Assembly: GCF_023023025.1 (NCBI RefSeq)
Contig: NZ_CP095481.1
Span: 9,127,001 to 9,191,000 of the forward strand
Direction: 5' to 3'
Source: Amycolatopsis sp. WQ 127309
GTDB lineage: Bacteria > Actinomycetota > Actinomycetes > Mycobacteriales > Pseudonocardiaceae
Length of the DNA: 64,000 nt
The notes below the pieces were generated by a model. It ran no database searches, was not told where the DNA came from, and saw only the letters and a program-made list of their open reading frames with translations. This document shows positions 1-64,000 of this stretch, piece by piece. The translations under genes and the position numbers were made by a program. Position 1 is the first letter of the stretch. The number at the start of each line of letters is the position of its first letter.

Positions 1-2821
1 CCGCGAGGCTCGTCGACGGCGCCAGGCGCGCGTCGATCGCCGCCAGGTAGGTCTGGGGCGACTGGTTCCCGTTGGTGGACCAGTCGTGCAGGAACCACGG
101 CGCGCCGATCGGCCAGCCCGCGTCACCTTCGCCGACGAGGGTGCGCATGCTCTCGACGACCGACACGGTCGGCAGGCCGATCTCGCTCCAGAACCCGTGC
201 TTGCCGCCGGTCGCCTCGCCGGTGAAGTACTGCTTCGGGTCGAGCCAGCGGTACGGGCCGTCGCCGGTGATCACGCCGCCCGCGGAGTTGCCCTGGTAGA
301 GCAGGTCGGTGCTGGTCGTGACGATCTCGCGCAGCGCGGAGTCGATCACCGCCGGCGGGGTGCCTTCGTTGCAGCCGAACCAGACCGTCGCGCACGCGTG
401 GTGGCGGTAGCGCAGCACGGTGTCCTTCGCCTGGGCGAGGAAGATGTCGTGGTTGGCCGGGTCGGTCGACCAGCCGTCCCAGAACTCGTTCCACAGCAGA
501 ATGCCGTACTTGTCGCACGCGTCGAACAGCTCTTGGCGGTAGGACGAGCCGACCCAGTTTCGGATCAGGGTGAAGTTCATGTCGCGGTGCATCGCCACGA
601 CGGCGTCGGTCCGCTCCTGCGGCATCCGGCGCAGCAGCTCGTCCCAGCCCCAGCTGCCGCCGCGGGCGAAGACCTTGACGCCGTTGACGAGGAAGGTCAG
701 CGGCTTCGGGCTGTTGTCCACCGACACCGCGTCGGTCCAGGTCTGGCCGTCGGCCGAGACCTGGATGGTGAACGTCGCCGCGTAGGCCGTTTCCCAGGTC
801 AAGACCACGCGATCAAACGCCGTCGCGGCGCCGAGGTCGACCTGCAGCCACTGGTTGTCGTCGTAGGCCGACGTCCAGCGCGTGTTCGGGTCGCCGTCGA
901 CGGCGTTCTCCGGCGGGTTGCCGTCCGCGACCGACGACGACGTCGCGGTCTTGCCCTTCGCCAGGTCGGCGTCCGGGGCGGCACTGTCCACAACGGACAT
1001 CGTCCACAGCGAGAAGCCCCAGCCGGTGGCGCGTTTGAGACCCTGCATCCGGACGTACCGCGCGTTCTGCGAGGCGAGGTCGACGGTCTGGGTGGCCCGG
1101 CCGTCGGCGATGACGATCGGCAGGTCGTAGCGGTAGCCGATCTGGCGCAGGCCGATCTTCACCGTCCGGCGGTCGCTGGTCGACGCGCCGATCGCCGCGG
1201 TGAGCGTCAGGTCGTAGAGGTTCGGGTCGCCGTACCCGTTGGGCCACCACAGTTTCGGGTTCTTCACCTGCTGCGCCGGGAAGACGACGTCGGTGCTCTG
1301 CCCGGCCGGGACGGTGACCGTGCTCGACACCTTCACCGGGCCGAAGGCGGCGGTGACCTTGATCCGCTGCGCGGTGGCGGCGGCGTTGCGCACCGGCACG
1401 GTCAGCATCACGAGCGCGGTACCGGCGGCGGGCAGCTTGGTGTCGACGCGCACGTCACCCAGCACGGCGGCGCCGGTCGAGCGCAGCCGGACGTGGTCCC
1501 AGATGCCCGACGCGCGGTCGCGCACCGCCGGCATCCAGTCCCAGCCGGACACCGCGAGGTAGGTCGGCGAGTTGTCGAACATCGTGCTGCCGGCGTCGAC
1601 GAACGACTGCCCGGCCGGCCCCTTGTCGCCGGGACTGCCGGGCCGCGGCATCGGCGAGATCTTGACGGCGAGGGCCTGGTCGCCGGAGCGGCGCAGGGCC
1701 GCGGTGACGTCGAAGACGCCACGGCCGAACGGGTGGCTCTGCGTGCCGATGTTCGCGCCGTTGAGCCAGATCGCGGCCTCGTGGTTCACGCCGTCGAGTT
1801 CCAGCCACACGTGCCGGCCCGGCGAGGTGTCGAGGCCACGCGGGAGCGAGAACCGGCGGCGGTACCACCAGGCGTGCCGGGAAAGCGCTTCCGGGACGTG
1901 CATGGTGTGCATCCCCGACACCGGGTCGGGCAGCTGGCCCTGCTCGACCAGCGACGCGAGGACCGTGCCGGGCACGGTCGCCGGGAGCCAGCCGCGGGTG
2001 TCGACCGACGCGCCGGACAGCGCGGCGCCGTCCCCGGTGGGCGTCCAGTCGTCCATCGTGAGCACCCAGCCGGACTCGAGCGGCACGGTGCCGTCGGGGG
2101 CGAGCGCCAGCGCGGGCGGGTCGTCGTGCGGGCGCACCGGGAAGCTGGTCCAGCCGCGGACGGCGGGCCGGTGGTCGCGACTGGTGCCGAACACCTGGAA
2201 ACCGTTGAGGCCCAGCGGGTTCGTGGTCGAGCGGCTCGCCGCGGTGAACCGCACCCAGCGGGCCGTGGCCGACACCGGGATCGTCACCACGCCGCCGGTG
2301 CCGGCGTCGGTGTGGTGGACCGTGCGCCAGGCCTTGCCGTCGCCGGAGACGTCGAGGTCGAAGGCCACCGCGTAGCTGGAGAAGACCTCGTCGCCGACGG
2401 TGTGGGTGCGGGACGCGCCGAGGTCGAGGGCCGGGTCGCCCGGCTTGGCCTCGAAGGTCAGCACGACCGACTCGATCGTGCACTGGCCCTGCAGGTCGAC
2501 GACGATCCACTGGCCGTCACCGGAGGTGGCGCGCCAGCCGGAGCCGCGGACGCCGACCTGGGCGAGGCCGTCGACGGCGAACTCGGCCGGGGTGGCGGCG
2601 TAGTCGGTCGAGGACACCTGGACCGGCCGGAACAACGCCAGGTCGGTCCGGGCGGCCCGGCCGTCGGCCGCCGCGGGCGCGGCCGAGGCGACCCCGCCCG
2701 GCAGGACGGCCGCGAGGCCGAACCCGGCCAGCAGCCCGCCACCCACGGCCAGGAGGTTCCGCCGGGACACCGAAGCCACCTCCGGTTCGACGCCGGCCCC
2801 GATGCCGTACTCCTCCGCCAT
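1..2821 (-). CDS. Exported GH2 glycoside hydrolase, exo-beta-D-glucosaminidase-like, two F5/8C domains (3' end cut by window)
   Basis: The gene starts at the ATG at 2821 and stays open to base 1 (about 940 codons seen), so the C-terminus is missing. The N-terminus carries a Tat-type signal (SRRNLLAVGGG, then a hydrophobic run ending near ASAAPAAA), so the product is exported. A discoidin/F5/8C domain lies at about residues 50-205. It is followed by GH2 sugar-binding and beta-sandwich domains, a second F5/8C domain inserted at about 595-720, and the GH2 TIM barrel (VNGVKVFARGGSWGWDELL). In family terms Glu819 (FGCNEG) is the acid/base and Glu880 (WSEIGLP) the nucleophile. The layout resembles CsxA-type exo-beta-D-glucosaminidases, but the substrate could be another exo-glycoside. 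A LacI-type palindrome lies upstream. Confidence 0.85.
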   Translation of the reverse strand, partial: MAEEYGIGAGVEPEVASVSRRNLLAVGGGLLAGFGLAAVLPGGVASAAPAAADGRAARTDLALFRPVQVSSTDYAATPAEFAVDGLAQVGVRGSGWRATSGDGQWIVVDLQGQCTIESVVLTFEAKPGDPALDLGASRTHTVGDEVFSSYAVAFDLDVSGDGKAWRTVHHTDAGTGGVVTIPVSATARWVRFTAASRSTTNPLGLNGFQVFGTSRDHRPAVRGWTSFPVRPHDDPPALALAPDGTVPLESGWVLTMDDWTPTGDGAALSGASVDTRGWLPATVPGTVLASLVEQGQLPDPVSGMHTMHVPEALSRHAWWYRRRFSLPRGLDTSPGRHVWLELDGVNHEAAIWLNGANIGTQSHPFGRGVFDVTAALRRSGDQALAVKISPMPRPGSPGDKGPAGQSFVDAGSTMFDNSPTYLAVSGWDWMPAVRDRASGIWDHVRLRSTGAAVLGDVRVDTKLPAAGTALVMLTVPVRNAAATAQRIKVTAAFGPVKVSSTVTVPAGQSTDVVFPAQQVKNPKLWWPNGYGDPNLYDLTLTAAIGASTSDRRTVKIGLRQIGYRYDLPIVIADGRATQTVDLASQNARYVRMQGLKRATGWGFSLWTMSVVDSAAPDADLAKGKTATSSSVADGNPPENAVDGDPNTRWTSAYDDNQWLQVDLGAATAFDRVVLTWETAYAATFTIQVSADGQTWTDAVSVDNSPKPLTFLVNGVKVFARGGSWGWDELLRRMPQERTDAVVAMHRDMNFTLIRNWVGSSYRQELFDACDKYGILLWNEFWDGWSTDPANHDIFLAQAKDTVLRYRHHACATVWFGCNEGTPPAVIDSALREIVTTSTDLLYQGNSAGGVITGDGPYRWLDPKQYFTGEATGGKHGFWSEIGLPTVSVVESMRTLVGEGDAGWPIGAPWFLHDWSTNGNQSPQTYLAAIDARLAPSTSLA

Positions 2822-2889
2822 GCGAACTCCGTTCTCGAAGCGGCAGTCACGCACGACGCGGGCCCTCGCGGGGTGTCGGCGCCGGTGAC

Positions 2890-2903
2890 TGACAACGTTG
2901 CCA
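2890..2903. promoter_or_regulatory. LacI-type operator upstream of the GH2 gene
   Basis: TGACAACGTTGCCA is a 14-bp palindrome broken at one position pair, with the CAACGTTG core usual for actinobacterial LacI-family repressors. It sits 69 bp upstream of the leftward GH2 start, a typical place for sugar-induced control. No lacI gene is nearby, so the repressor must be encoded elsewhere. Function is inferred from sequence only. Confidence 0.5.
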
Positions 2904-3104
2904 GTGAGCATCCGCCGCGCTCGCGGGGACGGTCAAGAAGACAAGGAAGACAAAAATTAGGAATAATGACATCGATGTCTGCGATGGTGTGCGGCGTCCC
3001 GTTCAGCGGTGACGTCGTCCTGCCGGACGGGGTCGCGCTCGGTACGGTTGCATCGACTCCGCACCGAAGCTCCGGCGCGGGTTCACCCGAGGAGGCAGCA
3101 CGCC

Positions 3105-3545
3105 ATGGTCCAGGTCGAACGCACCGTCACCGTCCGCACGCCGGTCGACCAGGTCGCGGGCTACCTCGCGGATTTCGCGCACACCGAGGAATGGGACCCG
3201 GGCACGGTCCGGTGCACCCGCACCGACGCCGGGCCGGTGGCCCTCGGCGCGCGGTGGCACAACGTCTCGGAGTTCCGCGGCAAGCAGACCGAGCTCGACT
3301 ACGAGCTGACCCGGCTCGAGCCGGGCCGCGTCACCTTCGTCGGGCAGAACAAGACGGCCACCTCGACCGACGACTTCACCTTGACGCCGGGACCGGACGG
3401 CACGACGGTCCACTACCAGGCCACGATCGTCTTCCACGGCCTGGCGAAGCTCGCGAGCCCGCTGCTCAAGCGGGTGTTCGAGGGGCTCGGCGACGCCGTG
3501 GTCCCGAAGCTGACCACCGCGCTGGAGCGGCTCAAGACGCGCTGA
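3105..3545 (+). CDS. SRPBCC (polyketide cyclase/dehydrase-like) family protein
   Basis: 146 aa. The ATG at 3105 is chosen because a perfect GGAGG lies 9 bp upstream at 3091-3095; an in-frame start at 3009 has no such support. The sequence has the START/SRPBCC pattern: an N-terminal strand (VQVERTVTVRTPVDQVAGYLADF), then W-x-P-G in EEWDPGTV, and a C-terminal amphipathic helix ending LERLKTR. Proteins of this class bind small hydrophobic ligands and are usually cytoplasmic with unassigned ligands. The gene overlaps the end of the convergent MerR/B12 gene by 14 bp (3532-3545). The ligand cannot be told from sequence. Confidence 0.85.
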   Translation: MVQVERTVTVRTPVDQVAGYLADFAHTEEWDPGTVRCTRTDAGPVALGARWHNVSEFRGKQTELDYELTRLEPGRVTFVGQNKTATSTDDFTLTPGPDGTTVHYQATIVFHGLAKLASPLLKRVFEGLGDAVVPKLTTALERLKTR

Positions 3546-4407
3546 TGCGCCCGGCGGCCACGTCGGCCGCCGTCCCGAGGTCGTCCACCACCGTGAAGCC
3601 GCGCTCCCCCAGGTGCGCCCAGCCCGGTCCCGCCGTCATGACGTCGAGGCCGAGGTCGCGCAGCCGGAGCACCAGGCGGTCGTCGGCGGTCGGGGCGGCC
3701 ATCGACCACAGCACGACCAGCACCGGGTCGAGGCGCTCGGCGAGCTCGGCGAGCGTCTCGGCCGGCACGAGCTGGCCGAGGTAGCGCACCGGCACGCCGG
3801 ACTCGGCCAGGGTCGCCCGCAGCGCCTCCATCGGCAGCGAATGCCGTTCGGCCGGACAGCACGCCAGCAGCACCGGGCGGCCCGGCACCGTCTCCGGGAA
3901 CCGGCGGCCGAAGCGCTCGAGGGCGAAGGAAGCTTCCGTCGTGAGGGCCCATTCCGACGCGAAGCAGACGTCGCCGCGCTGCCAGCGGTCGCCCAGCTCC
4001 CGCAGCACCGGGACCAGGACGTCGGTCCAGGCCGCGGCCGCGCCCAGCGTGGCCAGCGTTTCGTCGATCAGCGCGGCGACGGCCTCGAACTCCAGGTCCT
4101 CGGCCGCTTCCGCGAGCTCCCGCACCCGGCGGGTGGCCGGGACGCGCGGCCGCGGCGCGGTGGTGAAGGCCGCGGCGGCCGCCTCGCGCACCGGCATGCC
4201 GCGCCCGATCAGCCGCTGCATGTGCTGCAGGCGGCGGACATCGGCGTCGGAGTAGCGGCGGTGCCGGCCCTCGCTGCGGGCCGAGGGCCCGATCCCGTAC
4301 CGCGCGCTCCAGCTGCGCAGCGTCACGGGCGACACGCCGAGCAGCTCGGCGACCTTGCCCGGCGCCCACGATCCCGCGGCCGGGACGGGTATCGCGCCGA
4401 CGTCCAT
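3532..4407 (-). CDS. MerR-family regulator with cobalamin-binding domain (CarH/LitR-like)
   Basis: 291 aa from the ATG at 4407; an upstream in-frame ATG at 4509 would add a low-complexity Arg/Ala stretch. Residues about 13-80 are a MerR helix-turn-helix (WAPGKVAELLGVSPVTLRSW, then GRHRRYSDADV). Residues about 95-170 are the helical B12-binding-2 cap, and about 175-280 the Rossmann B12-binding domain. The lower-ligand motif E-x-H is kept (E187, H189), as are the capping Trp142 and Glu152. The two histidines that in Thermus CarH follow these (H132 and H142) are Gln143 and Trp153 here. So cobalamin binding is plausible, but CarH-type light chemistry is doubtful. No carotenoid or photolyase genes are nearby to suggest a target. 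Confidence 0.85.
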   Translation of the reverse strand: MDVGAIPVPAAGSWAPGKVAELLGVSPVTLRSWSARYGIGPSARSEGRHRRYSDADVRRLQHMQRLIGRGMPVREAAAAAFTTAPRPRVPATRRVRELAEAAEDLEFEAVAALIDETLATLGAAAAWTDVLVPVLRELGDRWQRGDVCFASEWALTTEASFALERFGRRFPETVPGRPVLLACCPAERHSLPMEALRATLAESGVPVRYLGQLVPAETLAELAERLDPVLVVLWSMAAPTADDRLVLRLRDLGLDVMTAGPGWAHLGERGFTVVDDLGTAADVAAGRISAS

Positions 4408-4730
4408 CCGGATCCACCGTCCTGTTGGCACCCACCGGCCCGGTGAGCTGGCGGAAGCATAGCGACGGGCCGGCGCGGCACGGCGCCGGAGCGACGACCG
4501 GCCGGTCACGGGCAGCCGACACCCGCGACGGCCGGTGACGAACCGGGGAAGCGCTGTCCCGTCCCGGCCAAGCTACACCCGGCCCGCAACGGTCGGGCAT
4601 CGTTGCCGCCCGGATGCGGTACCCGGCGGAAGATCCCCCGCGCGGATGACCGCCGTGTGGTTTCCCGGTCGCCGGGGTACCACCCCGTCGGGGAGGGGCG
4701 GTTCCCATCGCCGAGCACGGAAGACACCCC
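4408..4730. other. Divergent intergenic region, 323 bp
   Basis: This lies between the MerR/B12 gene (leftward) and the STAS gene (rightward). I see no supportable ORF or RNA. It should hold both promoters. A GTTT with a downstream GGGTAC near 4670 resembles a stress-sigma promoter, but the 11-bp spacing is too short to call it one. Confidence 0.5.
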
Positions 4731-5111
4731 ATGGACGACCATCGCACCGCGGCCGCCGTCGGCCGGACCTCCGAAGCCGGGCTGGTGACCGTCCGCGGTT
4801 CCGGCGACCTCGATCTCGGCTGCGCGCCCCGGCTGCGCCGGCTGCTGCTCACCGCCGTCCAGGAGGCGGCCCGCGGCGTGGTCGCGGACCTGAGCGCCGT
4901 CACCTTCTGCGACTCCACCATCTTGACCGTGCTCGTCGACGCGCACCGGGAGGCCCTCGCCGGCCGCGTCCCGTTCGCCGTCACCGCCGACCGGGCCTCG
5001 GTCATGCGGCCGCTCGAGATCCTCGGGCTGGACACGCTGCTGCCGCTCTACGCGGACCTCGACGCGGCCCGCGCGGCCGTCAGCCGGTGCCCGCAGACCC
5101 GCGTCTCCTGA
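4731..5111 (+). CDS. STAS-domain protein (anti-sigma-factor antagonist type)
   Basis: 126 aa, start ATG at 4731 with GGAAG just upstream. One STAS fold fills the protein: strand SGDLDLGCAPRLRRLLL, then VVADLSAVTFCDSTILTVLVDAHR. The DS pair of the usual D-S-[ST]-G phosphorylation motif is present (CDSTI), although the Gly that normally follows is Ile. Family members bind anti-sigma kinases when unphosphorylated and free a sigma factor. No RsbW-type kinase or sigma gene is nearby, so its partner is unknown. It is followed by the DUF1800/DUF1501 genes with a 74-bp gap. Confidence 0.85.
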   Translation: MDDHRTAAAVGRTSEAGLVTVRGSGDLDLGCAPRLRRLLLTAVQEAARGVVADLSAVTFCDSTILTVLVDAHREALAGRVPFAVTADRASVMRPLEILGLDTLLPLYADLDAARAAVSRCPQTRVS

Positions 5112-5185
5112 CGCCCCTGTGGATCGGCTGAAGAAACCGGCCGCACGGTCGCGGCACCGGGGGCGGGCACCCCAGGATCGAGGGC

Positions 5186-6493
5186 ATGGTGGTCCTCTCC
5201 GAACGAGCGGCGGTGCGGCGGCTGCACGACCGGCTCGGCTTCGGCCCGCGGCCCGGCGACCTCGACCGCGGGTTCGCCGAGACGCGCGATCGGCTGCTGG
5301 GCACCGGTCCCGACGCCGGCGCAGCCGCGACGCCGATGCCGTCCCCCGGTGCGCCGCCCGAGCGGCCGGGCAAGCAGGACAAGCAGGACAAGGCCGCGAA
5401 GCAAGCGGCCGGCAAGCAGTTGCAGGCGCAGGCCGCCCAGGCCACCCTCTGGTGGCTGGACCGGATGACCGCCGCCGACGTCGCGTCGGTGGAGCGGCTG
5501 ACCTGGTTCTGGCACGGGCACTTCGCCACGAGTGAGCAGAAGGTCCGCAGCCCGGAGCTGATGCTGGCGCAGAACCAGGCCCAGCGGGACCACGCGCTCG
5601 GCAGCTTCACCGACCTGGCGCGCGCGATGGTCGTCGACCCGGCCCTGCTGCTGTGGCTCGACGGCAACAGCAACAAAGCGGGCAAGCCCAACGAGAACCT
5701 CGCCCGCGAGTTCATGGAGCTGTTCACCCTCGGCGTGGGCCACTACACCGAGGACGACGTCCGCGAAGCCGCGCGGGCGCTCACCGGCTGGACGGCGCAG
5801 CGGGACACGACCACCGCGAAGCTGGTGCCGAAGCGGCACGACGACGGCGAGAAGCACATCCTCGGCGCCACCGGCGACTTCGCCGCTCAGTCCTTTGTGG
5901 ACCTGGTGCTGGGCCGGCCGGAATCGGCGCCGTTCGTCGCCGGGCGGATCTGGTTCCGGCTGGTGTCGTCGGCGCCTCCCGCCCCCGACGTGCTGAACCG
6001 GCTGGTCGCGGCCTACGGCAGCCGCCGCGACATCCGGGCGCTGCTGCGGGCGATCACCGCCGAACCGGCGTTCCGCGACAGCGCGACGTCGCTGGTCAAG
6101 CAGCCGGTCGAGTGGCTGGCCGGGCTGCTGCGCGCGTTCGGCGTGCGGCCCGGCTCGCTCGACGAGAAGACCCGCGCGCAGCTGCCGGCCGGGCTGCGCG
6201 GGCTCGGTCAGGTGCCGTTCCTGCCGCCCAGCGTCGGGGGCTGGGCGGCGGGCGGTGCCTGGCTGACGACGTCCGCCGGGGTGGCCCGGCTGCACCTGGC
6301 CCAGCTGGTCGCCGGGCACGCCGACCTCGGCGTCGTCGCCAAGGCGTCGGACAAGGCCGCGGCGATCGGCGAGCTGCTCGGCGTCGACGCGTGGTCGGAC
6401 CGGACGCGGGCCGCGCTCGCAGGGGTCTCCGGCGACGTCCGGCAGCTGGCCACCGTGGCCGCCTGCGCTCCCGAATACGTAGTGAGCAGGTGA
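5186..6493 (+). CDS. DUF1800 family protein
   Basis: 435 aa from the ATG at 5186. It opens with AVRRLHDRLGFGPRPGDL, the usual DUF1800 start, then a Lys/Gln/Ala-rich linker at about residues 60-95. The conserved WWLDRM, LTWFWHGHFATS, NENLAREFMELFTLGVGHY and ALTGW blocks follow. No signal peptide is visible. DUF1800 proteins are nearly always paired with a DUF1501 protein. Here the two overlap through TGATG (6491-6495), so they are co-translated. Their biochemical role is not established; I do not assign one. Confidence 0.9.
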   Translation: MVVLSERAAVRRLHDRLGFGPRPGDLDRGFAETRDRLLGTGPDAGAAATPMPSPGAPPERPGKQDKQDKAAKQAAGKQLQAQAAQATLWWLDRMTAADVASVERLTWFWHGHFATSEQKVRSPELMLAQNQAQRDHALGSFTDLARAMVVDPALLLWLDGNSNKAGKPNENLAREFMELFTLGVGHYTEDDVREAARALTGWTAQRDTTTAKLVPKRHDDGEKHILGATGDFAAQSFVDLVLGRPESAPFVAGRIWFRLVSSAPPAPDVLNRLVAAYGSRRDIRALLRAITAEPAFRDSATSLVKQPVEWLAGLLRAFGVRPGSLDEKTRAQLPAGLRGLGQVPFLPPSVGGWAAGGAWLTTSAGVARLHLAQLVAGHADLGVVAKASDKAAAIGELLGVDAWSDRTRAALAGVSGDVRQLATVAACAPEYVVSR

Positions 6494-7710
6494 TGAACGT
6501 GCAGGTCAACCGACGCCGGTTCCTCACCGCGACCGGGGTGACGGCCGCCGCGGCGCTCGCCGCCGGCGCGACCCAGGTCGACTGGCCGCGGCTGATGTCG
6601 GCCGCCCAGGACGACCCGCTGGACCCGGACGCCGGCGTGCTCGTGGTGGTGACCCTCTACGGCGGCAACGACGGTCTCAACACCGTCGTCCCGGCGGGCG
6701 ACAGCGCGTACCAGAACGCCCGGTCCGAGCTGGCCTACAAACCCGAAGAGGTGCTCGACGTCGGCGAGGGGCTCGGTCTCAACCCGGGGCTGAAGGGGTT
6801 CAAGAGCCTCTGGGACAGCGGGCAGCTGGCGATCCTGCGCGGGGTCGGCTACCCGAAACCGGACCACAGCCACTTCCGGTCGATGGCGATCTGGCAGACC
6901 GCGTCGCCGGAGACGTCGGTGCCGACCGGCTGGCTCGGCCGCTGGCTCGACGCGACCGGCGACGACCCGCTGCGCGCGGTGTCGGTCGACCCGGTGCTGC
7001 CGCCGTTGCTGGCCGGCGCCCGCACGGCGGCCGCGTCGCTGCCGGTCGGCGGGCTCACCCTGCCGAAGGGCGCGCTCGGGACGGCGTTCCAGGGCCTCGG
7101 CGCGGTCCAGTCCGGCGAGGGCTACTGGCAGGCCCGCGCGGCCCGCTCGGTCGGCGACCTGCACCGCGCGGTGGCGACGCTCGGGCCACATGCGTCCACA
7201 AAGGACAAGGGAAAGACCCAGCTGCGCAAGGGAGAGCTGGCCGCGCAGCTCGACGTCGTCGCCGGGCTGATCGAGGCGGGCGTGCCGTCGCGGGCGTATT
7301 CGGTGTCGCTGGGCGGCTTCGACACGCACGCCGACGAGCGCGGCACCCAGCAGCGGCTGCTCACCGAACTGGACGGCGCGCTGACGCCGTTCGTGCAGCG
7401 CCTCGCGAAGACCGATCGCGGCAAGCAGGCGGTGGTGATGGTCTACTCGGAGTTCGGCCGGCGGGTGATCGCCAACGCGAGCCAGGGCACCGACCACGGC
7501 ACGGCGGGCCCGATGTTCGTGCTGGGCGCGAACGTCCACGGCGGCTTCCACGGCGCCGAGCCGAGCCTGACCGACCTCGACGACGGCGACCTCAAGCTCA
7601 CCACGGACTTCCGCGACGTCTACGCGACGATGGTGGAGGACGTCCTGGGCTCCGACGCGGGCCCGGTCCTGCCGGGCCACAGCGGCCGGCTGACGGGATT
7701 GTTCGCCTAG
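6493..7710 (+). CDS. DUF1501 family protein, Tat-exported
   Basis: 405 aa, starting at the ATG at 6493 that overlaps the DUF1800 stop. The N-terminus NRRRFLTATGVTAAAALAAG is a Tat signal. The body has the DUF1501 blocks LYGGNDGLNTVVP, HFRSMAIWQTASP, SLGGFDTHADERGTQ, YSEFGRR and GTDHGTAGPMFVLG. The fold is related to alkaline phosphatase/sulfatase-type hydrolases, but no activity is proven for the family. It is translationally coupled to the DUF1800 gene, suggesting one complex. The next gene is convergent, 16 bp beyond the stop. Confidence 0.9.
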   Translation: MNVQVNRRRFLTATGVTAAAALAAGATQVDWPRLMSAAQDDPLDPDAGVLVVVTLYGGNDGLNTVVPAGDSAYQNARSELAYKPEEVLDVGEGLGLNPGLKGFKSLWDSGQLAILRGVGYPKPDHSHFRSMAIWQTASPETSVPTGWLGRWLDATGDDPLRAVSVDPVLPPLLAGARTAAASLPVGGLTLPKGALGTAFQGLGAVQSGEGYWQARAARSVGDLHRAVATLGPHASTKDKGKTQLRKGELAAQLDVVAGLIEAGVPSRAYSVSLGGFDTHADERGTQQRLLTELDGALTPFVQRLAKTDRGKQAVVMVYSEFGRRVIANASQGTDHGTAGPMFVLGANVHGGFHGAEPSLTDLDDGDLKLTTDFRDVYATMVEDVLGSDAGPVLPGHSGRLTGLFA

Positions 7711-7726
7711 GTCTGCCGCGGCTGCC

Positions 7727-9022
7727 TCACGCGGGCGGCAGCCCGGCGAGCCGGAACCGCGCTCCCCCGTCCGGCGCCGCCTCGCACCACAGGTCGCCGC
7801 CGTGGGCCCGGGCGAAGCCGCGCGCGATCGGCAGCCCGAGGCCCGAACCACCCGGCCCGCGGGCCTCGTCCAGGCGCACCAGGCGGTCGAAGATCCGCTC
7901 GCGGTCCGCGCCCGGGACGCCCGGGCCGGTGTCGGTCACCGTCACGCCGTCCGGCGCGACCTCGAGGGTCAGCGTGCCGGGCCCGGCCATCGCGCGGACC
8001 GCGTTGTCCGCGAGGTTGGCCAGGATCTGCGTGAGCCGGGCGCTGTCGCCGAGCACGCGGGCGTCCGGGCCGGTGACCACCACCGTCACCTCGGGCGCCG
8101 TCAGCTCCAGGCGGTCGGCCTGGGCCCGGGCCAGCGCCAGCAGCGCCACCGGGGCGCGGTCGAGGTCCGCGCCCGCGTCGAGCCGGGCCAGGTCCAGCAG
8201 GTCCGCGACGAGCTTCCCGGCCCGCTGCGACTCGCGGACCACCAGCAGCTGCAGCCGGGCCGGGTCGGCGTCCGGCGGCAGCTGCAGCAGCGCCTCGGCC
8301 GCCGCCTGGACGCCGGCCAACGGCGTCCGCAGCTCGTGCGCGGCGTCCGCGACGAACCGCCGGGTGCGCGCCTCCGACGCCCGCGCCGCCCGTTCCGCGC
8401 CTTCGAGGGCGTCGAGCGCCGAGTCGAACGCGGCCGCCGCGCGGCCCAGTTCCGTCGTCGGCCGCTCCGGCGCGAGGCGGTCGCCGCGGCGGCCGGCGAC
8501 GATCGAGCGGGCCAGCCGGGTCATCGCGTCCAGCGGGGCGAGCGCGAACCGGACCGCCAGCAGCAACGCGACCGCGGCGACGAGCAGCGCGGCCAGCCCG
8601 GTGCCGAGCAGCACCCACCGCAGGCTCTGCTCCGTGGCCGCCACGAGGGTCTCGTCCGCGGTCAGCGTCAGCTTCGCGCCGTTGATCCGGGGCGGGCCGG
8701 ACAGCGTGGCGCGGACCTGGCGGATCCGGTCGGCGGGCGGCAGGTCGGCCGCGCCGAGGAAGGTGCCGTCCGGCAGCGCCAGCGACGCCTGCACGCCCCG
8801 GGTTTCCATGCGCCGCAACAGGTTCTGCGGCGCCGCGTTCTGCTTCGCCAGCTGCTGGGCCAGCTGCACGCGGGCGGTGAGCAGGCCGTTGACGTCCTTC
8901 TCGGCCTGGGCGCGGAACACCGTGTCGACGACGAACCCGACCGCGATCAGCACCACCGCGAGCACCACCAGCACCGTGACGGTGACCCGGCGGCGCAGCG
9001 ACACCGTCCGCAGCCCGGTCAC
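7727..9022 (-). CDS. Two-component sensor histidine kinase
   Basis: 431 aa from a GTG at 9022 that overlaps the stop of the response-regulator gene (GTGA). The N-terminal helix (VTVTVLVVLAVVLIAVGFVV) is followed by an extracytoplasmic segment of about 100 residues. A second helix follows (LLGTGLAALLVAAVALLLAV), then HAMP, a HisKA box with phospho-acceptor His in AAHELRTPLAG, and HATPase boxes (DNAVRAM, DTGPGVPG, GSGLGLPIARG). It should autophosphorylate and pass the phosphate to the OmpR-type partner encoded just before it. The signal is unknown. An unrelated frame upstream could extend the ORF but is not supported. Confidence 0.92.
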   Translation of the reverse strand: MTGLRTVSLRRRVTVTVLVVLAVVLIAVGFVVDTVFRAQAEKDVNGLLTARVQLAQQLAKQNAAPQNLLRRMETRGVQASLALPDGTFLGAADLPPADRIRQVRATLSGPPRINGAKLTLTADETLVAATEQSLRWVLLGTGLAALLVAAVALLLAVRFALAPLDAMTRLARSIVAGRRGDRLAPERPTTELGRAAAAFDSALDALEGAERAARASEARTRRFVADAAHELRTPLAGVQAAAEALLQLPPDADPARLQLLVVRESQRAGKLVADLLDLARLDAGADLDRAPVALLALARAQADRLELTAPEVTVVVTGPDARVLGDSARLTQILANLADNAVRAMAGPGTLTLEVAPDGVTVTDTGPGVPGADRERIFDRLVRLDEARGPGGSGLGLPIARGFARAHGGDLWCEAAPDGGARFRLAGLPPA

Positions 9023-9690
9023 GGCTCGCCGCGCAGGACGTACCCCTGGCCGCGCACGGTGTGCAGCACGCGCGGGCCGTGCGCCTCCAGCTTGCGGCGC
9101 AACGTGCTCACGTTGACCTCGACGAGGTTCGCCGCGTAGTCGCCGTAGCCCCACACCGCGGTCAGGATCTGCGTCTTGCCCACCACCCGCTCGCGGTGCC
9201 GCGCGAAGTAGACCAGCAGCTTCCACTCCGTCGAGGTCAGCTCGACCTCGGCCGCGCCGTACCGGACGCGGCCGCCCTCGACGTCGACCACCAGCTCACC
9301 GACCTCCACCGCCGCCGGCGCGCGTCCCGTCCGGCGCAGCACGGCCGTCACCCGCGCGACCAGCTCGGCCAGCACGAACGGCTTCACCACGTAGTCGTCG
9401 GCGCCCTCGCCGAGCCCGCGCAGCCGGTCCTCGACGCCGTCGCGCGCGGTCAGCATCACGACCCCCGCGGCCGACAGCCGGCGGATCACACGCAGCAGCT
9501 CGAACCCGTCACGCCCCGGCAGCATGACGTCCAGCACCACGAGATCCGGCCGGGCGCGCGACAGTTCCGCTTCGAGCCCGGCACCGTCGGGCAGCGCCCG
9601 GACGTCGAACCCGGCGGTGCTCAGCGCCGTCTCGACGGCGACGCGGATCGCCTCGGCGTCCTCGACGACCAGGATCCGCGGCGCGTTCAC
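9019..9690 (-). CDS. OmpR/PhoB-family response regulator
   Basis: 223 aa from the GTG at 9690 (start VNAPRILVVEDAEAIR). The receiver domain shows the acidic pocket (VVEDAE), phospho-acceptor Asp in VVLDVMLPGRDG, the conserved Thr/Ser switch in VMLTARD and Lys in DYVVKPFVLAEL. A winged-helix output domain follows (ELTSTEWKLLVYFARHRERVVGKTQI ending in LHTVRGQGYVL). The gene overlaps the downstream kinase by 4 bp, so the pair forms one operon. A terminator-like hairpin separates it from the hsp20 gene upstream. An upstream ATG at 9807 would overlap the hsp20 gene and is rejected. Confidence 0.93.
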   Translation of the reverse strand: MNAPRILVVEDAEAIRVAVETALSTAGFDVRALPDGAGLEAELSRARPDLVVLDVMLPGRDGFELLRVIRRLSAAGVVMLTARDGVEDRLRGLGEGADDYVVKPFVLAELVARVTAVLRRTGRAPAAVEVGELVVDVEGGRVRYGAAEVELTSTEWKLLVYFARHRERVVGKTQILTAVWGYGDYAANLVEVNVSTLRRKLEAHGPRVLHTVRGQGYVLRGEP

Positions 9691-9737
9691 CGGACCAGCG
9701 TAACGCCGTCCACTGTGGTCAATCCCCGAACGCGCGA

Positions 9738-9769
9738 AAGCCGGCCCCGGAGGGTTCCGGGACCGGCTT
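9738..9769 (-). terminator. Hairpin terminator downstream of hsp20
   Basis: 14-nt arms AAGCCGGCCCCGGA and TCCGGGACCGGCTT, matching at 13 of 14 positions, flank a 4-nt loop. The hairpin lies 9 bp past the hsp20 stop and upstream of the response-regulator start, so it most likely ends the hsp20 transcript. Confidence 0.65.
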
Positions 9770-9778
9770 CGCGGGTGG

Positions 9779-10210
9779 TCAGGCGGTGACTTCCTCCTTG
9801 GCCGCACCGGAACCGACGGTGATGCGGCGGGACTGGGCCCGCTGCGCCACCGGGATCCGGACGGTCAGCACACCGGCGTCGTAGTCCGCTTCGATGCGGT
9901 CGGTGTCGAGGGCGTCGCCGAGCAGCAGGCGGCGGGTGAACACCCCGCGCGGGCGCTCGCTGACCTGGTACTGAGCGCCTTCGGCCGGGTTGGCGGGCCG
10001 CTCGGCGCGCACGGTCAGGACGGTGCGCTCGACGTCGAGGTCGATCGAGCCGGGCGTGACGCCGGGCAGGTCGAACTGGACGACGAAGTCGTCGCCGTCG
10101 CGGTAAGCGTCCATCGGCACGCTCGCCGGACGGCTCGCCGTGCCGGTGGCGCCGAAGAACTGCCGGCTCAGCCGGTCGAAGTCGCGGAACGGATCGGTAC
10201 GCAGCACCAT
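9779..10210 (-). CDS. Hsp20/alpha-crystallin family small heat-shock protein
   Basis: 143 aa. The ATG at 10210 is chosen because AAGGAG lies 7 bp upstream; the longer frame to 10261 lacks this. The sequence starts [20 protein letters not shown], typical of actinobacterial Hsp20. An alpha-crystallin domain follows ([52 protein letters not shown]). It should act as an ATP-independent holdase in the cytoplasm. The upstream region carries a HAIR-like inverted repeat, so HspR-type heat control is likely. Confidence 0.93.
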
Positions 10211-10273
10211 TTCGGATCTCCTTCCCACCAGGGGTTCGTGGCCGGGGGCGGTGGTGGCCACGCCCTCGCAAAG

Positions 10274-10292
10274 TTGACAACCACCGACTCAA
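10274..10292. promoter_or_regulatory. HAIR-like (HspR) operator of hsp20
   Basis: TTGACA, 7 bp, then ACTCAA. The HspR consensus is CTTGAGT-N7-ACTCAAG: the right half-site is perfect over six bases, the left matches four of six, and the spacing is exact. It lies 64-82 bp upstream of the hsp20 start. Confidence 0.45.
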
Positions 10293-10467
10293 TTTAGTTG
10301 TTCCGGGACCGCTCAACCCGAGCCTGTGACGCCGGGCACAGCCAGTCACGCGTGGGTGACCCCCAACGGGTGGATAACCGCTCGATGAGCGGATCGGCGC
10401 GGGTCAGGCGGTTATCGTCCGGTCGAAGCGTCCACAATGGACCAAAGCTGGACTGGGAGGGGACCCC

Positions 10468-11964
10468 GTGCGCGTGACCCATGCCGCTGTGGCGGCGCTG
10501 GCGGCCTGCGGGCTCGTGCTGCTCGCCCTCCCCGCGCCGTGGTCCGCGCACGCCGACCCGCTGCCCGGCGGCCTCGGCCCGTGCGTGCCGGGCACCTGCC
10601 CCGGCACCTTCCCCCCGGTCGGCAACGGCTCGTTCGCCGGGCGCGACAACGGCGTCAACGTCTTCGTCGGCGGCACCATGCGCGTCACCGGCAGTGCGGC
10701 CGAGGCCGAGGGCCGGGTGGTCGTCGGCGGTGACTTCACGCTGCGCAAGACGTCGGGCTCGTCGATCTACAACGTCGGCGTGGCCGGGGTCGGCTCGCGC
10801 GTGCCGCCACCGGACGGCGCCGACTTCCTCACCGTGGGCGGTGATCTCACCGTCGCCGACACCCAGCGGCTCGACGCGGTCGGCGACTCGGGCGGCGGCG
10901 TGGTGCGCCACGCCGGATCGCTGACGGGCACCGTGATCGGCACCGTCGTCCACGACCCGGCGGCGATGAAGCCGTACGCGGGCCTGCGCGAGAAGCTGAC
11001 GGCCGCGAGCCAGTGCTACGCCCGCGTCGACGGCGGGCTGCGGACCGCCACCGGGACCGTCGTCAACCACGGCTACGAGACGACGTTCACCGGCGACGGC
11101 AAGTCCGCGCTGCAGGTCTTCAACCTCACCGCCGACATCGCCGGGCCGGGCGGCGGCGCGCAGGGCATCACGTTCACCGGCATCCCGGCCGGCGCCACGG
11201 TGCTGGTCAACCTCATCGGCGGGCCCCGCACGATCAACACCTACAGCGGCACCCTCGACGACAACGACCCGCTGAACCAGCTCCGGTCGCGGCTGCTGTG
11301 GAACATCCCGGACGCGGCGACGGTCACCCTGACCGGCAGCGGCCAGTTCCAGGGCAGCGTGCTGGCCGGCAACCCGGACGGCACCACGACGATGACCCTG
11401 CCGGGCAGCAACGGCCGGTTCTTCACCGCGGGCAACCTGGTCCACGGCTCGAGCGCGGGCGTGGGCAGCGGCCAGGAGTTCCACGCGTACCCGTTCACCG
11501 GCGACCTGCCGTCGTGCGCGAAGCCCGAGCCGACGACGACGCCGACGACGCCCACCACCAGCACGACGACGACCACGTCGACGACATCGACGACCCCGAC
11601 CACCGGCCCGGCCACGACGACCACCGGCGAGCCCACCACGACCACGGCTCCCACCACGACGGAACCGACCACCAGCACCACCGAACCGACCACCAGCGAG
11701 CCGACCACCAGCACCACCGAGCCCACCACCAGCGAACCGACCACCACCAGCACGGCACCGACGACGGACACGAGCACCACGGACACCACGTCGTCGTCCG
11801 GCACCACCCCGGCTCCGGTGCCCGCCGGCACCGGCGGCACCGGCGGTTCCGGCCGCCTGCCGGACACCGGCACCGACGCCGGCCCGCTGCTCGGCCTCGG
11901 CGCCCTGCTGGTCACCGGGGGTACCGCGCTGGTGCTCGTGACCGTCCGCCGCCGCACCCGGTGA
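10468..11964 (+). CDS. Choice-of-anchor A family surface protein with LPXTG-type sorting signal
   Basis: 498 aa from a GTG at 10468 preceded by GGGAGGGG. It has a Sec signal peptide (VTHAAVAALAACGLVLLALPAPWSAHA). A choice-of-anchor A domain follows at about 45-350: repeated VGGD/VVGG strands, LYDL-like AGLREKLTAAS, LQVFNLTAD and FQGSVLAG. A Thr/Glu/Pro-rich spacer (about 352-445) is the wall-spanning stalk. The C-terminus has LPDTG at 464-468, a membrane helix and RRRTR, which is a sortase signal. The protein should be covalently wall-anchored. No sortase gene is in the window. The ligand or adhesion role is unknown. Confidence 0.88.
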   Translation: MRVTHAAVAALAACGLVLLALPAPWSAHADPLPGGLGPCVPGTCPGTFPPVGNGSFAGRDNGVNVFVGGTMRVTGSAAEAEGRVVVGGDFTLRKTSGSSIYNVGVAGVGSRVPPPDGADFLTVGGDLTVADTQRLDAVGDSGGGVVRHAGSLTGTVIGTVVHDPAAMKPYAGLREKLTAASQCYARVDGGLRTATGTVVNHGYETTFTGDGKSALQVFNLTADIAGPGGGAQGITFTGIPAGATVLVNLIGGPRTINTYSGTLDDNDPLNQLRSRLLWNIPDAATVTLTGSGQFQGSVLAGNPDGTTTMTLPGSNGRFFTAGNLVHGSSAGVGSGQEFHAYPFTGDLPSCAKPEPTTTPTTPTTSTTTTTSTTSTTPTTGPATTTTGEPTTTTAPTTTEPTTSTTEPTTSEPTTSTTEPTTSEPTTTSTAPTTDTSTTDTTSSSGTTPAPVPAGTGGTGGSGRLPDTGTDAGPLLGLGALLVTGGTALVLVTVRRRTR

Positions 11965-12169
11965 CCCGGCAGGCGTAACTCCACAATGGACCGATCTTTC
12001 ACACTGCGGGCTCACGGGGTCCGTGTCACCATCGGGTGAAGTACCTCGCGGGCCGTGGACCTAACAAGGGCGTAGCACTCTCGTAATGAAGGGTCACTAC
12101 GGTCCCCGGGGCATGTCGATCGGGCAAATGGCGGGCCCCGCGCCGGTGGCGGCTCCGCGAGGTGAACAG

Positions 12170-13690
12170 GTGCTTGCGGTAGAAACCGAGAAAACAAGAG
12201 TGTCGCGCGGCTGGGTGCTGCCCGTTTTCGGGGCGGTGCTGGGCGCGCTGGTCTTCCTCGTGGTGCGGGGCAGCCTGACCGACGACAGCTACATCACCCT
12301 CGCCTATGCGAAGAACCTCGCGGAACACGGCGAATGGGGCATCATCCCCGGTTCCCCGGCGAACTCCGCGACGTCGCCGCTGAACGTGCTGCTCCTCGGC
12401 GCTTTGACGCTGGTGACGCGCATCGCGGGCGGTTCGCACCCGGTGGTGGCGCTGGGCATCCTGACCGTGGTGTGCGGTGGCGCGCTCGGCTGGGCGTGGC
12501 AGCGGATCGGCCGGGTGCTGTCGCTGCCGACGGCGGCCGGGGTCCTCGGCATCACGCTGGTGCTACTGAACCCGTTCGTGCTGTCCGCGATCGGCTTGGA
12601 AGTCCTGCTCATCCCCGCGGTGCTGCTGGTGCTGACGGCGCTCGCGCTGGAAGGCCGGGCGGTCTGGTTCGGCGTCGCGGGCGGGCTGGCCGTCCTGACC
12701 CGGCTCGACCTCGTCGTGTTCGTCGTGGTGATCGCCCTGGCCACCCCCGCGATCCGGCGGCGGCTGCTGCCCGCGGCGGGTTTCGCGGTCCTGACGACGG
12801 CGCCGTGGTTCCTGGTCAGCTGGATCGTGTTCGGCTCGTTCGTGCCCGACACCCTGGTGATCAAGCAGTCGCAGGCGGGGTTGTTCGCGCCGTGGAGCTA
12901 CAGCACCGGGCCGATGATGTACTACCTCGGCTGGCCGGTCACCGTGCTCGTGTCGTTCCTGCCGGCGCTGGTCGGCGTGGTCGCGCTCGCCGGCTGGGCC
13001 GCGGCGCGCTTCGCCGTCCGCTGGCCCGACTTCCCGCCGCTGGGCCCGCTCGCCGCGCTGGCCGCGGGCGGGATCCTTTACTACATCGCCTATTCCTACC
13101 TCGGAGTGGGCCCGTTCCACTGGTACTACGTGGCGCCGGTGACCGCGACGAGCGCGTTCGCCGTGGCCGCGTTCGGCGCCTGGTACGCCCAGACGCGCGA
13201 ACGCCCCGCCCTGCGGACCGGTCCCCCGCTGCTCGCGCTGGGCCTGACCGGGGTGCTGGTGCTCAGCGGGGCCGCGGTCGACGCCGCGCAGGGCCTGCCC
13301 TGGAAGTCGCCGGTGGTCTTCGGGAACTGGGCCAGCGCGGACGACTACGCGCGGGTCGGCACCGAGCTCGGCCGGCGGCTCGACGGGGCGAGCGTCGCCA
13401 GCCCCGGCGAGATCGGCACCCTGGCCTACTACTGCCAGTGCGCCATCCTCGACGTCTTCTCCGACCGCGGGGAGGCCGTTTCGCTGGTGCAGCAACGGAT
13501 CGCGAACGCGAGCCCGGTGATGAGCCTGGCGCTGCGGGTCAACTACCACTGGCTGGACCGCTCGGCCGGGCCGCGCAAGCCGGACTACCGGCTGCAGTAC
13601 GCCTCGGGCCCGGCCACCGGGCCGGACAGCTGGCAGGTGTACTCGGCGGCCAAGGGCGTCGGGCACTTCGTCCTCACCCGCGAGCCGTGA
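12170..13690 (+). CDS. GT-C family glycosyltransferase, AftB-like (first of tandem pair)
   Basis: 506 aa from the GTG at 12170, which has GAGGTG 6 bp upstream; in-frame ATGs at 12086, 12113 and 12128 are alternatives. It is a multi-pass membrane protein of about ten helices. Near the N-terminus it has the GT-C acidic motif LTDDSYITLAYAKNLAEHG, followed by NSATSPLNVLLL. This pattern matches AftB (DDG...NLLAGNG...NTST), the decaprenylphosphoryl-arabinose-dependent transferase of arabinogalactan. A C-terminal soluble part contains paired Cys (YYCQCAILD). It overlaps the next gene (GTGA), and glfT2 lies two genes on, as in mycobacterial AG loci. Exact donor and acceptor are inferred. Confidence 0.75.
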   Translation: MLAVETEKTRVSRGWVLPVFGAVLGALVFLVVRGSLTDDSYITLAYAKNLAEHGEWGIIPGSPANSATSPLNVLLLGALTLVTRIAGGSHPVVALGILTVVCGGALGWAWQRIGRVLSLPTAAGVLGITLVLLNPFVLSAIGLEVLLIPAVLLVLTALALEGRAVWFGVAGGLAVLTRLDLVVFVVVIALATPAIRRRLLPAAGFAVLTTAPWFLVSWIVFGSFVPDTLVIKQSQAGLFAPWSYSTGPMMYYLGWPVTVLVSFLPALVGVVALAGWAAARFAVRWPDFPPLGPLAALAAGGILYYIAYSYLGVGPFHWYYVAPVTATSAFAVAAFGAWYAQTRERPALRTGPPLLALGLTGVLVLSGAAVDAAQGLPWKSPVVFGNWASADDYARVGTELGRRLDGASVASPGEIGTLAYYCQCAILDVFSDRGEAVSLVQQRIANASPVMSLALRVNYHWLDRSAGPRKPDYRLQYASGPATGPDSWQVYSAAKGVGHFVLTREP

Positions 13691-15198
13691 GCGTCGCCCA
13701 TCGGGAGCCCGTTGTGGACACGGCTCCCGAACCGCGGCCCCGCACACCACGGCGCTGGGTGCTGCCCGTGGCCGTCGCCGCGGGGTCGGCGCTGGTGTTC
13801 GCCGCCGTGCGCCCGCACCTGATCGACGACACGTTCATCACCCTGTCCTACGCCCGCAACGTCGCCTTCCACGGGCACTGGGGCCTGATCACGGCGGAGA
13901 CGTCGAACACCGCGACGTCACCGCTCAACGTCCTGCTGCTCGCGGCCCTGACGTTCGTGGTGCGCGACGCCGTGCTCGCCTGCGGCGTGCTGTTCGTGCT
14001 CGGTCAGGTGGCGCTGGTGCTCGCGCTGCGCCGGAGCGGGACGCGGGCGGGCCTGCCGGCCTGGTTCGCGCCGGCCGCCGTCGCACTGCTCACGGTGAAC
14101 CCGCTGCTGCTGTCGTCGATCGGGCTGGAGGTCGAGCTCGGCGCGGCCGGGATCGCCTCGCTGCTGGTGTGCGCCGGTGAACGGCGGCCGGTCGCGTTCG
14201 GCGTGCTCACCGGCCTGGTCGCGCTGGTCCGGCTCGACCTGGTCGTGGTCGCGCTCGTGCTCTTCCTGCTGCGCCGCCGGTTCTGGGAAAAGGCCTGGCA
14301 GACGGTGCTCGCCGCGGCGGCCGTCGCGCTCCCCTGGTTCGCCTTCAGCTGGGTGGTGCTCGGGTCGGCCGTGCCGGACACGGTGATCATCAAGACGCTG
14401 CAGAAGTCCTGGGGCACCTGGGACTTCGGCAACGGCGTGGGCCTGTACGCCCGGGTCTTCCCGTGGGCGACGGCGTTGTCGTTCCTGCCCGCCGCCCTCG
14501 CGCTGGGCGCCTTCGCGCTCTGGCTGGCGGGTTCCGTCCGTCGCAGTCCACTGTGGACGAAAGTGTTGCCGTTCGCGCCGCTGGTGCCCGCCGGGCTCGC
14601 GCACTACCTCGCCTACACGCGGCTGCACGTGCCGCCGTACCACTGGTACTACGGGCCGAGCCTGATCACGGTGACGCTCTTCCTGGCCGCCGCCGCGGCC
14701 GCGTGCGTGCGGCTGCCCGCCCGGGTGGCCGGCGCGGTCGCCGTCACCGGGGTGCTGGTCCTGAGCGTCGGCTTCTACGTCTCCGACGGCCTGCCGCGGC
14801 GGTTCGCGCCGCTGATGTCCAACCACGACTCGACGGCGGACTACGAGCGGATCGGCCCGGAGCTGGGCCGGCTGGTCGGCGGCGGCACGGTCCGCAGCGG
14901 CGGGGAGATCGGCGTGCTCGCCTACAGCTGCGGCTGCGCGATCGTCGACCTCTTCGACGACCGCGGCGCCGTCGGCCCGGCCATCACCGCACGGAAAGCC
15001 GACCTCGGCGCGCTCGGCCGCGCGCTCGTGAACGTCAACTTCCGGTACTTCGACCACGGCGACCGGCCGATCGTCACCGACTACGCCCTGGTGCGCGGTG
15101 ATCCGCCGCCGGGTGCGCTGGCCCACTGGACACTGTCGTCGCCGTGGGCCGGCACCCAGCAGCTGTATCTCGTCCGGGGCAACGGAAGCGGAGCTTGA
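13687..15198 (+). CDS. GT-C family glycosyltransferase, AftB-like (second of tandem pair)
   Basis: 503 aa from the GTG at 13687 overlapping the previous stop. It is clearly paralogous to its neighbour: same RRWVLPV opening, IDDTFITLSYARNVAFHG acidic motif, NTATSPLNVLLL, multiple hydrophobic helices, and the C-terminal YSCGCAIVDLFDDRG Cys pair. It should use a polyprenyl-phosphate sugar on the outer face of the membrane. The tandem duplication followed by glfT2, 5 bp downstream, argues for a shared role in completing arabinogalactan, perhaps with two different linkages. Catalytic identity is not provable here. Confidence 0.75.
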   Translation: MSVAHREPVVDTAPEPRPRTPRRWVLPVAVAAGSALVFAAVRPHLIDDTFITLSYARNVAFHGHWGLITAETSNTATSPLNVLLLAALTFVVRDAVLACGVLFVLGQVALVLALRRSGTRAGLPAWFAPAAVALLTVNPLLLSSIGLEVELGAAGIASLLVCAGERRPVAFGVLTGLVALVRLDLVVVALVLFLLRRRFWEKAWQTVLAAAAVALPWFAFSWVVLGSAVPDTVIIKTLQKSWGTWDFGNGVGLYARVFPWATALSFLPAALALGAFALWLAGSVRRSPLWTKVLPFAPLVPAGLAHYLAYTRLHVPPYHWYYGPSLITVTLFLAAAAAACVRLPARVAGAVAVTGVLVLSVGFYVSDGLPRRFAPLMSNHDSTADYERIGPELGRLVGGGTVRSGGEIGVLAYSCGCAIVDLFDDRGAVGPAITARKADLGALGRALVNVNFRYFDHGDRPIVTDYALVRGDPPPGALAHWTLSSPWAGTQQLYLVRGNGSGA

Positions 15199-15203
15199 AC
15201 CAG

Positions 15204-17042
15204 ATGACCGACCTCACCGCGCAGCGCGGCCTGTACGCGGGCCCGGCGCCGATCGTCAGCAAGGACCTCTACGCCGAGGTCCGCACCGGCTCGGCCACCC
15301 GGGACCGCGGCTCGATCCGGCTGGACCCGGGCACGAAGGTGTCGGGCAACACGTACTTCGGGCGGTTCCCGGCCTCCTACTGGCAGCGCTGGACCACCGT
15401 CACCGAAGTCTCGGTCGAGGCGGTCGTCACCGGCACCGGGCTGCTGTCGATGGGTGCTTCCGACGTCGAAGGTGAACCGCGGGTCATCGAGGCCGAGCAG
15501 GTCACCGACGTCACCCAGCACAAAATCGCCCTCACCGGGAAGCTGGACAAGTTCTACGACGGTGGCGCGCTGTGGCTGGACCTGGAAACCGAAGGCGGCC
15601 AGACCCTGCGCGTGGAGCAGGTCCGCTGGACCGTCGAAGCCCCCGACACGATCCGCCCGACCGCGGTCACCATCTGCACCATGAACCGCGCGGATGACTG
15701 CCTGAAGAACCTGCAGGCCCTCGCCGCCGACGTGTCGTCGCTGGACACCCTCGACGCGATCTACGTCGCCGACCAGGGCACCGACCTGGTCGAATCCCGC
15801 GACGGGTTCGACCAGGTCGTGAAGGACCTCGGGGAGAAGCTGCACTACATCAAGCAGCCCAACCTCGGGGGCGCCGGCGGGTTCACCCGCGGGCTCTACG
15901 AGGTCGCCGGGCACACCGCCACCGCCCACGCCAACGTCCTGTTCATGGACGACGACGTCCTTTTGGAGCCGGACCTGGTGATCCGGATGACGGCGTTCTC
16001 CAACCGCGCCGCCAACCCGATCATCGTCGGCGGGCAGATGCTGAACCTGTTCCACCCCAACCAGCTCCACGTCGGCGCCGAATACGCGAGGTTGAACACC
16101 CTCGAACCCGGTCAGCCGGTCGAGCACTCGCTGACCACCGCCGACCTGCTCGGGGTGGACGAGGAGACGTTGAAGCCGAACCGGCAGGAACGCCGTCTCG
16201 ACGCCGGCTACAACGGCTGGTGGTCCTGCCTGATCCCGTATGAGGTCGTGCAGGCCACCGGGTATCCGATGCCGTTCTTCTTCCAGTGGGACGACGCCGA
16301 GTACTCCTACCGGGCCCGCGCGCACGGTTTCCCGACGGTGACGTTGCCGGGTGCGGGGGTGTGGCACGCGGACTTCCACATGAAGGACTGGGACGAGTGG
16401 CACCGCTACTTCAACCTGCGCAACTCCATCATCACCGCCGCCCTGCACTCCCCGTTCAACCTGAACCTGCTCTCCCGGGTGCTGCTCGCGCAGCTGGTGC
16501 GGTACCTGCTGGGGATGCAGTACGGGTTGTCGGCGACGTTGATCAAGGCGGTGGAGGACTTCCTCGAAGGCCCTGAGGTCCTGCGCGACGGTGGTGTGGA
16601 GGCGATGAAGGAGATCCGCCGGATCCGCGACCAGTACCCGGAGACCAAACGCCACAAGGCCACCGACGTCCCCGGGATCGCCTCGAACGACATCGGCATC
16701 ATCAACAGCGCGCCGCCGCCGAGCCGGACCGTCGTGATCTTGCTCAAGCGCCTGCTCGACCAGACCCGGGGCCGGCACCGCTTCGGGCTGGGCGCCGTCC
16801 CGGCCGACGAGGCCCACTGGTGGCACACGTCGCTGTTCTCGACCGTGGTCGTCACCGACGCGAACCAGGACGGCGTCCGCGTCCGCTCCTACGACCGTGC
16901 CAAGACCTTCGACCTGGCCAAACGCGGCGTCAAGGTGATCCAGCGGCTGCGCAGGGAGGGAGCGGGGGCGCAGGCGCGGTACCAGGGCGCGATGCCCGAG
17001 CTGACCTCTCGGGAGAACTGGACCCGGCTCTACGACCTCTGA
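15204..17042 (+). CDS. glfT2: Galactofuranosyltransferase GlfT2
   Basis: 612 aa from the ATG at 15204, 10 bp after an AGCGGAG element; the mycobacterial enzyme is a similar size (about 637 aa). An N-terminal beta-barrel domain (about 1-150) precedes a GT-A domain with ICTMNRADDC, GGAGGFTRG and the metal-binding FMDDDVLLEP. An aromatic WWSCLIP and the WDDAEY segment of the acceptor site follow, then helical C-terminal domains. GlfT2 extends the beta-(1-5)/(1-6) galactan on the lipid-linked precursor at the inner face of the membrane using UDP-Galf. It follows two AftB-like genes in one operon. glf (UDP-Galp mutase) is not in the window. Confidence 0.93.
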   Translation: MTDLTAQRGLYAGPAPIVSKDLYAEVRTGSATRDRGSIRLDPGTKVSGNTYFGRFPASYWQRWTTVTEVSVEAVVTGTGLLSMGASDVEGEPRVIEAEQVTDVTQHKIALTGKLDKFYDGGALWLDLETEGGQTLRVEQVRWTVEAPDTIRPTAVTICTMNRADDCLKNLQALAADVSSLDTLDAIYVADQGTDLVESRDGFDQVVKDLGEKLHYIKQPNLGGAGGFTRGLYEVAGHTATAHANVLFMDDDVLLEPDLVIRMTAFSNRAANPIIVGGQMLNLFHPNQLHVGAEYARLNTLEPGQPVEHSLTTADLLGVDEETLKPNRQERRLDAGYNGWWSCLIPYEVVQATGYPMPFFFQWDDAEYSYRARAHGFPTVTLPGAGVWHADFHMKDWDEWHRYFNLRNSIITAALHSPFNLNLLSRVLLAQLVRYLLGMQYGLSATLIKAVEDFLEGPEVLRDGGVEAMKEIRRIRDQYPETKRHKATDVPGIASNDIGIINSAPPPSRTVVILLKRLLDQTRGRHRFGLGAVPADEAHWWHTSLFSTVVVTDANQDGVRVRSYDRAKTFDLAKRGVKVIQRLRREGAGAQARYQGAMPELTSRENWTRLYDL

Positions 17043-17134
17043 GCGCCCCTACCGCATCGGTCACCGGAAACTCCTGGAGATTCGCCGGGACGCCAGACTG
17101 CGCCGCGGGGTGGTGAGGCCATAGGGTTCTCCTC

Positions 17135-18289
17135 ATGAAGGTCGGCCTGCTCACCCGGGAGTACCCGCCGGAGGTCTACGGCGGAGCCGGGGTTCACGTG
17201 GAGTTCCTCGCCCGGGAGTTGCGGTCGCTCGTCGACCTCGACGTGCACTGCTGGGGCCCGGACCGGCCGGACGCCACCGGGCACACCGACCCGCACGGCT
17301 ACCGCCAGCCGGCGTTCACGACCATGGACATCGCCGTCTCGATGGCGAACGCCCTCGACGGCCACGACCTCGCGCACAGCCACACCTGGTACGCGAACCT
17401 CGCCGGGCACCTGGCCAAGATGACCTACGGCATCCCCCACGTCGTCACCGCGCACTCGCTGGAGCCGCTGCGGCCGTGGAAGGCCGAGCAGCTCGGCGGC
17501 GGCTACCGCGTCTCGTCCTGGATCGAGCGCGAGGCCTACGAGTCGGCCGACGCGATCGTCGCGGTCAGCGGCGGCATGCGCCAGGACGTGCTCAGCGCGT
17601 ACCCGGCCGTGCCGCCCGAGCGCGTCCACGTGATCCACAACGGCATCGACACCACGCTCTACCGGCCCGACCCGGGCACCGACGTCCTCGAGAAGCACGG
17701 CGTCGACCCGGACCGGCCCTACGTGCTGTTCGTCGGCCGGATCACCCGGCAGAAGGGCGTCCCGCACCTGGTCCGGGCCGGCGCCGCGCTCGACCCGGAC
17801 ACGCAGCTGGTGCTGTGCGCGGGCGGCGCGGACACCCCCGAGCTGGACGCCGAGTTCCGCGGCCTGGTCGCCGACCTGGAGAAGACGCGCACCGGCGTCC
17901 GCTGGATCCCGGACATGCTGCCGCGGCCCGAGGTCGTCCAGCTGCTCACCCACGCCGCGGTGTTCGCCTGCCCGTCGGTCTACGAGCCGCTCGGCATCGT
18001 GAACCTGGAGGCGGCGGCGTGCGGCACGGCCGTGGTCGCCAGCGACGTCGGCGGGATCCCGGAGGTCGTCGACGACGGCCGGACCGGCCTGCTGGTCCAC
18101 TACGACGAGGCGGACACCGCCGGGTACGAGGCGCGGCTGGGCGCGGCCCTCAACGAGCTGGTGGGCGACCCGGACCGGGCCGCCGCGATGGGTACCGCCG
18201 GCCGCGAGCGCGCGGTCGGCGAGTTCGGCTGGAAGGCGATCGCCGAGCAGACGGTCGCCCTTTACGAAGCGTGCGGGAGGTCCTCGTGA
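17135..18289 (+). CDS. glgA: Glycogen synthase / alpha-maltose-1-phosphate synthase (actinobacterial GlgA/GlgM type)
   Basis: 384 aa from the ATG at 17135. It is a GT-B, GT4-family retaining transferase: [21 protein letters not shown] for the N-terminal Rossmann half, [11 protein letters not shown] and the E-x7-E motif ([11 protein letters not shown]) in the C-terminal half. This short actinobacterial form (Rv1212c-like) uses ADP-glucose to make alpha-maltose 1-phosphate for the GlgE pathway, as well as elongating glucans. The gene overlaps glgC by 4 bp (GTGA), so ADP-glucose supply and use are co-expressed. Whether it acts mainly as GlgM or GlgA cannot be settled from sequence. Confidence 0.93.
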
Positions 18290-19503
18290 ACAGTGGAGCC
18301 GACGTTCTGGGCATCGTGCTCGCGGGCGGCGAGGGCAAGCGCCTGATGCCGCTCACCGCCGACCGCGCCAAACCCGCCGTGCCCTTCGGGGGTGTGCACC
18401 GGCTGGTCGACTTCGTGCTGTCGAACCTGGTGCACGGCGGGATCCGGCGGCTGTGCGTGCTCACGCAGTACAAGTCGCACTCGCTCGACCGGCACATCTC
18501 GACGACGTGGCGGCTCTCGGCGCTCACCGGCGAGTACGTCACGCCGGTGCCGGCGCAGCAGCGGCTGGGCCCGCGCTGGTACCAGGGCAGCGCCGACGCC
18601 ATCCACCAGAGCCTCAACCTGGTCTACGACGAGGACCCCGAGTACATCGCGGTGTTCGGCGCGGACAACATCTACCGGATGGACCCCCGGCAGATGCTGG
18701 AGACCCACATCTCCTCGGGCGCCGGCGTCACCGTCGCCGGGATCCGGGTGCCGCGCGCCGAGGCGAGCTCGTTCGGCGTCATCCGCACCACCGACGGCCT
18801 GATGATCGACGCGTTCCTGGAGAAGCCGGCCGACCCGCCGGGCCTGCCCGGCTCCCCCGACGAGTCGTACGTGTCGATGGGCAACTACATCTTCACGACG
18901 AAGGTGATGCTGGAGGCGCTGCACGCCGACGCCGAGAACGCCGCGTCGCACCACGACATGGGCCGCGACATCATCCCGGCCCTGGTGAAGTCCGGCGAGG
19001 CGGCGGTCTACGACTTCAGCGGCAACGTCGTGCCGGGCGAGACCGCGCGCGACCACGGCTACTGGCGCGACGTCGGGACGATCGACAGCTACTACGACGC
19101 GCACACCGACCTGATCTCCACGCATCCGATCTTCAACCTCTACAACCGCAAGTGGCCGATCCTGGCCCACCCCGGCCAGCGCGCGGCGGCGAAGTTCGTC
19201 GAAGGCGGCTCGGCGAACCAATCGATCGTGAGCCCCGGCTGCATCATCTCCGGCGCGCAGGTCGTCGACTCGGTGCTCTCCCCCGACGTCATCGTGGAGC
19301 AAGGCGCGGTCGTCCAGGGCTCGGTGCTGCTCGACGGCGCCCGGGTCGGCCGCGGCGCGGTGGTGCGGCGGGCGATCCTGGACAAGAACGTCGTGGTCCC
19401 GCCGGGCGCGCACATCGGCGTGGACCTGGCTCGCGACCGCGGGCACTACCACGTGAGCGAAGGCGGCATCGTGGTGCTGGGCAAGGGCGAACGCGCCATC
19501 TGA
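18286..19503 (+). CDS. glgC: Glucose-1-phosphate adenylyltransferase
   Basis: 405 aa from the GTG at 18286, which overlaps the glgA stop. The N-terminal nucleotidyltransferase has the pyrophosphorylase signature ([26 protein letters not shown]) and [10 protein letters not shown]. It also has [10 protein letters not shown] and the glucose-1-phosphate Lys region (FLEKP). A C-terminal left-handed beta-helix follows ([21 protein letters not shown]). It makes ADP-glucose from ATP and glucose 1-phosphate for GlgA/GlgM. The length is normal for bacterial GlgC. Confidence 0.96.
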
Positions 19504-19598
19504 GCGCGGGCTCGCCGGGCGGGCGTCACCGAGGTGACGGCGTCCGGCGGGTCAGGACCGGTCGGCGTTCGCCGCCACGTCGTGCTGGGCGACCGCAG

Positions 19599-19634
19599 TC
19601 AGGACTGATCGGCCGCGGAGATCCGTTCGACAAC
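19599..19634 (-). pseudogene. Remnant duplicate of the 3' end of the small gene at 19782-19928
   Basis: Read leftward, this stretch encodes PVVERISAADQS then TGA, nearly the same as the last 12 codons of the gene at 19782-19928 (QVVERISAADRS). Upstream of the match the similarity stops, so it looks like a decayed partial copy. Another short match (GTCAGGACCGGTCGGC) lies at 19551-19566. Confidence 0.45.
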
Positions 19635-19781
19635 AGGGTCCGCCGCGCGGGAGGAGCCGGCTCCCGCACCTCGCGGGGATGCTGCCCGACCGGCCGCGTC
19701 CGCTACGCGTCGCGGCAGGGTGGCGGAGCGGCGAAGGAGAACTGCGCGGCGGCCTCGGGAACCGGGCGGCCGCTCGGCGGG

Positions 19782-19928
19782 TCAGGACCGGTCGGCCGCG
19801 GAGATCCGCTCGACCACCTGGCGCGGGTCGATGCCCCAGCGCTCGGCCAGCTCCGAGATCGAGGCCCCGGCCGCGTACTCCGCGGCGATCATGCTGTTCA
19901 CGACCCCGGCCAACGTCCTACTCCTCAT
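19782..19928 (-). CDS. Small DUF433-like / HTH-like protein
   Basis: 48 aa from the ATG at 19928; a TTG at 19982 would give 66 aa. Neither has a clear ribosome site. The core (AGVVNSMIAAEYAAGASISELAERWGIDPRQVVERI) has the helix-turn-helix spacing of DUF433 proteins (region VIxxLxxGxSxxEIxxxYP-xxxxQV), which often act as antitoxin-like proteins. No toxin-like gene is adjacent. A degenerate copy of its 3' end lies about 150 bp downstream. The gene could be a truncated relic itself. Confidence 0.4.
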   Translation of the reverse strand: MRSRTLAGVVNSMIAAEYAAGASISELAERWGIDPRQVVERISAADRS

Positions 19929-19988
19929 CCGCAGATGCACGTGCAGCCAAGATGCTACAGCTTCCGCGCGGACGTTGAACAATCTGCC

Positions 19989-20165
19989 TCAGGTTCCGCG
20001 GGGCCCGCCGCGCGGCCGCCACGCCGCGCGGCCGCACGCCACCGCTACCAGCAGGAAGACGGCGGCGAGCGCCACCGCCCAGGCGACCCCGGTCGTCACG
20101 GCGAGGTAGGCCTGCGCCGCCGCGACCACCGCGTACGTCACCGCCAGGCCGCGCCAGGCACGCAT
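19989..20165 (-). CDS. Small two-helix membrane protein
   Basis: 58 aa. The ATG at 20165 follows GGGGAGGGGG, a strong ribosome site. The sequence MRAWRGLAVTYAVVAAAQAYLAV, then VAWAVALAAVFLLVAVACG, gives two hydrophobic helices with a short turn. The tail is Arg/Pro/Gly-rich (RAAWRPRGGPRGT). I do not recognise a family. It reads into the small DUF433-like gene 60 bp on, so the two may share a transcript. Confidence 0.5.
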   Translation of the reverse strand: MRAWRGLAVTYAVVAAAQAYLAVTTGVAWAVALAAVFLLVAVACGRAAWRPRGGPRGT

Positions 20166-20578
20166 CGGCCCCCTCCCCACCCCGCCAAGGCCGCCGGAAC
20201 CGATTCACGAGCGGGCGGTTCCCGCCGGTCACCGCCCCGCTTTGCCCTCGCCCGCCGGATTCCCGGTATTCGCCTTGTCCGCCGAGCCCGCGCGGGCCGC
20301 GCTGGCCACGGCGTCGAAGATGGGCGTCGGCTCACCTTCGTCACGCTTCGACCGCTGTTCGCGCGATGTGCGCAATTCCTCTCCCACGCGCCCAGTTTCC
20401 GGGGCGCCGGCCGATTTCGCTCGGGCAAACCGGAAAATCGCCCGGCCGGGGGATCACCCATACCGCGCGCGTTTACCCGCCATTTCCGGTCCGGCCCGGA
20501 AACGCCGGGCATTTCCGCACGTCATCCAATTCCGGCGGCCCGGGAATAACCCGGGGGCCCGGCGGGATTGCACGGGTC
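20166..20578. other. Intergenic region without a credible gene (413 bp)
   Basis: Several open frames cross this stretch but none has a ribosome site or recognisable protein pattern. Base composition is patchier than in the genes, with AATTC/TTTCC clusters. A short inverted repeat (TTTCCGG-TCCGG-CCCGGAAA) sits near 20485-20505. The rightward promoter of the quinone oxidoreductase gene and the leftward promoter of the small membrane gene should lie here. Confidence 0.5.
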
Positions 20579-21616
20579 ATGAAAGCTGTCGTCTACCGCC
20601 GCCACGGCGGGCCTGAAGAGCTGACGCTGTCCGAGCGGGACCTCGTGGCGCCCGGGCCCGGCGAGGTCCGCGTCCGGCTCGTGGTGTCCGCCGTCAACCC
20701 CACCGACTGGAAGGCGCGCCAAGGCCGCGGCGCCGAAGCCGGGACCGAAGTACCCGACACCGTCCCCAACCAGGACGGCGCCGGCGTCGTCGACGCGGTC
20801 GGCCCGGACGTCACCGGCTTCGCCCCCGGCGATCGCGTGTGGACGCTCCTCGCGGGGACCCACGCGCCGGAGTCCGGCACCGCCCAGGAGTACACCGTCT
20901 TGCCCGCCGAAAAGCTCGCCGCGCTGCCCGATGGCGCCGGCTTCGACGAGGGCGCCGGGTTCGGCGTCCCGGCGCTGACCGCCCACCGCGCGCTCACCGT
21001 CGCCGAAGACGGCCCGGCCCGCCTGTCCCCCGGCTCCCTCGCCGGCCGGACGGTGCTGGTCAGCGGCGGTGCCGGCGCGGTCGGCAACGCCACGATCCAG
21101 CTCGGCCGCTGGGCCGGCGCGACGGTGATCGCAACGGTCAGCAGCGATGCGAAGGCCGCCCTCGCCCGCGCGGCCGGCGCCCAGCACGTGCTGCGTTACC
21201 CCGACACCGACCTCGCCGCCAAGATCCGCGAGATCGCGCCCGACGGCGTCGACCTGGTCGTGGAGGTCGCTCTGGGCGTCAACGCCCCGCTGCACGCGCA
21301 GGTGCTGCGCACGCGCGGCACGGTCGCGGCCTACGGCGACGACCGCGGCACCGGCACGATCAGCCTGGAGTTCGGCGCGAACCTGTGGCTGAACACGCGC
21401 TACCAGTTCCTGGTGCTCTACACGGTCGGGGCGGACAAGCTGCGGGCCGGCGCCGAGGACGTCAACGCGGCCTTCGCCGACGGCGCGCTCCGCCTCGGCG
21501 AGGACCGCGGCGTGCCGGTCCACCGGTTCGCGCTGGCCGACACGGCGAAGGCGCACATCGCGTCGGAGGAAGGCGCCACCGGGAAGGTGCTGATCGACGT
21601 CACTCCGGCTGGGTGA
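20579..21616 (+). CDS. NADPH:quinone oxidoreductase / zeta-crystallin-like MDR dehydrogenase
   Basis: 345 aa from the ATG at 20579. It is a medium-chain dehydrogenase/reductase: N-terminal GroES-like half (MKAVVYRRHGGPEELTLSE, VVSAVNPTDWKARQG, PNQDGAGVVDAVG) and a Rossmann half with the NADP motif SGGAGAVGNATIQL. It lacks the Cys/His set for catalytic zinc, as expected for quinone reductases. C-terminal HRFALADTAKAHIASEEGATGKVLI is typical. It probably reduces quinones or enones. Its 3' end overlaps the next, convergent gene by 17 bp. Confidence 0.9.
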   Translation: MKAVVYRRHGGPEELTLSERDLVAPGPGEVRVRLVVSAVNPTDWKARQGRGAEAGTEVPDTVPNQDGAGVVDAVGPDVTGFAPGDRVWTLLAGTHAPESGTAQEYTVLPAEKLAALPDGAGFDEGAGFGVPALTAHRALTVAEDGPARLSPGSLAGRTVLVSGGAGAVGNATIQLGRWAGATVIATVSSDAKAALARAAGAQHVLRYPDTDLAAKIREIAPDGVDLVVEVALGVNAPLHAQVLRTRGTVAAYGDDRGTGTISLEFGANLWLNTRYQFLVLYTVGADKLRAGAEDVNAAFADGALRLGEDRGVPVHRFALADTAKAHIASEEGATGKVLIDVTPAG

Positions 21617-22454
21617 CGCTTCCGGTGACTTCCGGGGTGACGGTCAGCGCGGCGAGCAGCTCGCCGGCCGTCACCCGGTCGTCGTCGCGGTGCTCACGCC
21701 AGCGGCCGAACAGCTCCTGCGCGGCGGTGAGCAGCGCCGGCGACAAGCCGGCTTCGGTGCAGGCGGCGGCGATCTCGGCCATCTCGCCCTCCCAGCGCCA
21801 GGCCCGCTGCCCCGCCGATTCGAGGGCACCCGCCGCGCCGAGCGGGGTGTCCCGGCGGACCACGCCGGCCAGCTCCCGGAAGACGTCGCCGACGCCGTGG
21901 TGGGCCGCGAGGGCGTGGGCCTGCGCCGCGAGCGCGTAGGTGAGCTTGTTGTACGAGGCGAACGCGAGTTTGAGCGCCGAGGCCCGCCCGACCGGGCCGT
22001 CGAGCACGATCGGCGTCAGGAAGGTCCCGGCGAAGAGGCTTTCGACGCGCGCGGCGTCCTTGCCGGACAGGTAGAGGCGCGTCGAGCCGTCGTGGCGCGG
22101 CGGCGTCCCGACGATCCCGCCGTCGACCACGGACGCCCGGCCGTCGAACAGTTCCTCGATCTCCCGCGCGTGGCCGGGGCTGATGGCGTTCGCGTCGAGG
22201 TAGACGCCCGTGAACCCGCTCGCGGCGACCTCCCGGGCGACGTCGACCGCGGACGCCGGCGGGCAGATGCTCAGCACGACGTCGCAGCCGGCCAGGTCGG
22301 CCGCCTCGGTGAGGCCGGCGTCCGCGGCCCGCCGTCGGGTGGCGGGGCCGCGCCCGGCCGGGAGCCAGCGCGTGGGGAGGCCCTGGTCCACGAGGAGCTT
22401 GCCGACCGCGGCGCCCATCGCCCCGGGGTGCAGCAGCCCGACGGAAGTCTTCAC
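21600..22454 (-). CDS. NAD(P)-dependent beta-hydroxyacid-dehydrogenase-like oxidoreductase (DUF1932 C-terminus)
   Basis: 284 aa from the GTG at 22454, with AGAGGA upstream. The N-terminal Rossmann motif is GLLHPGAMGAAVGKLL, followed by SICPPASAVDVAREV and DANAISPGHA as in the 6-phosphogluconate dehydrogenase/3-hydroxyisobutyrate dehydrogenase superfamily. The C-terminal helical domain carries KLAFASYNKLTYAL, where the conserved Lys sits, and a DUF1932-like end. The substrate is unknown. It is divergent from the alcohol-dehydrogenase-like gene at 22508 and shares a 53-bp promoter region containing a perfect inverted repeat, so both may answer to one regulator. Confidence 0.85.
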   Translation of the reverse strand: MKTSVGLLHPGAMGAAVGKLLVDQGLPTRWLPAGRGPATRRRAADAGLTEAADLAGCDVVLSICPPASAVDVAREVAASGFTGVYLDANAISPGHAREIEELFDGRASVVDGGIVGTPPRHDGSTRLYLSGKDAARVESLFAGTFLTPIVLDGPVGRASALKLAFASYNKLTYALAAQAHALAAHHGVGDVFRELAGVVRRDTPLGAAGALESAGQRAWRWEGEMAEIAAACTEAGLSPALLTAAQELFGRWREHRDDDRVTAGELLAALTVTPEVTGSVTQPE

Positions 22455-22470
22455 GCGTGTTCCTCTCACC

Positions 22471-22501
22471 TTGACTTCAAGGGTCCTTGAAGTTCGACAC
22501 T
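22471..22501 (+). promoter_or_regulatory. MerR-type promoter with 19-bp spacer and embedded operator
   Basis: The -35 TTGACT (22471-22476) and a weak -10 GACACT (22496-22501) are separated by exactly 19 bp, the over-long spacing used by MerR-family activators. The spacer region holds a perfect inverted repeat, ACTTCAAGG-GT-CCTTGAAGT (22474-22493). The ATG at 22508 begins 7 bp after the -10, so the transcript would be leaderless. No merR gene of the matching type is adjacent. Confidence 0.6.
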
Positions 22502-22507
22502 CGGGAC

Positions 22508-23446
22508 ATGGAAGCGATCATGGCCACCCGGTTCGGCGGACCCGAGGTCCTGACCCCTGTCACGCTACCCACGCCCGAGCCCGCCGAGGGTCATCTGCGC
22601 GTCGACGTCGCGTACGCCGGCGTGGGCTGGCTCGACACACTCATCCGGCGCGGCGACGCCCCGCCGGGGTTCGCGGTGACGCCGCCGTACGTGCCGGGTG
22701 GAGCCGTCGCGGGCACGGTCACCGCGCTCGGGCCGGGCGTGACCGCGGACTGGCTGGGCGCACGCGTCGTCACCCGGGCGGTGGCCGGCGGCTACGCGGA
22801 CACGGCCATCGCGGACACCGGATTCGCCTTCCGCGTCCCGGACGGCCTCGGGCTGCCGGAGGCCTTGGCGGTCCTGGACGACGGCAGCACGGCGCTGGCC
22901 CTGCTGGAAAAGACGCCGGTCACGGCGGGCGACGACGTCCTGGTGCTGCCGGGCCTGGGCGGGCTCGGCAGCCTCCTGGTGCAGCTGCCCCGCGACGCCG
23001 TGGTGATCGCGGCGGTCCGCGGCCCGGAGAAGGTGAAGCTGGCCCACGACCTGGGCGTCCGGGCGGTCGACTACGGCTCACCGGACTGGGCTTCGGAGGT
23101 GCCCGGCGTCGACGTCGTCTTCGACGGCGTCGGAGGCGCCCTGGGAGCGGCGGCCCTGTCCCTCCTGCGCGACGGCGGCCGGTTCTCCGGCTACGGCATG
23201 AGCAGCGGAACCCCGACGACGGTCCCGTCGGCCGACCACCGCCGGCTGGCATCGGTGGCGGACATGTCCCAGCTCCCGGAGTTCTGGCCGGAGACGCCCC
23301 GAAGGGTGCGCCAGGCCCTGTCCGAGGCGGCGGCGGGCCGCCTGATCCCGCTGATCGGCCGGACGTACCCCCTGACGGAAGCCGCGGCGGCCCACACGGA
23401 CTTCGAGAAACGCCGAGCGGTGGGCAAGATCCTCCTGCACCCGTGA
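22508..23446 (+). CDS. Zinc-independent MDR-family alcohol dehydrogenase/quinone reductase
   Basis: 312 aa from the ATG at 22508, chosen because it follows the predicted -10 by 7 bp; a TTG at 22487 lies inside the operator. It has a GroES-like half (MEAIMATRFGGPEVLTPVTL, YVPGGAVAGTVTALG) and a Rossmann half with VLPGLGGLGSLLVQL and GVDVVFDGVGGALGAAAL. The C-terminal YPLTEAAAAHTDFEKRRAVGKILL is typical of quinone-reductase-like MDR proteins. A MerR-type promoter suggests induction by an electrophile, oxidant or drug. The exact substrate is unknown. Confidence 0.88.
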   Translation: MEAIMATRFGGPEVLTPVTLPTPEPAEGHLRVDVAYAGVGWLDTLIRRGDAPPGFAVTPPYVPGGAVAGTVTALGPGVTADWLGARVVTRAVAGGYADTAIADTGFAFRVPDGLGLPEALAVLDDGSTALALLEKTPVTAGDDVLVLPGLGGLGSLLVQLPRDAVVIAAVRGPEKVKLAHDLGVRAVDYGSPDWASEVPGVDVVFDGVGGALGAAALSLLRDGGRFSGYGMSSGTPTTVPSADHRRLASVADMSQLPEFWPETPRRVRQALSEAAAGRLIPLIGRTYPLTEAAAAHTDFEKRRAVGKILLHP

Positions 23447-23463
23447 CTCCCAGCCGAATGCCC

Positions 23464-23939
23464 TGAAGGTGCCCCTCACGGCTTCAAGGTCCATGAGGGG
23501 CACCCTCACGACGCTTAGATCCCTGAGGGTGCCCCTCACGACCTCGGGCCGACAGACTCGCCGGCGCGGCGCCCAGAAACCCCGACCCGGCTCCAGCAGG
23601 TGGTCGGACAAAGTCGTGAAGGTGCCCCTCACGGCGCTCAGGTCCCCGAGGGTGCCCCTCACGACCATGGGCCGACAGGACCCCGCTGTGCGGCGCCCGG
23701 AAACAGCGCCCCGGCTCCAGCAGGTGACCGGCCGAAGATCGTGAGGGTGCCCCTCACCGCGCTCAGGTCCCCGAGGGTGCCCCTCACGACCTCGAGCCGG
23801 GCGGACTCGCGGCGCGGCGCCCGGAAACCCCAACCGGCTCAAGCAGGTGGTCGGCCGAAAGTCGTGAAGGTGCCCCTCACGGCGCTCAGGTCCCTGAGGG
23901 GCACCCTCACGGCGCATAGATCCCTGAAGGTGCCCCTCA
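23464..23939. repeat. Array of ten 15-bp palindromic repeats in four super-units
   Basis: Ten copies of TGARGGTGCCCCTCA occur, each with inverted TGAGG/CCTCA ends (two begin CGAGG). They start at 23464, 23494, 23524, 23617, 23647, 23742, 23772, 23865, 23895 and 23925. Eight are direct; those at 23494 and 23895 are inverted. Copies come in groups of two or three, 30 bp apart start to start. The groups are separated by a similar spacer of about 65 bp (CCTCGGGCCG, then CGCGGCGCCCGGAAAC, CGGCTC and AGCAGGTG). The frame KVPLTALRS/RVPLTT read through it is an artefact of the repeat. Confidence 0.85.
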
Positions 23940-24094
23940 CGACCTCGGGCCGGACGGATTCGCCGGCGCGGCGCCCGGAAACGCGGACCGACCCCGGGGT
24001 GGGCGGCCCGGGCCGGGTGATCGGCGCCACCGAAGTGGACATTCGTGGCCATCGCGTCACTCGTTCGCTCTACCATCGCCCGCGGAGGTGGGGT

Positions 24095-25963
24095 GTGGAG
24101 CCGTTGGGTCCGGGTGAACCGGCGCAAGCCGGGCGGTACCGGCTGCTCGCCACCGTCGGCGAGGGTGCCATGGGGCGTGTGCTGCTCGGCGTGGCGCCCG
24201 ATGGGCGGCTGGCCGCCGTGAAGCGGGTGCACCGGCAGTTCGCGCACGACGCCGGGTTCCGGGAGCGGTTCCGGCGCGAGGTCGACGTCTCGCGGCTTGT
24301 CTCCGGTGCTTATACCGCCGCCGTGATGGACGCCGATCCCGACGCGGCCGCGCCGTGGCTCGCGTCGGTGTTCGTCGCCGGGCCGTCGCTGCAAGACGCC
24401 GTCGACGCGACCGGGCCGCTGCCGGTGGACGCCGTGCGGCAGCTCGCCGCCGGGCTGGCGTCGGCGCTCGCCGGGATCCACCGGGCCGGGCTGGTGCACC
24501 GGGACCTCAAGCCCAGCAACGTCCTGCTCGCCGAAGACGGCCCGCGCGTCATCGACTTCGGCATCGCCCGCGCCGCGGAGGGCGGCACCGACCTCACCCA
24601 CACCGGCGCGATCCTCGGCTCGCCCGCGTTCATGTCGCCGGAACAGGCCGAGGGACGGCCGCTGACGCCGGCGAGCGACGTCTTCTCCCTCGGCGCGCTG
24701 CTCGTCCTCGCCGCGACCGGGCGGAGTCCCTTCGCCGGGGCGTCGGCGCCGCAGTCGCTCTACAACGTCGTCCACACCCACCCCGACCTGCGCATCCTCC
24801 CGCCGGACGTCCGCGCCCTCGCCGAGCCGTGCCTCGCCAAGGACCCCGCGCAGCGGCCGTCGCCGGCGCAGATCCTCGAGTTCCTCGGCCCGCTGCCGCC
24901 GGTCCCCCGCCCGTGGCCGCCCGCCGTCCACGCCCTCATCGCGCACCGCCAGACTGAGGTCCGGGACGCCCTCGCGAAACCGCCGAAACCGCGACGGCGC
25001 GGTCTGCGGATCGCCCTCGCCGCCGTGGCCGCGGTCGTCGTGATCGGTGGCACGATCACCACCGTCGCGCTGACGAGGAACGCCCCGGCGACGACCGCGA
25101 GCCCACCCACCACTCCGGTGACCGCGACGACGACGTCCGCGCCGAACCCGGATCCCCTCGGCCCGGACCGCCTCCGCGGCGTCGATCTCTGCAAGGTCCT
25201 GCCGTCGGCACCCGGCGTCGGCCCGCTCACCCCCAAGATCGACGTCCACCTCTTCAGCTGCACCTACGAGACCGCGCGGCGTCAGTGGCTGGACCTGACG
25301 ATCGGCGGCCCGGTCGCCGCGAAGGGCACGCCGGCCGGGGATCTGGACGGCCTGCCGCTGAGCGTCGAGGAGAAGGCCGGTGGCTGCACCGCCGCCGTGC
25401 CGGTGGCAGACCGCGCGGACACCACCATCGGCGTCGAAGCCGAGGGCTCGGCCGAGAAGTTCGACAAACCCTGCGACGTCGCGAAAGCCGCGCTCGGCGA
25501 AGCGCTGAAACGCCTTCGCGACACCACGCCGGCCCCGCCGGCCGGCAGCCTCGCCGCGATCGATCCCTGCCCGCTCGTGCCGGCCGCCACCGCCCAGCGG
25601 ATCGTCGGGCCGGTCACCAAGGTCGAACCGCGCGGGCTGCACGAGTGCCAGTGGCACGTCGCGGGCGACGTCACGGTGACGCTCGAACGCGGCGTGCCGC
25701 CGTTCCGCACGACCGACTCGTACTACGACACGAGCACGACCGCCGACCTCGACGGCGTCACCGCGTTCGTCACCACGAAACGGGCCAACGCCGCGCGGGT
25801 CAGCTGCACCTACACCTGGCGGCACCGGCCCTACGACGACAGAACCTCGGAGAACGTCATCGTCGACTACACGACGTCCGCCAGCTCGCTCACCGTCGAA
25901 GACACGTGCCGCCAGGCACAGGACTTCGCCAAGACGGTCAAGTCCGGGCTGCCGAAGCCGTGA
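24095..25963 (+). CDS. Receptor-type Ser/Thr protein kinase (first of tandem pair)
   Basis: 622 aa from the GTG at 24095 with GGAGG 6 bp upstream. The kinase domain (about 15-275) is complete: P-loop GEGAMGRVLLG, Lys in AAVKRVH, catalytic HRDLKPSN (D137), DFG in VIDFGIARA, and SPAFMSPEQAEG. A single membrane helix follows (about 301-327, IALAAVAAVVVIGGTITTVAL). Two extracellular modules each contain DxCKVL/DPCPLV...C, resembling tandem DUF3558-like lipoprotein domains. It should sense something outside and phosphorylate cytoplasmic targets. It overlaps the second kinase by 4 bp (GTGA). The upstream 15-bp repeat array ends about 155 bp before the start. Confidence 0.92.
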   Translation: MEPLGPGEPAQAGRYRLLATVGEGAMGRVLLGVAPDGRLAAVKRVHRQFAHDAGFRERFRREVDVSRLVSGAYTAAVMDADPDAAAPWLASVFVAGPSLQDAVDATGPLPVDAVRQLAAGLASALAGIHRAGLVHRDLKPSNVLLAEDGPRVIDFGIARAAEGGTDLTHTGAILGSPAFMSPEQAEGRPLTPASDVFSLGALLVLAATGRSPFAGASAPQSLYNVVHTHPDLRILPPDVRALAEPCLAKDPAQRPSPAQILEFLGPLPPVPRPWPPAVHALIAHRQTEVRDALAKPPKPRRRGLRIALAAVAAVVVIGGTITTVALTRNAPATTASPPTTPVTATTTSAPNPDPLGPDRLRGVDLCKVLPSAPGVGPLTPKIDVHLFSCTYETARRQWLDLTIGGPVAAKGTPAGDLDGLPLSVEEKAGGCTAAVPVADRADTTIGVEAEGSAEKFDKPCDVAKAALGEALKRLRDTTPAPPAGSLAAIDPCPLVPAATAQRIVGPVTKVEPRGLHECQWHVAGDVTVTLERGVPPFRTTDSYYDTSTTADLDGVTAFVTTKRANAARVSCTYTWRHRPYDDRTSENVIVDYTTSASSLTVEDTCRQAQDFAKTVKSGLPKP

Positions 25964-27759
25964 GGCCGCTGGAGCCGGGCGAACCCCGGACCGCCGGCCG
26001 GTACCGCCTGGTCGCCGCGCTCGGCGAGGGCGGCATGGGCCGCGTGCTGCTCGGCGTGGCGCCGGACGGCCGGCTCGTCGCGCTCAAGCAGGTGCACCCG
26101 GAGTTCGCGCACAACGCCCGCTTCCGCGACCGGTTCCGGCACGAAGTGCAGGCGTCGCAACGGGTTTCGGGCGCCTTCACCGCGGCCGTCATGGACGCCG
26201 ATCCCGACGCCGAGACGCCGTGGCTGGCGTCGGTGTACGTCACCGGGCCGTCGCTCAAGGAGGCCATCGACGCCACCGGCCCGCTGCCGGACGACGCCGT
26301 GCGCCGGCTCGCCGTGGGGCTCGCGTCCGCACTGACCGAGATCCACCGGGTCGGCCTGATCCACCGGGACCTCAAGCCGGGCAACGTGTTGCTCACCGGC
26401 GACGGCCCGCGGGTGATCGACTTCGGCATCGCCCGCGCGGCCGAGGGCGGCTCCGACCTCACCGGCACCGGCGGCATCATCGGCTCGCCCGCGTTCATGT
26501 CACCCGAGCAGGCGGAAAGCCGGCCGCTGACGCCGGCGAGCGACGTCTTCTCCCTCGGCGGCCTGCTGGTGATGGCGGCGACGGGACGCGGGCCGTTCAC
26601 CGGCACGACGACCGCGCAGATGCTCTACAACGTCGTGCACGCCGCGCCCGACCTGACCGGGCTGACGCCGGAGATCCGCGCGCTCGTCGAGCCCTGCCTG
26701 GCGAAGGATCCGGCCGGCCGGCCGACGCCGCAACGGATCCTGGATCACCTGGGCCCGGTGGCGCCGGGTACGCGGCCGTGGCCGCCGGCGGTGCACCGGC
26801 TGATCGAAGACCAGGAAGCCGCGGTCCGCACGGCGCTGTCCTGGCCGGTCCCCGAACCCGTGGCCCCGCCGGTCCCACGGCCGCCGAAACGGCGCTGGGT
26901 GCCGGTCACCGCCGTGCTGGCGTCCGCGTGCGCGCTCGCCGCGGGCAGCCTGATCGCGGTGAGCCTCTTCCGCGCGGACCCGCCGCCGCCGTCGGCGAAC
27001 CTCGACCCGACGAGCCTGGACACCTTGCGCCGCACGGATCCCTGCAAGGTGCTCGACGGCGTCTCGATCACCGGCGTCGGCAAGCTGCAGGCCCAGGACA
27101 CGCTGTACTTCGACCGCTGCGACTACCGGCCGCGCACCGGCGGGAAGGTCACGCTGAAGCTGGGCGACCAGTTCACCTTGGCGGGCGGGAGCCCGGCCGG
27201 GGACCTCGACGGCCGGCCGGTGCTGCTCAGCAAGGTCGGGGGCAGCACCTGCGACGCGACCGTCCAGCTCCCGGCGCAGGCCGAACTGGGCGTGACGGCC
27301 ATCGCCGACACCTGCGACCTGGCGAAGACCGCGCTCGGCGAGGCGGTGAAGCGGATCAGCGCGGGCAACGACCGCTACGACCTCGCGCCCGGGACGTTCC
27401 TGGCGCTGGACCCGTGCGCGGTGCTGGACAAACCCGCAGTGGTGCAGGCGGTGGGGCCGGTCCGCCAGGTCGCGCAGACCGGGCTCCGCGAGTGCGAGTG
27501 GACCGCGACGACGTCGCTGAAGCTGTCGTTCGAGAAGCTGACCGCCGGCGTGCCCGACGCCGGGACGCCGGTCGACCTCGGCGGCCGGACGGCCACCCAG
27601 CGGGCGCTCGGCGACAGCTGTTTCCTGACCTGGGACCACCGGCCCTACGACGCGGACCAGGTCGAGCACGTCCGGATCTTCACGTCGAAACCGGGCGGCT
27701 CCTGCGACGCGGCCGTCGCGTTCGGCAAGGCCCTGGTCGCGAAGCTGCCGAAAACCTGA
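25960..27759 (+). CDS. Receptor-type Ser/Thr protein kinase (second of tandem pair)
   Basis: 599 aa from the GTG at 25960 inside the first kinase's stop. It is a paralogue: GEGGMGRVLLG, VALKQVH, HRDLKPGN (D137, same position), VIDFGIARA, SPAFMSPEQAES. A membrane helix (VTAVLASACALAAGSLIAVSLF) precedes two extracellular modules (RTDPCKVL, LALDPCAVL) that again carry paired Cys. The two kinases came from a tandem duplication and have diverged mainly outside the membrane, which suggests two ligands or a heterodimer. A hairpin lies 14 bp past the stop. Confidence 0.92.
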   Translation: MRPLEPGEPRTAGRYRLVAALGEGGMGRVLLGVAPDGRLVALKQVHPEFAHNARFRDRFRHEVQASQRVSGAFTAAVMDADPDAETPWLASVYVTGPSLKEAIDATGPLPDDAVRRLAVGLASALTEIHRVGLIHRDLKPGNVLLTGDGPRVIDFGIARAAEGGSDLTGTGGIIGSPAFMSPEQAESRPLTPASDVFSLGGLLVMAATGRGPFTGTTTAQMLYNVVHAAPDLTGLTPEIRALVEPCLAKDPAGRPTPQRILDHLGPVAPGTRPWPPAVHRLIEDQEAAVRTALSWPVPEPVAPPVPRPPKRRWVPVTAVLASACALAAGSLIAVSLFRADPPPPSANLDPTSLDTLRRTDPCKVLDGVSITGVGKLQAQDTLYFDRCDYRPRTGGKVTLKLGDQFTLAGGSPAGDLDGRPVLLSKVGGSTCDATVQLPAQAELGVTAIADTCDLAKTALGEAVKRISAGNDRYDLAPGTFLALDPCAVLDKPAVVQAVGPVRQVAQTGLRECEWTATTSLKLSFEKLTAGVPDAGTPVDLGGRTATQRALGDSCFLTWDHRPYDADQVEHVRIFTSKPGGSCDAAVAFGKALVAKLPKT

Positions 27760-27772
27760 CCGTGGTAGCTTG

Positions 27773-27813
27773 GTGACAGGCGAAGTGAAGCGTCGGAACG
27801 CTTCGCCTGTCAC
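27773..27813 (+). terminator. Perfect 13-bp hairpin after the kinase operon
   Basis: GTGACAGGCGAAG and CTTCGCCTGTCAC form a perfect inverted repeat around a 15-nt loop. It begins 14 bp after the second kinase stop, so termination is the simplest reading. There is no T-tract, and it could also serve as an operator for the NmrA-like gene at 27911. Confidence 0.55.
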
Positions 27814-27910
27814 GACTGTGACTCCCTTGGCGCGCCAGGTACCAGTTGCCTGCCGCGCGAGGTGAGCCGTCGTTCGCTTCCTCCCGCGGCAGCTGAGCAG
27901 GAGGACCATC

Positions 27911-28738
27911 ATGACCACTTTGGTGATCGGCGCCCGCGGGAACGTCGGGCGGCACGTCGTCGACCAGCTGCTCGCCGCCGGGGAACCCGTGAGCGCGTCG
28001 GTGCGCAACCCCGCGACCGCGGACCTGCCCGCCGGCGTCCCGGTCGTCGCGGCCGACCTGACCCGGCCCGCCACCCTGACCGAGGCCCTGCGCGGCGTGC
28101 GGAGGGTCTTCGTCTACGCGCCGACGGACGGCGCGGACGATTTCGCCGCCGCCGCAAGGGAAGCGGACGTCGAGCACGTCGTGCTGCTGTCGTCGGGCAG
28201 CGTGCTGCTCCCCGCCGCGGCCGGCAACCTGATCGCGGAAGAGCACCGCGCGGTCGAGGCGACGATGGCGGCTTCGGGCCTGCGCTGGACGCCGATCCGT
28301 CCGCTGGTGCTGGCGACCAACGCGCTGAACTGGGCCGACGCCATCCGGGACGAGGGCGTGGTGCAGCTGGTGCACCCGGAGGCGAAGACGGCGCCGATCC
28401 ACGAACGCGACGTCGCGGCGGTCGCCGTCGCGGCGTTGCTGGGGCACGACGCCGCGGACGGGATGCTCACGGGCCCGCGGCTGCTGTCCCAGCGGGAGCA
28501 GGTCGAGCTGATCGCCGCCGCCGCCGGAGTGCCGGTGCGGATCGAGGAGCTGTCGGAAACCGAAGCGTGCCAGCAGTTCGGGCAGTTCGAGAAGCCGGAG
28601 GTCGTCGACGCGATCCTCGCGTTCATCGCCAACGCGGCCCGGGGCGGCTCACCGGCGACCGACACCGTCGAACGCGTGCTCGGCCGGCCGGGGCTCGGGT
28701 TCGAGCAGTGGGCCGCCGAGCACTTCCCGCTCCCCTAG
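27911..28738 (+). CDS. NmrA-like NAD(P)-binding protein (atypical SDR)
   Basis: 275 aa from the ATG at 27911, with AGGAGG 7 bp upstream. N-terminal NAD(P) motif is VIGARGNVGRHVVDQLLAAG, then VVAADLTRPATL and RRVFVYAP. It belongs to the NmrA/atypical SDR group (NAD(P)H azoreductase or quinone-reductase-like, QorB-like); a Tyr-x3-Lys motif is absent. Such proteins are enzymes or redox-sensing regulators. The next gene begins 10 bp on in the same direction, so they may be co-transcribed. Confidence 0.85.
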   Translation: MTTLVIGARGNVGRHVVDQLLAAGEPVSASVRNPATADLPAGVPVVAADLTRPATLTEALRGVRRVFVYAPTDGADDFAAAAREADVEHVVLLSSGSVLLPAAAGNLIAEEHRAVEATMAASGLRWTPIRPLVLATNALNWADAIRDEGVVQLVHPEAKTAPIHERDVAAVAVAALLGHDAADGMLTGPRLLSQREQVELIAAAAGVPVRIEELSETEACQQFGQFEKPEVVDAILAFIANAARGGSPATDTVERVLGRPGLGFEQWAAEHFPLP

Positions 28739-28748
28739 ACTCGGTGAC

Positions 28749-29354
28749 GTGACCGAACTCGCCACGACCAGACGATCCCTGCACGGCGTCGCCGAACTGC
28801 TGCTGGCCGGACCACAGCACCGGGCGGCGGACCGGATCGAGCTGCGGGTGGTCGACGGCGGGTTCGCCACGGTCGTCGCGCCGGCGCTGCGGCTCGACGG
28901 CGACGAGCTCGTGACGAACTCGGTGCGCGTCCCGCTGGCCGGCCGCACGTACCTCGACGTCGCGGCGGCGGCCGGGTTCACGGCGGGCGAGCCCGCGGGC
29001 GTCTACTCGGGCGGCCCCGGCGTCCGGCTCGACGAGACGATCACCCTCGACGCCTCGGCGCTGACGACGTTGCTGCAGGGCTTCGCCGACGGCGACCGGG
29101 CGCTGCGGGAGTTCGCGCCGGACGCGACGCCGGTGCTGTGGCCCGAGCACTTCGACGTCGCGATCACCGTCGACGAGGTCAACTACGGCGTCTCCCCCGG
29201 CGACGGCTACCTGGGCGAGCCGTACGCGTACGTCGGCCCGTTCGAGCCGAGGGAAGGCGAGTTCTGGACCGCCCCCTTCGGCGCGGCCCGGCCCCTGGGC
29301 GAGCTGGACGGCGCCATCACGGAGTTCTTCCGCACCGGCCGGGCGAACCTCTAA
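28749..29354 (+). CDS. Conserved actinobacterial protein of unknown function
   Basis: 201 aa from a GTG at 28749 (VTELATTRRSLHGVAELLLAGPQHR). I recognise the pattern as a conserved hypothetical family in actinomycetes, with VNYGVSPGD and EPYAYVGPFEPREGEFWTAPFGA near the C-terminus. No signal, helix or catalytic motif is evident; Trp/Asp/Tyr-rich blocks suggest a ligand-binding fold. It is 10 bp from the NmrA-like gene. Its stop overlaps the convergent TetR gene by 4 bp. Confidence 0.75.
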   Translation: MTELATTRRSLHGVAELLLAGPQHRAADRIELRVVDGGFATVVAPALRLDGDELVTNSVRVPLAGRTYLDVAAAAGFTAGEPAGVYSGGPGVRLDETITLDASALTTLLQGFADGDRALREFAPDATPVLWPEHFDVAITVDEVNYGVSPGDGYLGEPYAYVGPFEPREGEFWTAPFGAARPLGELDGAITEFFRTGRANL

Positions 29355-29959
29355 CCCAGCGTCGCCCGGAGTCCGGCCAGCATGATGCCGAGTGCGTAGC
29401 GGAAGTCGTCCTCGACCGTGGCGCCCGCTCGCTCGCGCAGGCCCGCGGCCATCAGGGGGAACGGGAAGCTCTCGTCCGCGATCGCCGCGGCTTCCTCCTC
29501 CGGGGTCGGGCGTGTCTGGTCTTCCACCGCCCGGCCCAGTACGAAGTGCACCAGGACGCCCGCCGCGCGGGTCGCGTCGCCGAGGGGGAAGCCCGCCTCG
29601 TGCAGGACGCCCACCGCGCGCTCGGCGAAGTCGCCCAGGGCGCGGGCCGTGCGGAGGTCCGCGCCGAGGGCCACGCGGGCGCCGTCGCGGTGGGCGAGCA
29701 GCGCCGCGTGGAGGGCGAAAGCCGCTTCTTCCAGCCACTTCAGCCACGGGCCGCCGTCCGGGAGGGCCGCGACGACCGGGGCCACCAGCACGTCGGTCAG
29801 GTGGTCCAGCAGCGCCCGCTTGCCGCTGAAGTGCCAGTACAACGCGGGTGCTTTTACGCCCAGTTCGGTCGCCAGGCGGCGCACCGTCAGCTTGTCGAGG
29901 CCCTCGTCTTCCAGCAGCCCCAGCGCGACGCGGACCGCGTCGGCCCTCTCGATCGGCAC
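29351..29959 (-). CDS. TetR-family repressor with TetR_C_1-type ligand domain
   Basis: 202 aa from the ATG at 29959. N-terminal HTH: IERADAVRVALGLLEDEGLDKLTVRRLATELGVKAPALYWHF, then SGKRALLDHL. The C-terminal part (FVLGRAVEDQ) matches the tetracycline-repressor-type ligand domain. It is divergent from a flavin monooxygenase. Two identical 16-bp palindromes lie between them, one touching the monooxygenase ribosome site. So it very likely represses both genes until a small molecule, probably the substrate, is bound. Confidence 0.92.
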   Translation of the reverse strand: MPIERADAVRVALGLLEDEGLDKLTVRRLATELGVKAPALYWHFSGKRALLDHLTDVLVAPVVAALPDGGPWLKWLEEAAFALHAALLAHRDGARVALGADLRTARALGDFAERAVGVLHEAGFPLGDATRAAGVLVHFVLGRAVEDQTRPTPEEEAAAIADESFPFPLMAAGLRERAGATVEDDFRYALGIMLAGLRATLG

Positions 29960-29968
29960 CCTTGACTC

Positions 29969-30010
29969 CTTAACTAGTTAAGGACATCCTGGCCCTTAAC
30001 TAGTTAAGGA
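29969..30010. promoter_or_regulatory. Twin TetR operators between tetR and the flavin monooxygenase
   Basis: CCTTAACTAGTTAAGG occurs twice as a perfect 16-bp palindrome, at 29969-29984 and 29995-30010, centre to centre 26 bp apart. The second overlaps the AAGGAG ribosome site of the gene at 30017. The identical copies and the spacing strongly suggest binding of two TetR dimers. Confidence 0.85.
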
Positions 30011-30016
30011 GACTAC

Positions 30017-31399
30017 ATGGACGCCGACGTGATCGTCGCCGGAGCCGGGCCGGTCGGGTTGCTCCTCGCCGCCGAACTCAAGCTGGCCGGCGCCGAACCC
30101 CTGGTCCTGGAACGCCGGCCCACCCCGTCCGAGGAGACGAAGGCGCGCGGGCTCGGCGTCCTGGCGACCGAGCTGCTCTGGCGCCGCGGCCTCGGCGACC
30201 AGCTCGCCGAGGCGGACGCGGCGGGCACCCGGGACCTCGCCCGCGACCACGGCACCACGCTCGGGCACTTCGCGAACATCCACAAGCTCGTCCCCGACCC
30301 GGACCGCCCGCGTGCCACCATCTGGCAGCCCCAGCTCGAACGGCTGCTCACCGAGCACGCACTCGCGCTGGGCGTGCGGATCCTGCGCGGCCACGAGGTC
30401 ACCGGGATCGAGAGCGACGACGACGGCGTCACCGTCGACCAGCGGTGGCGCGCCCGCTACCTCGTCGGCTGCGACGGCGGCCGCAGCACGGTCCGGAAGC
30501 TCGCCGGCTTCGCCTTCCCCGGCACGCCTGCCCTGCTCCGGACCACCGCGGGCCGGGTGCGGTTCGGCGGCGACGTCCCGCCCGGCGGCCGGTACCCGGC
30601 CGGCGCCTTCCTGCACGGCGGGAGCATGGCCGGCGTCACCGAACCCGCCGGGGACGCCGAGCCGGCCGGTCCGGTGACGGCCGCCGAACTCGCCGACGGC
30701 ATCCGCCGCGTCACCGGCGCCACGGTCGTCGTCGAAGAACTCACCGACGGACGGCGCTTCGGCGACCAGGCCCGGCAGGCCTCGACCTACCGCGACGGCC
30801 ACGTCTTCCTCGCCGGCGACGCGGCCCACGTGCACTCGCCGAGCGGCGGGCAAGGACTGAACCTCGGCCTGCTCGACGCGGCGAACCTCGGCTGGAAACT
30901 CGCCGCCGCCGCCGCCGGTGGCCGCGCACCCGGAGGTCTGCTCGACAGCTACACGCGCGAACGCCACCCGGCGGGCGAAGCGGTGCTGCGCAACACGCGG
31001 GCCCAGTCCGCGCTGCTGGCTCCGGGCCCGCACGTCGACGCGCTGCGCGAGATCGTCGCGGAGCTGATGGACCTGCCGGCGGCGAACCGGTACTTCGCCG
31101 ACCTGCTCTCCGGCGTCCACCAGCGCTGCGAACTCCCCTACGCCACCGAGGAACCGGCGGGGACGTACACCCCGGACCTCGAGCTGATCGACGACGCGGG
31201 AACCGTCACCCGGCTGCACGAGCACACCCGCACCGGCCGGGGCCTGCTGCTGCTCACCCCGGACACCCGCCACCTCGCCGACGAGCGCGTCGACGTCGTG
31301 CCGGTGACCAACGCCGGTCCCCTGTTGCTGCGCCCCGACGGCGTCATCGCCTGGGCGGGCGAAGGCTCTCCGAAAGCCGCGCTGGACGCCTGGTTCTAG
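30017..31399 (+). CDS. Class A flavoprotein monooxygenase (rifampicin monooxygenase/Rox-like)
   Basis: 460 aa from the ATG at 30017, with AAGGAG 5 bp upstream. It has the FAD motif VIVAGAGPVGLLLAAEL, the DG motif YLVGCDGGRSTVRKL and the GD motif FLAGDAAHVHSPSGGQGLNLG. A C-terminal thioredoxin-like remnant ends LLRPDGVIAWAGEG. The length and motifs match PHBH-fold aromatic hydroxylases, including RIFMO/Rox and tetracycline destructases. With a TetR partner, a self-resistance or detoxifying role is plausible, but the substrate is inferred. The last 56 bp overlap the convergent SDR gene. Confidence 0.88.
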   Translation: MDADVIVAGAGPVGLLLAAELKLAGAEPLVLERRPTPSEETKARGLGVLATELLWRRGLGDQLAEADAAGTRDLARDHGTTLGHFANIHKLVPDPDRPRATIWQPQLERLLTEHALALGVRILRGHEVTGIESDDDGVTVDQRWRARYLVGCDGGRSTVRKLAGFAFPGTPALLRTTAGRVRFGGDVPPGGRYPAGAFLHGGSMAGVTEPAGDAEPAGPVTAAELADGIRRVTGATVVVEELTDGRRFGDQARQASTYRDGHVFLAGDAAHVHSPSGGQGLNLGLLDAANLGWKLAAAAAGGRAPGGLLDSYTRERHPAGEAVLRNTRAQSALLAPGPHVDALREIVAELMDLPAANRYFADLLSGVHQRCELPYATEEPAGTYTPDLELIDDAGTVTRLHEHTRTGRGLLLLTPDTRHLADERVDVVPVTNAGPLLLRPDGVIAWAGEGSPKAALDAWF

Positions 31400-32336
31400 T
31401 CCGCCGCACCAGGTCTTCGGCCGCCGCGGCCCACTGCGGGAACTCGAACTCGAAGCCCGCGTCCAGCAGCCGGCCCGGCACCACCCGGCGGCTCTTCAGG
31501 AGCAGTTCGGTGTCGCTGCGCAGGACGAACGCGCCGATTTCGGCCATCCAGCGGGTGGCGGGCAGCCCGAACGGGACGCCCGCCGCCGCGCGCAGGGCAC
31601 GCAGGAAATCGCGGTACGGCAACGGTTCCGGCGCCGCGAGGTTCACCGGGCCGCTCAGGTCGTCCCGCACGATCAGCAGGTCGATCGCGCGGAGCAGGTC
31701 GTCCTCGTGGATCCACGACAGGTACTGCGCACCGCCCGCGACCGGGCCGCCCAGACCCAGCCGGGTCAGGCGCAGCAGCGCCTCGAACGCGCCGCCGGGC
31801 TCCGGGCTCATCACCATCGACGTCCGGAGCGCGACCTTGCGGGTCCGCGGCGTCTCCGCCCGGTCCTGCTCCCGTTCCCACGCCCGCGCGATGTCGACGC
31901 TGTAGCCCCAGTAGGCGGGCGCGTCCGGCTCGCCGCCGCCGAGCACGCCGGTGGTTTCGTCGTTCGGCGCGTCGAAGCGGTGGGCGTAGATCGTCGCCGT
32001 GCTCATCTGCAGCCAGACCCGCGGCGGCGCCCCGGCGCGTTCGATCGCCCCGCCGACGACGCGGGCCGAGTCGGTCCGGGACGTCATCATCTCCCGCAGG
32101 TTCGCCGCCGTGTAGCGGCAGTTCATCGACCGGCCGGCGAGGTTGACGACGACGTCGCTGCCGTCGATCTCGCCGGTCCAGGCGCCGGGCGTGCGCCCGT
32201 CCCACCGCACGCTCCGCGTCCACGGCCCGGGCCCGCCCGCCCGGCTCAGCACCACGACCTCGTGCCCCCGCTCGGTCAGCGCCCGGCTCAGCACCCGGCC
32301 CAGGTGGCCGGAGCCGCCGGGCAGCACCACCTTCAT
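31344..32336 (-). CDS. TIGR01777-type epimerase / atypical SDR protein
   Basis: 330 aa from the ATG at 32336 (MKVVLPGGSGHLGRVLSRAL). NAD(P) motif GGSGHLG, DVVVNLAGRSMNCRY, ASIYAHR-like TATIYAHRFDAPNDE, and a C-terminal DUF1731-like segment (PATRWMAEIGAFVLRSDTELLLKSRRVVPGRLLDAGFEF cut here into parts) identify the TIGR01777 group (SulA/YfcH-like). Function in vivo is poorly known. The 3' end lies inside the monooxygenase gene (56-bp antisense overlap). Its promoter region carries a perfect 14-bp palindrome. Confidence 0.88.
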   Translation of the reverse strand: MKVVLPGGSGHLGRVLSRALTERGHEVVVLSRAGGPGPWTRSVRWDGRTPGAWTGEIDGSDVVVNLAGRSMNCRYTAANLREMMTSRTDSARVVGGAIERAGAPPRVWLQMSTATIYAHRFDAPNDETTGVLGGGEPDAPAYWGYSVDIARAWEREQDRAETPRTRKVALRTSMVMSPEPGGAFEALLRLTRLGLGGPVAGGAQYLSWIHEDDLLRAIDLLIVRDDLSGPVNLAAPEPLPYRDFLRALRAAAGVPFGLPATRWMAEIGAFVLRSDTELLLKSRRVVPGRLLDAGFEFEFPQWAAAAEDLVRRTRTRRPARLSESLRPPRR

Positions 32337-32370
32337 GACGGTCCCCCTTCACGGTCGTCCCCCATCACCG

Positions 32371-32399
32371 ACCGTACCGGAAGAGTTGAACGCGTTCAA
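32371..32399 (-). promoter_or_regulatory. Promoter with perfect palindrome over the -35 of the epimerase gene
   Basis: Read leftward, TTGAAC (32399-32394), 17 bp, TACGGT (32376-32371) fits a housekeeping promoter for the gene starting at 32336. The -35 is the left part of the perfect palindrome TTGAACGCGTTCAA (32386-32399), so a repressor bound there would block it. The palindrome also overlaps the stop of the lysR gene. Confidence 0.55.
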
Positions 32400-33283
32400 A
32401 TATGGTCTTGAGCAGTGACGAGATCGAGGAGCGTGCGCAGCGCCCGGCTCGGCGGCTTGGCGCTCGCGGAGACGAGGTTCAGCGGCCAGTCCAGGCCCGC
32501 GCCGGCCAGCGGCAGCGCGACGACGTCCACCTCGCCGGATTCGGGCACCTCCGGGATGACCGCGATCCCCAGGCCGGCCCGGACGTACCCGGGCACGGTC
32601 CGCAGGTCGGCGACCTCGACGGTGACGCGCCGGGGCGAACCCAGCGCGTCGTAGGCGCGGTCGACGAGGACCCGGTTGCCGAAGCCGCGCGGCATGTCGA
32701 CGAACGACTCCCGCGCGAGGCTCTCGAGCCGGATCTCCCGCTCGCGCGCCAGCGGGTGGCCGTGCGGCAGCAGCGCGACGAACGGCCGGGATTCGAGGGC
32801 GCGGACGTCCAGCCCGGGCAGGTCGACGCCGGGCAACCCGACCAGCGCGGCGTCGAGCCGGCCCTGGCGGACGTCCTCGGCCAGGCCGGTCGACCCGGTG
32901 ATCGACACCGTGACCTGGATGTCCACCAGCGGGTAGCGGCGGTGGAACGCGCCGAGCAGCGCGGGCAGGTCGACGCTCCCGATCGCCGTCAGCGTGCCGA
33001 TCCGAAGGCTGCCGCGCAAGCCCGCCGACGCCTCCTGGACCGTCGCGCGGGCCCGCTCCACCGCTTCGATCGCAGCCTTCGCCTCGGGCAGGAACACGAC
33101 GCCGGCCGCCGACAGCGCGACCTTGCGGGTGGACCGGTCGAACAGCCGGGCGCCGAGCTCGGTCTCCAGGGCCCGGACCGCGGCCGACACGGTGGACTGC
33201 ACCGCGTACAGGCGCTGGGCGGCCCGGGTGAAGCTGAGCTCCTCGGCGACGGCGACGAAGTACTCCAGCTGACGCGTCTCCAT
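32396..33283 (-). CDS. LysR-family transcriptional regulator
   Basis: 295 aa from the ATG at 33283. N-terminal HTH METRQLEYFVAVAEELSFTRAAQRLYAVQSTVSAAVRALE, then GARLFDRSTRKVALSAAG and a periplasmic-binding-fold effector domain with GIAVIPEVP. It is divergent from an MFS exporter at 33396, the classic arrangement in which the LysR protein controls the transporter. A LysR-type inverted repeat lies in the shared gap. Confidence 0.94.
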   Translation of the reverse strand: METRQLEYFVAVAEELSFTRAAQRLYAVQSTVSAAVRALETELGARLFDRSTRKVALSAAGVVFLPEAKAAIEAVERARATVQEASAGLRGSLRIGTLTAIGSVDLPALLGAFHRRYPLVDIQVTVSITGSTGLAEDVRQGRLDAALVGLPGVDLPGLDVRALESRPFVALLPHGHPLAREREIRLESLARESFVDMPRGFGNRVLVDRAYDALGSPRRVTVEVADLRTVPGYVRAGLGIAVIPEVPESGEVDVVALPLAGAGLDWPLNLVSASAKPPSRALRTLLDLVTAQDHI

Positions 33284-33293
33284 ACGAGCCAAC

Positions 33294-33312
33294 TTATCGC
33301 TCGAAACGATAA
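33294..33312. promoter_or_regulatory. LysR-type operator
   Basis: TTATCG, 7 bp, CGATAA: a perfect inverted repeat containing the T-N11-A pattern of LysR boxes. It lies 11 bp upstream of the lysR start in the gap shared with the MFS gene. Confidence 0.6.
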
Positions 33313-33395
33313 CTGGCACCACGACTCTTCGTTGGACTTGGTGAGTCGACAGGGTCATGGTGGAAGGCGGAAGATCCGTAGACCAGGAGGTCAGC

Positions 33396-34610
33396 ATGTC
33401 CGCCACCGTCACCCCGGCCCGGCCCGCCGCGCGCCTGCGGGTGAGCCACGGCCTGGGGTTCCGCATCATCGCCGTCGCCTTCGCGACCGCGCTCGCGTTC
33501 TCGACCGTCCCGACCCCGCTGTACGCGCTCTACCAGCAGCGGGATGGCTTCCCCACCTTCGTCGTCACCGTCGTGTTCGCCGCCTACGCGGTCGGGGTGA
33601 TGCTGAGCCTCTACCTGGCCGGGCACGTCAGCGACTGGCTGGGCCGCCGCCGCGTCATCCTCGCCGGGCTGCTGGCCGAAGCCGTCGCCGCGGCCCTGTT
33701 CCTGCTCTGGCCGGACGTGCCGGGCCTGATCGTCGCCCGGCTGATCAGCGGCGCCGGGATCGGCGCGCTCACCGCGACCGCCACCGCGCACCTGTCCGAG
33801 CTGCGCGCCCAGGCGAACCCGGACGCCGACCCCGGCCGCTCGGGCCTGATCACGACCGTGGTGAACGCCGGCGGCCTCGCCATCGGCCCGCTCGTCGGCG
33901 GTTTCTTCGCCCGGTTCGCCGACCAGCCGCTGCGCACGCCGTTCACCGTCTTCCTGGTGGTGCTGCTCGTCGAGGCGCTCGCGGTGAGCCTGGTGCCGGA
34001 AACCGTGGAACGCCGGGAAGAGCGGCCCGCCTACCGGCCGCAACGGCTGTCCCTGCCGCCGGCCGCCCGGTCCGAGTTCACCGGCGCCGCGATCGGCGTG
34101 TTCGGCGCGTTCGCCATCAGCGGCCTGTTCATGGCGCTCGCCCCCGCGCTGCTGGCGCAGGAACTGCACCAGACGTCGCGGCTGCTCGCCGGGATCGCGC
34201 CCTTCGTGATGCTCGGCAGCGCCGCGCTCGTCCAGATCGTGTTCGCCCGCGTCGGCACCCGGCCCCAGCTGCGGTCCGGGTACGTGCTGATGGGCGCCGG
34301 CCTGGTGCTGCTGGCGGTGTCGGCGTTCACCGCGTCGCTCCCGCTGTTCTTCGTCGCGGCCGTGCTCGGCGGGTCCGGGTTCGGCCTGGGCTTCCGGGCG
34401 GGCGTCGGCACCGTCGCCGCGCTCGCCGACCCGCTCACCCGCGGCGAAGTCCTGGCCGCGCTGTTCCTCGCCGCCTACGCGGGCCTGGTCCTGCCGGTGC
34501 TGACGACCGGGCTGGCGATGCTCTGGCTGCCCGGCTCGGTCGTGCTGGCCGGGTTCGCGGTGCTGGAGCTGGGATTGATCGGCTGGTCCGCGCGGCGCAC
34601 GCTCGGCTGA
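33396..34610 (+). CDS. MFS transporter (drug-exporter-like)
   Basis: 404 aa from the ATG at 33396, with AGGAGG 7 bp upstream; an earlier in-frame ATG at 33357 lacks this. About twelve hydrophobic helices are visible. The MFS loop signature between helices 2 and 3 reads GHVSDWLGRRRVILAG, with a charged cytoplasmic loop in the middle (ETVERREERPAYRPQR). The substrate is unknown. Divergence from lysR suggests induction by the exported compound. Confidence 0.92.
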   Translation: MSATVTPARPAARLRVSHGLGFRIIAVAFATALAFSTVPTPLYALYQQRDGFPTFVVTVVFAAYAVGVMLSLYLAGHVSDWLGRRRVILAGLLAEAVAAALFLLWPDVPGLIVARLISGAGIGALTATATAHLSELRAQANPDADPGRSGLITTVVNAGGLAIGPLVGGFFARFADQPLRTPFTVFLVVLLVEALAVSLVPETVERREERPAYRPQRLSLPPAARSEFTGAAIGVFGAFAISGLFMALAPALLAQELHQTSRLLAGIAPFVMLGSAALVQIVFARVGTRPQLRSGYVLMGAGLVLLAVSAFTASLPLFFVAAVLGGSGFGLGFRAGVGTVAALADPLTRGEVLAALFLAAYAGLVLPVLTTGLAMLWLPGSVVLAGFAVLELGLIGWSARRTLG

Positions 34611-34655
34611 GGCGGGCCTAGAGTCGGGGGACGCCAGCCGCGTCAGGAGCCGCCG

Positions 34656-35522
34656 ATGACCACCCCGCCGATCGTCACGGGAGCCGACGGCTCGGCGGAG
34701 TCGCTCGACGCCGTCCGGTGGGCGGCGCGGGCGGCCCGGCTGCACGGCACGCCCCTGGAAATCCGGCACGCACTCGACTTCCCGGCCCTGCTCGCCGGCG
34801 GCGAAGTACCGCCGCCCGAGGAGATGCTGGACGCGCTGCGCGCCCGCGGCCGCCGCGCCCTGCGGACCGCGCGGGAGCTCGCGGCCGCGCAGGGCGTGCC
34901 GGACGCGGTCACCCGGCTCGACCCCGACCGCGCCGCACAAGCCTTGATCGAGGTGTCGTGGACCGCCGCGTTGCTGGTGGTCGGCGCGTCCGGACGCGGC
35001 CGGTGCGCCGGGCCACTCGCCGGATCGGTCGCCGCGGCGGTCGGCACCCACGGGCACTGCGACACGGTGGTGGTCCGCGGCGACCGGTGGGACGAGCCGG
35101 GCAGCGGCGGCCCGGTCGTCACGGGCATCGACGGCGGCAACGCCGGGACGGCCGTCCTCGCGACGGCGCTGGCCGAAGCCCGGGCCCGGCAGGTGCCGCT
35201 GGTGGTGCTGCACGCGTGGGCCGACGAGCCACCCGCGGAGCCGGCCGCCGAAGCCGTCGTCGAAGCGGGCCGCCGGGTGCTGGCGGCGCAGGTCCGGCCC
35301 GGCGACGTCGAGGACGTCGAGGTGGAACAGGTGGTGGTCCCGGCGCACCCGCGGCGCGAGCTGGTCGAGCGCAGCGCGACGGCCCAGCTGGTCGTGCTGG
35401 GCGACCGCGGGCGCGGCGGCTTCCCGGGGCTGCTGCTGGGCTCGACGGCCCAGGCGCTGCTGCACCACGCGGGCTGCCCGGTCCGCGTGGTCCGCACGGC
35501 GCGACCGCCGGTCCGGCCGTAG
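34656..35522 (+). CDS. Universal stress protein, tandem UspA domains
   Basis: 288 aa from the ATG at 34656 with AGGAG upstream. Two UspA domains: about 4-140 and 150-283. Both end in an intact ATP-binding G-x2-G-x9-G-[ST] motif (GASGRGRCAGPLAGS and GDRGRGGFPGLLLGS). So both halves should bind ATP, as in the DosR-regulon proteins of mycobacteria. The neighbours give no clue to the stress signal. Confidence 0.93.
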   Translation: MTTPPIVTGADGSAESLDAVRWAARAARLHGTPLEIRHALDFPALLAGGEVPPPEEMLDALRARGRRALRTARELAAAQGVPDAVTRLDPDRAAQALIEVSWTAALLVVGASGRGRCAGPLAGSVAAAVGTHGHCDTVVVRGDRWDEPGSGGPVVTGIDGGNAGTAVLATALAEARARQVPLVVLHAWADEPPAEPAAEAVVEAGRRVLAAQVRPGDVEDVEVEQVVVPAHPRRELVERSATAQLVVLGDRGRGGFPGLLLGSTAQALLHHAGCPVRVVRTARPPVRP

Positions 35523-35531
35523 CTTGGGCAG

Positions 35532-36467
35532 GTGATCGCTCCTCTCGCCGACCTGACCGACGTCGTCCTCGACCGGACGGCGGCCGGCTACACCCGGTTC
35601 GGCTACCTGCTGCGCCGGCCGCACTGGCGGCCCGGCGACCCCGCACCCGGTGCGATGCAAGGGAAGTCAGCCCTGGTGACCGGCGCGGGCTCCGGGCTGG
35701 GCCAGGCGTGCGCGACCGAGCTGGCCCGGCTCGGCGCGTCCGTGGTCATGCTCGTGCGCGACCTCGACCGCGGTGCCCCCGCGCGCGACGACGTCCTCGC
35801 CCAGGTGCCCGGCGCGGACGTCCGGCTCGCGCACTGCGACCTGTCGAGCCTGGCCTCCGTCCGCGCCTGCGCCGCCGAACACCCGCGCGCCGACGTCCTG
35901 GTCCACAACGCGGGCACGCTCCCGCGCGAGCGCTCGGAGACCGAGGACGGGCACGAACTCACCCTCGCCACCCACGTCCTCGGCCCGCTGCTGCTCACCG
36001 AGCTGCTGCGCCCGGCGCTGCGGGACGGCCGGGTGATCTTCATGTCGTCGGGTGGGATGTACACGCAGCCGCTCGCCGCGGACGACCCCGAGTACCGCGC
36101 CGGCACCTACCGCGGCGCGGTCGCCTACGCCCGCACGAAACGGATGCAGGTCGAGCTGACGCCGCTGCTGGCGCGGCGCTGGGACCTGGCCGTGCACAGC
36201 TGTCACCCGGGCTGGGCCGACACCCCCGGCCTGACCGGGTCGCTCCCGCTGTTCCGGCGCGTCACGCGGCCGTTCCTGCGCACGGCCGCGCAGGGCGCCG
36301 ACACCGCCGTCTGGCTCGCCGCGACCGAGCCGGCCCCGGACGCGGGCCGCTTCTGGCACGACCGCCGCCCGCGTCCGGAGCACCTGTTCCCCCACACCCG
36401 CCCCGACGACGCACGAGTGCGGAAGCTGCTGGCCTACTGCCTCGAAGCCACCGGCCTCGACGGGTAG
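35532..36467 (+). CDS. Short-chain dehydrogenase/reductase (retinol-dehydrogenase-like)
   Basis: 311 aa from the GTG at 35532, 9 bp after the stress-protein gene. It has a 40-residue N-terminal extension, then the SDR cofactor motif TGAGSGLGQACATEL, NNAG equivalent VHNAGTLPRE, Ser in MSSGGMYT and catalytic Y-x3-K in YARTKRMQVEL. The C-terminal part (CHPGWADTPGL) is that of the WW-oxidoreductase/retinol-dehydrogenase-like SDRs (DHRS12 type). The substrate is probably lipid-like but not known. Confidence 0.92.
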   Translation: MIAPLADLTDVVLDRTAAGYTRFGYLLRRPHWRPGDPAPGAMQGKSALVTGAGSGLGQACATELARLGASVVMLVRDLDRGAPARDDVLAQVPGADVRLAHCDLSSLASVRACAAEHPRADVLVHNAGTLPRERSETEDGHELTLATHVLGPLLLTELLRPALRDGRVIFMSSGGMYTQPLAADDPEYRAGTYRGAVAYARTKRMQVELTPLLARRWDLAVHSCHPGWADTPGLTGSLPLFRRVTRPFLRTAAQGADTAVWLAATEPAPDAGRFWHDRRPRPEHLFPHTRPDDARVRKLLAYCLEATGLDG

Positions 36468-36612
36468 GTTCGTCCCGGCCGTCGTCTTGAAGTCGAAGCT
36501 GGAGTGCCAGGTCGCGCTCTTCACGTCGAGCACGGCGGCGGGTGCCTCATCGAATTCCCTCCTGTGTGGTGATTCCCGCTGTTCGGCGGGACGTGGCCGA
36601 GCTTCACAGCGC

Positions 36613-36656
36613 CCATCGACAGTCCATCGACAATCCGCCGACAGCCCGTCGACGAC
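36613..36656 (+). promoter_or_regulatory. Four tandem 11-bp SARP-type boxes
   Basis: Four direct repeats with exact 11-bp spacing: heptamers TCGACAG (36616), TCGACAA (36627), CCGACAG (36638) and TCGACGA (36649), each preceded by CC[AG][TC]-like bases. SARP regulators bind such heptamers on one helix face. The array is 86 bp upstream of a gene whose product has a SARP-type DNA-binding domain, so autoregulation is likely. Confidence 0.7.
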
Positions 36657-36705
36657 GACCTGGCGCCTGCGACGTATCCCGCGCGCCGCGTCCTGCTCCT
36701 GTAGA

Positions 36706-36731
36706 CCAAGCGCGGACGCGTCCGTGCTTGG
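36706..36731. promoter_or_regulatory. 26-bp near-perfect palindrome in the leader of the BTAD regulator
   Basis: Arms CCAAGCGCGGACG and CGTCCGTGCTTGG match at 12 of 13 positions with no loop. The right end runs into the GGAGGGG ribosome site of the gene at 36742. It may be an operator for another protein, or a leader stem that hides the ribosome site. Confidence 0.5.
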
Positions 36732-36741
36732 AGGGGCGGGA

Positions 36742-38871
36742 ATGAGCACGCGTGGGGTGGATCTCGGGGTCCTGGGGCCGTTCGAGGCCGGGATAGGCGG
36801 GGAACCGGTGGACGTCGGCGGGCCGCGGCTGCGCACGCTGCTGGCCGTGCTGGCCGCGGACGCCGGCCGGGTCGTCAGCGTCGGTGCGCTCGGGCGGGCG
36901 CTGTGGGGTGACCGGCCGCCCGACCAGGTCGACCGGACCGTGCGGACCTACCTTTCGCGGCTGCGCCGGACCTTCGCGCCGCCACTGCTCCTGACGAGGC
37001 CACCGGGGTACGTCCTGCACGTGGCCCCGCAGGCCATCGACGCGGTGCGCTTCGAGCAGCTCGCCGGGGAGGGCAGGCGGGCGCTCGCCGCTGGCGACCA
37101 CGGCACCGCCCGCACGCAGCTGACCACCGCGCTCGACCTGTGGCGCGGAGCCGCGTACGGCGAGTTCGACGGCGTCGAAGTGCTGGCCGCCGAGGGGGTG
37201 CGGCTGGAGCGGGTGCGGCACAACACCGTGCAGGACCGGATCGACGCCGACCTGGCCGCGGGCGAGGACACCGGGCTGATCGGCGAGCTCGAGGTGCTGA
37301 CCGCCGCGTTCCCCGGCCACGAACGGCTCTGGGGGCAGCTGATGACCGCCCTCTACCGGGCCGGGCGCCAGGGCGACGCCCTGGAGGTCTTCCGCCGCGC
37401 GCGCCACGACCTCGTCAGCGCGTCCGGCCTGGAGCCGTCACCCGTCCTCACCGAGGTGCACCGGCGTGTCCTCGCCCACGACCCGGGCCTGCTCGCGGTG
37501 CGGCCGCGGGAGGTGATCACCGTCCCGGACGCCGGCTCGCTCGGCGCCGGGGAGCACGCGCTGCTCGAAGAAGGCGACCTGCGGACGAGCCGGACGCACT
37601 TCGAGGACGCCTACCGCCGGGCCGAGCTCGACGGCGACGTCGACGCGCTCGGGCGTGCCGTGCTCGGGCTGGGCGGGGTGTGGGTGCACGAGCACCGGAC
37701 GTCGGCCGCGTCGACGACGCTGCTGACCCGGCTGCGGCAGGTGCTGGACCGCGTCGACCCGGCGTCGCGGCTGGGCCTGCGGCTGCGGATCCGGCTGGCC
37801 GGCGAACAGGACTACGAGGACGGCGCGCACGAGCGGATCCTCGCCCTCGCCGCGGAAACCCGGGCGGGCGGCGATCCCGTCGCGCACGCCGAGGCCCTGA
37901 GCCTGGCCCACCACTGCCTGCTCGGCCCGGACCACGTCGCGCTGCGCCAGACGCTCGCCACCGAGCTGATCGGCGTCAGCGGGCCGTCCGGGCGGCGCAC
38001 CGACCTGGTCATGGGCGTGGTGTGGGACACCGTCGACCGGTTCCTGGCCGCGGACCCGCACGCCGAACGGCGCCTCGGCGAGCTCGAAGACCTCCTGGCC
38101 GCGCGGAAGCACCTGGCGGCCGGGTTCGTGGCCGCGTCGCTGAAGGTCATGCTGGCGATCCGGGCCGGCCGGTTCGCCGAGGCCGAAGCCGGCGCGCAGG
38201 CCTGCGCCGAGCTCGGGCAGGTGGCCGGCGACCCCGACGCGCTCGGCTGGTACGGCGCGCAGCTGGTCGCGATCCGCTGGTTCCAGGGCCGGCTGGCGGA
38301 GCTGGTGCCGGTGCTGGACCGGCTGATGCACTCCCCCACGCTCAGCCCGATCGACAACTCGTACTACGCGGCGCTGGCCGTGGCCGCCGCGTACGCGGGC
38401 GACCGCCGGACGGCGGTGGGCGCACTGGCCCGGCTGTCCGGCGACGACCTGGGCGCGCTGCCCCGCTCCAGCACCTGGCTGCTTTCCCTGTGCGGCGTGG
38501 CGGAAACGGCGTACCTGGTGGACGACGCCGAGACGGCGGCGCGGGTCTACGACCTGCTCCGCCCGTTCGGGCACCTGCCGGTGATGGCGAGCCTCGCGGT
38601 CGCCTGCTTCGGCTCGGCCCACTCCCCGCTGGGCACCGCGGCGCTGGCCATGGGGGACGCCGACCTGGCCGTAACGCACCTGCGTGCGGCGGTCCGCCAC
38701 AACCTCGCCCTGGCCCACTGGCCCGCGGTGGTCTTCTCCCGCCGCCGGCACGCGGAGGCCCTGACCCGCCGCGGCTGCCCGGGCGACGCGGCAGCCGCCG
38801 ACCGCGAACTGGCCGCGGCCGAGGAGGAAGCCCGGGCCCTGGACGAACAGCTCACCTCGCCATGCCGGTGA
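36742..38871 (+). CDS. AfsR/SARP-type transcriptional regulator (BTAD, no NB-ARC)
   Basis: 709 aa from the ATG at 36742 with GGAGGGG upstream; the longer frame to 36487 runs through the operators and is rejected. Residues about 5-95 are an OmpR-like winged helix (LGVLGPFEAGIGGEPVDVGGPRLRTLLAVLA), about 100-245 the bacterial transcriptional activation domain (FEQLAGEGRRALAAGDHGTA). From about 270 there are TPR-like helical repeats to the C-terminus. There is no P-loop NTPase. Such proteins activate secondary-metabolism or stress genes. Four SARP boxes lie upstream. No obvious target cluster is adjacent. The end overlaps the convergent DoxX gene by 20 bp. Confidence 0.9.
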   Translation: MSTRGVDLGVLGPFEAGIGGEPVDVGGPRLRTLLAVLAADAGRVVSVGALGRALWGDRPPDQVDRTVRTYLSRLRRTFAPPLLLTRPPGYVLHVAPQAIDAVRFEQLAGEGRRALAAGDHGTARTQLTTALDLWRGAAYGEFDGVEVLAAEGVRLERVRHNTVQDRIDADLAAGEDTGLIGELEVLTAAFPGHERLWGQLMTALYRAGRQGDALEVFRRARHDLVSASGLEPSPVLTEVHRRVLAHDPGLLAVRPREVITVPDAGSLGAGEHALLEEGDLRTSRTHFEDAYRRAELDGDVDALGRAVLGLGGVWVHEHRTSAASTTLLTRLRQVLDRVDPASRLGLRLRIRLAGEQDYEDGAHERILALAAETRAGGDPVAHAEALSLAHHCLLGPDHVALRQTLATELIGVSGPSGRRTDLVMGVVWDTVDRFLAADPHAERRLGELEDLLAARKHLAAGFVAASLKVMLAIRAGRFAEAEAGAQACAELGQVAGDPDALGWYGAQLVAIRWFQGRLAELVPVLDRLMHSPTLSPIDNSYYAALAVAAAYAGDRRTAVGALARLSGDDLGALPRSSTWLLSLCGVAETAYLVDDAETAARVYDLLRPFGHLPVMASLAVACFGSAHSPLGTAALAMGDADLAVTHLRAAVRHNLALAHWPAVVFSRRRHAEALTRRGCPGDAAAADRELAAAEEEARALDEQLTSPCR

Positions 38872-39202
38872 CCAGCGACGCGACCGCCAACACCAGGTAG
38901 GCACCCGGCGCGCCGAGGGTGCTCACGGCGTGGGCTCGGACATGCGCCCCGATCGCGCCGACGAAGAACAGCACCAAGCCGATCGCCGCGGCCGTGCCCA
39001 CTGCCGGGAACCCGGCCAGGCCCGCGGCGAGCCCGGCCGCGCCGGCCAGCTTCAGGATCCCCAGTGCCGGTACCCAGCCGACCGGGACGTCGACCGCGGC
39101 GGAGCTGGCCAGCACGAAACGCGCGCGGAGCACGTCGGCGACGCCCATTCCGGCGTTCGCGGCGATGGTCGCGAGGGTGATGACGAGATGAAGGGTGGTC
39201 AT
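38852..39202 (-). CDS. DoxX-like membrane protein
   Basis: 116 aa from the ATG at 39202 with AAGGA upstream. Four hydrophobic helices: LHLVITLATIAANAGMGVAD, VGWVPALGILKLAGAAGLAAG, VGTAAAIGLVLFFVGAIGAHV and PGAYLVLAVASLVTG. The middle KLAGAAGL pattern is typical of DoxX/DoxD-like proteins, small quinol-linked or unknown membrane proteins. It is convergent with the BTAD regulator (20-bp overlap). Confidence 0.85.
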   Translation of the reverse strand: MTTLHLVITLATIAANAGMGVADVLRARFVLASSAAVDVPVGWVPALGILKLAGAAGLAAGLAGFPAVGTAAAIGLVLFFVGAIGAHVRAHAVSTLGAPGAYLVLAVASLVTGMAR

Positions 39203-39266
39203 CGGCGGAGTCCTTGCCTGGGCAGCGGTTACGCCCCCACGACGGCCGGGCCGCGCCGAAGGTGAC

Positions 39267-39656
39267 TCACCGCTCGGCGGCCTGTGCGATCTCCCGGTCG
39301 CCGTTCGCCCAGGGGCCCTCCAGCCGGAACAGCGAACTCAGCGCCGCGAGATCGAGCGCCCGCCGCACCACGCTCGAAGGCCGGACCACCAGCTCGATCC
39401 CGGCGTCGGCGCACCGGGTCCGCAGCCGGGAGAACGTCGCCATCCCCGTCACTCCGCAGAACCCCACGCCGGTCAGGTCGGCGACCAGCCGGTACGGCCC
39501 CTCGGCCACGGCCCGCTCCAGCTCGGCTTCGAGCATCGGCCGGGTGGACATGTCGACCTCACCCGTCACGGTGACGCGCAGGACCCCGGGCGCGCGCCCG
39601 GACCTCGCCACGGTCAGCATCAGGCCCGTCGGGTCTGGGGCGGGCGTCTCGGTCAA
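39267..39656 (-). CDS. STAS-domain protein lacking the phosphorylatable Ser
   Basis: 129 aa from the TTG at 39656, which has GGAGGGAG about 8 bp upstream; an internal ATG at 39620 is the alternative. It has a STAS fold (LRVTVTGEVDMSTRPMLEAELERAV, YRLVADLTGVGFCGVTGMATF). The usual D-S-[ST]-G reads G-V-T-G here, so the phosphate-accepting Ser is Val, with Thr next to it. It may be insensitive to the anti-sigma kinase or use the Thr. It resembles the Streptomyces anti-sigma antagonists in overall pattern. Confidence 0.82.
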   Translation of the reverse strand: MTETPAPDPTGLMLTVARSGRAPGVLRVTVTGEVDMSTRPMLEAELERAVAEGPYRLVADLTGVGFCGVTGMATFSRLRTRCADAGIELVVRPSSVVRRALDLAALSSLFRLEGPWANGDREIAQAAER

Positions 39657-39759
39657 GGTGGGGCTCCCTCCGGCTGCGGATGATCACCGCCTACCCGGTC
39701 GCCGGGGGTCCGAAACCTCGAACCGGGCCGGCACACCCGGCCCGGACGCGCACCCGCCC

Positions 39760-41034
39760 TCACCGGTCCCCGGGCCGGTGTCCGGTCGCGCCGATTTCGT
39801 CGAGCAGGCCGCGGATCCCGACGGACTCGCCGGTGATCAGCGACCGGTTCGCGGCCAGCCCGGTGAGCAGGGCGCGCAGGCCGTCGTCGTGGTCGGCCGC
39901 GCAGCCGAGCGGGTCCGGGTCCGCGTCGCCGAGCAGTTCGGCGAGCATCCGTTCGTCGCCGCCGCCGTGGCCCTCCCCCAGCCGGACGTCGAGCACGACC
40001 TCGGGCGCCGCCCAGTGCCGCTGCACGGTCAGCCGTGCCCGGGCGGGCCGGTCCGCCGCGCCCGCGTGGACGTTCTCCCGGACGTCGAGTTCGAGCCGGC
40101 CCTCGCTGCCGGCGAACGCGACGCGGTAGCCCTCGCGCGGCGAGTAGGCGTGCAGGTGGTAGTTCAGCACCACGCCGTTGCGGTGGCGGACGAGCACCGA
40201 GAGGTCGTCCTCGATCGTGACGCCCGGGGAGAACACGTTGCGGTCGCGGAGATAACCGTCTTCGGCCTCGGCGTCCCGGTACAGCGCGCGCAGCCGGGGC
40301 GAGCGATCGAGGTCGAGGGCGAAGGGGTCGTCGCGCGCCGCCGGCTCGCCGGTGCCGCGGGCGTACCCGGTGGCGTGGCCGTGCCGTCGGCCGTTCTCCT
40401 CCCCGTAGAAGACGAGCCCGCCCAGCGCGAACACCGTCTCCGGGCCGCTGCCGAGCCACCAGTTGACCAGGTCGAAGTGGTGCCCGGACTTGTGCACGAG
40501 CAGCCCGCCGGAGCGGTCCTTGTCGCGGTGCCAGCGGCGGAAGTAGTCGGCGCCGTGCGCGGTGTCGAGCAACCAGCTGAACTCGACCGACCCGACTTCG
40601 CCGATCGCGCCCGCGGCGAGCAGCTCGCGCACCCGGCGGTGCACCGGGTTGTAGCGGTAGTTGAAGGCCACGCGCACCGACCGCCCGGTCACCCGCCGCG
40701 CCGCCAGGATGAGCCGGGCGCCGTCGACGTCGGTCGTCATGGGCTTCTCGGTGACGACGTCGCAGCCCCCGCCGAGCGCGCCCGCGACGTAGTGGGCGTG
40801 CGTGTGGTCCGGCGTGCACACCACGACGACGTCCACCCGCTCCTTGACGAGCATGACGGCGAAGTCGTCCGGCCGGTAGCACGGCACGGACGTGCCGAGC
40901 CAGCCGTTGTGGACGCGCATCCGCGTCTCGTTGCGGTCGCAGAACGCGACCAGCTCCGCTCGGGGTGAGTTCGCGAGGGCCCGGGCGAACAGCTCGGCGC
41001 GCGAGCCGAGTCCGACGATCGCGTACCGCGTCAT
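39760..41034 (-). CDS. Gfo/Idh/MocA-family oxidoreductase
   Basis: 424 aa from the ATG at 41034, overlapping the upstream stop (ATGA). Rossmann motif TRYAIVGLGSRAELFARAL, then VVVVCTPDHTHAHYVAGAL and the conserved EKP (VTEKPMTTDVDGA). The C-terminal alpha/beta domain has GGLLVHKSGHHFDLVNWWLG, with the catalytic His pair. It should oxidise a sugar or cyclitol with NAD(P). It is the last gene of the ABC-transport operon and probably works on the imported sugar. Confidence 0.9.
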   Translation of the reverse strand: MTRYAIVGLGSRAELFARALANSPRAELVAFCDRNETRMRVHNGWLGTSVPCYRPDDFAVMLVKERVDVVVVCTPDHTHAHYVAGALGGGCDVVTEKPMTTDVDGARLILAARRVTGRSVRVAFNYRYNPVHRRVRELLAAGAIGEVGSVEFSWLLDTAHGADYFRRWHRDKDRSGGLLVHKSGHHFDLVNWWLGSGPETVFALGGLVFYGEENGRRHGHATGYARGTGEPAARDDPFALDLDRSPRLRALYRDAEAEDGYLRDRNVFSPGVTIEDDLSVLVRHRNGVVLNYHLHAYSPREGYRVAFAGSEGRLELDVRENVHAGAADRPARARLTVQRHWAAPEVVLDVRLGEGHGGGDERMLAELLGDADPDPLGCAADHDDGLRALLTGLAANRSLITGESVGIRGLLDEIGATGHRPGDR

Positions 41035-42110
41035 GCCGGGCACCCCCAGGGCAGGTCGAGTTCCGAGAACAGGGCGAGCCGGCCGGCCGCGTCGTCGACG
41101 GCGGCGTCGACACCCGCTACGACGAACCGGTCCCCGTCCCGCTCGGCGGACAGCGGACGCGGTTCGGGGGCGCCGCGCACGGCCTCGACGAACGCGGTGA
41201 AGGCGCGAGTCTCCGACAGCGGCGCGAGCAGCGGGACCCGGTCGCGGACGTGCCGGACGAGGTTGGTGAGCAGGTCCTCCGGCGGCCCCACCTCGATCGG
41301 CCGGTCGCCGAGGAGGACGCGATCGGTCTTGTAGTGCCAGCGGATCCGGCCCGCGGTCCCGTGGACGAGCACGTACGGGTCGTGGTCGGCTTCGGCGGCG
41401 AGGGTGGCCGCGACGACGACGTCCGGCGCGTTCGCGAAGCTCAGCCGGGCGCAGGCCGTGTCGTCGCACTCGATGTCGCGCGCCCGGTACAGCTCGACGG
41501 TGATGCCCGCCGGGTCGACGCCGGCGGTGCCGTTGAGCAGCAGCGCGGAGGCGACGGCGTGGGCGAACGGGTTGGTCAGCGCCCCGTCGCCGAGGTCGCG
41601 GCGGCCGGCCCACGCGGCCCGCCGGTAGTACTCGTCCCGCCGGATCCACGCCCCGGCCCCGCTGACGCCGGTGACCGCGCCGATCTCGCCGCGGGCGATC
41701 GCCGCGCGGATCACCGGGATCGCGGCGGACCCGAAGCTCTGGAACCCGGTCTGGACGGCCCGGCCCCGTCGCGCGAGTTCGTCGAAGGCGGCCAGGTCGA
41801 GCACCGGCGGCTTCTCGACGAGCACGTCGCAGCCGGCGTCGAGGGCGCGGCGTGCGAGCAGCAGGTGCGTGCGGGGCGGGGTGGCCACCACCGCGATCCC
41901 GGCGCCGGTGCGGGAGAGCAGCTCGGCGGGGTCGTAGGTGACGAGCGCGTCGTCCGGCAGCAGGTCGAGGGCTTCCGCCGGCGGATCCCGGACGTCGCAC
42001 GCGCCGGCGAGCACGATCTCGCCGCGGTCGTGCAGCTCCCGGGCCCGGCGCAGGTGGGTGAGGGCGTACCCGGCGGTGCCGAAGACGACCACGCTGGGCA
42101 GCTGGTTCAT
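41031..42110 (-). CDS. Gfo/Idh/MocA-family oxidoreductase
   Basis: 359 aa from the ATG at 42110, which overlaps the DUF624 stop. N-terminal Rossmann domain (SVVVFGTAGYALTHLRRA), VVATPPRTHLLLARRAL and EKPPVLDLAAFDEL. The C-terminal domain includes GDGALTNPFAHAVASALLL. It is only distantly related to its downstream neighbour. Two such enzymes in one transport operon suggest successive steps on one sugar or its keto form, as in inositol or scyllo-inositol pathways. Confidence 0.9.
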   Translation of the reverse strand: MNQLPSVVVFGTAGYALTHLRRARELHDRGEIVLAGACDVRDPPAEALDLLPDDALVTYDPAELLSRTGAGIAVVATPPRTHLLLARRALDAGCDVLVEKPPVLDLAAFDELARRGRAVQTGFQSFGSAAIPVIRAAIARGEIGAVTGVSGAGAWIRRDEYYRRAAWAGRRDLGDGALTNPFAHAVASALLLNGTAGVDPAGITVELYRARDIECDDTACARLSFANAPDVVVAATLAAEADHDPYVLVHGTAGRIRWHYKTDRVLLGDRPIEVGPPEDLLTNLVRHVRDRVPLLAPLSETRAFTAFVEAVRGAPEPRPLSAERDGDRFVVAGVDAAVDDAAGRLALFSELDLPWGCPA

Positions 42111-42682
42111 CGACGCGCGCCGGTCGCGACCGCGGCCAGGCCCAGCGGGCCCGCCACCACGAGGGCCAGCACCGGCAGCATCCACACCAGCACCGCCGAC
42201 AGCGCCACCGCCACCGCGACGAGCAGCGCTTTCCCCGGCGCCCCCACGGTCTCACGAGCGGCCGTCACCACCGCCCGGCGCCAGGTCGGCTCGGAGGACC
42301 CGACCACCGCGCACGTCCGCACCGCGACCACCACCCCTGCCGCGGCGAGGACGAACAACACCGGCCGGAGCACACCGGCACCCGGCATCGACGCCGCCAC
42401 TTCGAGGTCGACCGCGGCCAGCACGACGGCGGCACCACAAGCCACCGCGAACGCCACCCCACCACGAGCGGTGCGGCGGAAGTCCGCCCAGAACGTCGTC
42501 CACAGTGGACGTCCGATGCCGTGCCGGGCCCGGTCCAGGGCCCGGCACCCGGCGGCGAACGCGGGCGGCGCGGTCACGACCGGCACCGAAGCCAGCGCGA
42601 TCAGCAACCCCACCAGCAGGCAGTCGGCGAACTCGCCCAACCCGGTGCGCCAGTCCACCCGCCGCACGGCCGCTTTCGACAC
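42107..42682 (-). CDS. DUF624 (YesL-like) membrane protein
   Basis: 191 aa from the GTG at 42682, 4 bp after the permease stop. Hydrophobic segments: FADCLLVGLLIALASVPVVTAPPAFAAG, GGVAFAVACGAAVVLAAVDL, PVLFVLAAAGVVVAVRTC and ALLVAVAVALSAVLVWMLPVLALVVAG. YesL/DUF624 proteins are common in carbohydrate ABC-transporter operons, with an accessory but undefined role. The operon context here fits. Confidence 0.85.
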   Translation of the reverse strand: MSKAAVRRVDWRTGLGEFADCLLVGLLIALASVPVVTAPPAFAAGCRALDRARHGIGRPLWTTFWADFRRTARGGVAFAVACGAAVVLAAVDLEVAASMPGAGVLRPVLFVLAAAGVVVAVRTCAVVGSSEPTWRRAVVTAARETVGAPGKALLVAVAVALSAVLVWMLPVLALVVAGPLGLAAVATGARR

Positions 42683-42686
42683 GAGG

Positions 42687-43538
42687 TCATCCCTTCAAAC
42701 CGCTGGTGCTGACGCCTTCGACCAGCAGCCGCTGGAAGGCGAGGAAGAACAGCACGATCGGGACCAGCGCGAGCGCCGACATCGCGAACATCGCGCCGAA
42801 GTCGGACTGGCTGCTGGTGTCCACGAACAGCCGCAGGCCGAGCGGCACGGTGAACTTCTCCGTGTCGTTCAGGTACACCATCTGCGTGAAGAAGTCGTTC
42901 CACGTCCAGATGAACGTGAAGATCGACGTCGTGACCAGCGCCGGTTTCGACAGCGGCAGCACGACGTGCCAGAACGTCCGGTAGACGCTGCAGCCGTCGA
43001 TCGTCGCGGCCTCGTCGAGCTCACGCGGGATGCCGCGCATGAACTGGACGATGAGGAACACGAAGAACGCCTCGGTGGCCAGCAGCTTCGGCAGGATCAG
43101 CGGAACGAACGTGTTGACCAGCCCGGCCTGCTGGAAGATCACGTACTGCGGGATCAGGGTGACGTGGTAGGGCAGCATCAACGTCGTGATCATGAACGCG
43201 AACAGCGCGCCGCGGAACCGGAACCGCAGCCGGGCGAAGGCGAACGCGGCCAGTGCGCACGAGACGACGTTGGCCACCACCGAAAGCCCGGCGACGAGGA
43301 ACGAGTTGAGGAAGAACCGGCCGAAGCCGACGCCCGCCGCGCCTTCCCAGCCCTTCGAGTAGCCGTCGAAGACGAACCGGCTGGGCAGCAGCGCGAGCCG
43401 CGAGAGGATCTCGTCCGGTGGCTTGACCGACGCGAACGCCAGCCACGCCAGCGGGTACAGCACCACGGCCACCCCGCACAGGCACAGCACGTGCCAGCCG
43501 ATCGACCGCGCGGTGCGGGGCACCCGGAGCGCGGTCAC
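42687..43538 (-). CDS. Carbohydrate ABC transporter permease (MalG type)
   Basis: 283 aa from the GTG at 43538 overlapping the previous stop. Six membrane helices and the EAA loop (ELDEAATIDGCSVYRTFWHVVLPLSKPAL) that docks the ATPase. NSFLVAGLSVVANVVSCALAAFAFARL and WTWNDFF are typical MalG/CUT1 features. It pairs with the upstream MalF-type permease. No ATPase gene is in the operon, so a shared MsiK-type ATPase is expected. Confidence 0.93.
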   Translation of the reverse strand: MTALRVPRTARSIGWHVLCLCGVAVVLYPLAWLAFASVKPPDEILSRLALLPSRFVFDGYSKGWEGAAGVGFGRFFLNSFLVAGLSVVANVVSCALAAFAFARLRFRFRGALFAFMITTLMLPYHVTLIPQYVIFQQAGLVNTFVPLILPKLLATEAFFVFLIVQFMRGIPRELDEAATIDGCSVYRTFWHVVLPLSKPALVTTSIFTFIWTWNDFFTQMVYLNDTEKFTVPLGLRLFVDTSSQSDFGAMFAMSALALVPIVLFFLAFQRLLVEGVSTSGLKG

Positions 43539-44488
43539 GGGCGGTCCTCGTAGAACACCCAGAGCTTCGCGGTGCGGAACACGATCGCCGTCACGATCGC
43601 GATCACCACCAGCAGCACCCACGCCATCGCGGACGCGTACCCCATGCGGAAGTCCTGGAAGCCGACCTCGAAGAGGTAGAGCGTGTAGAACAGATCCGCG
43701 TCGGCGGGTCCGCCGCGGCCGCCGCCGATGACGAACGCCGGGGTGAACGCCTGGAACGCGTGGATGGCCTCCATCACGAGGTTGAAGAAGATCACCGGGG
43801 ACAGCATCGGCAGCGTGATGTGCCGGAACCGGCGCCACGCGCCCGCGCCGTCGATCGCCGCCGCTTCGTGCAGCTCGGCCGGGACCTGCTTGAGGCCGGC
43901 CAGGAAGATCACCATCGGCGCGCCGAACTGCCACACCCCGAGCAGCACGATCGAGGCGAGGCTGAAGTTCGGGTCGTCGACCCAGCTCGGCGTGTGCCAG
44001 CCGAACCGGGCGAGGACGTCGTTCACCGGGCCGCCGCCGGTGAACAGCGCCCGCCAGACCAGCGCGGCCGCGACGCTCGCGCCGAGCAGCGACGGCGCGT
44101 AGAACGCGGCGCGGTAGAAACCGTTCGTGCCGCGGCGGGTGTTGAGCAGCAACGCCACCCCGAGCGAGACGGCGAGCTTGACCGGCACCGACACCAGGAC
44201 GTAGATCAGCGTGACCTCGACCGAGCGCAGGTAGCGGTCGTCGTCGGTGAACATGTGCGTGAAGTTGCCGAAGCCGACCCAGTGCGGCGTGGTGAACAGG
44301 TCGTAGTCGGTGAAGGACAGGTAGAGCGAGACGACCATCGGGCCGACGGTCAGCGCCACCGCCCCGAGCAGCCACGGCGTGAGGAACGCGAACGCCTCCG
44401 GCTGGTTCTCGCGGCGGTACCCGCGGCCGGGGGCGCGCGGCCCCGGCGCCACCGGCCGGGGCGGCGCCGGGGTGCGCAGCGACGTCAT
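43535..44488 (-). CDS. Carbohydrate ABC transporter permease (MalF type)
   Basis: 317 aa from the ATG at 44488. Six helices, starting AFAFLTPWLLGAVALTVGPMVVSLYLSF, and the EAA loop ELHEAAAIDGAGAWRRFRHITLPMLSP. Together with the MalG-type partner it forms a CUT1 channel. It lies 3 bp after the binding-protein stop and overlaps the next gene by 4 bp, so the operon is tightly coupled. Confidence 0.93.
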   Translation of the reverse strand: MTSLRTPAPPRPVAPGPRAPGRGYRRENQPEAFAFLTPWLLGAVALTVGPMVVSLYLSFTDYDLFTTPHWVGFGNFTHMFTDDDRYLRSVEVTLIYVLVSVPVKLAVSLGVALLLNTRRGTNGFYRAAFYAPSLLGASVAAALVWRALFTGGGPVNDVLARFGWHTPSWVDDPNFSLASIVLLGVWQFGAPMVIFLAGLKQVPAELHEAAAIDGAGAWRRFRHITLPMLSPVIFFNLVMEAIHAFQAFTPAFVIGGGRGGPADADLFYTLYLFEVGFQDFRMGYASAMAWVLLVVIAIVTAIVFRTAKLWVFYEDRP

Positions 44489-44491
44489 CGG

Positions 44492-45772
44492 CTACGCCAG
44501 GGTCTTGTCGGCTTCGGACATGAACCGGGTGACGGCGTCGTCGATGCCCAGCCGCCCGAACGCGATCTCCTCGTAGGTGCGCTGGAGGAGCTTCTGGATC
44601 GCGCCGGCACCCTTCGGCGGGACCGTCGGCGCGGCCCCGAGCTTCGGTTCGAGCGCGGCTTCGTAGGCGTAGAGCGTCTTGTCGTCGCCGGTCGCGCCGG
44701 CCGCGAGCTGCGCGCGGATCTTCAGGTTGGGCGCGAGCCCGCGGTCCGTGCCGAGGATCTTGGCCGCGTCGGCGTCGTTGACGAAGAAGTCGACGAGCTT
44801 CGCGGCGGCCTCCTGCTGCTGGCTGCGCGCCGAGACCGACAGGAACATCGACGGCCGCCGGTACTGCCCGAGGTCACCGTTCGCGCCGGTCGGGTACGGC
44901 GCCACGTTGAGGTTCTTGCCGTTCGCCTTGCGGTAGGCGGGCAGCAGGTTGTCGTAGGCGAACTCGGAGCTGGTCAGCTTCTTGCCGAGCGGCGACTGCT
45001 CGGGCGAGGTGTTGTAGGACGCGGTGACGTCGGCGGGCGACGCGGCCTTGGTGTCGCGGAAGCGGCTCGCGAGCTGCCAGTAGCCGCGGAGGTCGGCGGC
45101 GGTGAAGCCGAGCTTGCCGTCGGGGGTGTAGAACTGCTTGCCCTGCTGGCGCAGCCAGATCTCCAGCGGCGTGTCCAGAATCCCGAAGTCGGTCACGCCG
45201 CGCGCGGCGAACCCGCTGGCGGCGCCGACTTTCGCGGTCGCTTCGGCGTACTGGTCCCAGGTCAGGCCCTTCGCCGGGTCCGCACCGGCGGCGGTGAAGG
45301 CGGCGGGGTCGTACAGCATCGCCGGGGTGTTCTGCGCCCACGGCACGGCGTACCGCTTGCCCTGGTAGACGCCGGTGGCGGCCAGCTCCGGGTTGACGTC
45401 GGCCAGCGAGACCGCCTTGCCCGCGCCCTGGTTCAGGTCGGCCAGTACATTGCGCCCGCCGTACTCGGCGAGGTAGCGGGTGTCGACGTTGAGCACGTCC
45501 GGCGGCTTGCCCCCGGCCGTCTGCGTCGCCAGTTTCTCCCAGTAGGCCGCGTACGCCGCGAACGACGTCTGCACCTTGATCGTGGGGTTCTTCTTCTGGA
45601 ACAGCTCGACGGCCTGCTTGGTCAGGTTCGCCCGGCCGTCACTGCCCCACCAGGCGAAGGTGATGCTCACGTCACCGCCGCCACCCGGGTCCGACCCGCA
45701 CGCGGCCGAACCGGACAGCAGCAGGGCGATCGCGGCGACCGCCCCGAACCCGCGCACACGCGTCCGACGCAT
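44492..45772 (-). CDS. ABC transporter sugar-binding lipoprotein
   Basis: 426 aa from the ATG at 45772, chosen over the ATG at 45778 because GGAG sits 6 bp upstream of it. Signal peptide RRTRVRGFGAVAAIALLLSGSAAC with lipobox Cys at about residue 24. The mature part is a family-1 extracellular solute-binding protein (ITFAWWGSDGRANLTKQAVELFQKKNP, then VNPELAATGVYQGKRYAVPW). The ligand should be a sugar or polyol. It heads the operon running to 39760. Two LacI-type half operators lie 28-63 bp upstream. Confidence 0.93.
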   Translation of the reverse strand: MRRTRVRGFGAVAAIALLLSGSAACGSDPGGGGDVSITFAWWGSDGRANLTKQAVELFQKKNPTIKVQTSFAAYAAYWEKLATQTAGGKPPDVLNVDTRYLAEYGGRNVLADLNQGAGKAVSLADVNPELAATGVYQGKRYAVPWAQNTPAMLYDPAAFTAAGADPAKGLTWDQYAEATAKVGAASGFAARGVTDFGILDTPLEIWLRQQGKQFYTPDGKLGFTAADLRGYWQLASRFRDTKAASPADVTASYNTSPEQSPLGKKLTSSEFAYDNLLPAYRKANGKNLNVAPYPTGANGDLGQYRRPSMFLSVSARSQQQEAAAKLVDFFVNDADAAKILGTDRGLAPNLKIRAQLAAGATGDDKTLYAYEAALEPKLGAAPTVPPKGAGAIQKLLQRTYEEIAFGRLGIDDAVTRFMSEADKTLA

Positions 45773-45799
45773 CGACATCTCCGTCCGGTCGGAATGATC

Positions 45800-45835
45800 T
45801 GTGAGCGCTCCCACGACCCAGCGAGAAAGCGCTTA
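45800..45835. promoter_or_regulatory. LacI/CebR-like operators of the sugar-uptake operon
   Basis: TGTGAGCGCTCCCA (45800-45813) differs at one base from TGGGAGCGCTCCCA, the CebR operator of Streptomyces. A second AGCGCT core within GAAAGCGCTTA (45825-45835) lies 24 bp away, about two helical turns. Both sit just upstream of the binding-protein gene, so a LacI-family repressor encoded elsewhere probably controls the operon. Confidence 0.65.
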
Positions 45836-45933
45836 CAGGAACTCGGCGGTCCACCGTAGGACGTGCGTGACAAAGGTGTCAATACGCGGATCGCGCTTTC
45901 GAAATCATCGAAGAATGGTTACTCCGAAAGCAT

Positions 45934-47199
45934 TCACACGCCGGTTTCGCCGAAGACGTTCCGCCGGATGAACGGGGTGCGGAACACGCCGCCGGGATCG
46001 AGAGTTCCCGCCAGGGAACGGAAATCACCCAGCCGCGGGTACACGGTGTCCAGCTCGCCGCCGTAGAAGAGCTTGCCCCAGTGCGGCCGGGCACCGAACG
46101 GGGCGAGGCGTTCCTCGATCAGCGGCAGCAGCGTTTCGACCTCGGATTGGCGCGGCTGCCACGTGAAGTGCAGCGCGACGCGGTCGCCGCCGTGGGCCGG
46201 GCTCAGCCACAGGTCGTCGCCCGCGACCGTGCGGATCTCGGACACCAGCAGCACCGGCGCCAGCCGGTCGCCGATCCCGCGCACGGCCTCCATCGCGGCC
46301 GCGGCGTCCCGGTAGGGCACGAAGTACTCCGTCTGCAGCTCGTCCCCGACACTCGGGGTGAACTCGAGGGCGAAGTGCGGGAGCCGCTGGTGCCACGGCC
46401 CGGGCACGCCCAGCTGCGGGGTGACGTTGCCGGCCGGGACACCGGCCGCGTGCGCCGGGTGCCGCGGGGCGCCGGCCGGGAGGGCGCCGAACAGCCCGGC
46501 GCGCTCGGTGAAGGCGTCCACCCGGCTCTTGACCCAGGCCAGGTCGACGGCGTCGTTCACCCAGTTCGTGAACAGGCTGACGCTGTACCCGGCGTCCTCG
46601 ATCTCGTCGAAGTGCTCGTAGGCGGCCTCCCACGGCAGGCCCTCGAAGACGTCCTGCCGGACGTCGAACGCGGGCACGACGTCGAGGGTGAGCCGGGTGA
46701 CGACGCCGAGTGCGCCGAGGTTCACGACGAGCCCGGGGAACACGTCCGGGTCTGCGGCCCGCGAGAAGGTGCGGACCTCGCCGCCCGCGGTGACCAGCTC
46801 CAGCGCCGAGACGGCCGCGGCGAGCCCCTGCCGACGCCGGCCGGAGCCGTGGGTGCCGGTCGCGACGCTGCCGGCGACCGTGATGTGCGGCAGCGAGGCG
46901 AGGTTGGCCAGCGCGAACCCGGCGTCGTGCAGCTGCTGGGCGAAGTCGCCGTACCGGGCCGAGCCGCCGACGGTCACCGTGGCGGCGTCGGCGTCGATCT
47001 CGACCGGGCTCTCGAACTCGCTCAGGTCGAGGAGCACCCCGCCGGGCGCGTCGGCGATGTCGTTGAAGCAGTGCCGGCTGCCGAGCGCCTTGACGCTCGA
47101 CGCGTCCGCGACCGCCTCGCGCACTTCGTCGCGCGTGCGCGGCGTCACCACGGTTTCGGCGGCGTACTGATGGTTGCCGGCCCAGTTCGACTCGCCCAT
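45934..47199 (-). CDS. aldO: Alditol oxidase-like flavoprotein (VAO family)
   Basis: 421 aa from the ATG at 47199, against about 418 aa for Streptomyces AldO, to which it is close along its length (MxESNWAGN, then ASLPHITVAGSVATGTHGSG). His43 in ALGSRHCFNDIA is the covalent FAD attachment site. The active-site Ser (THGSG), Glu and Arg (SEIRTVAGDDLWLSP) and Lys (RPHWGKLF) are kept. AldO oxidises xylitol or sorbitol at C1 with O2, giving H2O2. The gene sits upstream of a sugar-uptake operon on the same strand, so a shared polyol route is possible. It should be cytoplasmic; no signal peptide is seen. Confidence 0.85.
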   Translation of the reverse strand: MGESNWAGNHQYAAETVVTPRTRDEVREAVADASSVKALGSRHCFNDIADAPGGVLLDLSEFESPVEIDADAATVTVGGSARYGDFAQQLHDAGFALANLASLPHITVAGSVATGTHGSGRRRQGLAAAVSALELVTAGGEVRTFSRAADPDVFPGLVVNLGALGVVTRLTLDVVPAFDVRQDVFEGLPWEAAYEHFDEIEDAGYSVSLFTNWVNDAVDLAWVKSRVDAFTERAGLFGALPAGAPRHPAHAAGVPAGNVTPQLGVPGPWHQRLPHFALEFTPSVGDELQTEYFVPYRDAAAAMEAVRGIGDRLAPVLLVSEIRTVAGDDLWLSPAHGGDRVALHFTWQPRQSEVETLLPLIEERLAPFGARPHWGKLFYGGELDTVYPRLGDFRSLAGTLDPGGVFRTPFIRRNVFGETGV

Positions 47200-47213
47200 G
47201 TTTCCGACAGTAC

Positions 47214-48356
47214 TCAGCCGGCCGACGCGTACCGCCAGAAGTCCCGCATCCACCGCGGCGGGACCGGGTTGTCCTCGCCGACCTGGGTGAGCAGCACGCT
47301 GACGGTGCCGGTGGCCGGGACGACGTAGGCGGTGGTGCCGGTGCCGCCGACCCAGCCGTAGCGGCCCGGGACGTTCCACGGGTCGAGGACGGCGACGTCG
47401 ACCGCGCCGCCCATCCCCCAGCCCTGGCCCTCCAGGAAGAGCGCGCCGATCTCGCGGTGCGCCGCGGTGGTGTGGTCGGTGGTCATCAGCCGGACCGACT
47501 CGGGGCTCAGGACCTGCTTGCCGCCGGTCGCGGCGCCGTCGGCGAGCAGCATCCGGCCGAACGCCAGCCAGTCCCCCGCCGTCCCGGCCAGGCCGCCGGA
47601 GCCGAGCGGCATCGCGGGCATCGTGCTCCACTGGCCGTCCGGCGCGTCGGCGAGCGCGAGGCCGTCCGGGCCGGCCTTGTAGAAGCTGGTGAACCGGTCG
47701 CGGCGGTCCGCGCCGACGACGAACCCGGTGTCGGCCATGCCCAGCGGGGCGAGGATCCGCTCGTCGAGGAACTCGGGCAGCGACGAGCCGGCCACGCGCG
47801 CGACGAGCACGCCCTGGATGGCCGAGCACGTGTCGTAGAGCCAGGACTCGCCGGGCTGGTAGAGCAGCGGGACGCCGGCCAGCCGCGCGAGCCAGACGTC
47901 GGCCTCGGGGAAGTGCTGGACCTCCCGGCCGTCGAGCTGGACGGGGAACAGCGCCTGCACCGCCGGCAGCGAGAAGTCGGACGCGAACCCCCAGCCGGCC
48001 TGGCTGGTGAGCACGTCGAACACGGTGATCGGCCGGTTCGCCGGGACGAGGTCGTCGACGGGTCCCGCCGGCGTGCGCACCACCTTCGGGTCGGCCAGCT
48101 CGGGCAGCCACCGGCCGATCGGGTCGTCGAGGGCGAGCCGGCCGTCGTCGACCAGGGCGAGGACGGCGGCGGCGGTGACGGGCTTGGTGAGCGAGGCGAA
48201 CCGGAACAGGCTGTCCTCGGCCATCGGCGTGCTGCCCTCGACGTCGACCGAGCCGACGGCCGCGACCTCGACGCGGCCGGGCCGGGCCACGACGCCGACC
48301 GCGCCGGGCAGCGCGCCGTCGTCGACGTGCCGCTGCAGGATCTCGCGCAGGCTCAT
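47214..48356 (-). CDS. Serine beta-lactamase-like hydrolase (class C/PBP4* family)
   Basis: 380 aa from the ATG at 48356. The nucleophile motif S-x-x-K is in FASLTKPVTAAAV (about residue 55) and the second motif Tyr in WLYDTCSAIQGVL replaces the Y-x-N pattern. GWVGGTGTTAYV supplies the third (H/K-x-G equivalent) region. There is no signal peptide, so this is more likely a cytoplasmic esterase or peptidase than a beta-lactamase. It is 14 bp upstream of the alditol oxidase gene, so they may be co-transcribed. Confidence 0.87.
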   Translation of the reverse strand: MSLREILQRHVDDGALPGAVGVVARPGRVEVAAVGSVDVEGSTPMAEDSLFRFASLTKPVTAAAVLALVDDGRLALDDPIGRWLPELADPKVVRTPAGPVDDLVPANRPITVFDVLTSQAGWGFASDFSLPAVQALFPVQLDGREVQHFPEADVWLARLAGVPLLYQPGESWLYDTCSAIQGVLVARVAGSSLPEFLDERILAPLGMADTGFVVGADRRDRFTSFYKAGPDGLALADAPDGQWSTMPAMPLGSGGLAGTAGDWLAFGRMLLADGAATGGKQVLSPESVRLMTTDHTTAAHREIGALFLEGQGWGMGGAVDVAVLDPWNVPGRYGWVGGTGTTAYVVPATGTVSVLLTQVGEDNPVPPRWMRDFWRYASAG

Positions 48357-48440
48357 GGTGCTCCCCGGGTCGGCGGTCGCCCGAGGCTAGCCCAGCGAGC
48401 CGGGGAGCCCACCCGAGCGCCGTCGCGGGTCGTGAGGGTG

Positions 48441-51233
48441 CTAACCCGCGTTGCCGCTCACGACCGGGCTGCGCCGGTGCCGGGCCTGGTCCAGCAGGGC
48501 CAGGCCCGTCGTCTCGCCCTGGCGGTTGCCGGACTCGCGGAAGACGCGCAGCGCGCGGTCGCACACCCCGCGCGCCTGGACCGGCTCGCCCACCGCGAGG
48601 AGCGTCTGGGCGATGCCGAGGAGCGCGTACGCGACGCAGCGTTCGTCGTCGAGGTCCTCGAAGATGCCCAGCGCGAGCCGCAGGCAGGCCAGCGACTCCG
48701 GCAGCCGCCCGGTGTCGCGGTGCAGGGTGCCGAACTCGGTGAGGACCCTGGCCTCGCGGTGCGCGTCGCCCATCTCGCGGGCCAGGTCGCGGGCGCGGCC
48801 CAGCCAGTCGGCCGCTTCGGTGAACTCGGCCAGGCGCGCGTGGGCCGCGCCGATCGAGTTGCGCAGCTGGGCCACGCCGCTGCGGTCGCCCGCCCGCTCC
48901 AGGCCGGCCAGCGCCCGGCCGTAGCAGTCCAGCGCGTCCCGCGGCCGGTCCCGGATGCGCGCCACGGTGCCGAGCCCGGCCACCGCCAGCGCCTCGCCGC
49001 GGACGTCGCCGAGCTCGGCGAACAGGGCCGCGGACCGCTCCAGGTTCCGGACGGCGGCGGGGTATTCGTCGTTGTAGACGCCGATCTGGCCGAGCCCGCG
49101 GGCCAGCACCGCCTCGCCCGCCCGGTTGCCGGCGGCCCGCGCCGCGGCCTGCGCGGTCAGGTGGCTGCGCCGCCAGTCGTCGTAGGCGCCGCGCAGGTCG
49201 TAGAACGGGACGGCGGTCGCGGTCAGCTGCCACGCGAGCTCGTCCAGCCCGGCGTCGGCGGCGAGCTGGACCGCGGCGGCCAGCAGCTTGCGCTCGGCGG
49301 TGAACCAGGCCAGCGGGTCGGCCACCAGCCGGGCCGCGTCCGGGGGCAGCGGGCCGAGCGAGCGCCCGGTCATCGCGCCGAACGCGGGTGGCAGCGCCGC
49401 CGCCGCGGTCTTCGCCAGCGCCAGCAGTCCACACAGGACGCGGGCGAGCGCGTCCCGGCGCACCGCGGCGGGCTCGGCGTCCAGCAATTCCGCCGCGTAG
49501 CAGCGAAGCAGGTCGTGCAGCCGGTAGCGCGGCTGCCCGCTCGCGTCCAGCCCGACCAGCGAGACGAGGTTGGCGTCGACGAGCACGTCGAGCACCTCGT
49601 GCGTGCCGCGCCGGTCCAGGAGCGCGTCGAACACCCAGCTCGGGAAGTCCTGCGCGCCCAGCACGGCCGTGCGGCAGAACGCCGTCCGCGCGGCCGGGCC
49701 GAGCTGGCGCAGGCTCAGCTCGAAGCTGGACCGGACGCCGAGGTCGCCGACGCGCAGCTCGCTGAGCCGGCCCGCTTCGCCGGCCAGCCGGTCGTGCAGG
49801 GTCCGCAGGCTCCACGCCTGCCGCCCGGCCAGCCGCGCGCCGGCGATCCGGATGGCCAGCGGCAGGTACCCGCAGCAGGCCACGATGGCCGCGGCTTCGG
49901 CGGGTTCGCCGTCGATCCGGTCGACGCCGGCGACCCCGGCCAGCAGCCGCTGCGCCTCCCGCTCGCCGAACACGCTCAGCTCGACGTGCTTCGCGCCGGC
50001 CAGCTCCGGCAGCCGGCCGCGGGTCGTGACGAGCACGGCGCAGCCGGCGTCGCCGGGCAGCAGCGGGCGGACCTGGGCGGCGGTGGCGGTGTCGTCGAGC
50101 ACCAGCAGCACCCGGCGTCCGGCCAGCCGGGAGCGGAACAACGCGGCCCGCTGGCCGAGCCCGGCCGGGACGGCGGTGCCGGTGACGCCCAGGGCGTGCA
50201 GGAAGTCGGCGAGGACCTCGGCCGGGTCGCGCGGCGCGCCGGTGCCGGCGAGGTCGACGTAGAGCTGGCCGTCGGGGAACCGGTCCGCGAGGCGGTGGGC
50301 GACGTGCATGGCCAGCGCCGTCTTGCCGGTGCCGGGCGCGCCGGTCAGCACCACCGGCGCCGGCCCCGCGCCCAGCGCGGCTTCCAGGTCGCGGACGTAG
50401 TCGTCGCGGCCGGTGAAGTCGGGCAGGTCCGCCGGGAGCTGGCGCAAGGGGGCCGAGCCGTCGGCGCCGGCCGCCACCACGGGCCGGCCGGCCAGGATCG
50501 CGGCCTGCAGGGCCCGCAGTTCCGGCCCCGGTTCGACACCGAGCTCGGTGACCAGCCGCTCCCGCGCCGTCGTGTACGCCCGCAGCGCGTCGGCGCGGCG
50601 GCCGACGCCCGTCAACGCGAGCAGGTACTGCTGCCACAGGCGTTCCCGGTACGGGTGCTCGGCGAGCAGCACGGTCAGCTCGGCGATCGCCGGGTCGTAG
50701 CGGCCCAGCAGCACCTGCAGCGAAAGCCGTTCCTCGACGGCGGCGAAGCGGTTCTCGGTGAGCCGGCCGAGCTCGGCGTCCCAGGCGGGCGCGGTCGGCA
50801 GGTCGGACAGCGGATCGCCCCGCCACAGCGCTTCCGCCTCGGCCAGCAGCGTCAGCGCCGTCTCGGGGGCGCCGTCCTTGGCCGCGCGGGCGGCGTCGGC
50901 GACGAGCCGGGCGAAGTCGTGCGCGTCGACGTCGCCGGGCTCGACGGCCAGCGAGTAACCCGGGCCGTGGGTGCGCAGGGTGGTCTCCGGCAGCAGCCGG
51001 CGCAGCCGCCAGACGTAGGTCTGCAGGTTGGCCGTGGCCGACGTCGGCGGGTCGCTCGGCCAGATGGTGTCGATGAGCTGGCCGGGCGGGACCAGCCGGT
51101 TCGCGTTGAGCAGCAGGTGGGCCAGCAGGGCCCGTTGCTTCGCCCCGCCGAGCGGCAGCGCGCGGCCGCCGACCGTCACGGTGAGCGGCCCGAGCAGGTG
51201 GAACCGCACTTCAGCGCCCATGTCGTACCCCAT
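48441..51233 (-). CDS. AfsR-type regulator (wHTH-BTAD-NB-ARC-TPR)
   Basis: 930 aa from the ATG at 51233; an ATG at 51221 is 4 codons inside. Residues about 7-95: SARP winged helix (VRFHLLGPLTVTVGGRALPLGGAKQRALLAHLL). About 100-245: BTAD (FARLVADAARAAKDG, RLWQQYLLALTGVGRRADAL). About 280-580: NB-ARC with Walker A GAPGTGKTAL and Walker B LLVLDD. The rest is TPR repeats (LGQIGVYNDEY, GDRSGVAQLRNSIGAAHARL). It is an ATP-dependent activator of the AfsR class. It lies 1.2 kb from the NRPS genes and could be their pathway regulator, but I see no SARP boxes upstream of those genes. Confidence 0.93.
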   Translation of the reverse strand: MGYDMGAEVRFHLLGPLTVTVGGRALPLGGAKQRALLAHLLLNANRLVPPGQLIDTIWPSDPPTSATANLQTYVWRLRRLLPETTLRTHGPGYSLAVEPGDVDAHDFARLVADAARAAKDGAPETALTLLAEAEALWRGDPLSDLPTAPAWDAELGRLTENRFAAVEERLSLQVLLGRYDPAIAELTVLLAEHPYRERLWQQYLLALTGVGRRADALRAYTTARERLVTELGVEPGPELRALQAAILAGRPVVAAGADGSAPLRQLPADLPDFTGRDDYVRDLEAALGAGPAPVVLTGAPGTGKTALAMHVAHRLADRFPDGQLYVDLAGTGAPRDPAEVLADFLHALGVTGTAVPAGLGQRAALFRSRLAGRRVLLVLDDTATAAQVRPLLPGDAGCAVLVTTRGRLPELAGAKHVELSVFGEREAQRLLAGVAGVDRIDGEPAEAAAIVACCGYLPLAIRIAGARLAGRQAWSLRTLHDRLAGEAGRLSELRVGDLGVRSSFELSLRQLGPAARTAFCRTAVLGAQDFPSWVFDALLDRRGTHEVLDVLVDANLVSLVGLDASGQPRYRLHDLLRCYAAELLDAEPAAVRRDALARVLCGLLALAKTAAAALPPAFGAMTGRSLGPLPPDAARLVADPLAWFTAERKLLAAAVQLAADAGLDELAWQLTATAVPFYDLRGAYDDWRRSHLTAQAAARAAGNRAGEAVLARGLGQIGVYNDEYPAAVRNLERSAALFAELGDVRGEALAVAGLGTVARIRDRPRDALDCYGRALAGLERAGDRSGVAQLRNSIGAAHARLAEFTEAADWLGRARDLAREMGDAHREARVLTEFGTLHRDTGRLPESLACLRLALGIFEDLDDERCVAYALLGIAQTLLAVGEPVQARGVCDRALRVFRESGNRQGETTGLALLDQARHRRSPVVSGNAG

Positions 51234-51423
51234 CACGACGACCGCCCCCACGACGGCGGACTTTAGCCAGGCGATGCGGGGCCGGTGGGCGAATCGCCGA
51301 CATCGCGGGCACACCGCGCGGATGTCACTCGATTGCCGATCTTGGGCTGAGCCGTCCGGACCACGACGAAAGTCGCGCATTTCCTTTACCGACCATCGTC
51401 GGGTTCCGAGATTCACTCACAGC

Positions 51424-51458
51424 GGTGACGGTAGGTGCGTCCTTGACCACCCGTCACC
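51424..51458. other. Bulged hairpin upstream of the secreted protease
   Basis: GGTGACG-GTA-GGTG pairs with CACC-CGTCACC, giving 11 pairs with a 3-nt bulge and a 10-nt loop. It lies about 40-70 bp before the protease start. It may be a leader structure; no function is shown. Confidence 0.35.
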
Positions 51459-51495
51459 GCGAGGTCTCCGCCCGCGGATGGAGGTTGATCCCAAA

Positions 51496-52197
51496 GTGCG
51501 TATTGCGCGAACCGGCGTACTCGTCTCCGGCATCCTGCTGTCGGCCCTGGCGACCGCCGCCCCGTCCCTGGCCGCCCAGCCGGCCATCATCGACGGCGGC
51601 AACGCCGACTCGCTCCACGCGGCGGCCCGGATGTTCGCGGGTGGCCAGGAGATCTGCTCCGCGACGATCATCGCGCCGGACTGGATCCTGACCGCGCGCC
51701 ACTGCACCCAGGGCGCGAACGGCCAGCAGATCAGCTTCCACGTCGGGGACCTGGACCAGACGAAGGGCACCACCGTCAACGCGACGTCGGTGCACGAGGC
51801 GCCGGACTCCGACATCGCGCTGGTGCAGATCGACCAGCAGGTGCAGACGGACTACGCGCCGCTCGGCTCCGAAGGCGACGTCAACGTCGGCGACCAGGCC
51901 GAGGTCTACGGCTGGGGCGCGACCTGCACCGACAAGCCCGAGATCGAGTGCCAGTCGCAGCTGCTGAAGGTGGCGAAGGTCAGCGTGACCTCGATCGACT
52001 GCCCGGACGGCGCGGCCGGCGTCTCGGTCTGCGCGAACCGCGGCGACGGCATCACCGCGGGCGGCGACTCGGGCGGCCCGATGTACGCCGGCGGCAAGCA
52101 GGTCGGCGTCGCCTCGACCAGTGACCGCCAGTCGTACACCGCCTACATCAACATCACGAAGTACCGCGACTGGATCTCCGCGACCGCGGGCGTCTGA
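51496..52197 (+). CDS. Secreted trypsin-like serine protease (S1 family)
   Basis: 233 aa from the GTG at 51496, with GGAGG about 11 bp upstream; the ATG at 51478 overlaps that element and is less likely. Signal peptide RIARTGVLVSGILLSALATAAPSLAA. Mature part starts near IIDGGNADSLHAAARM. The catalytic triad is complete: His69 (TARHC), Asp106 (SDIALV) and Ser192 (GGDSGGP). Cys pairs match S1 disulfides. It is a secreted protease of Streptomyces-trypsin type. It ends in a strong terminator and is transcribed away from the AfsR-type gene. Confidence 0.92.
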   Translation: MRIARTGVLVSGILLSALATAAPSLAAQPAIIDGGNADSLHAAARMFAGGQEICSATIIAPDWILTARHCTQGANGQQISFHVGDLDQTKGTTVNATSVHEAPDSDIALVQIDQQVQTDYAPLGSEGDVNVGDQAEVYGWGATCTDKPEIECQSQLLKVAKVSVTSIDCPDGAAGVSVCANRGDGITAGGDSGGPMYAGGKQVGVASTSDRQSYTAYINITKYRDWISATAGV

Positions 52198-52208
52198 GCC
52201 ACCGCCAC

Positions 52209-52241
52209 AAAGCGGCACCTCTCCGGGGAGGTGCCGCTTTT
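52209..52241 (+). terminator. Strong intrinsic terminator after the protease gene
   Basis: AAAGCGGCACCTC, a 6-nt loop, GAGGTGCCGCTTT: a perfect 13-bp stem followed by a short T-run (52238-52241). It starts 11 bp after the stop and separates the protease from the NRPS genes, which therefore need their own promoter in 52242-52427. Confidence 0.9.
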
Positions 52242-52427
52242 GCGTGGTTCGGCCGGCGAACACACCGGTACACGAGGAAGTTCGGGCAAACCTGCTACAC
52301 AACTCGTGTTCACCCGATGGTGTGGTGTTAACTATCCGGACAGGCAGACAGCGTTTTCCGGCCACGGATGCAGCGGCGCACGCGCGGGCCCGGTGCGCAC
52401 CGTCCCGTCCGGAAAGGCCGCACCTAC

Positions 52428-55400
52428 ATGCAGGTTCCCGCCCCGCTGTCGTCCGCGCAGCAGCGGATCTGGACGTTGTCCCAGCTGGACGGCGCCGGCC
52501 CGGCCTACAACGAGGCCATGGCGTTCGCCCTGCGGGGACCGCTCGACCGCGACGTGCTGGCCCGGGCCCTCGCCGCGCTCGCCGCCCGGCACGAGTCGCT
52601 GCGGACCCGGATCGTCGTCGACGCGGGCCGCCCCGGACAGGTGATCGAGCCCGTCGAGGCCGGGCTGCCGCTCACCGTGACCGACGTCACCGGCCGGCCG
52701 GAGGACCTCGACGAGCTGCGGCGCACCGACCCGCTCACGCCGTTCGACCTGGGCCGCGCCCCGCTGGCCCGGGCCCGGCTGCTCGTCGCGGGACCCGAGC
52801 ACCACGTCCTGCTGATGACCGTCCACCACGTCGTCTTCGACGGCGCGTCGCGCACGATCCTGTTGCGGGAGCTGGGTGTGCTCTACACCGCGCTCCTGCG
52901 CGGCGAACCCGCCGAGCTGCCCGAGCCGCGCCAGTACCGCGACTACGCCCGCGAGCAGCAAGATTGGCTGGCCGGACCGGGACCGGCGCCGCACGAGACG
53001 TACTGGCGCGACCGGCTCGACGGTGTGCCGCCCCTGCTGGAGCTGCCCACCGACCGGCCGCGCCCGGCCGTGCAGGACCACCGCGGGGCACGGGTGCCGA
53101 TCAGCCTCGGCGAGGACCTGACGACGGCGTTGAAAGCGGTGGCCCGCGCCCACAGCACGACCCTCTTCTCGACCATCCTGACCGGCTGGTCGCTGCTGCT
53201 CTCGCGGCTTTCCGCCCAGGCTGACATCGTTGTCGGTGTGCCGGCACTGAACCGCGGCAAGGGCGGCGTCAACGCCGGTGTGCTCGGCTTCTTCGTCAAC
53301 ACCCTCCCGGTGCGGACCGGCTTCGCCGGCTCCCCCACCGGCGCCGGCCTGCTCACGCAGGTCCGCGCGACGCTGCGGGGCGCGCTCGACCACGCCGAGC
53401 TGCCGCTGGAGCGGGTGGTCGAGCTGGTGAACCCGCCGCGCAGCCCGGCGCACACGCCGTTGTTCCAGAACGGGTTCGCCTGGGTGCCGACGCAGCACGG
53501 CGTCCTGGCGCTGCCCGGCGTCGACGTCGACCCCATCGACGACCGGTACGCCCCGGCGAAGTTCGACCTGACCCTGGCCCTGGCCGACGAGGCCGGCGGC
53601 GTCGCCGGGCAGCTCGACTACGCCGTCGCCCTGTACGACCACGAGACGGCCGAGCGGTACGCCCGCTACCTCGTCCGGCTGCTGACGCAGCTGGCCGAGC
53701 GGCCCGGCGACGAGGTCGCGAGCTACGAACTGCTCGACGACGCCGAGCGCCACGAGATCCTGGCGAACTGGAGCACCGGCCCGGCCCCCGAACACCGGCC
53801 CGGCGGGCTCGTCGAGCGGTTCACGACCGAGGCCGACGCCCACCCGGACACGCCCGCCCTGGTCTGCGACGGGAAGACGGTCAGCTACGCCGAGCTGGAC
53901 CGGCGGGCCACCCGGCTGGCGAACGCGCTGCACGCCCGCGGCGTGCGGCCCGGCCAGGTGGTCGGCGTCCACAGTGGACGTTCGGCCGAGCTGGTGGTGG
54001 CCGTGCTGGGGATCCTCGAAGCCGGCGCGGCCTACCTGCCCCTCGACCCCGCCCAGCCGGCCGCGCGGCTGGCGGCGATGGTCGAGGACGCGCGCCCGGC
54101 GTTCGTGCTCAGTGACGCGCTCGACCGGCCCGACGGCTGGCTGTCCGTCACCGCCGTCGAGGCCGAAGGCCACGCCACCACCCGGCCCGTCGTCCGGACC
54201 GGGCGCGCGGACCTGGCCTACGTCATCTACACGTCCGGCTCGACCGGCCGGCCGAAGGGCGTCGCCGTCACCCACGGCAGCGTGCTGGCCCTGTTCGACC
54301 AGTGGCTCGGCCGGTTCGGCGCGACGCCGGGCGAGCCGACGTCGGCGTGGTCCAGCATCGGCTTCGACGCGTCCGTGCACGAGCTGCTGCTCCCGCTGAC
54401 CACCGGCGCCGTGCTGCACGTGGTGCCCGAAGAGGTCCGGCCCGACCCGGCGGCGTTGCTGGGGTGGTTGCGTGAACACCACGTCGTCCAGGCGTTCCTG
54501 CCGCCCGCCTACGTCCGCTGGATCGACGAGGACCTCTCACGGCTCGCCGGGCTCGCGCTGCGGCAGCTGCTGACCGGTGTCGAGTCGCTGTCGGAGGCGG
54601 CGCTGGCCCGCTTCGAGGAAACCCTGCCCGGCCTGCGGATCTGTTTCGGGTACGGGCCGACCGAAGCGACGCTGTACGCCACCGCCCACTTCGACCCGCG
54701 CCCCCTGGACCGGCCGGCCCCGATCGGCCGGCCGCTGCCCGGTTCGCGGCTGTACCTGCTGGACGAGCGGCTGCGGCCGGTCCCGCCGGGTGTCGCGGGC
54801 GAGGTCTTCCTCGCCGGCGACTGCCTCGCACGCGGCTACCTGAACCGGCCCGGCCTGACGGCGGCGCAGTTCGTGCCCGACCCGTTCGTGCCCGGCGAGC
54901 GGATGTACCGGACCGGCGACCTGGCCCGCTGGCTGCCCGGCGGCGAAGCCGAGTACGCGGGCCGCCGCGACGACCAGATCAAGCTGCGCGGGTTCCGCAT
55001 CGAACCGGGCGAGGTGACGGCCGCGCTGCTGGCCGTCCCCGGCGTCCGCGAAGCCGCGGTCCTGGTCGACCGCACCGGCGAACCCCGCCTGGTCGCGGGG
55101 ATCGCGGGCGGCGGCGGCCGGACCCCGCACGAGTGGCGGGCCGCGCTGGCCGACCGGCTGCCGGACTACATGATCCCGTCCGTCTTCGCCGAGTTCGACC
55201 GGCTTCCGCTGGGCCGCAGCGGAAAGCTGGACCGCGACGCCCTGCTCGCGCACGCCCGCTCGATGGCTCCCGCGGTCGTCAACACGGCCGCCCCACGCGA
55301 CCACGTCGAACTCGCGCTGCTCCGGATCTGGCGTTCGCTGCTGCTGCACCCGGCGATCGGGATCTCCGACGACTTCTTCGACGTCGGCGGCACATCGATC

Positions 55401-56240
55401 TCGGCCATCAAGCTGGCCCACGCGGTCGGCGAGGAGTTCGGCCGCGAGCTGCCGATCCGCGACGTCATCGTGCACCCGACCATCGAGGCCCAGGCCGCCC
55501 TGCTGCGGGCGGACAGCCCGCCCGGCGGCGGCAGCCTGATCGAGTTCCGCCGCGGCGCCGGGCGGCAACGCGTCGTCTGCGTGCACCCCGCCGGCGGGAC
55601 GGCGTTCTGCTACCTGCCGCTGAGCGCCTTGCTCCCGGACGACGCCGGCGTCCTCGGCATCCAGTCCCCCGGGCTCAACCCCGGTGAAGAGGCGCTGCCG
55701 AGCGTCGAGGCGATGGCCGCGGAGTACCTGCGGCTCGTCGATCCCCGGCCGGACGAGTCACTGGTCCTTTGTGGACTTTCCTACGGCGGCCTGATCGCGC
55801 ACGAGATGGGCCGGCAGCTGGCGGGCCACCCGCGGGTGAGCGTCGTGCTGCTCGACACCAACGCCACCGACGACGCGGCCGCGCGAGCCGCGATCGAGCC
55901 CGTGCCCGCGTCCGAGTTCCGGGAGAAACTGGTGCGCTTCAACGGGATGTACCCCGGCATCGACGACGCCCAGATCGACCGCTACCACCGCACGTACAAC
56001 CACAACCGGCTGACCGCGCGCGACCACGAGCCCGGCGAGTCGGGCGCGCGGCTGGTGTTCGTCCAGGCCGTGGGCGAGGACACGATCCCGGGTTCGGACG
56101 AGTTCTGGCGCCGCCGCGCGACCGGCGAGTACCGCATCGAGCCGGCCGACTGCGGGCACTGGAACATGCTGGAGAGCGATGCGCTCCCGCAGGTCGCCGA
56201 CGTGATCACGGCCGAACTGACCGAGCTGGCGGCCCGATGA
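52428..56240 (+). CDS. Nonribosomal peptide synthetase, termination module C-A-T-TE
   Basis: 1270 aa from the ATG at 52428 with GGAAAGG about 11 bp upstream. Condensation domain about 5-430 with active HHVVFDG (133-139). Adenylation about 460-940: VIYTSGSTGRPKG, YGPTEATLY, YRTGD, KLRGFRIEPGE, GRSGKL. By my alignment its ten-residue code reads DAHFLGGLYK; it fits no code I know, hydrophobic overall. Carrier domain about 960-1030, pantetheine Ser990 (GGTSIS). Type I thioesterase about 1045-1270 with Ser1118 (GLSYGG) and His1244. It accepts a peptide from another NRPS and releases the product. It overlaps the next gene by 4 bp, so both are co-translated although this module acts last. Confidence 0.95.
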   Translation: MQVPAPLSSAQQRIWTLSQLDGAGPAYNEAMAFALRGPLDRDVLARALAALAARHESLRTRIVVDAGRPGQVIEPVEAGLPLTVTDVTGRPEDLDELRRTDPLTPFDLGRAPLARARLLVAGPEHHVLLMTVHHVVFDGASRTILLRELGVLYTALLRGEPAELPEPRQYRDYAREQQDWLAGPGPAPHETYWRDRLDGVPPLLELPTDRPRPAVQDHRGARVPISLGEDLTTALKAVARAHSTTLFSTILTGWSLLLSRLSAQADIVVGVPALNRGKGGVNAGVLGFFVNTLPVRTGFAGSPTGAGLLTQVRATLRGALDHAELPLERVVELVNPPRSPAHTPLFQNGFAWVPTQHGVLALPGVDVDPIDDRYAPAKFDLTLALADEAGGVAGQLDYAVALYDHETAERYARYLVRLLTQLAERPGDEVASYELLDDAERHEILANWSTGPAPEHRPGGLVERFTTEADAHPDTPALVCDGKTVSYAELDRRATRLANALHARGVRPGQVVGVHSGRSAELVVAVLGILEAGAAYLPLDPAQPAARLAAMVEDARPAFVLSDALDRPDGWLSVTAVEAEGHATTRPVVRTGRADLAYVIYTSGSTGRPKGVAVTHGSVLALFDQWLGRFGATPGEPTSAWSSIGFDASVHELLLPLTTGAVLHVVPEEVRPDPAALLGWLREHHVVQAFLPPAYVRWIDEDLSRLAGLALRQLLTGVESLSEAALARFEETLPGLRICFGYGPTEATLYATAHFDPRPLDRPAPIGRPLPGSRLYLLDERLRPVPPGVAGEVFLAGDCLARGYLNRPGLTAAQFVPDPFVPGERMYRTGDLARWLPGGEAEYAGRRDDQIKLRGFRIEPGEVTAALLAVPGVREAAVLVDRTGEPRLVAGIAGGGGRTPHEWRAALADRLPDYMIPSVFAEFDRLPLGRSGKLDRDALLAHARSMAPAVVNTAAPRDHVELALLRIWRSLLLHPAIGISDDFFDVGGTSISAIKLAHAVGEEFGRELPIRDVIVHPTIEAQAALLRADSPPGGGSLIEFRRGAGRQRVVCVHPAGGTAFCYLPLSALLPDDAGVLGIQSPGLNPGEEALPSVEAMAAEYLRLVDPRPDESLVLCGLSYGGLIAHEMGRQLAGHPRVSVVLLDTNATDDAAARAAIEPVPASEFREKLVRFNGMYPGIDDAQIDRYHRTYNHNRLTARDHEPGESGARLVFVQAVGEDTIPGSDEFWRRRATGEYRIEPADCGHWNMLESDALPQVADVITAELTELAAR

Positions 56241-59200
56241 TCGCCCGGCGCGTCCACGACCAGGCCCTGCGCACGCCGGACGCCGTCGCGGTGTCCGACG
56301 GCGCCCGCGCGCTGACCTACGCCGAGCTGGACGCCGGCGCCGCGGCCGTCGCGGAGTCGTTGTCCCGCCGCGGTGTCCGCCCCGGCGACGCCGTCGCGGT
56401 GGGCCTGCCGCGCTCGGCGGACCTGATCCTCGTGATGCTCGGCGTGCTGCGCCTCGGCGGGCAGGTCGTGCCCCTCGACCGGCAGAGCCCGCCGGAGCGC
56501 CGGGACCACATGATCGCCGACTCGGGCGCGGTCGCCGTCATCCACGACGGCCTGCCCGGCCTGCCGCCGCTCACCCCGGCCGAGCTGCTGGCCGCTCCCG
56601 CCGTCGCGGGCGAACCGGCCGAGGCCGCCGCGACGTCGTTCCTCTTCTACACCTCCGGCACGACCGGGCGCCCCAAGGGCGTCGAGGTCCGCGACGCCGG
56701 GATCCTGCGGCTGGCCGACCCGGCCTGGCTCGAACCCGGTGCCCGGTACGCGAGCCTGGCCAACCCGGCCTTCGACGCGATCAGCTTCGAGGTCTGGCCG
56801 CCGCTGCTGACCGGCGGCACCTGCGTGGTGCTCGACGACGAGACCGTCCGCGACCCCCGCGCGTTCGCCGCCGCGCTGGTCCGCGAGCGCGTCGACACGA
56901 TGTTCGTCACGGCGTCGCTGTTCAACGCCGTCGCGGAGACGGTGCCGGCCTGCTTCGCCACCGTGGCCCGGGTGCTGATCGGCGGCGAGCAGCTCAACGC
57001 GCCGCTGATCCGCCGCTGGTACGCCGCCAACCCGGACTCGGCCACGCGGCTGCACAACGGCTACGGGCCGACCGAGACGACGACGTTCGCGCTGAGCCAC
57101 CCGATCCCGCGCGGCTTCGACGGCGACGTCGTGCCGATCGGCCGGCCGCTGCCGGACACCGGCGCGCTCGTGGTCGACGGCGAGCTGTACCTCTCGGGCG
57201 CCGGGGTCGCCGCGGGCTACCGCAACCTGCCGGACGAAACCGCGCAGCGGTTCGTCGAGCGCGACGGCGAGCGGTTCTACCGCACCGGTGACCTCGTCCG
57301 CGCACTGCCGGACGGCACCTTCGCCTACGTCGGACGCACGGACCGGCAGGTGAAGGTGCGCGGCTTCCGGATCGAGCCGGGCGAGCTGGAACGCCGGATC
57401 CTCGCCCACCCGGCGGTCCGGCAGGCTCACGTCGCCGCGCACCGCGGGGCCGGGCCGGTCGAGCTGTTCGCGTTCGTCGTGGCCGGGGACCTGGCGTACG
57501 CGGACTTCGACGCGCACCTGACCGCGTCGGTGCCGGCCTACATGCGCCCGCACCACGTCTTCCGCGTCGACGCCCTGCCCCGCACCGCGAACGACAAGGT
57601 CGACGAGACCGCGCTGCTGGCGCTCGGCCTCGCGCCGTGGCGGCGGCCGGGTACCGGCGAACCCGCGACGCCGTGGCAGCAAGAGGTCCTCGACGTCGTG
57701 GCGGACGTCCTCGGCACCCGCGACCCGCGGCCCGGCGACACGTGGCTCACCTCCGGCGGCGACTCGCTCAAGGCGTTGCGGCTGCGGTTCGCCGTCCAGG
57801 AGCGGTGGGGCACCGAACTCCCGCACTCCGCGGTGCGGCAAGGGACGTTCGCCGACCTCGCGGCGGCGATCGCCGGGGCCGGGACGGCGCAGTACCCGGT
57901 GCCCGCGCCGCCCGCGGGCTTGACGTCCGCCCCCGCGACGAGCGAGCAGCAACGGCTCTGGCTGCTGCAGCAGCGGAATCCGGCGTCCACGGCGTACCAC
58001 GTGCCGCTGGCGTTCCGGATCACCGGACCGGTCGACGTCGAGGCGCTTCGCCGGGGTTTGCGCGGCCTGGTCGAGCGGCACGTCGCGCTGCGGACGGCGT
58101 TCGAGGCGACGCCCGAGGGCCTGCGTCAGGTGGTCGGCCCGGCGTACGACCCGTGGACCGAAGCCGGGGACGGCTTCTTCACCGAGCCCTTCGACCTGGC
58201 CGTGCCCCGGCTGTTCCGGGCCGCCTGGGACGGTGAGCGGCTCCTGCTTTCCCTGCACCACATCGCGGTCGACGGCTGGTCGTTGAACGTCCTGTTCCGC
58301 GAGCTGTCCGGTGCGGTGCCGGTCGATTCCCGCACGACGTTGGATTTCGCGCTTTGGCAGACGGAGTGGTTCTCCTCCCCCGCCTACCTCGCCCAGCGCG
58401 ACGAGCTGCTGTCGCTCCACAGTGGACTCGACGACCAGCCGTCGCTGACCGCGTCGATGGCCGGCCGGCTGCGGCGGACGACCCTCGACACCGAGCGCGT
58501 CGACCGGTGGTGCGCCGAGCTGGGCCTGACGCGGTTCCAGCTGCTGCTCGGCGTCTTCGCCTGGAGCCTCTACGGCGTCACCGGGCAGACCGGCCCGCGG
58601 ATCGCCGCGCCGGTGGCGAACCGGCCGGTGCGGGAGTTCGAGGACAGCGTCGGGATGTTCGCCAACACCGTGCTGCTCCCGCTTTCCGTCGCCCCGGACG
58701 AGGACCTGCGCGCCCAGCTGCGGCGGCTCGGCACGGCGTCGGGCGCGGTGCTCGACCGGCAGGACGTCGCCTTCGCCGACGTCGCCACGGCGTTCGACTA
58801 CCTGTTCGTGCTGGAGAACACCGACTTCGGCGCGCTGAGCCTGCCGGGCTGCACGGTGAGTCCACAGTGGATCGAGGCGGCCGAGGCGAAGTGCGCGCTG
58901 ACGATGTCGGTCCTCGAGCGGCCGGACGGCTTCGACTGCCTCTGGGAGTACGCCGAAGGCCACTTCACCGAGGCGGAGGCCAAGGCGCTCGGCGAGCTGT
59001 TCTCGCGCGCGTTCGACCTGCTCGACGCGGGCCCGGCGACCCCGGCCGAGCTGGCCGAGCCGTACCGGCGGAGCCGGCCCGACCACGGCCGCGGCGAACC
59101 GGCGCAGCTGGACTGGGAAACGATGGCCGAGGGCTTCGCGCGGCAGGTCGCGCGGACCCCGGATGCCCCGGCGCTGGGCACGATGACCTACGCCGAGCTG

Positions 59201-62200
59201 GACGCGCACGCGGCCCGGCTCGCCGCCGTGCTGCCCGGGGACGCCACCGACGTCGCGCTGTACTTCGAGCCGTCCGCCGAGCACGTCGTGGCGCTGCTCG
59301 CGCTGGCCCGGCTCAACATCACCGCCGTGCCGCTGGACCCGGCCTACCCGCCGGCGTTGCTGCGCCAGGTCCTCGACCAGGTCCGGCCGCGTTGCGTGCT
59401 GCTCGCCCCGGGTACCGCGTTCGACGAGATCGACACCGGGATCGAACGGCAGTTCGTCACGCTCTCCGACGGCCCGGCGCCGGACGTCCCGCCCCGGCAC
59501 GCCGGCCGGCCGCTCTACACGCTGTTCACGTCCGGCTCGACCGGCGTGCCCAAGGGCGTGCGCGTCCCGGACCGCACCCTGGCGAACCTCGTGCAGTGGC
59601 AGGCGGCGCCGCCCGCGGTGACCCAGCAGTTCTCGATGCTGTCGTTCGACGTGTCGTTCCAGGAGATCTTCACGACCCTGTGCGGCGGCGGGTGCCTGCA
59701 CCTGGTCCGCCCGGGGTGGCGCCACGACGTCCCGGCGCTGCTGGCGCAGCTGGAGTCCGCGGGCATCGAGCGGATCTTCCTGCCGTACGTCGCGTTGCAG
59801 CTGCTGGCCGAGCACGGCGTGCGGCTCGGGAGCTACCCGTCACGGCTGCGGGACGTGATCACGGCGGGCGAGCAGCTCGTGTGCACCGGCGCGATCCGCC
59901 GCTGGTTCGCCGGCCTGCCCGGCGCGCGGCTGCACAACCACTACGGCCCGACCGAGACGCACGTGGTCAGCGCGCTGACGCTCGACGGCGACCCGACGAC
60001 CTGGCCCGAGCGGCCGGCGATCGGCCGGCCGGTGGCGGGCGCGGTGCTGCGGGTCGCCGGCACGGCGGGCGCGCCCGGCCGGATCGGCGAGCTGCTCATC
60101 GGCGGGCTGATGACGACCCGCTGCTACCTCGGGGACGTCCCCGGGAAGTTCGTCGAGACGCCGGAGCTGTTCTACCGCAGCGGCGACCTCGCGCACTTCG
60201 GCCGCGACGGGCTCCTGCACTTCGACGGCCGGGCCGACCACCAGCTCAAGGTCAGCGGGTACCGCCTCGAACTGGGGCAGGTCGAGGCCGCGCTGCTGCG
60301 CCACCCCGACGTCGTCAACGCGGTCGTGGCGCACGACGGCGAAAGCCTGCTGGCCTGCCTCGAATGCCACCGGACGCCGACGGCCGCGGAGCTGTCCGCG
60401 CACCTCGAGCCGTTGCTGCCGCCGCACGCGCGCGTCGACCGCTTCCTCGTCGTCCCGGCCCTGCCGCGGACACCGAGCGGGAAGCTCGACCGGGAAGCCG
60501 CGCTGCGGACGCCCGGCGAAGAGCTGCACCGCGGCCGCCGGTCCGGGCTGTCGGGCGTCTCGCGGCAGCTGGCCGAGCTGTTCGAGGAGGTGACGGGCGC
60601 GTCGATCGGCGCGGACGAGACGTTCTTCGCGGCGGGCGCGTCCAGCCTCGGGCTGATGCGGTTCCACCTGCGCTGCGCCGAGGAGGGGCTGCGGTTCACC
60701 GCGGCCGACCTGTTCGAGCACGTCACGGTCCGCGACCTGGCGCGGCTGCTGTCCGGTGCGGCCGATTCGGTTTCCGCGGCTTCCGGCGAGGTCGCCATCG
60801 ACGAGCCGATCGCGGTGATCGGCATGGCGCTCCGGGTGCCGGGCGCGCCGGATCTGGCCGCGTTCTGGGACCTGGTGCGGTCCGGCGGGCGCGGCATCGA
60901 GCACTTCACCGCCGGCGACGGCCTGGTCGGCGCGCGCAGCATCCTCGACAGGCCCTTGGCGTTCGACCCGGAGCACTTCGGGATCAGCCGCCGCGACGCC
61001 GCGCTGATGGACCCGCAGCAGCGGCACCTGCTGATGAGCTGCGTCGAGGCGCTGGCCCACGCGGGGATCACGTCCGGCGAGGGCGTCGGGCTGGTCGCCG
61101 GGTGCGGCGAGGACACGTACTTCCAGTCGCTGCTGCGCGAGGGCGACCCGGCCGCGCTGCCGGACGGCTTCCAGCTGGCGCTGCACCACGAGAAGGACTT
61201 CCTCGCGACGAAGGCCGCGTACCACCTGAACCTGACCGGGCCGGCGCTGACCACGCAGACGGCGTGTTCGAGTTCGCTGGTCGCGGTCCACCAGGCGGCC
61301 GGGCTGCTGCGCACCGGCGAGGCGGACGTCATGCTGGCGGGCGGCGTCCTGGTCGACGTCACCCTTTCCGAGGGCTACCGGTACCGCCCGCAGCACATCT
61401 TCTCGGCGGACGGCCACTGCCGCCCGTTCAGCGACGACGCGGGCGGCACGGTCGGCGCGAGCGGCGTCGGCGTCGTGGTGCTGAAGCCGCTGAGCCACGC
61501 GCGTCGCGACGGCGACGCGGTGTACGCGGTGATCACGGGCTCGGCGATCAACAACGACGGCGCGGTGAAGCAGGGTTACACCGCCCCGTCGCCGGCCGGG
61601 CAGCGCGAGGTGATCCGCGCGGCCCTGCGCCGCGCCGGGCGGACGTCGCTCGGCTACGTCGAAACCCACGGGACGGGCACCCGGCTGGGCGACCCGATCG
61701 AGGTCGCGGCGCTGCGGCAGGCGCTGGATCCGTCGGCGGAGTGCGCGTTGTCGTCGGTGAAGAGCCAGATCGGCCACCTGGGCGCGGCGGCGGGGGTCGT
61801 CGGCCTGATCCGGGCGGCGCTGTCCGTCCACCACGGACTGATCCCGCCGACGGCGGACTTCCACGCGCCGAACCCGGCGCTGGAGCTGGGCCCGTTCCGG
61901 GTGCCGACGGCCGCGGAGCCGTGGCCGTCCGGTCCGCGGGTGGCGGGGGTGAGCAGCTTCGGCATCGGCGGCACGAACGCCCACGTGGTCCTGGAGGCGG
62001 ACCCGGCCGTCGTGTCGCGTCCGGCTCCCGCGCCGGTGGTCGTGCTGTCGGCGAGCAGCGCGTCGGCTCTGCGCGAAGACGCCCTGCGGGTGGCCGAGTA
62101 CCTGGAGGCGCACCCGGAGTCCTTTGTGGACGTGGTGCGCCACCTGCAGACGGGCCGCAAGGAGTACCGCTGGCGCTTGGCCGCGGCATGCAACGACGCG

Positions 62201-64000
62201 TCGGCGGCGGTGAAGTGGCTGCGCACGGCCGAGCCACGCGAAGCAGAGCCCACGGGCACGAGCACACCGCGCGATGATCCGGCGGAACTCGCGGCGGCCT
62301 GGCTGCGCGGCGAGCCCGTCGACTGGGGCGTCCCCGCTTCCCCGGCTCCGTGGGACTTCCCGCCGCCCTCCTTCGCCCGCGAGGACTTCGACTTCCCGCG
62401 CAAGCCCGCCGTCCAGCGGCGGCCCGAAGCCGAGTGGCTCCACCAGCCCACCTGGGTGCGGCTCCGGCGGGCCACCCCTGCCCAGGCCCCCGTCGACCGC
62501 GTGCTCGTCATCTCCAGCAACGGCCCCCTGCCGGCCCCGGCCCTCGACACCGCCTACACCCGGGTCGTTCGCGTGCACGCCGCCACGTCGTTCGCCCACC
62601 CGGGGCCGGACCTCTTCGAAGCCGATCCGGCCGACGCGGACCAGCTCGGCCAGGTGCTCGCCGCCCTCGACGGGGACGTCGACTGGCTGCACACCCTCCC
62701 CCTCGGCATCAGCGGCCCGGTCGGCGAAACCGCCCTCGCCCACGCGCGCTGGGCCTGCGTCGACGCCCCCGCCGCCCTCCTGCGCGCCGCCGGGACCCGC
62801 AAGCTGCGCACCTGGTGGCTCTCCGCCGGCGCCGCCCCGGCGAACACCGACGTCACCCGCCCCGAAGCCGGGCTGCTCGCCGGGGTCACCGCCGTCGGGC
62901 CGCAGGAAACCGGCGTGCCCGGGCACTGGATCGACGTCGCGGGCCAGTGGGACGCCGCGGTCGCGGGTCTCCTCACCGGCCCCACCCCGCCCGCGCGGGT
63001 CGCCCTCCGGCACGGCTTCTGGTGGGAACAAGGCACCTCCCCGGTCACGCCCGGCGGCGGCCGGACCGCGGACGGCACGTATCTCGTCCTCGGCGGCACC
63101 GGCGGCATCGGCACCGCCGTCGCCGAGGTCCTGCTGACCAGGACCACCGGCCGGGTCGTGCTGGCCGCCCGCAACCCGCGGCTGCCCGCACCGCTCGAGC
63201 CGTGGGCCGATCGCGTCGACCTCCTCGAAGCCGACCTCACCACCGACGACATCCGGATCGACACGCCGCTGGCCGGGATCGTCCACGCCGCCGGGGTCGC
63301 GGCGGGCGGCCTCATCGCGACCCGGGGGGACACGACCGGCCAAGACGCCAAGCTCGCCGGCGCGCTGCTGGTGGAGCGGCTCATCGAACGCCACCGGCCC
63401 GCCCTCGTCGTCTACTGCTCGTCGCTCTCCGCGCAGTTCGGCGGCACCGGCCAGCTCGACTACGCCGCCGCCAACGGCTTCCTCGACGCCCTCGCCCACC
63501 ACGCCCCGGACGCGGCGACCGTCCGGCTGAGCCTCGGCTGGGACGTCTGGCGCGACACCGGCATGGCCGTCACCGCCCTGCGGACCGACGCCCGCCACCA
63601 GGCCCACCTCGCCGTCGGCCTGACCGCCGAAGAGGGCAAACGCGTCTTCGCCAGTGCCCTCGACGCCGGGCTCCCGCAGCTCCTGGTGTCGACGACCGAC
63701 CTCGCCGACGCCCGCGGCTTCCACGAGCGCGAACCGGTCGCCGTCACCGCGCCGCAGGAAGACCCCGCCGCGGAACTGGCCGAGGAGGTGCGCGTGCTGC
63801 TCGGCGTCGACGCGCTGGACCCGAACGTCCCGCTCTACGACCTCGGCGCCGATTCGCTGATGCTGCTGGACGTCGTCGACTCGGTGAAACGGCTCTTCGG
63901 CGTCGACCTCGAGCTGGCCTGGCTCGGCCCGGAAGTGACGCTCACCGGCCTGCTGGCCCGGCTGGCGGAGGCCGCCGGCCCCGAGGACGTCGCCGTCCAG
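56237..64000 (+). CDS. Hybrid NRPS-PKS, A-T-C-A-T-KS-KR-ACP without AT in cis (3' end cut by window)
   Basis: The frame is open from the ATG at 56237 to the last base (2588 codons seen). Loading A1 about 1-455 (code read as DAFFLGGTFK, aliphatic-like); T1 Ser510; C about 565-940 with HHIAVDG at 674; A2 about 960-1420 (code DVQFIAHVVK, close to the proline code); T2 Ser1470. KS about 1522-1930 with Cys1677, His1811 and His1847 all present. About 1930-2045 is a linker typical after KS domains, too short for an acyltransferase. KR about 2045-2480 with GGTGGIG (2286) and Tyr2409. ACP Ser2540. So an AT must act in trans, or lie beyond the edge. It starts an assembly line whose TE module is in the previous gene. 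Confidence 0.95.
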   Translation, partial: MIARRVHDQALRTPDAVAVSDGARALTYAELDAGAAAVAESLSRRGVRPGDAVAVGLPRSADLILVMLGVLRLGGQVVPLDRQSPPERRDHMIADSGAVAVIHDGLPGLPPLTPAELLAAPAVAGEPAEAAATSFLFYTSGTTGRPKGVEVRDAGILRLADPAWLEPGARYASLANPAFDAISFEVWPPLLTGGTCVVLDDETVRDPRAFAAALVRERVDTMFVTASLFNAVAETVPACFATVARVLIGGEQLNAPLIRRWYAANPDSATRLHNGYGPTETTTFALSHPIPRGFDGDVVPIGRPLPDTGALVVDGELYLSGAGVAAGYRNLPDETAQRFVERDGERFYRTGDLVRALPDGTFAYVGRTDRQVKVRGFRIEPGELERRILAHPAVRQAHVAAHRGAGPVELFAFVVAGDLAYADFDAHLTASVPAYMRPHHVFRVDALPRTANDKVDETALLALGLAPWRRPGTGEPATPWQQEVLDVVADVLGTRDPRPGDTWLTSGGDSLKALRLRFAVQERWGTELPHSAVRQGTFADLAAAIAGAGTAQYPVPAPPAGLTSAPATSEQQRLWLLQQRNPASTAYHVPLAFRITGPVDVEALRRGLRGLVERHVALRTAFEATPEGLRQVVGPAYDPWTEAGDGFFTEPFDLAVPRLFRAAWDGERLLLSLHHIAVDGWSLNVLFRELSGAVPVDSRTTLDFALWQTEWFSSPAYLAQRDELLSLHSGLDDQPSLTASMAGRLRRTTLDTERVDRWCAELGLTRFQLLLGVFAWSLYGVTGQTGPRIAAPVANRPVREFEDSVGMFANTVLLPLSVAPDEDLRAQLRRLGTASGAVLDRQDVAFADVATAFDYLFVLENTDFGALSLPGCTVSPQWIEAAEAKCALTMSVLERPDGFDCLWEYAEGHFTEAEAKALGELFSRAFDLLDAGPATPAELAEPYRRSRPDHGRGEPAQLDWETMAEGFARQVARTPDAPALGTMTYAELDAHAARLAAVLPGDATDVALYFEPSAEHVVALLALARLNITAVPLDPAYPPALLRQVLDQVRPRCVLLAPGTAFDEIDTGIERQFVTLSDGPAPDVPPRHAGRPLYTLFTSGSTGVPKGVRVPDRTLANLVQWQAAPPAVTQQFSMLSFDVSFQEIFTTLCGGGCLHLVRPGWRHDVPALLAQLESAGIERIFLPYVALQLLAEHGVRLGSYPSRLRDVITAGEQLVCTGAIRRWFAGLPGARLHNHYGPTETHVVSALTLDGDPTTWPERPAIGRPVAGAVLRVAGTAGAPGRIGELLIGGLMTTRCYLGDVPGKFVETPELFYRSGDLAHFGRDGLLHFDGRADHQLKVSGYRLELGQVEAALLRHPDVVNAVVAHDGESLLACLECHRTPTAAELSAHLEPLLPPHARVDRFLVVPALPRTPSGKLDREAALRTPGEELHRGRRSGLSGVSRQLAELFEEVTGASIGADETFFAAGASSLGLMRFHLRCAEEGLRFTAADLFEHVTVRDLARLLSGAADSVSAASGEVAIDEPIAVIGMALRVPGAPDLAAFWDLVRSGGRGIEHFTAGDGLVGARSILDRPLAFDPEHFGISRRDAALMDPQQRHLLMSCVEALAHAGITSGEGVGLVAGCGEDTYFQSLLREGDPAALPDGFQLALHHEKDFLATKAAYHLNLTGPALTTQTACSSSLVAVHQAAGLLRTGEADVMLAGGVLVDVTLSEGYRYRPQHIFSADGHCRPFSDDAGGTVGASGVGVVVLKPLSHARRDGDAVYAVITGSAINNDGAVKQGYTAPSPAGQREVIRAALRRAGRTSLGYVETHGTGTRLGDPIEVAALRQALDPSAECALSSVKSQIGHLGAAAGVVGLIRAALSVHHGLIPPTADFHAPNPALELGPFRVPTAAEPWPSGPRVAGVSSFGIGGTNAHVVLEADPAVVSRPAPAPVVVLSASSASALREDALRVAEYLEAHPESFVDVVRHLQTGRKEYRWRLAAACNDASAAVKWLRTAEPREAEPTGTSTPRDDPAELAAAWLRGEPVDWGVPASPAPWDFPPPSFAREDFDFPRKPAVQRRPEAEWLHQPTWVRLRRATPAQAPVDRVLVISSNGPLPAPALDTAYTRVVRVHAATSFAHPGPDLFEADPADADQLGQVLAALDGDVDWLHTLPLGISGPVGETALAHARWACVDAPAALLRAAGTRKLRTWWLSAGAAPANTDVTRPEAGLLAGVTAVGPQETGVPGHWIDVAGQWDAAVAGLLTGPTPPARVALRHGFWWEQGTSPVTPGGGRTADGTYLVLGGTGGIGTAVAEVLLTRTTGRVVLAARNPRLPAPLEPWADRVDLLEADLTTDDIRIDTPLAGIVHAAGVAAGGLIATRGDTTGQDAKLAGALLVERLIERHRPALVVYCSSLSAQFGGTGQLDYAAANGFLDALAHHAPDAATVRLSLGWDVWRDTGMAVTALRTDARHQAHLAVGLTAEEGKRVFASALDAGLPQLLVSTTDLADARGFHEREPVAVTAPQEDPAAELAEEVRVLLGVDALDPNVPLYDLGADSLMLLDVVDSVKRLFGVDLELAWLGPEVTLTGLLARLAEAAGPEDVAVQ

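Follow-up and report, generated by a model that had tools for sequence, protein, structure and literature searches.

At the right-hand end of a 64,000-nucleotide stretch of DNA (the window; G000:C1:9127001-9191000 in the single-contig, 11.13 Mb genome of Amycolatopsis sp. WQ 127309), two genes encode an NRPS-PKS hybrid whose ketosynthase (KS) module carries no acyltransferase (AT), and we asked which pathway such an assembly line belongs to and how its extender unit would be supplied. A preliminary description had read the genes as overlapping, with the domain orders C-A-T-TE and then A-T-C-A-T-KS-KR-ACP; Pfam domains and an ATGA overlap, in which the start codon of gene 2 lies inside the end of gene 1, bear this out (Table 1). 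It had not recognised the combination as a known pathway. However, the architecture is that of detoxin and rimosamide clusters (PMC9503745, PMC12828459), with TauD, GSCFA and SGNH-like genes adjoining. It is very probable that the locus is a detoxin/rimosamide-like (DRL) depsipeptide cluster, this being the best full explanation, with FabD loading, ester formation and acetylation included. The family is already known, and the cluster is a further member of it; in DRL clusters an AT-less module and a C-A-T-TE protein are the rule, which places the apparent oddity within a known, experimentally studied family. Detoxin/rimosamide-like compounds protect some bacteria against an antibiotic, and anti-blasticidin S activity of the product counts among the features of the family.

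Table 1. Features of the cluster. Plain positions count from the first letter of the window; those prefixed L006 are coordinates of that locus.
Feature	Position	Strand	Description
Gene 1	52428 (or 52368)..56240	+	NRPS with Condensation, AMP-binding, PP-binding and Thioesterase domains by Pfam (C-A-T-TE); RmoH/MirG-like
Gene 2	56237..64696 (window-equivalent)	+	A-T-C-A-T-KS-KR-ACP-TE; 2819 aa; no AT
KS core	60803..61861	+	Gene 2 residues 1523-1875; Cys1677/His1811/His1847
Post-KS linker	61874..62224	+	Gene 2 residues 1880-1996; KAsynt_C_assoc, RhiE-like and CurL-like linker families; no AT after it
KR catalytic part	63074..63556	+	Gene 2 residues 2280-2440
ACP phosphopantetheine serine codon	63854..63856	+	Ser2540
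GSCFA protein	L006:14693-15730		Right of gene 2
232-aa protein with SGNH-type motifs	L006:15687-16385		Right of the GSCFA gene
TauD	L006:16407-17279		PF02668, E 4.6e-59; 64-70% identity to TauD of L021/L022
178-aa protein	L006:17269-17805	minus	Has relatives next to TauD in Streptomyces

The whole protein encoded by gene 2 gave no match to PF00698 at E 0.001, nor any to an AT profile grown from FabD of the same genome, and no AT was shown among the 120 homologues listed (several of them partial), so its absence is not due to chance. The claim that no AT would fit between KS and KR, where about 115 residues had been counted, was likewise upheld: 360 residues separate the C-terminal motif of the KS (residues 1522-1924 by its own profile, slightly beyond the Pfam core) from the glycine-rich loop of the KR, whose Rossmann part begins at residue 2280, and, as the structural half of a KR takes up about 200 residues, some 120-160 are left. 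By eye, this region keeps a part resembling a KS-AT linker and another that we take to be like a post-AT linker. A structure prediction of KS, linker and KR built from 12 close relatives was unusable (mean pLDDT 39). Extension of the sequence to the right, which the preliminary description had called for, ruled out a cis-AT of the same module just past the window edge, since gene 2 closes 696 bases on with the ACP and a second thioesterase, outside the window; the search on that side recovered tailoring genes (GSCFA, SGNH-like and TauD) and no free-standing AT near the cluster. The KS catalytic residues are all present, as first described, and are kept in 128/128 DRL rows; the KR Ser/Tyr/Lys, ACP Ser and TE Ser/His are also in place. 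Among the homologues, five (P0005, P0050, P0079, P0107 and P0087) carry, as judged by eye, extended low-complexity inserts that are repeated in part and lie between the KS and the KR, some of them at the expected place of an AT. In Streptomyces dangxiongensis (P0070) a single protein of 3434 aa combines the DRL PKS with a fused GSCFA domain, according to a precomputed Pfam list.

Gene content and order also connect the cluster to named relatives. The core of the DRL family is a hybrid NRPS/PKS gene and a tauD-like gene (PMC8302735), and both the signature hybrid without an AT and a TauD-like dioxygenase are present here. PipC homologues in known DRL clusters are without an AT domain (PMC12828459); in the miramide pathway MirG is C-A-T-TE, and MirF and MirE are A-T-C-A-T-KS and KR-T-TE, again with the AT absent (PMC9503745, section 3.3). 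The rimosamide/detoxin (rmo, det) and miramide (mir) clusters of Streptomyces share with our locus the C-A-T-TE protein, the AT-less A-T-C-A-T-KS-KR-ACP line, TauD and an Ile/Val-Pro core, predicted in our case (PMC9503745, section 3.3), whereas rimosamide adds a glycine module, RmoG (PMC9205934), and the miramide PKS is split in two (PMC9503745). The pseudotetraivprolide (pip) cluster of Pseudomonas entomophila resembles it in the AT-less PipC-like protein with a TE, the TE on the partner NRPS, which forms the ester in pip and is predicted to do so here, and PipE (TauD), PipF, PipG and probably PipD (PMC12828459), but uses two NRPSs to build a tetrapeptide and encodes the N-acetyltransferase PipH; the neighbours examined here include neither. 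Beyond gene 2 lie GSCFA, SGNH-like, TauD and SpcZ-like genes, followed by genes for TetR and an alcohol dehydrogenase; to the left of gene 1, two genes, one trypsin-like and one for a BTAD-type regulator, were not counted as cluster parts. The order from C-A-T-TE to TauD is the same in two Streptomyces plasmid clusters (L021 and L022), to which gene 1 shows 58-60% identity, and gene 1 and the PKS together 53-60%. Among the matches listed, Amycolatopsis sp. NBC_01286 has the best PKS homologue (97%), and Amycolatopsis also accounts for many of those that follow. The module had been thought unusual in Pseudonocardiaceae; it is carried by 23 of 80 genomes of the same genus, its own genome counted. 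A distant DRL-like NRPS/PKS pair (L023, 36% to gene 2) was seen on a Serratia proteamaculans plasmid typed as conjugative, with a transposase close by; the stretch retrieved has neither TauD nor GSCFA among its annotations.

We infer every catalytic step below, as well as FabD as the loader and the amino acids, from studied relatives. Gene 1 would presumably make an N-acyl-aminoacyl unit. Gene 2 would couple a Val/Ile-like residue to proline; its KS would add one malonyl unit and its KR would make a beta-hydroxyl, to which the TE of gene 1 (Ser1118 and His1244 present) is predicted to esterify the gene 1 unit; the TE of gene 2 would release the product. At what we take to be the positions of the adenylation code, nine of ten were read by motif as DAF?LGGTFK (A1) and DVQ?IAHVVK (A2) in gene 2, presumably Val/Ile-like followed by Pro-like, which agrees with the family. 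The pattern DVQ[IVL]AHVVK occurs in 118/128 rows. The gene 1 code (DAH?LGGLYK, 9/10 positions read) recurs in 11 of the 13 other loci in which the code was readable; it differs in L043 and L023, and L041 was dropped because it was read in the wrong frame. Gene 1 of L041 (genome G055) matched in two different frames, pointing to a frame-disrupted or mis-assembled gene. Matches of the A domains in the PDB yielded no specificity. Tailoring would follow, with TauD hydroxylating the proline ring and PipF and PipG, together with a candidate PipD, O-acetylating the hydroxylated ring. O-acetylation is lost on deletion of pipD, pipF or pipG (PMC12828459); counting against this step here, position 51 of PipG is Arg51, versus His51 in the triad proposed in that paper. 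The preliminary description also saw an inverted gene order, the module with the thioesterase being encoded first although acting last. That view is not supported, as both genes carry a TE, and in the Pseudomonas relative that has been studied the TE of the partner NRPS (PipB) forms the ester and the product is released by the TE of the PKS (PMC12828459). The supposedly inverted order is that of the compared Streptomyces clusters, two assembly lines meeting in an ester.

Loading of the extender in trans, as originally proposed, is supported as the most likely route, and housekeeping FabD would most likely load malonyl onto the ACP of the gene 2 module. The FabD gene sits in a fabD-fabH-acpP-fabF operon and was matched at E 1e-80 in 80/80 genomes of the genus; FabD loads the PipC ACP of Pseudomonas in vitro (PMC12828459) and is described as the trans-AT for another NRPS-PKS, that of barnesin (PMC13096860). 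FabD appears to be the best candidate for loading and is the only one seen in every genome, but it is not the sole candidate, because two other discrete ATs are encoded in the genome. PF00698 matched 108 times genome-wide, 104 times in open frames of over 1000 aa, and the matches nearest to the cluster lie about 96 kb to the left and 305 kb to the right. A separate PKS cluster of trans-AT type is located about 1.8 Mb away (G000:C1 about 7311000-7351300; L028, L029), with ten KS matches at 7.315-7.351 Mb and ATs only in two smaller ORFs, namely a 737-aa protein with an AT and a nitronate-monooxygenase-like part, presumably of the type called AT-ER, and an AT-TE protein. A DRL cluster whose module is loaded by one of these dedicated trans-ATs is rather unlikely, albeit the best placed of the alternatives. 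Both proteins are present in this genome, and G066 has an AT-ER protein at 96% together with a second AT matching AT-ER at 48% (the AT-TE protein of our strain matches AT-ER at 47%). However, the AT part of AT-ER was matched at E 1e-60 in only 6 of the 23 DRL-positive genomes (G000, G044, G052, G055, G059 and G066); among the other 17, 14 gave no match and three matched the ER part only, in a search that scored 13 candidates per genome and could miss diverged discrete ATs. FabD, by comparison, has both the distribution and the in vitro loading of the Pseudomonas ACP in its favour.

The phylogeny of the KS bears on how the AT came to be missing. A homologue search with the Serratia protein yielded other PKSs for the most part, and these served as KS references. 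In a quick tree of 110 rows, 13/13 DRL KSs formed one clade (SH-aLRT 100), nested in a larger clade of 52 rows; this also takes in 29 cis-AT rows and another 10 in which no AT was detected, so that some other AT-less KSs sit there too. A more careful tree of 56 rows (9 DRL, 24 cis, 23 trans) set the 9 DRL and 16 cis KSs, NRPS-PKS hybrids among the latter, against the 23 trans and 8 modular cis KSs with 100/100 support, although its rows were hand-picked after the first tree (23 of 48 no-AT rows kept, none from the 10 beside DRL), which favours that split. Forcing DRL and trans KSs together cost 63 log-likelihood units (p-AU 0.0226), a moderate rejection that the same hand-picking weakens. Loss of the AT in DRL thus looks separate from that in canonical trans-AT systems, and the tree suggests that AT-less modules supplied from primary metabolism arose separately.

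An independent, canonical trans-AT PKS-NRPS system unrelated to detoxins would account for the AT-less KS-KR-ACP, the RhiE-like linker match in Pfam and the company of a trans-AT cluster in the genome, but it is highly improbable: the trees, with the hand-picking noted, disfavour such an origin by placing the KS outside the sampled trans-AT clades, the neighbours are the DRL set, and the cluster contains no discrete AT gene. A decaying cis-AT module that has lost elongation, which would suit the grouping with cis-AT KSs and the linker-like parts seen by eye to flank the missing AT, is just as improbable, given that our protein has the KS, KR, ACP and TE residues, as do 126 to 128 of the 128 rows, and that AT-less relatives that have been studied do yield product (PMC12828459, PMC9503745). 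The preliminary description had set a KS in a cis-AT clade with a decayed AT against its own reading; the KS does group with cis-AT rather than canonical trans-AT KSs, but no AT remnant was detected between KS and KR. Within the DRL reading, we lean slightly towards a history in which DRL KSs arose from cis-AT modules with a separate loss of the AT and now rely on FabD, and in which pipD, pipF and pipG disappeared together on three or more occasions, with one visible relic and a P450 in their place in one Amycolatopsis clade.

These three finishing genes are kept here and lacking in most of the related module-bearing genomes compared. PipF, PipG and PipD were each matched in 4/80 genomes of the genus, and in the same four (G000, G059, G070 and G079), which are 4 of the 23 that carry the module. 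Co-occurrence of the three genes and Pseudomonas strains without them have been described (PMC12828459). The candidate PipD matched no Pfam family at E values up to 0.1; its identity is suggested by its place, its co-occurrence with the other two, and the 43-54% identity that it shows to genes lying next to TauD in L021, L022, L042 and L047. A family-wide PipF search, scoring nine candidates per genome, returned only our strain among 297 genomes; inclusion of G059, G070 and G079 in it is uncertain, and it was not used for counts. In the nearest relative with a locus compared (G066; gene 1 95%, PKS pieces 86% and 92%, TauD 94%, ADH 96%, TetR 85%), TauD directly follows the PKS, and 49 nt after the TauD stop (L039) align with the 3' terminus of pipD, whose stop codon is kept in frame; the alignment scores 59 against 40 for the best of 200 letter shuffles. 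Across nine other loci, the pipD-bearing L042 aligned throughout, and the eight without pipD showed nothing above shuffles. The relic implies that G066 lost pipD. Acquisition of pipGF by our strain is less likely than this loss, considering the relic and the agreement of PipF and PKS distances (19 rows, Mantel r 0.738, 0/2000 permutations as high). Most cluster genes share 85-96% identity between our strain and G066, which make a natural with/without pair for PipDFG function in actinobacteria.

On a PKS tree of 36 rows (19 with the genes, 17 without), the trait needs three changes, which we read as losses because the outer rows carry the genes. In that tree 13 of the rows with the genes were chosen for having a contig of the same length as one with a PipF match, with no equivalent draw for those without; three of the 23 module genomes (G029, G044 and G023) are left out, and the minus state of Streptomyces mirabilis is based on one 32-kb locus. 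In 7/7 examined loci of a 15-member minus clade a P450 gene directly follows TauD (L040, L041, L044, L045, L046, L048 and L049) and PipF, PipG and PipD have no match, the reverse of our cluster; gene 1, PKS and TauD are otherwise 73-87% identical to ours in these loci, save for a 69% gene 1 piece in L041. A P450 was not found in the window or in L039, L042, L043, L047, L021, L022, L038, L006 and L007. An Amycolatopsis detoxin clade with a P450 has been described (detoxins P1-P3; PMC9231227), and both this clade and the absence of pipDFG as such are already known (PMC9231227, PMC12828459); within the parts of the family literature covered, no report of pipDFG losses in Amycolatopsis or of a pipD relic was found. 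In four of the P450 loci (L041, L044, L045 and L048) a further protein follows at once after the P450, without a Pfam match in the two tested. In G059, the PipD match (G059:C1:9330358-9330888) lies about 62 kb from PipF and the rest of the DRL cluster.
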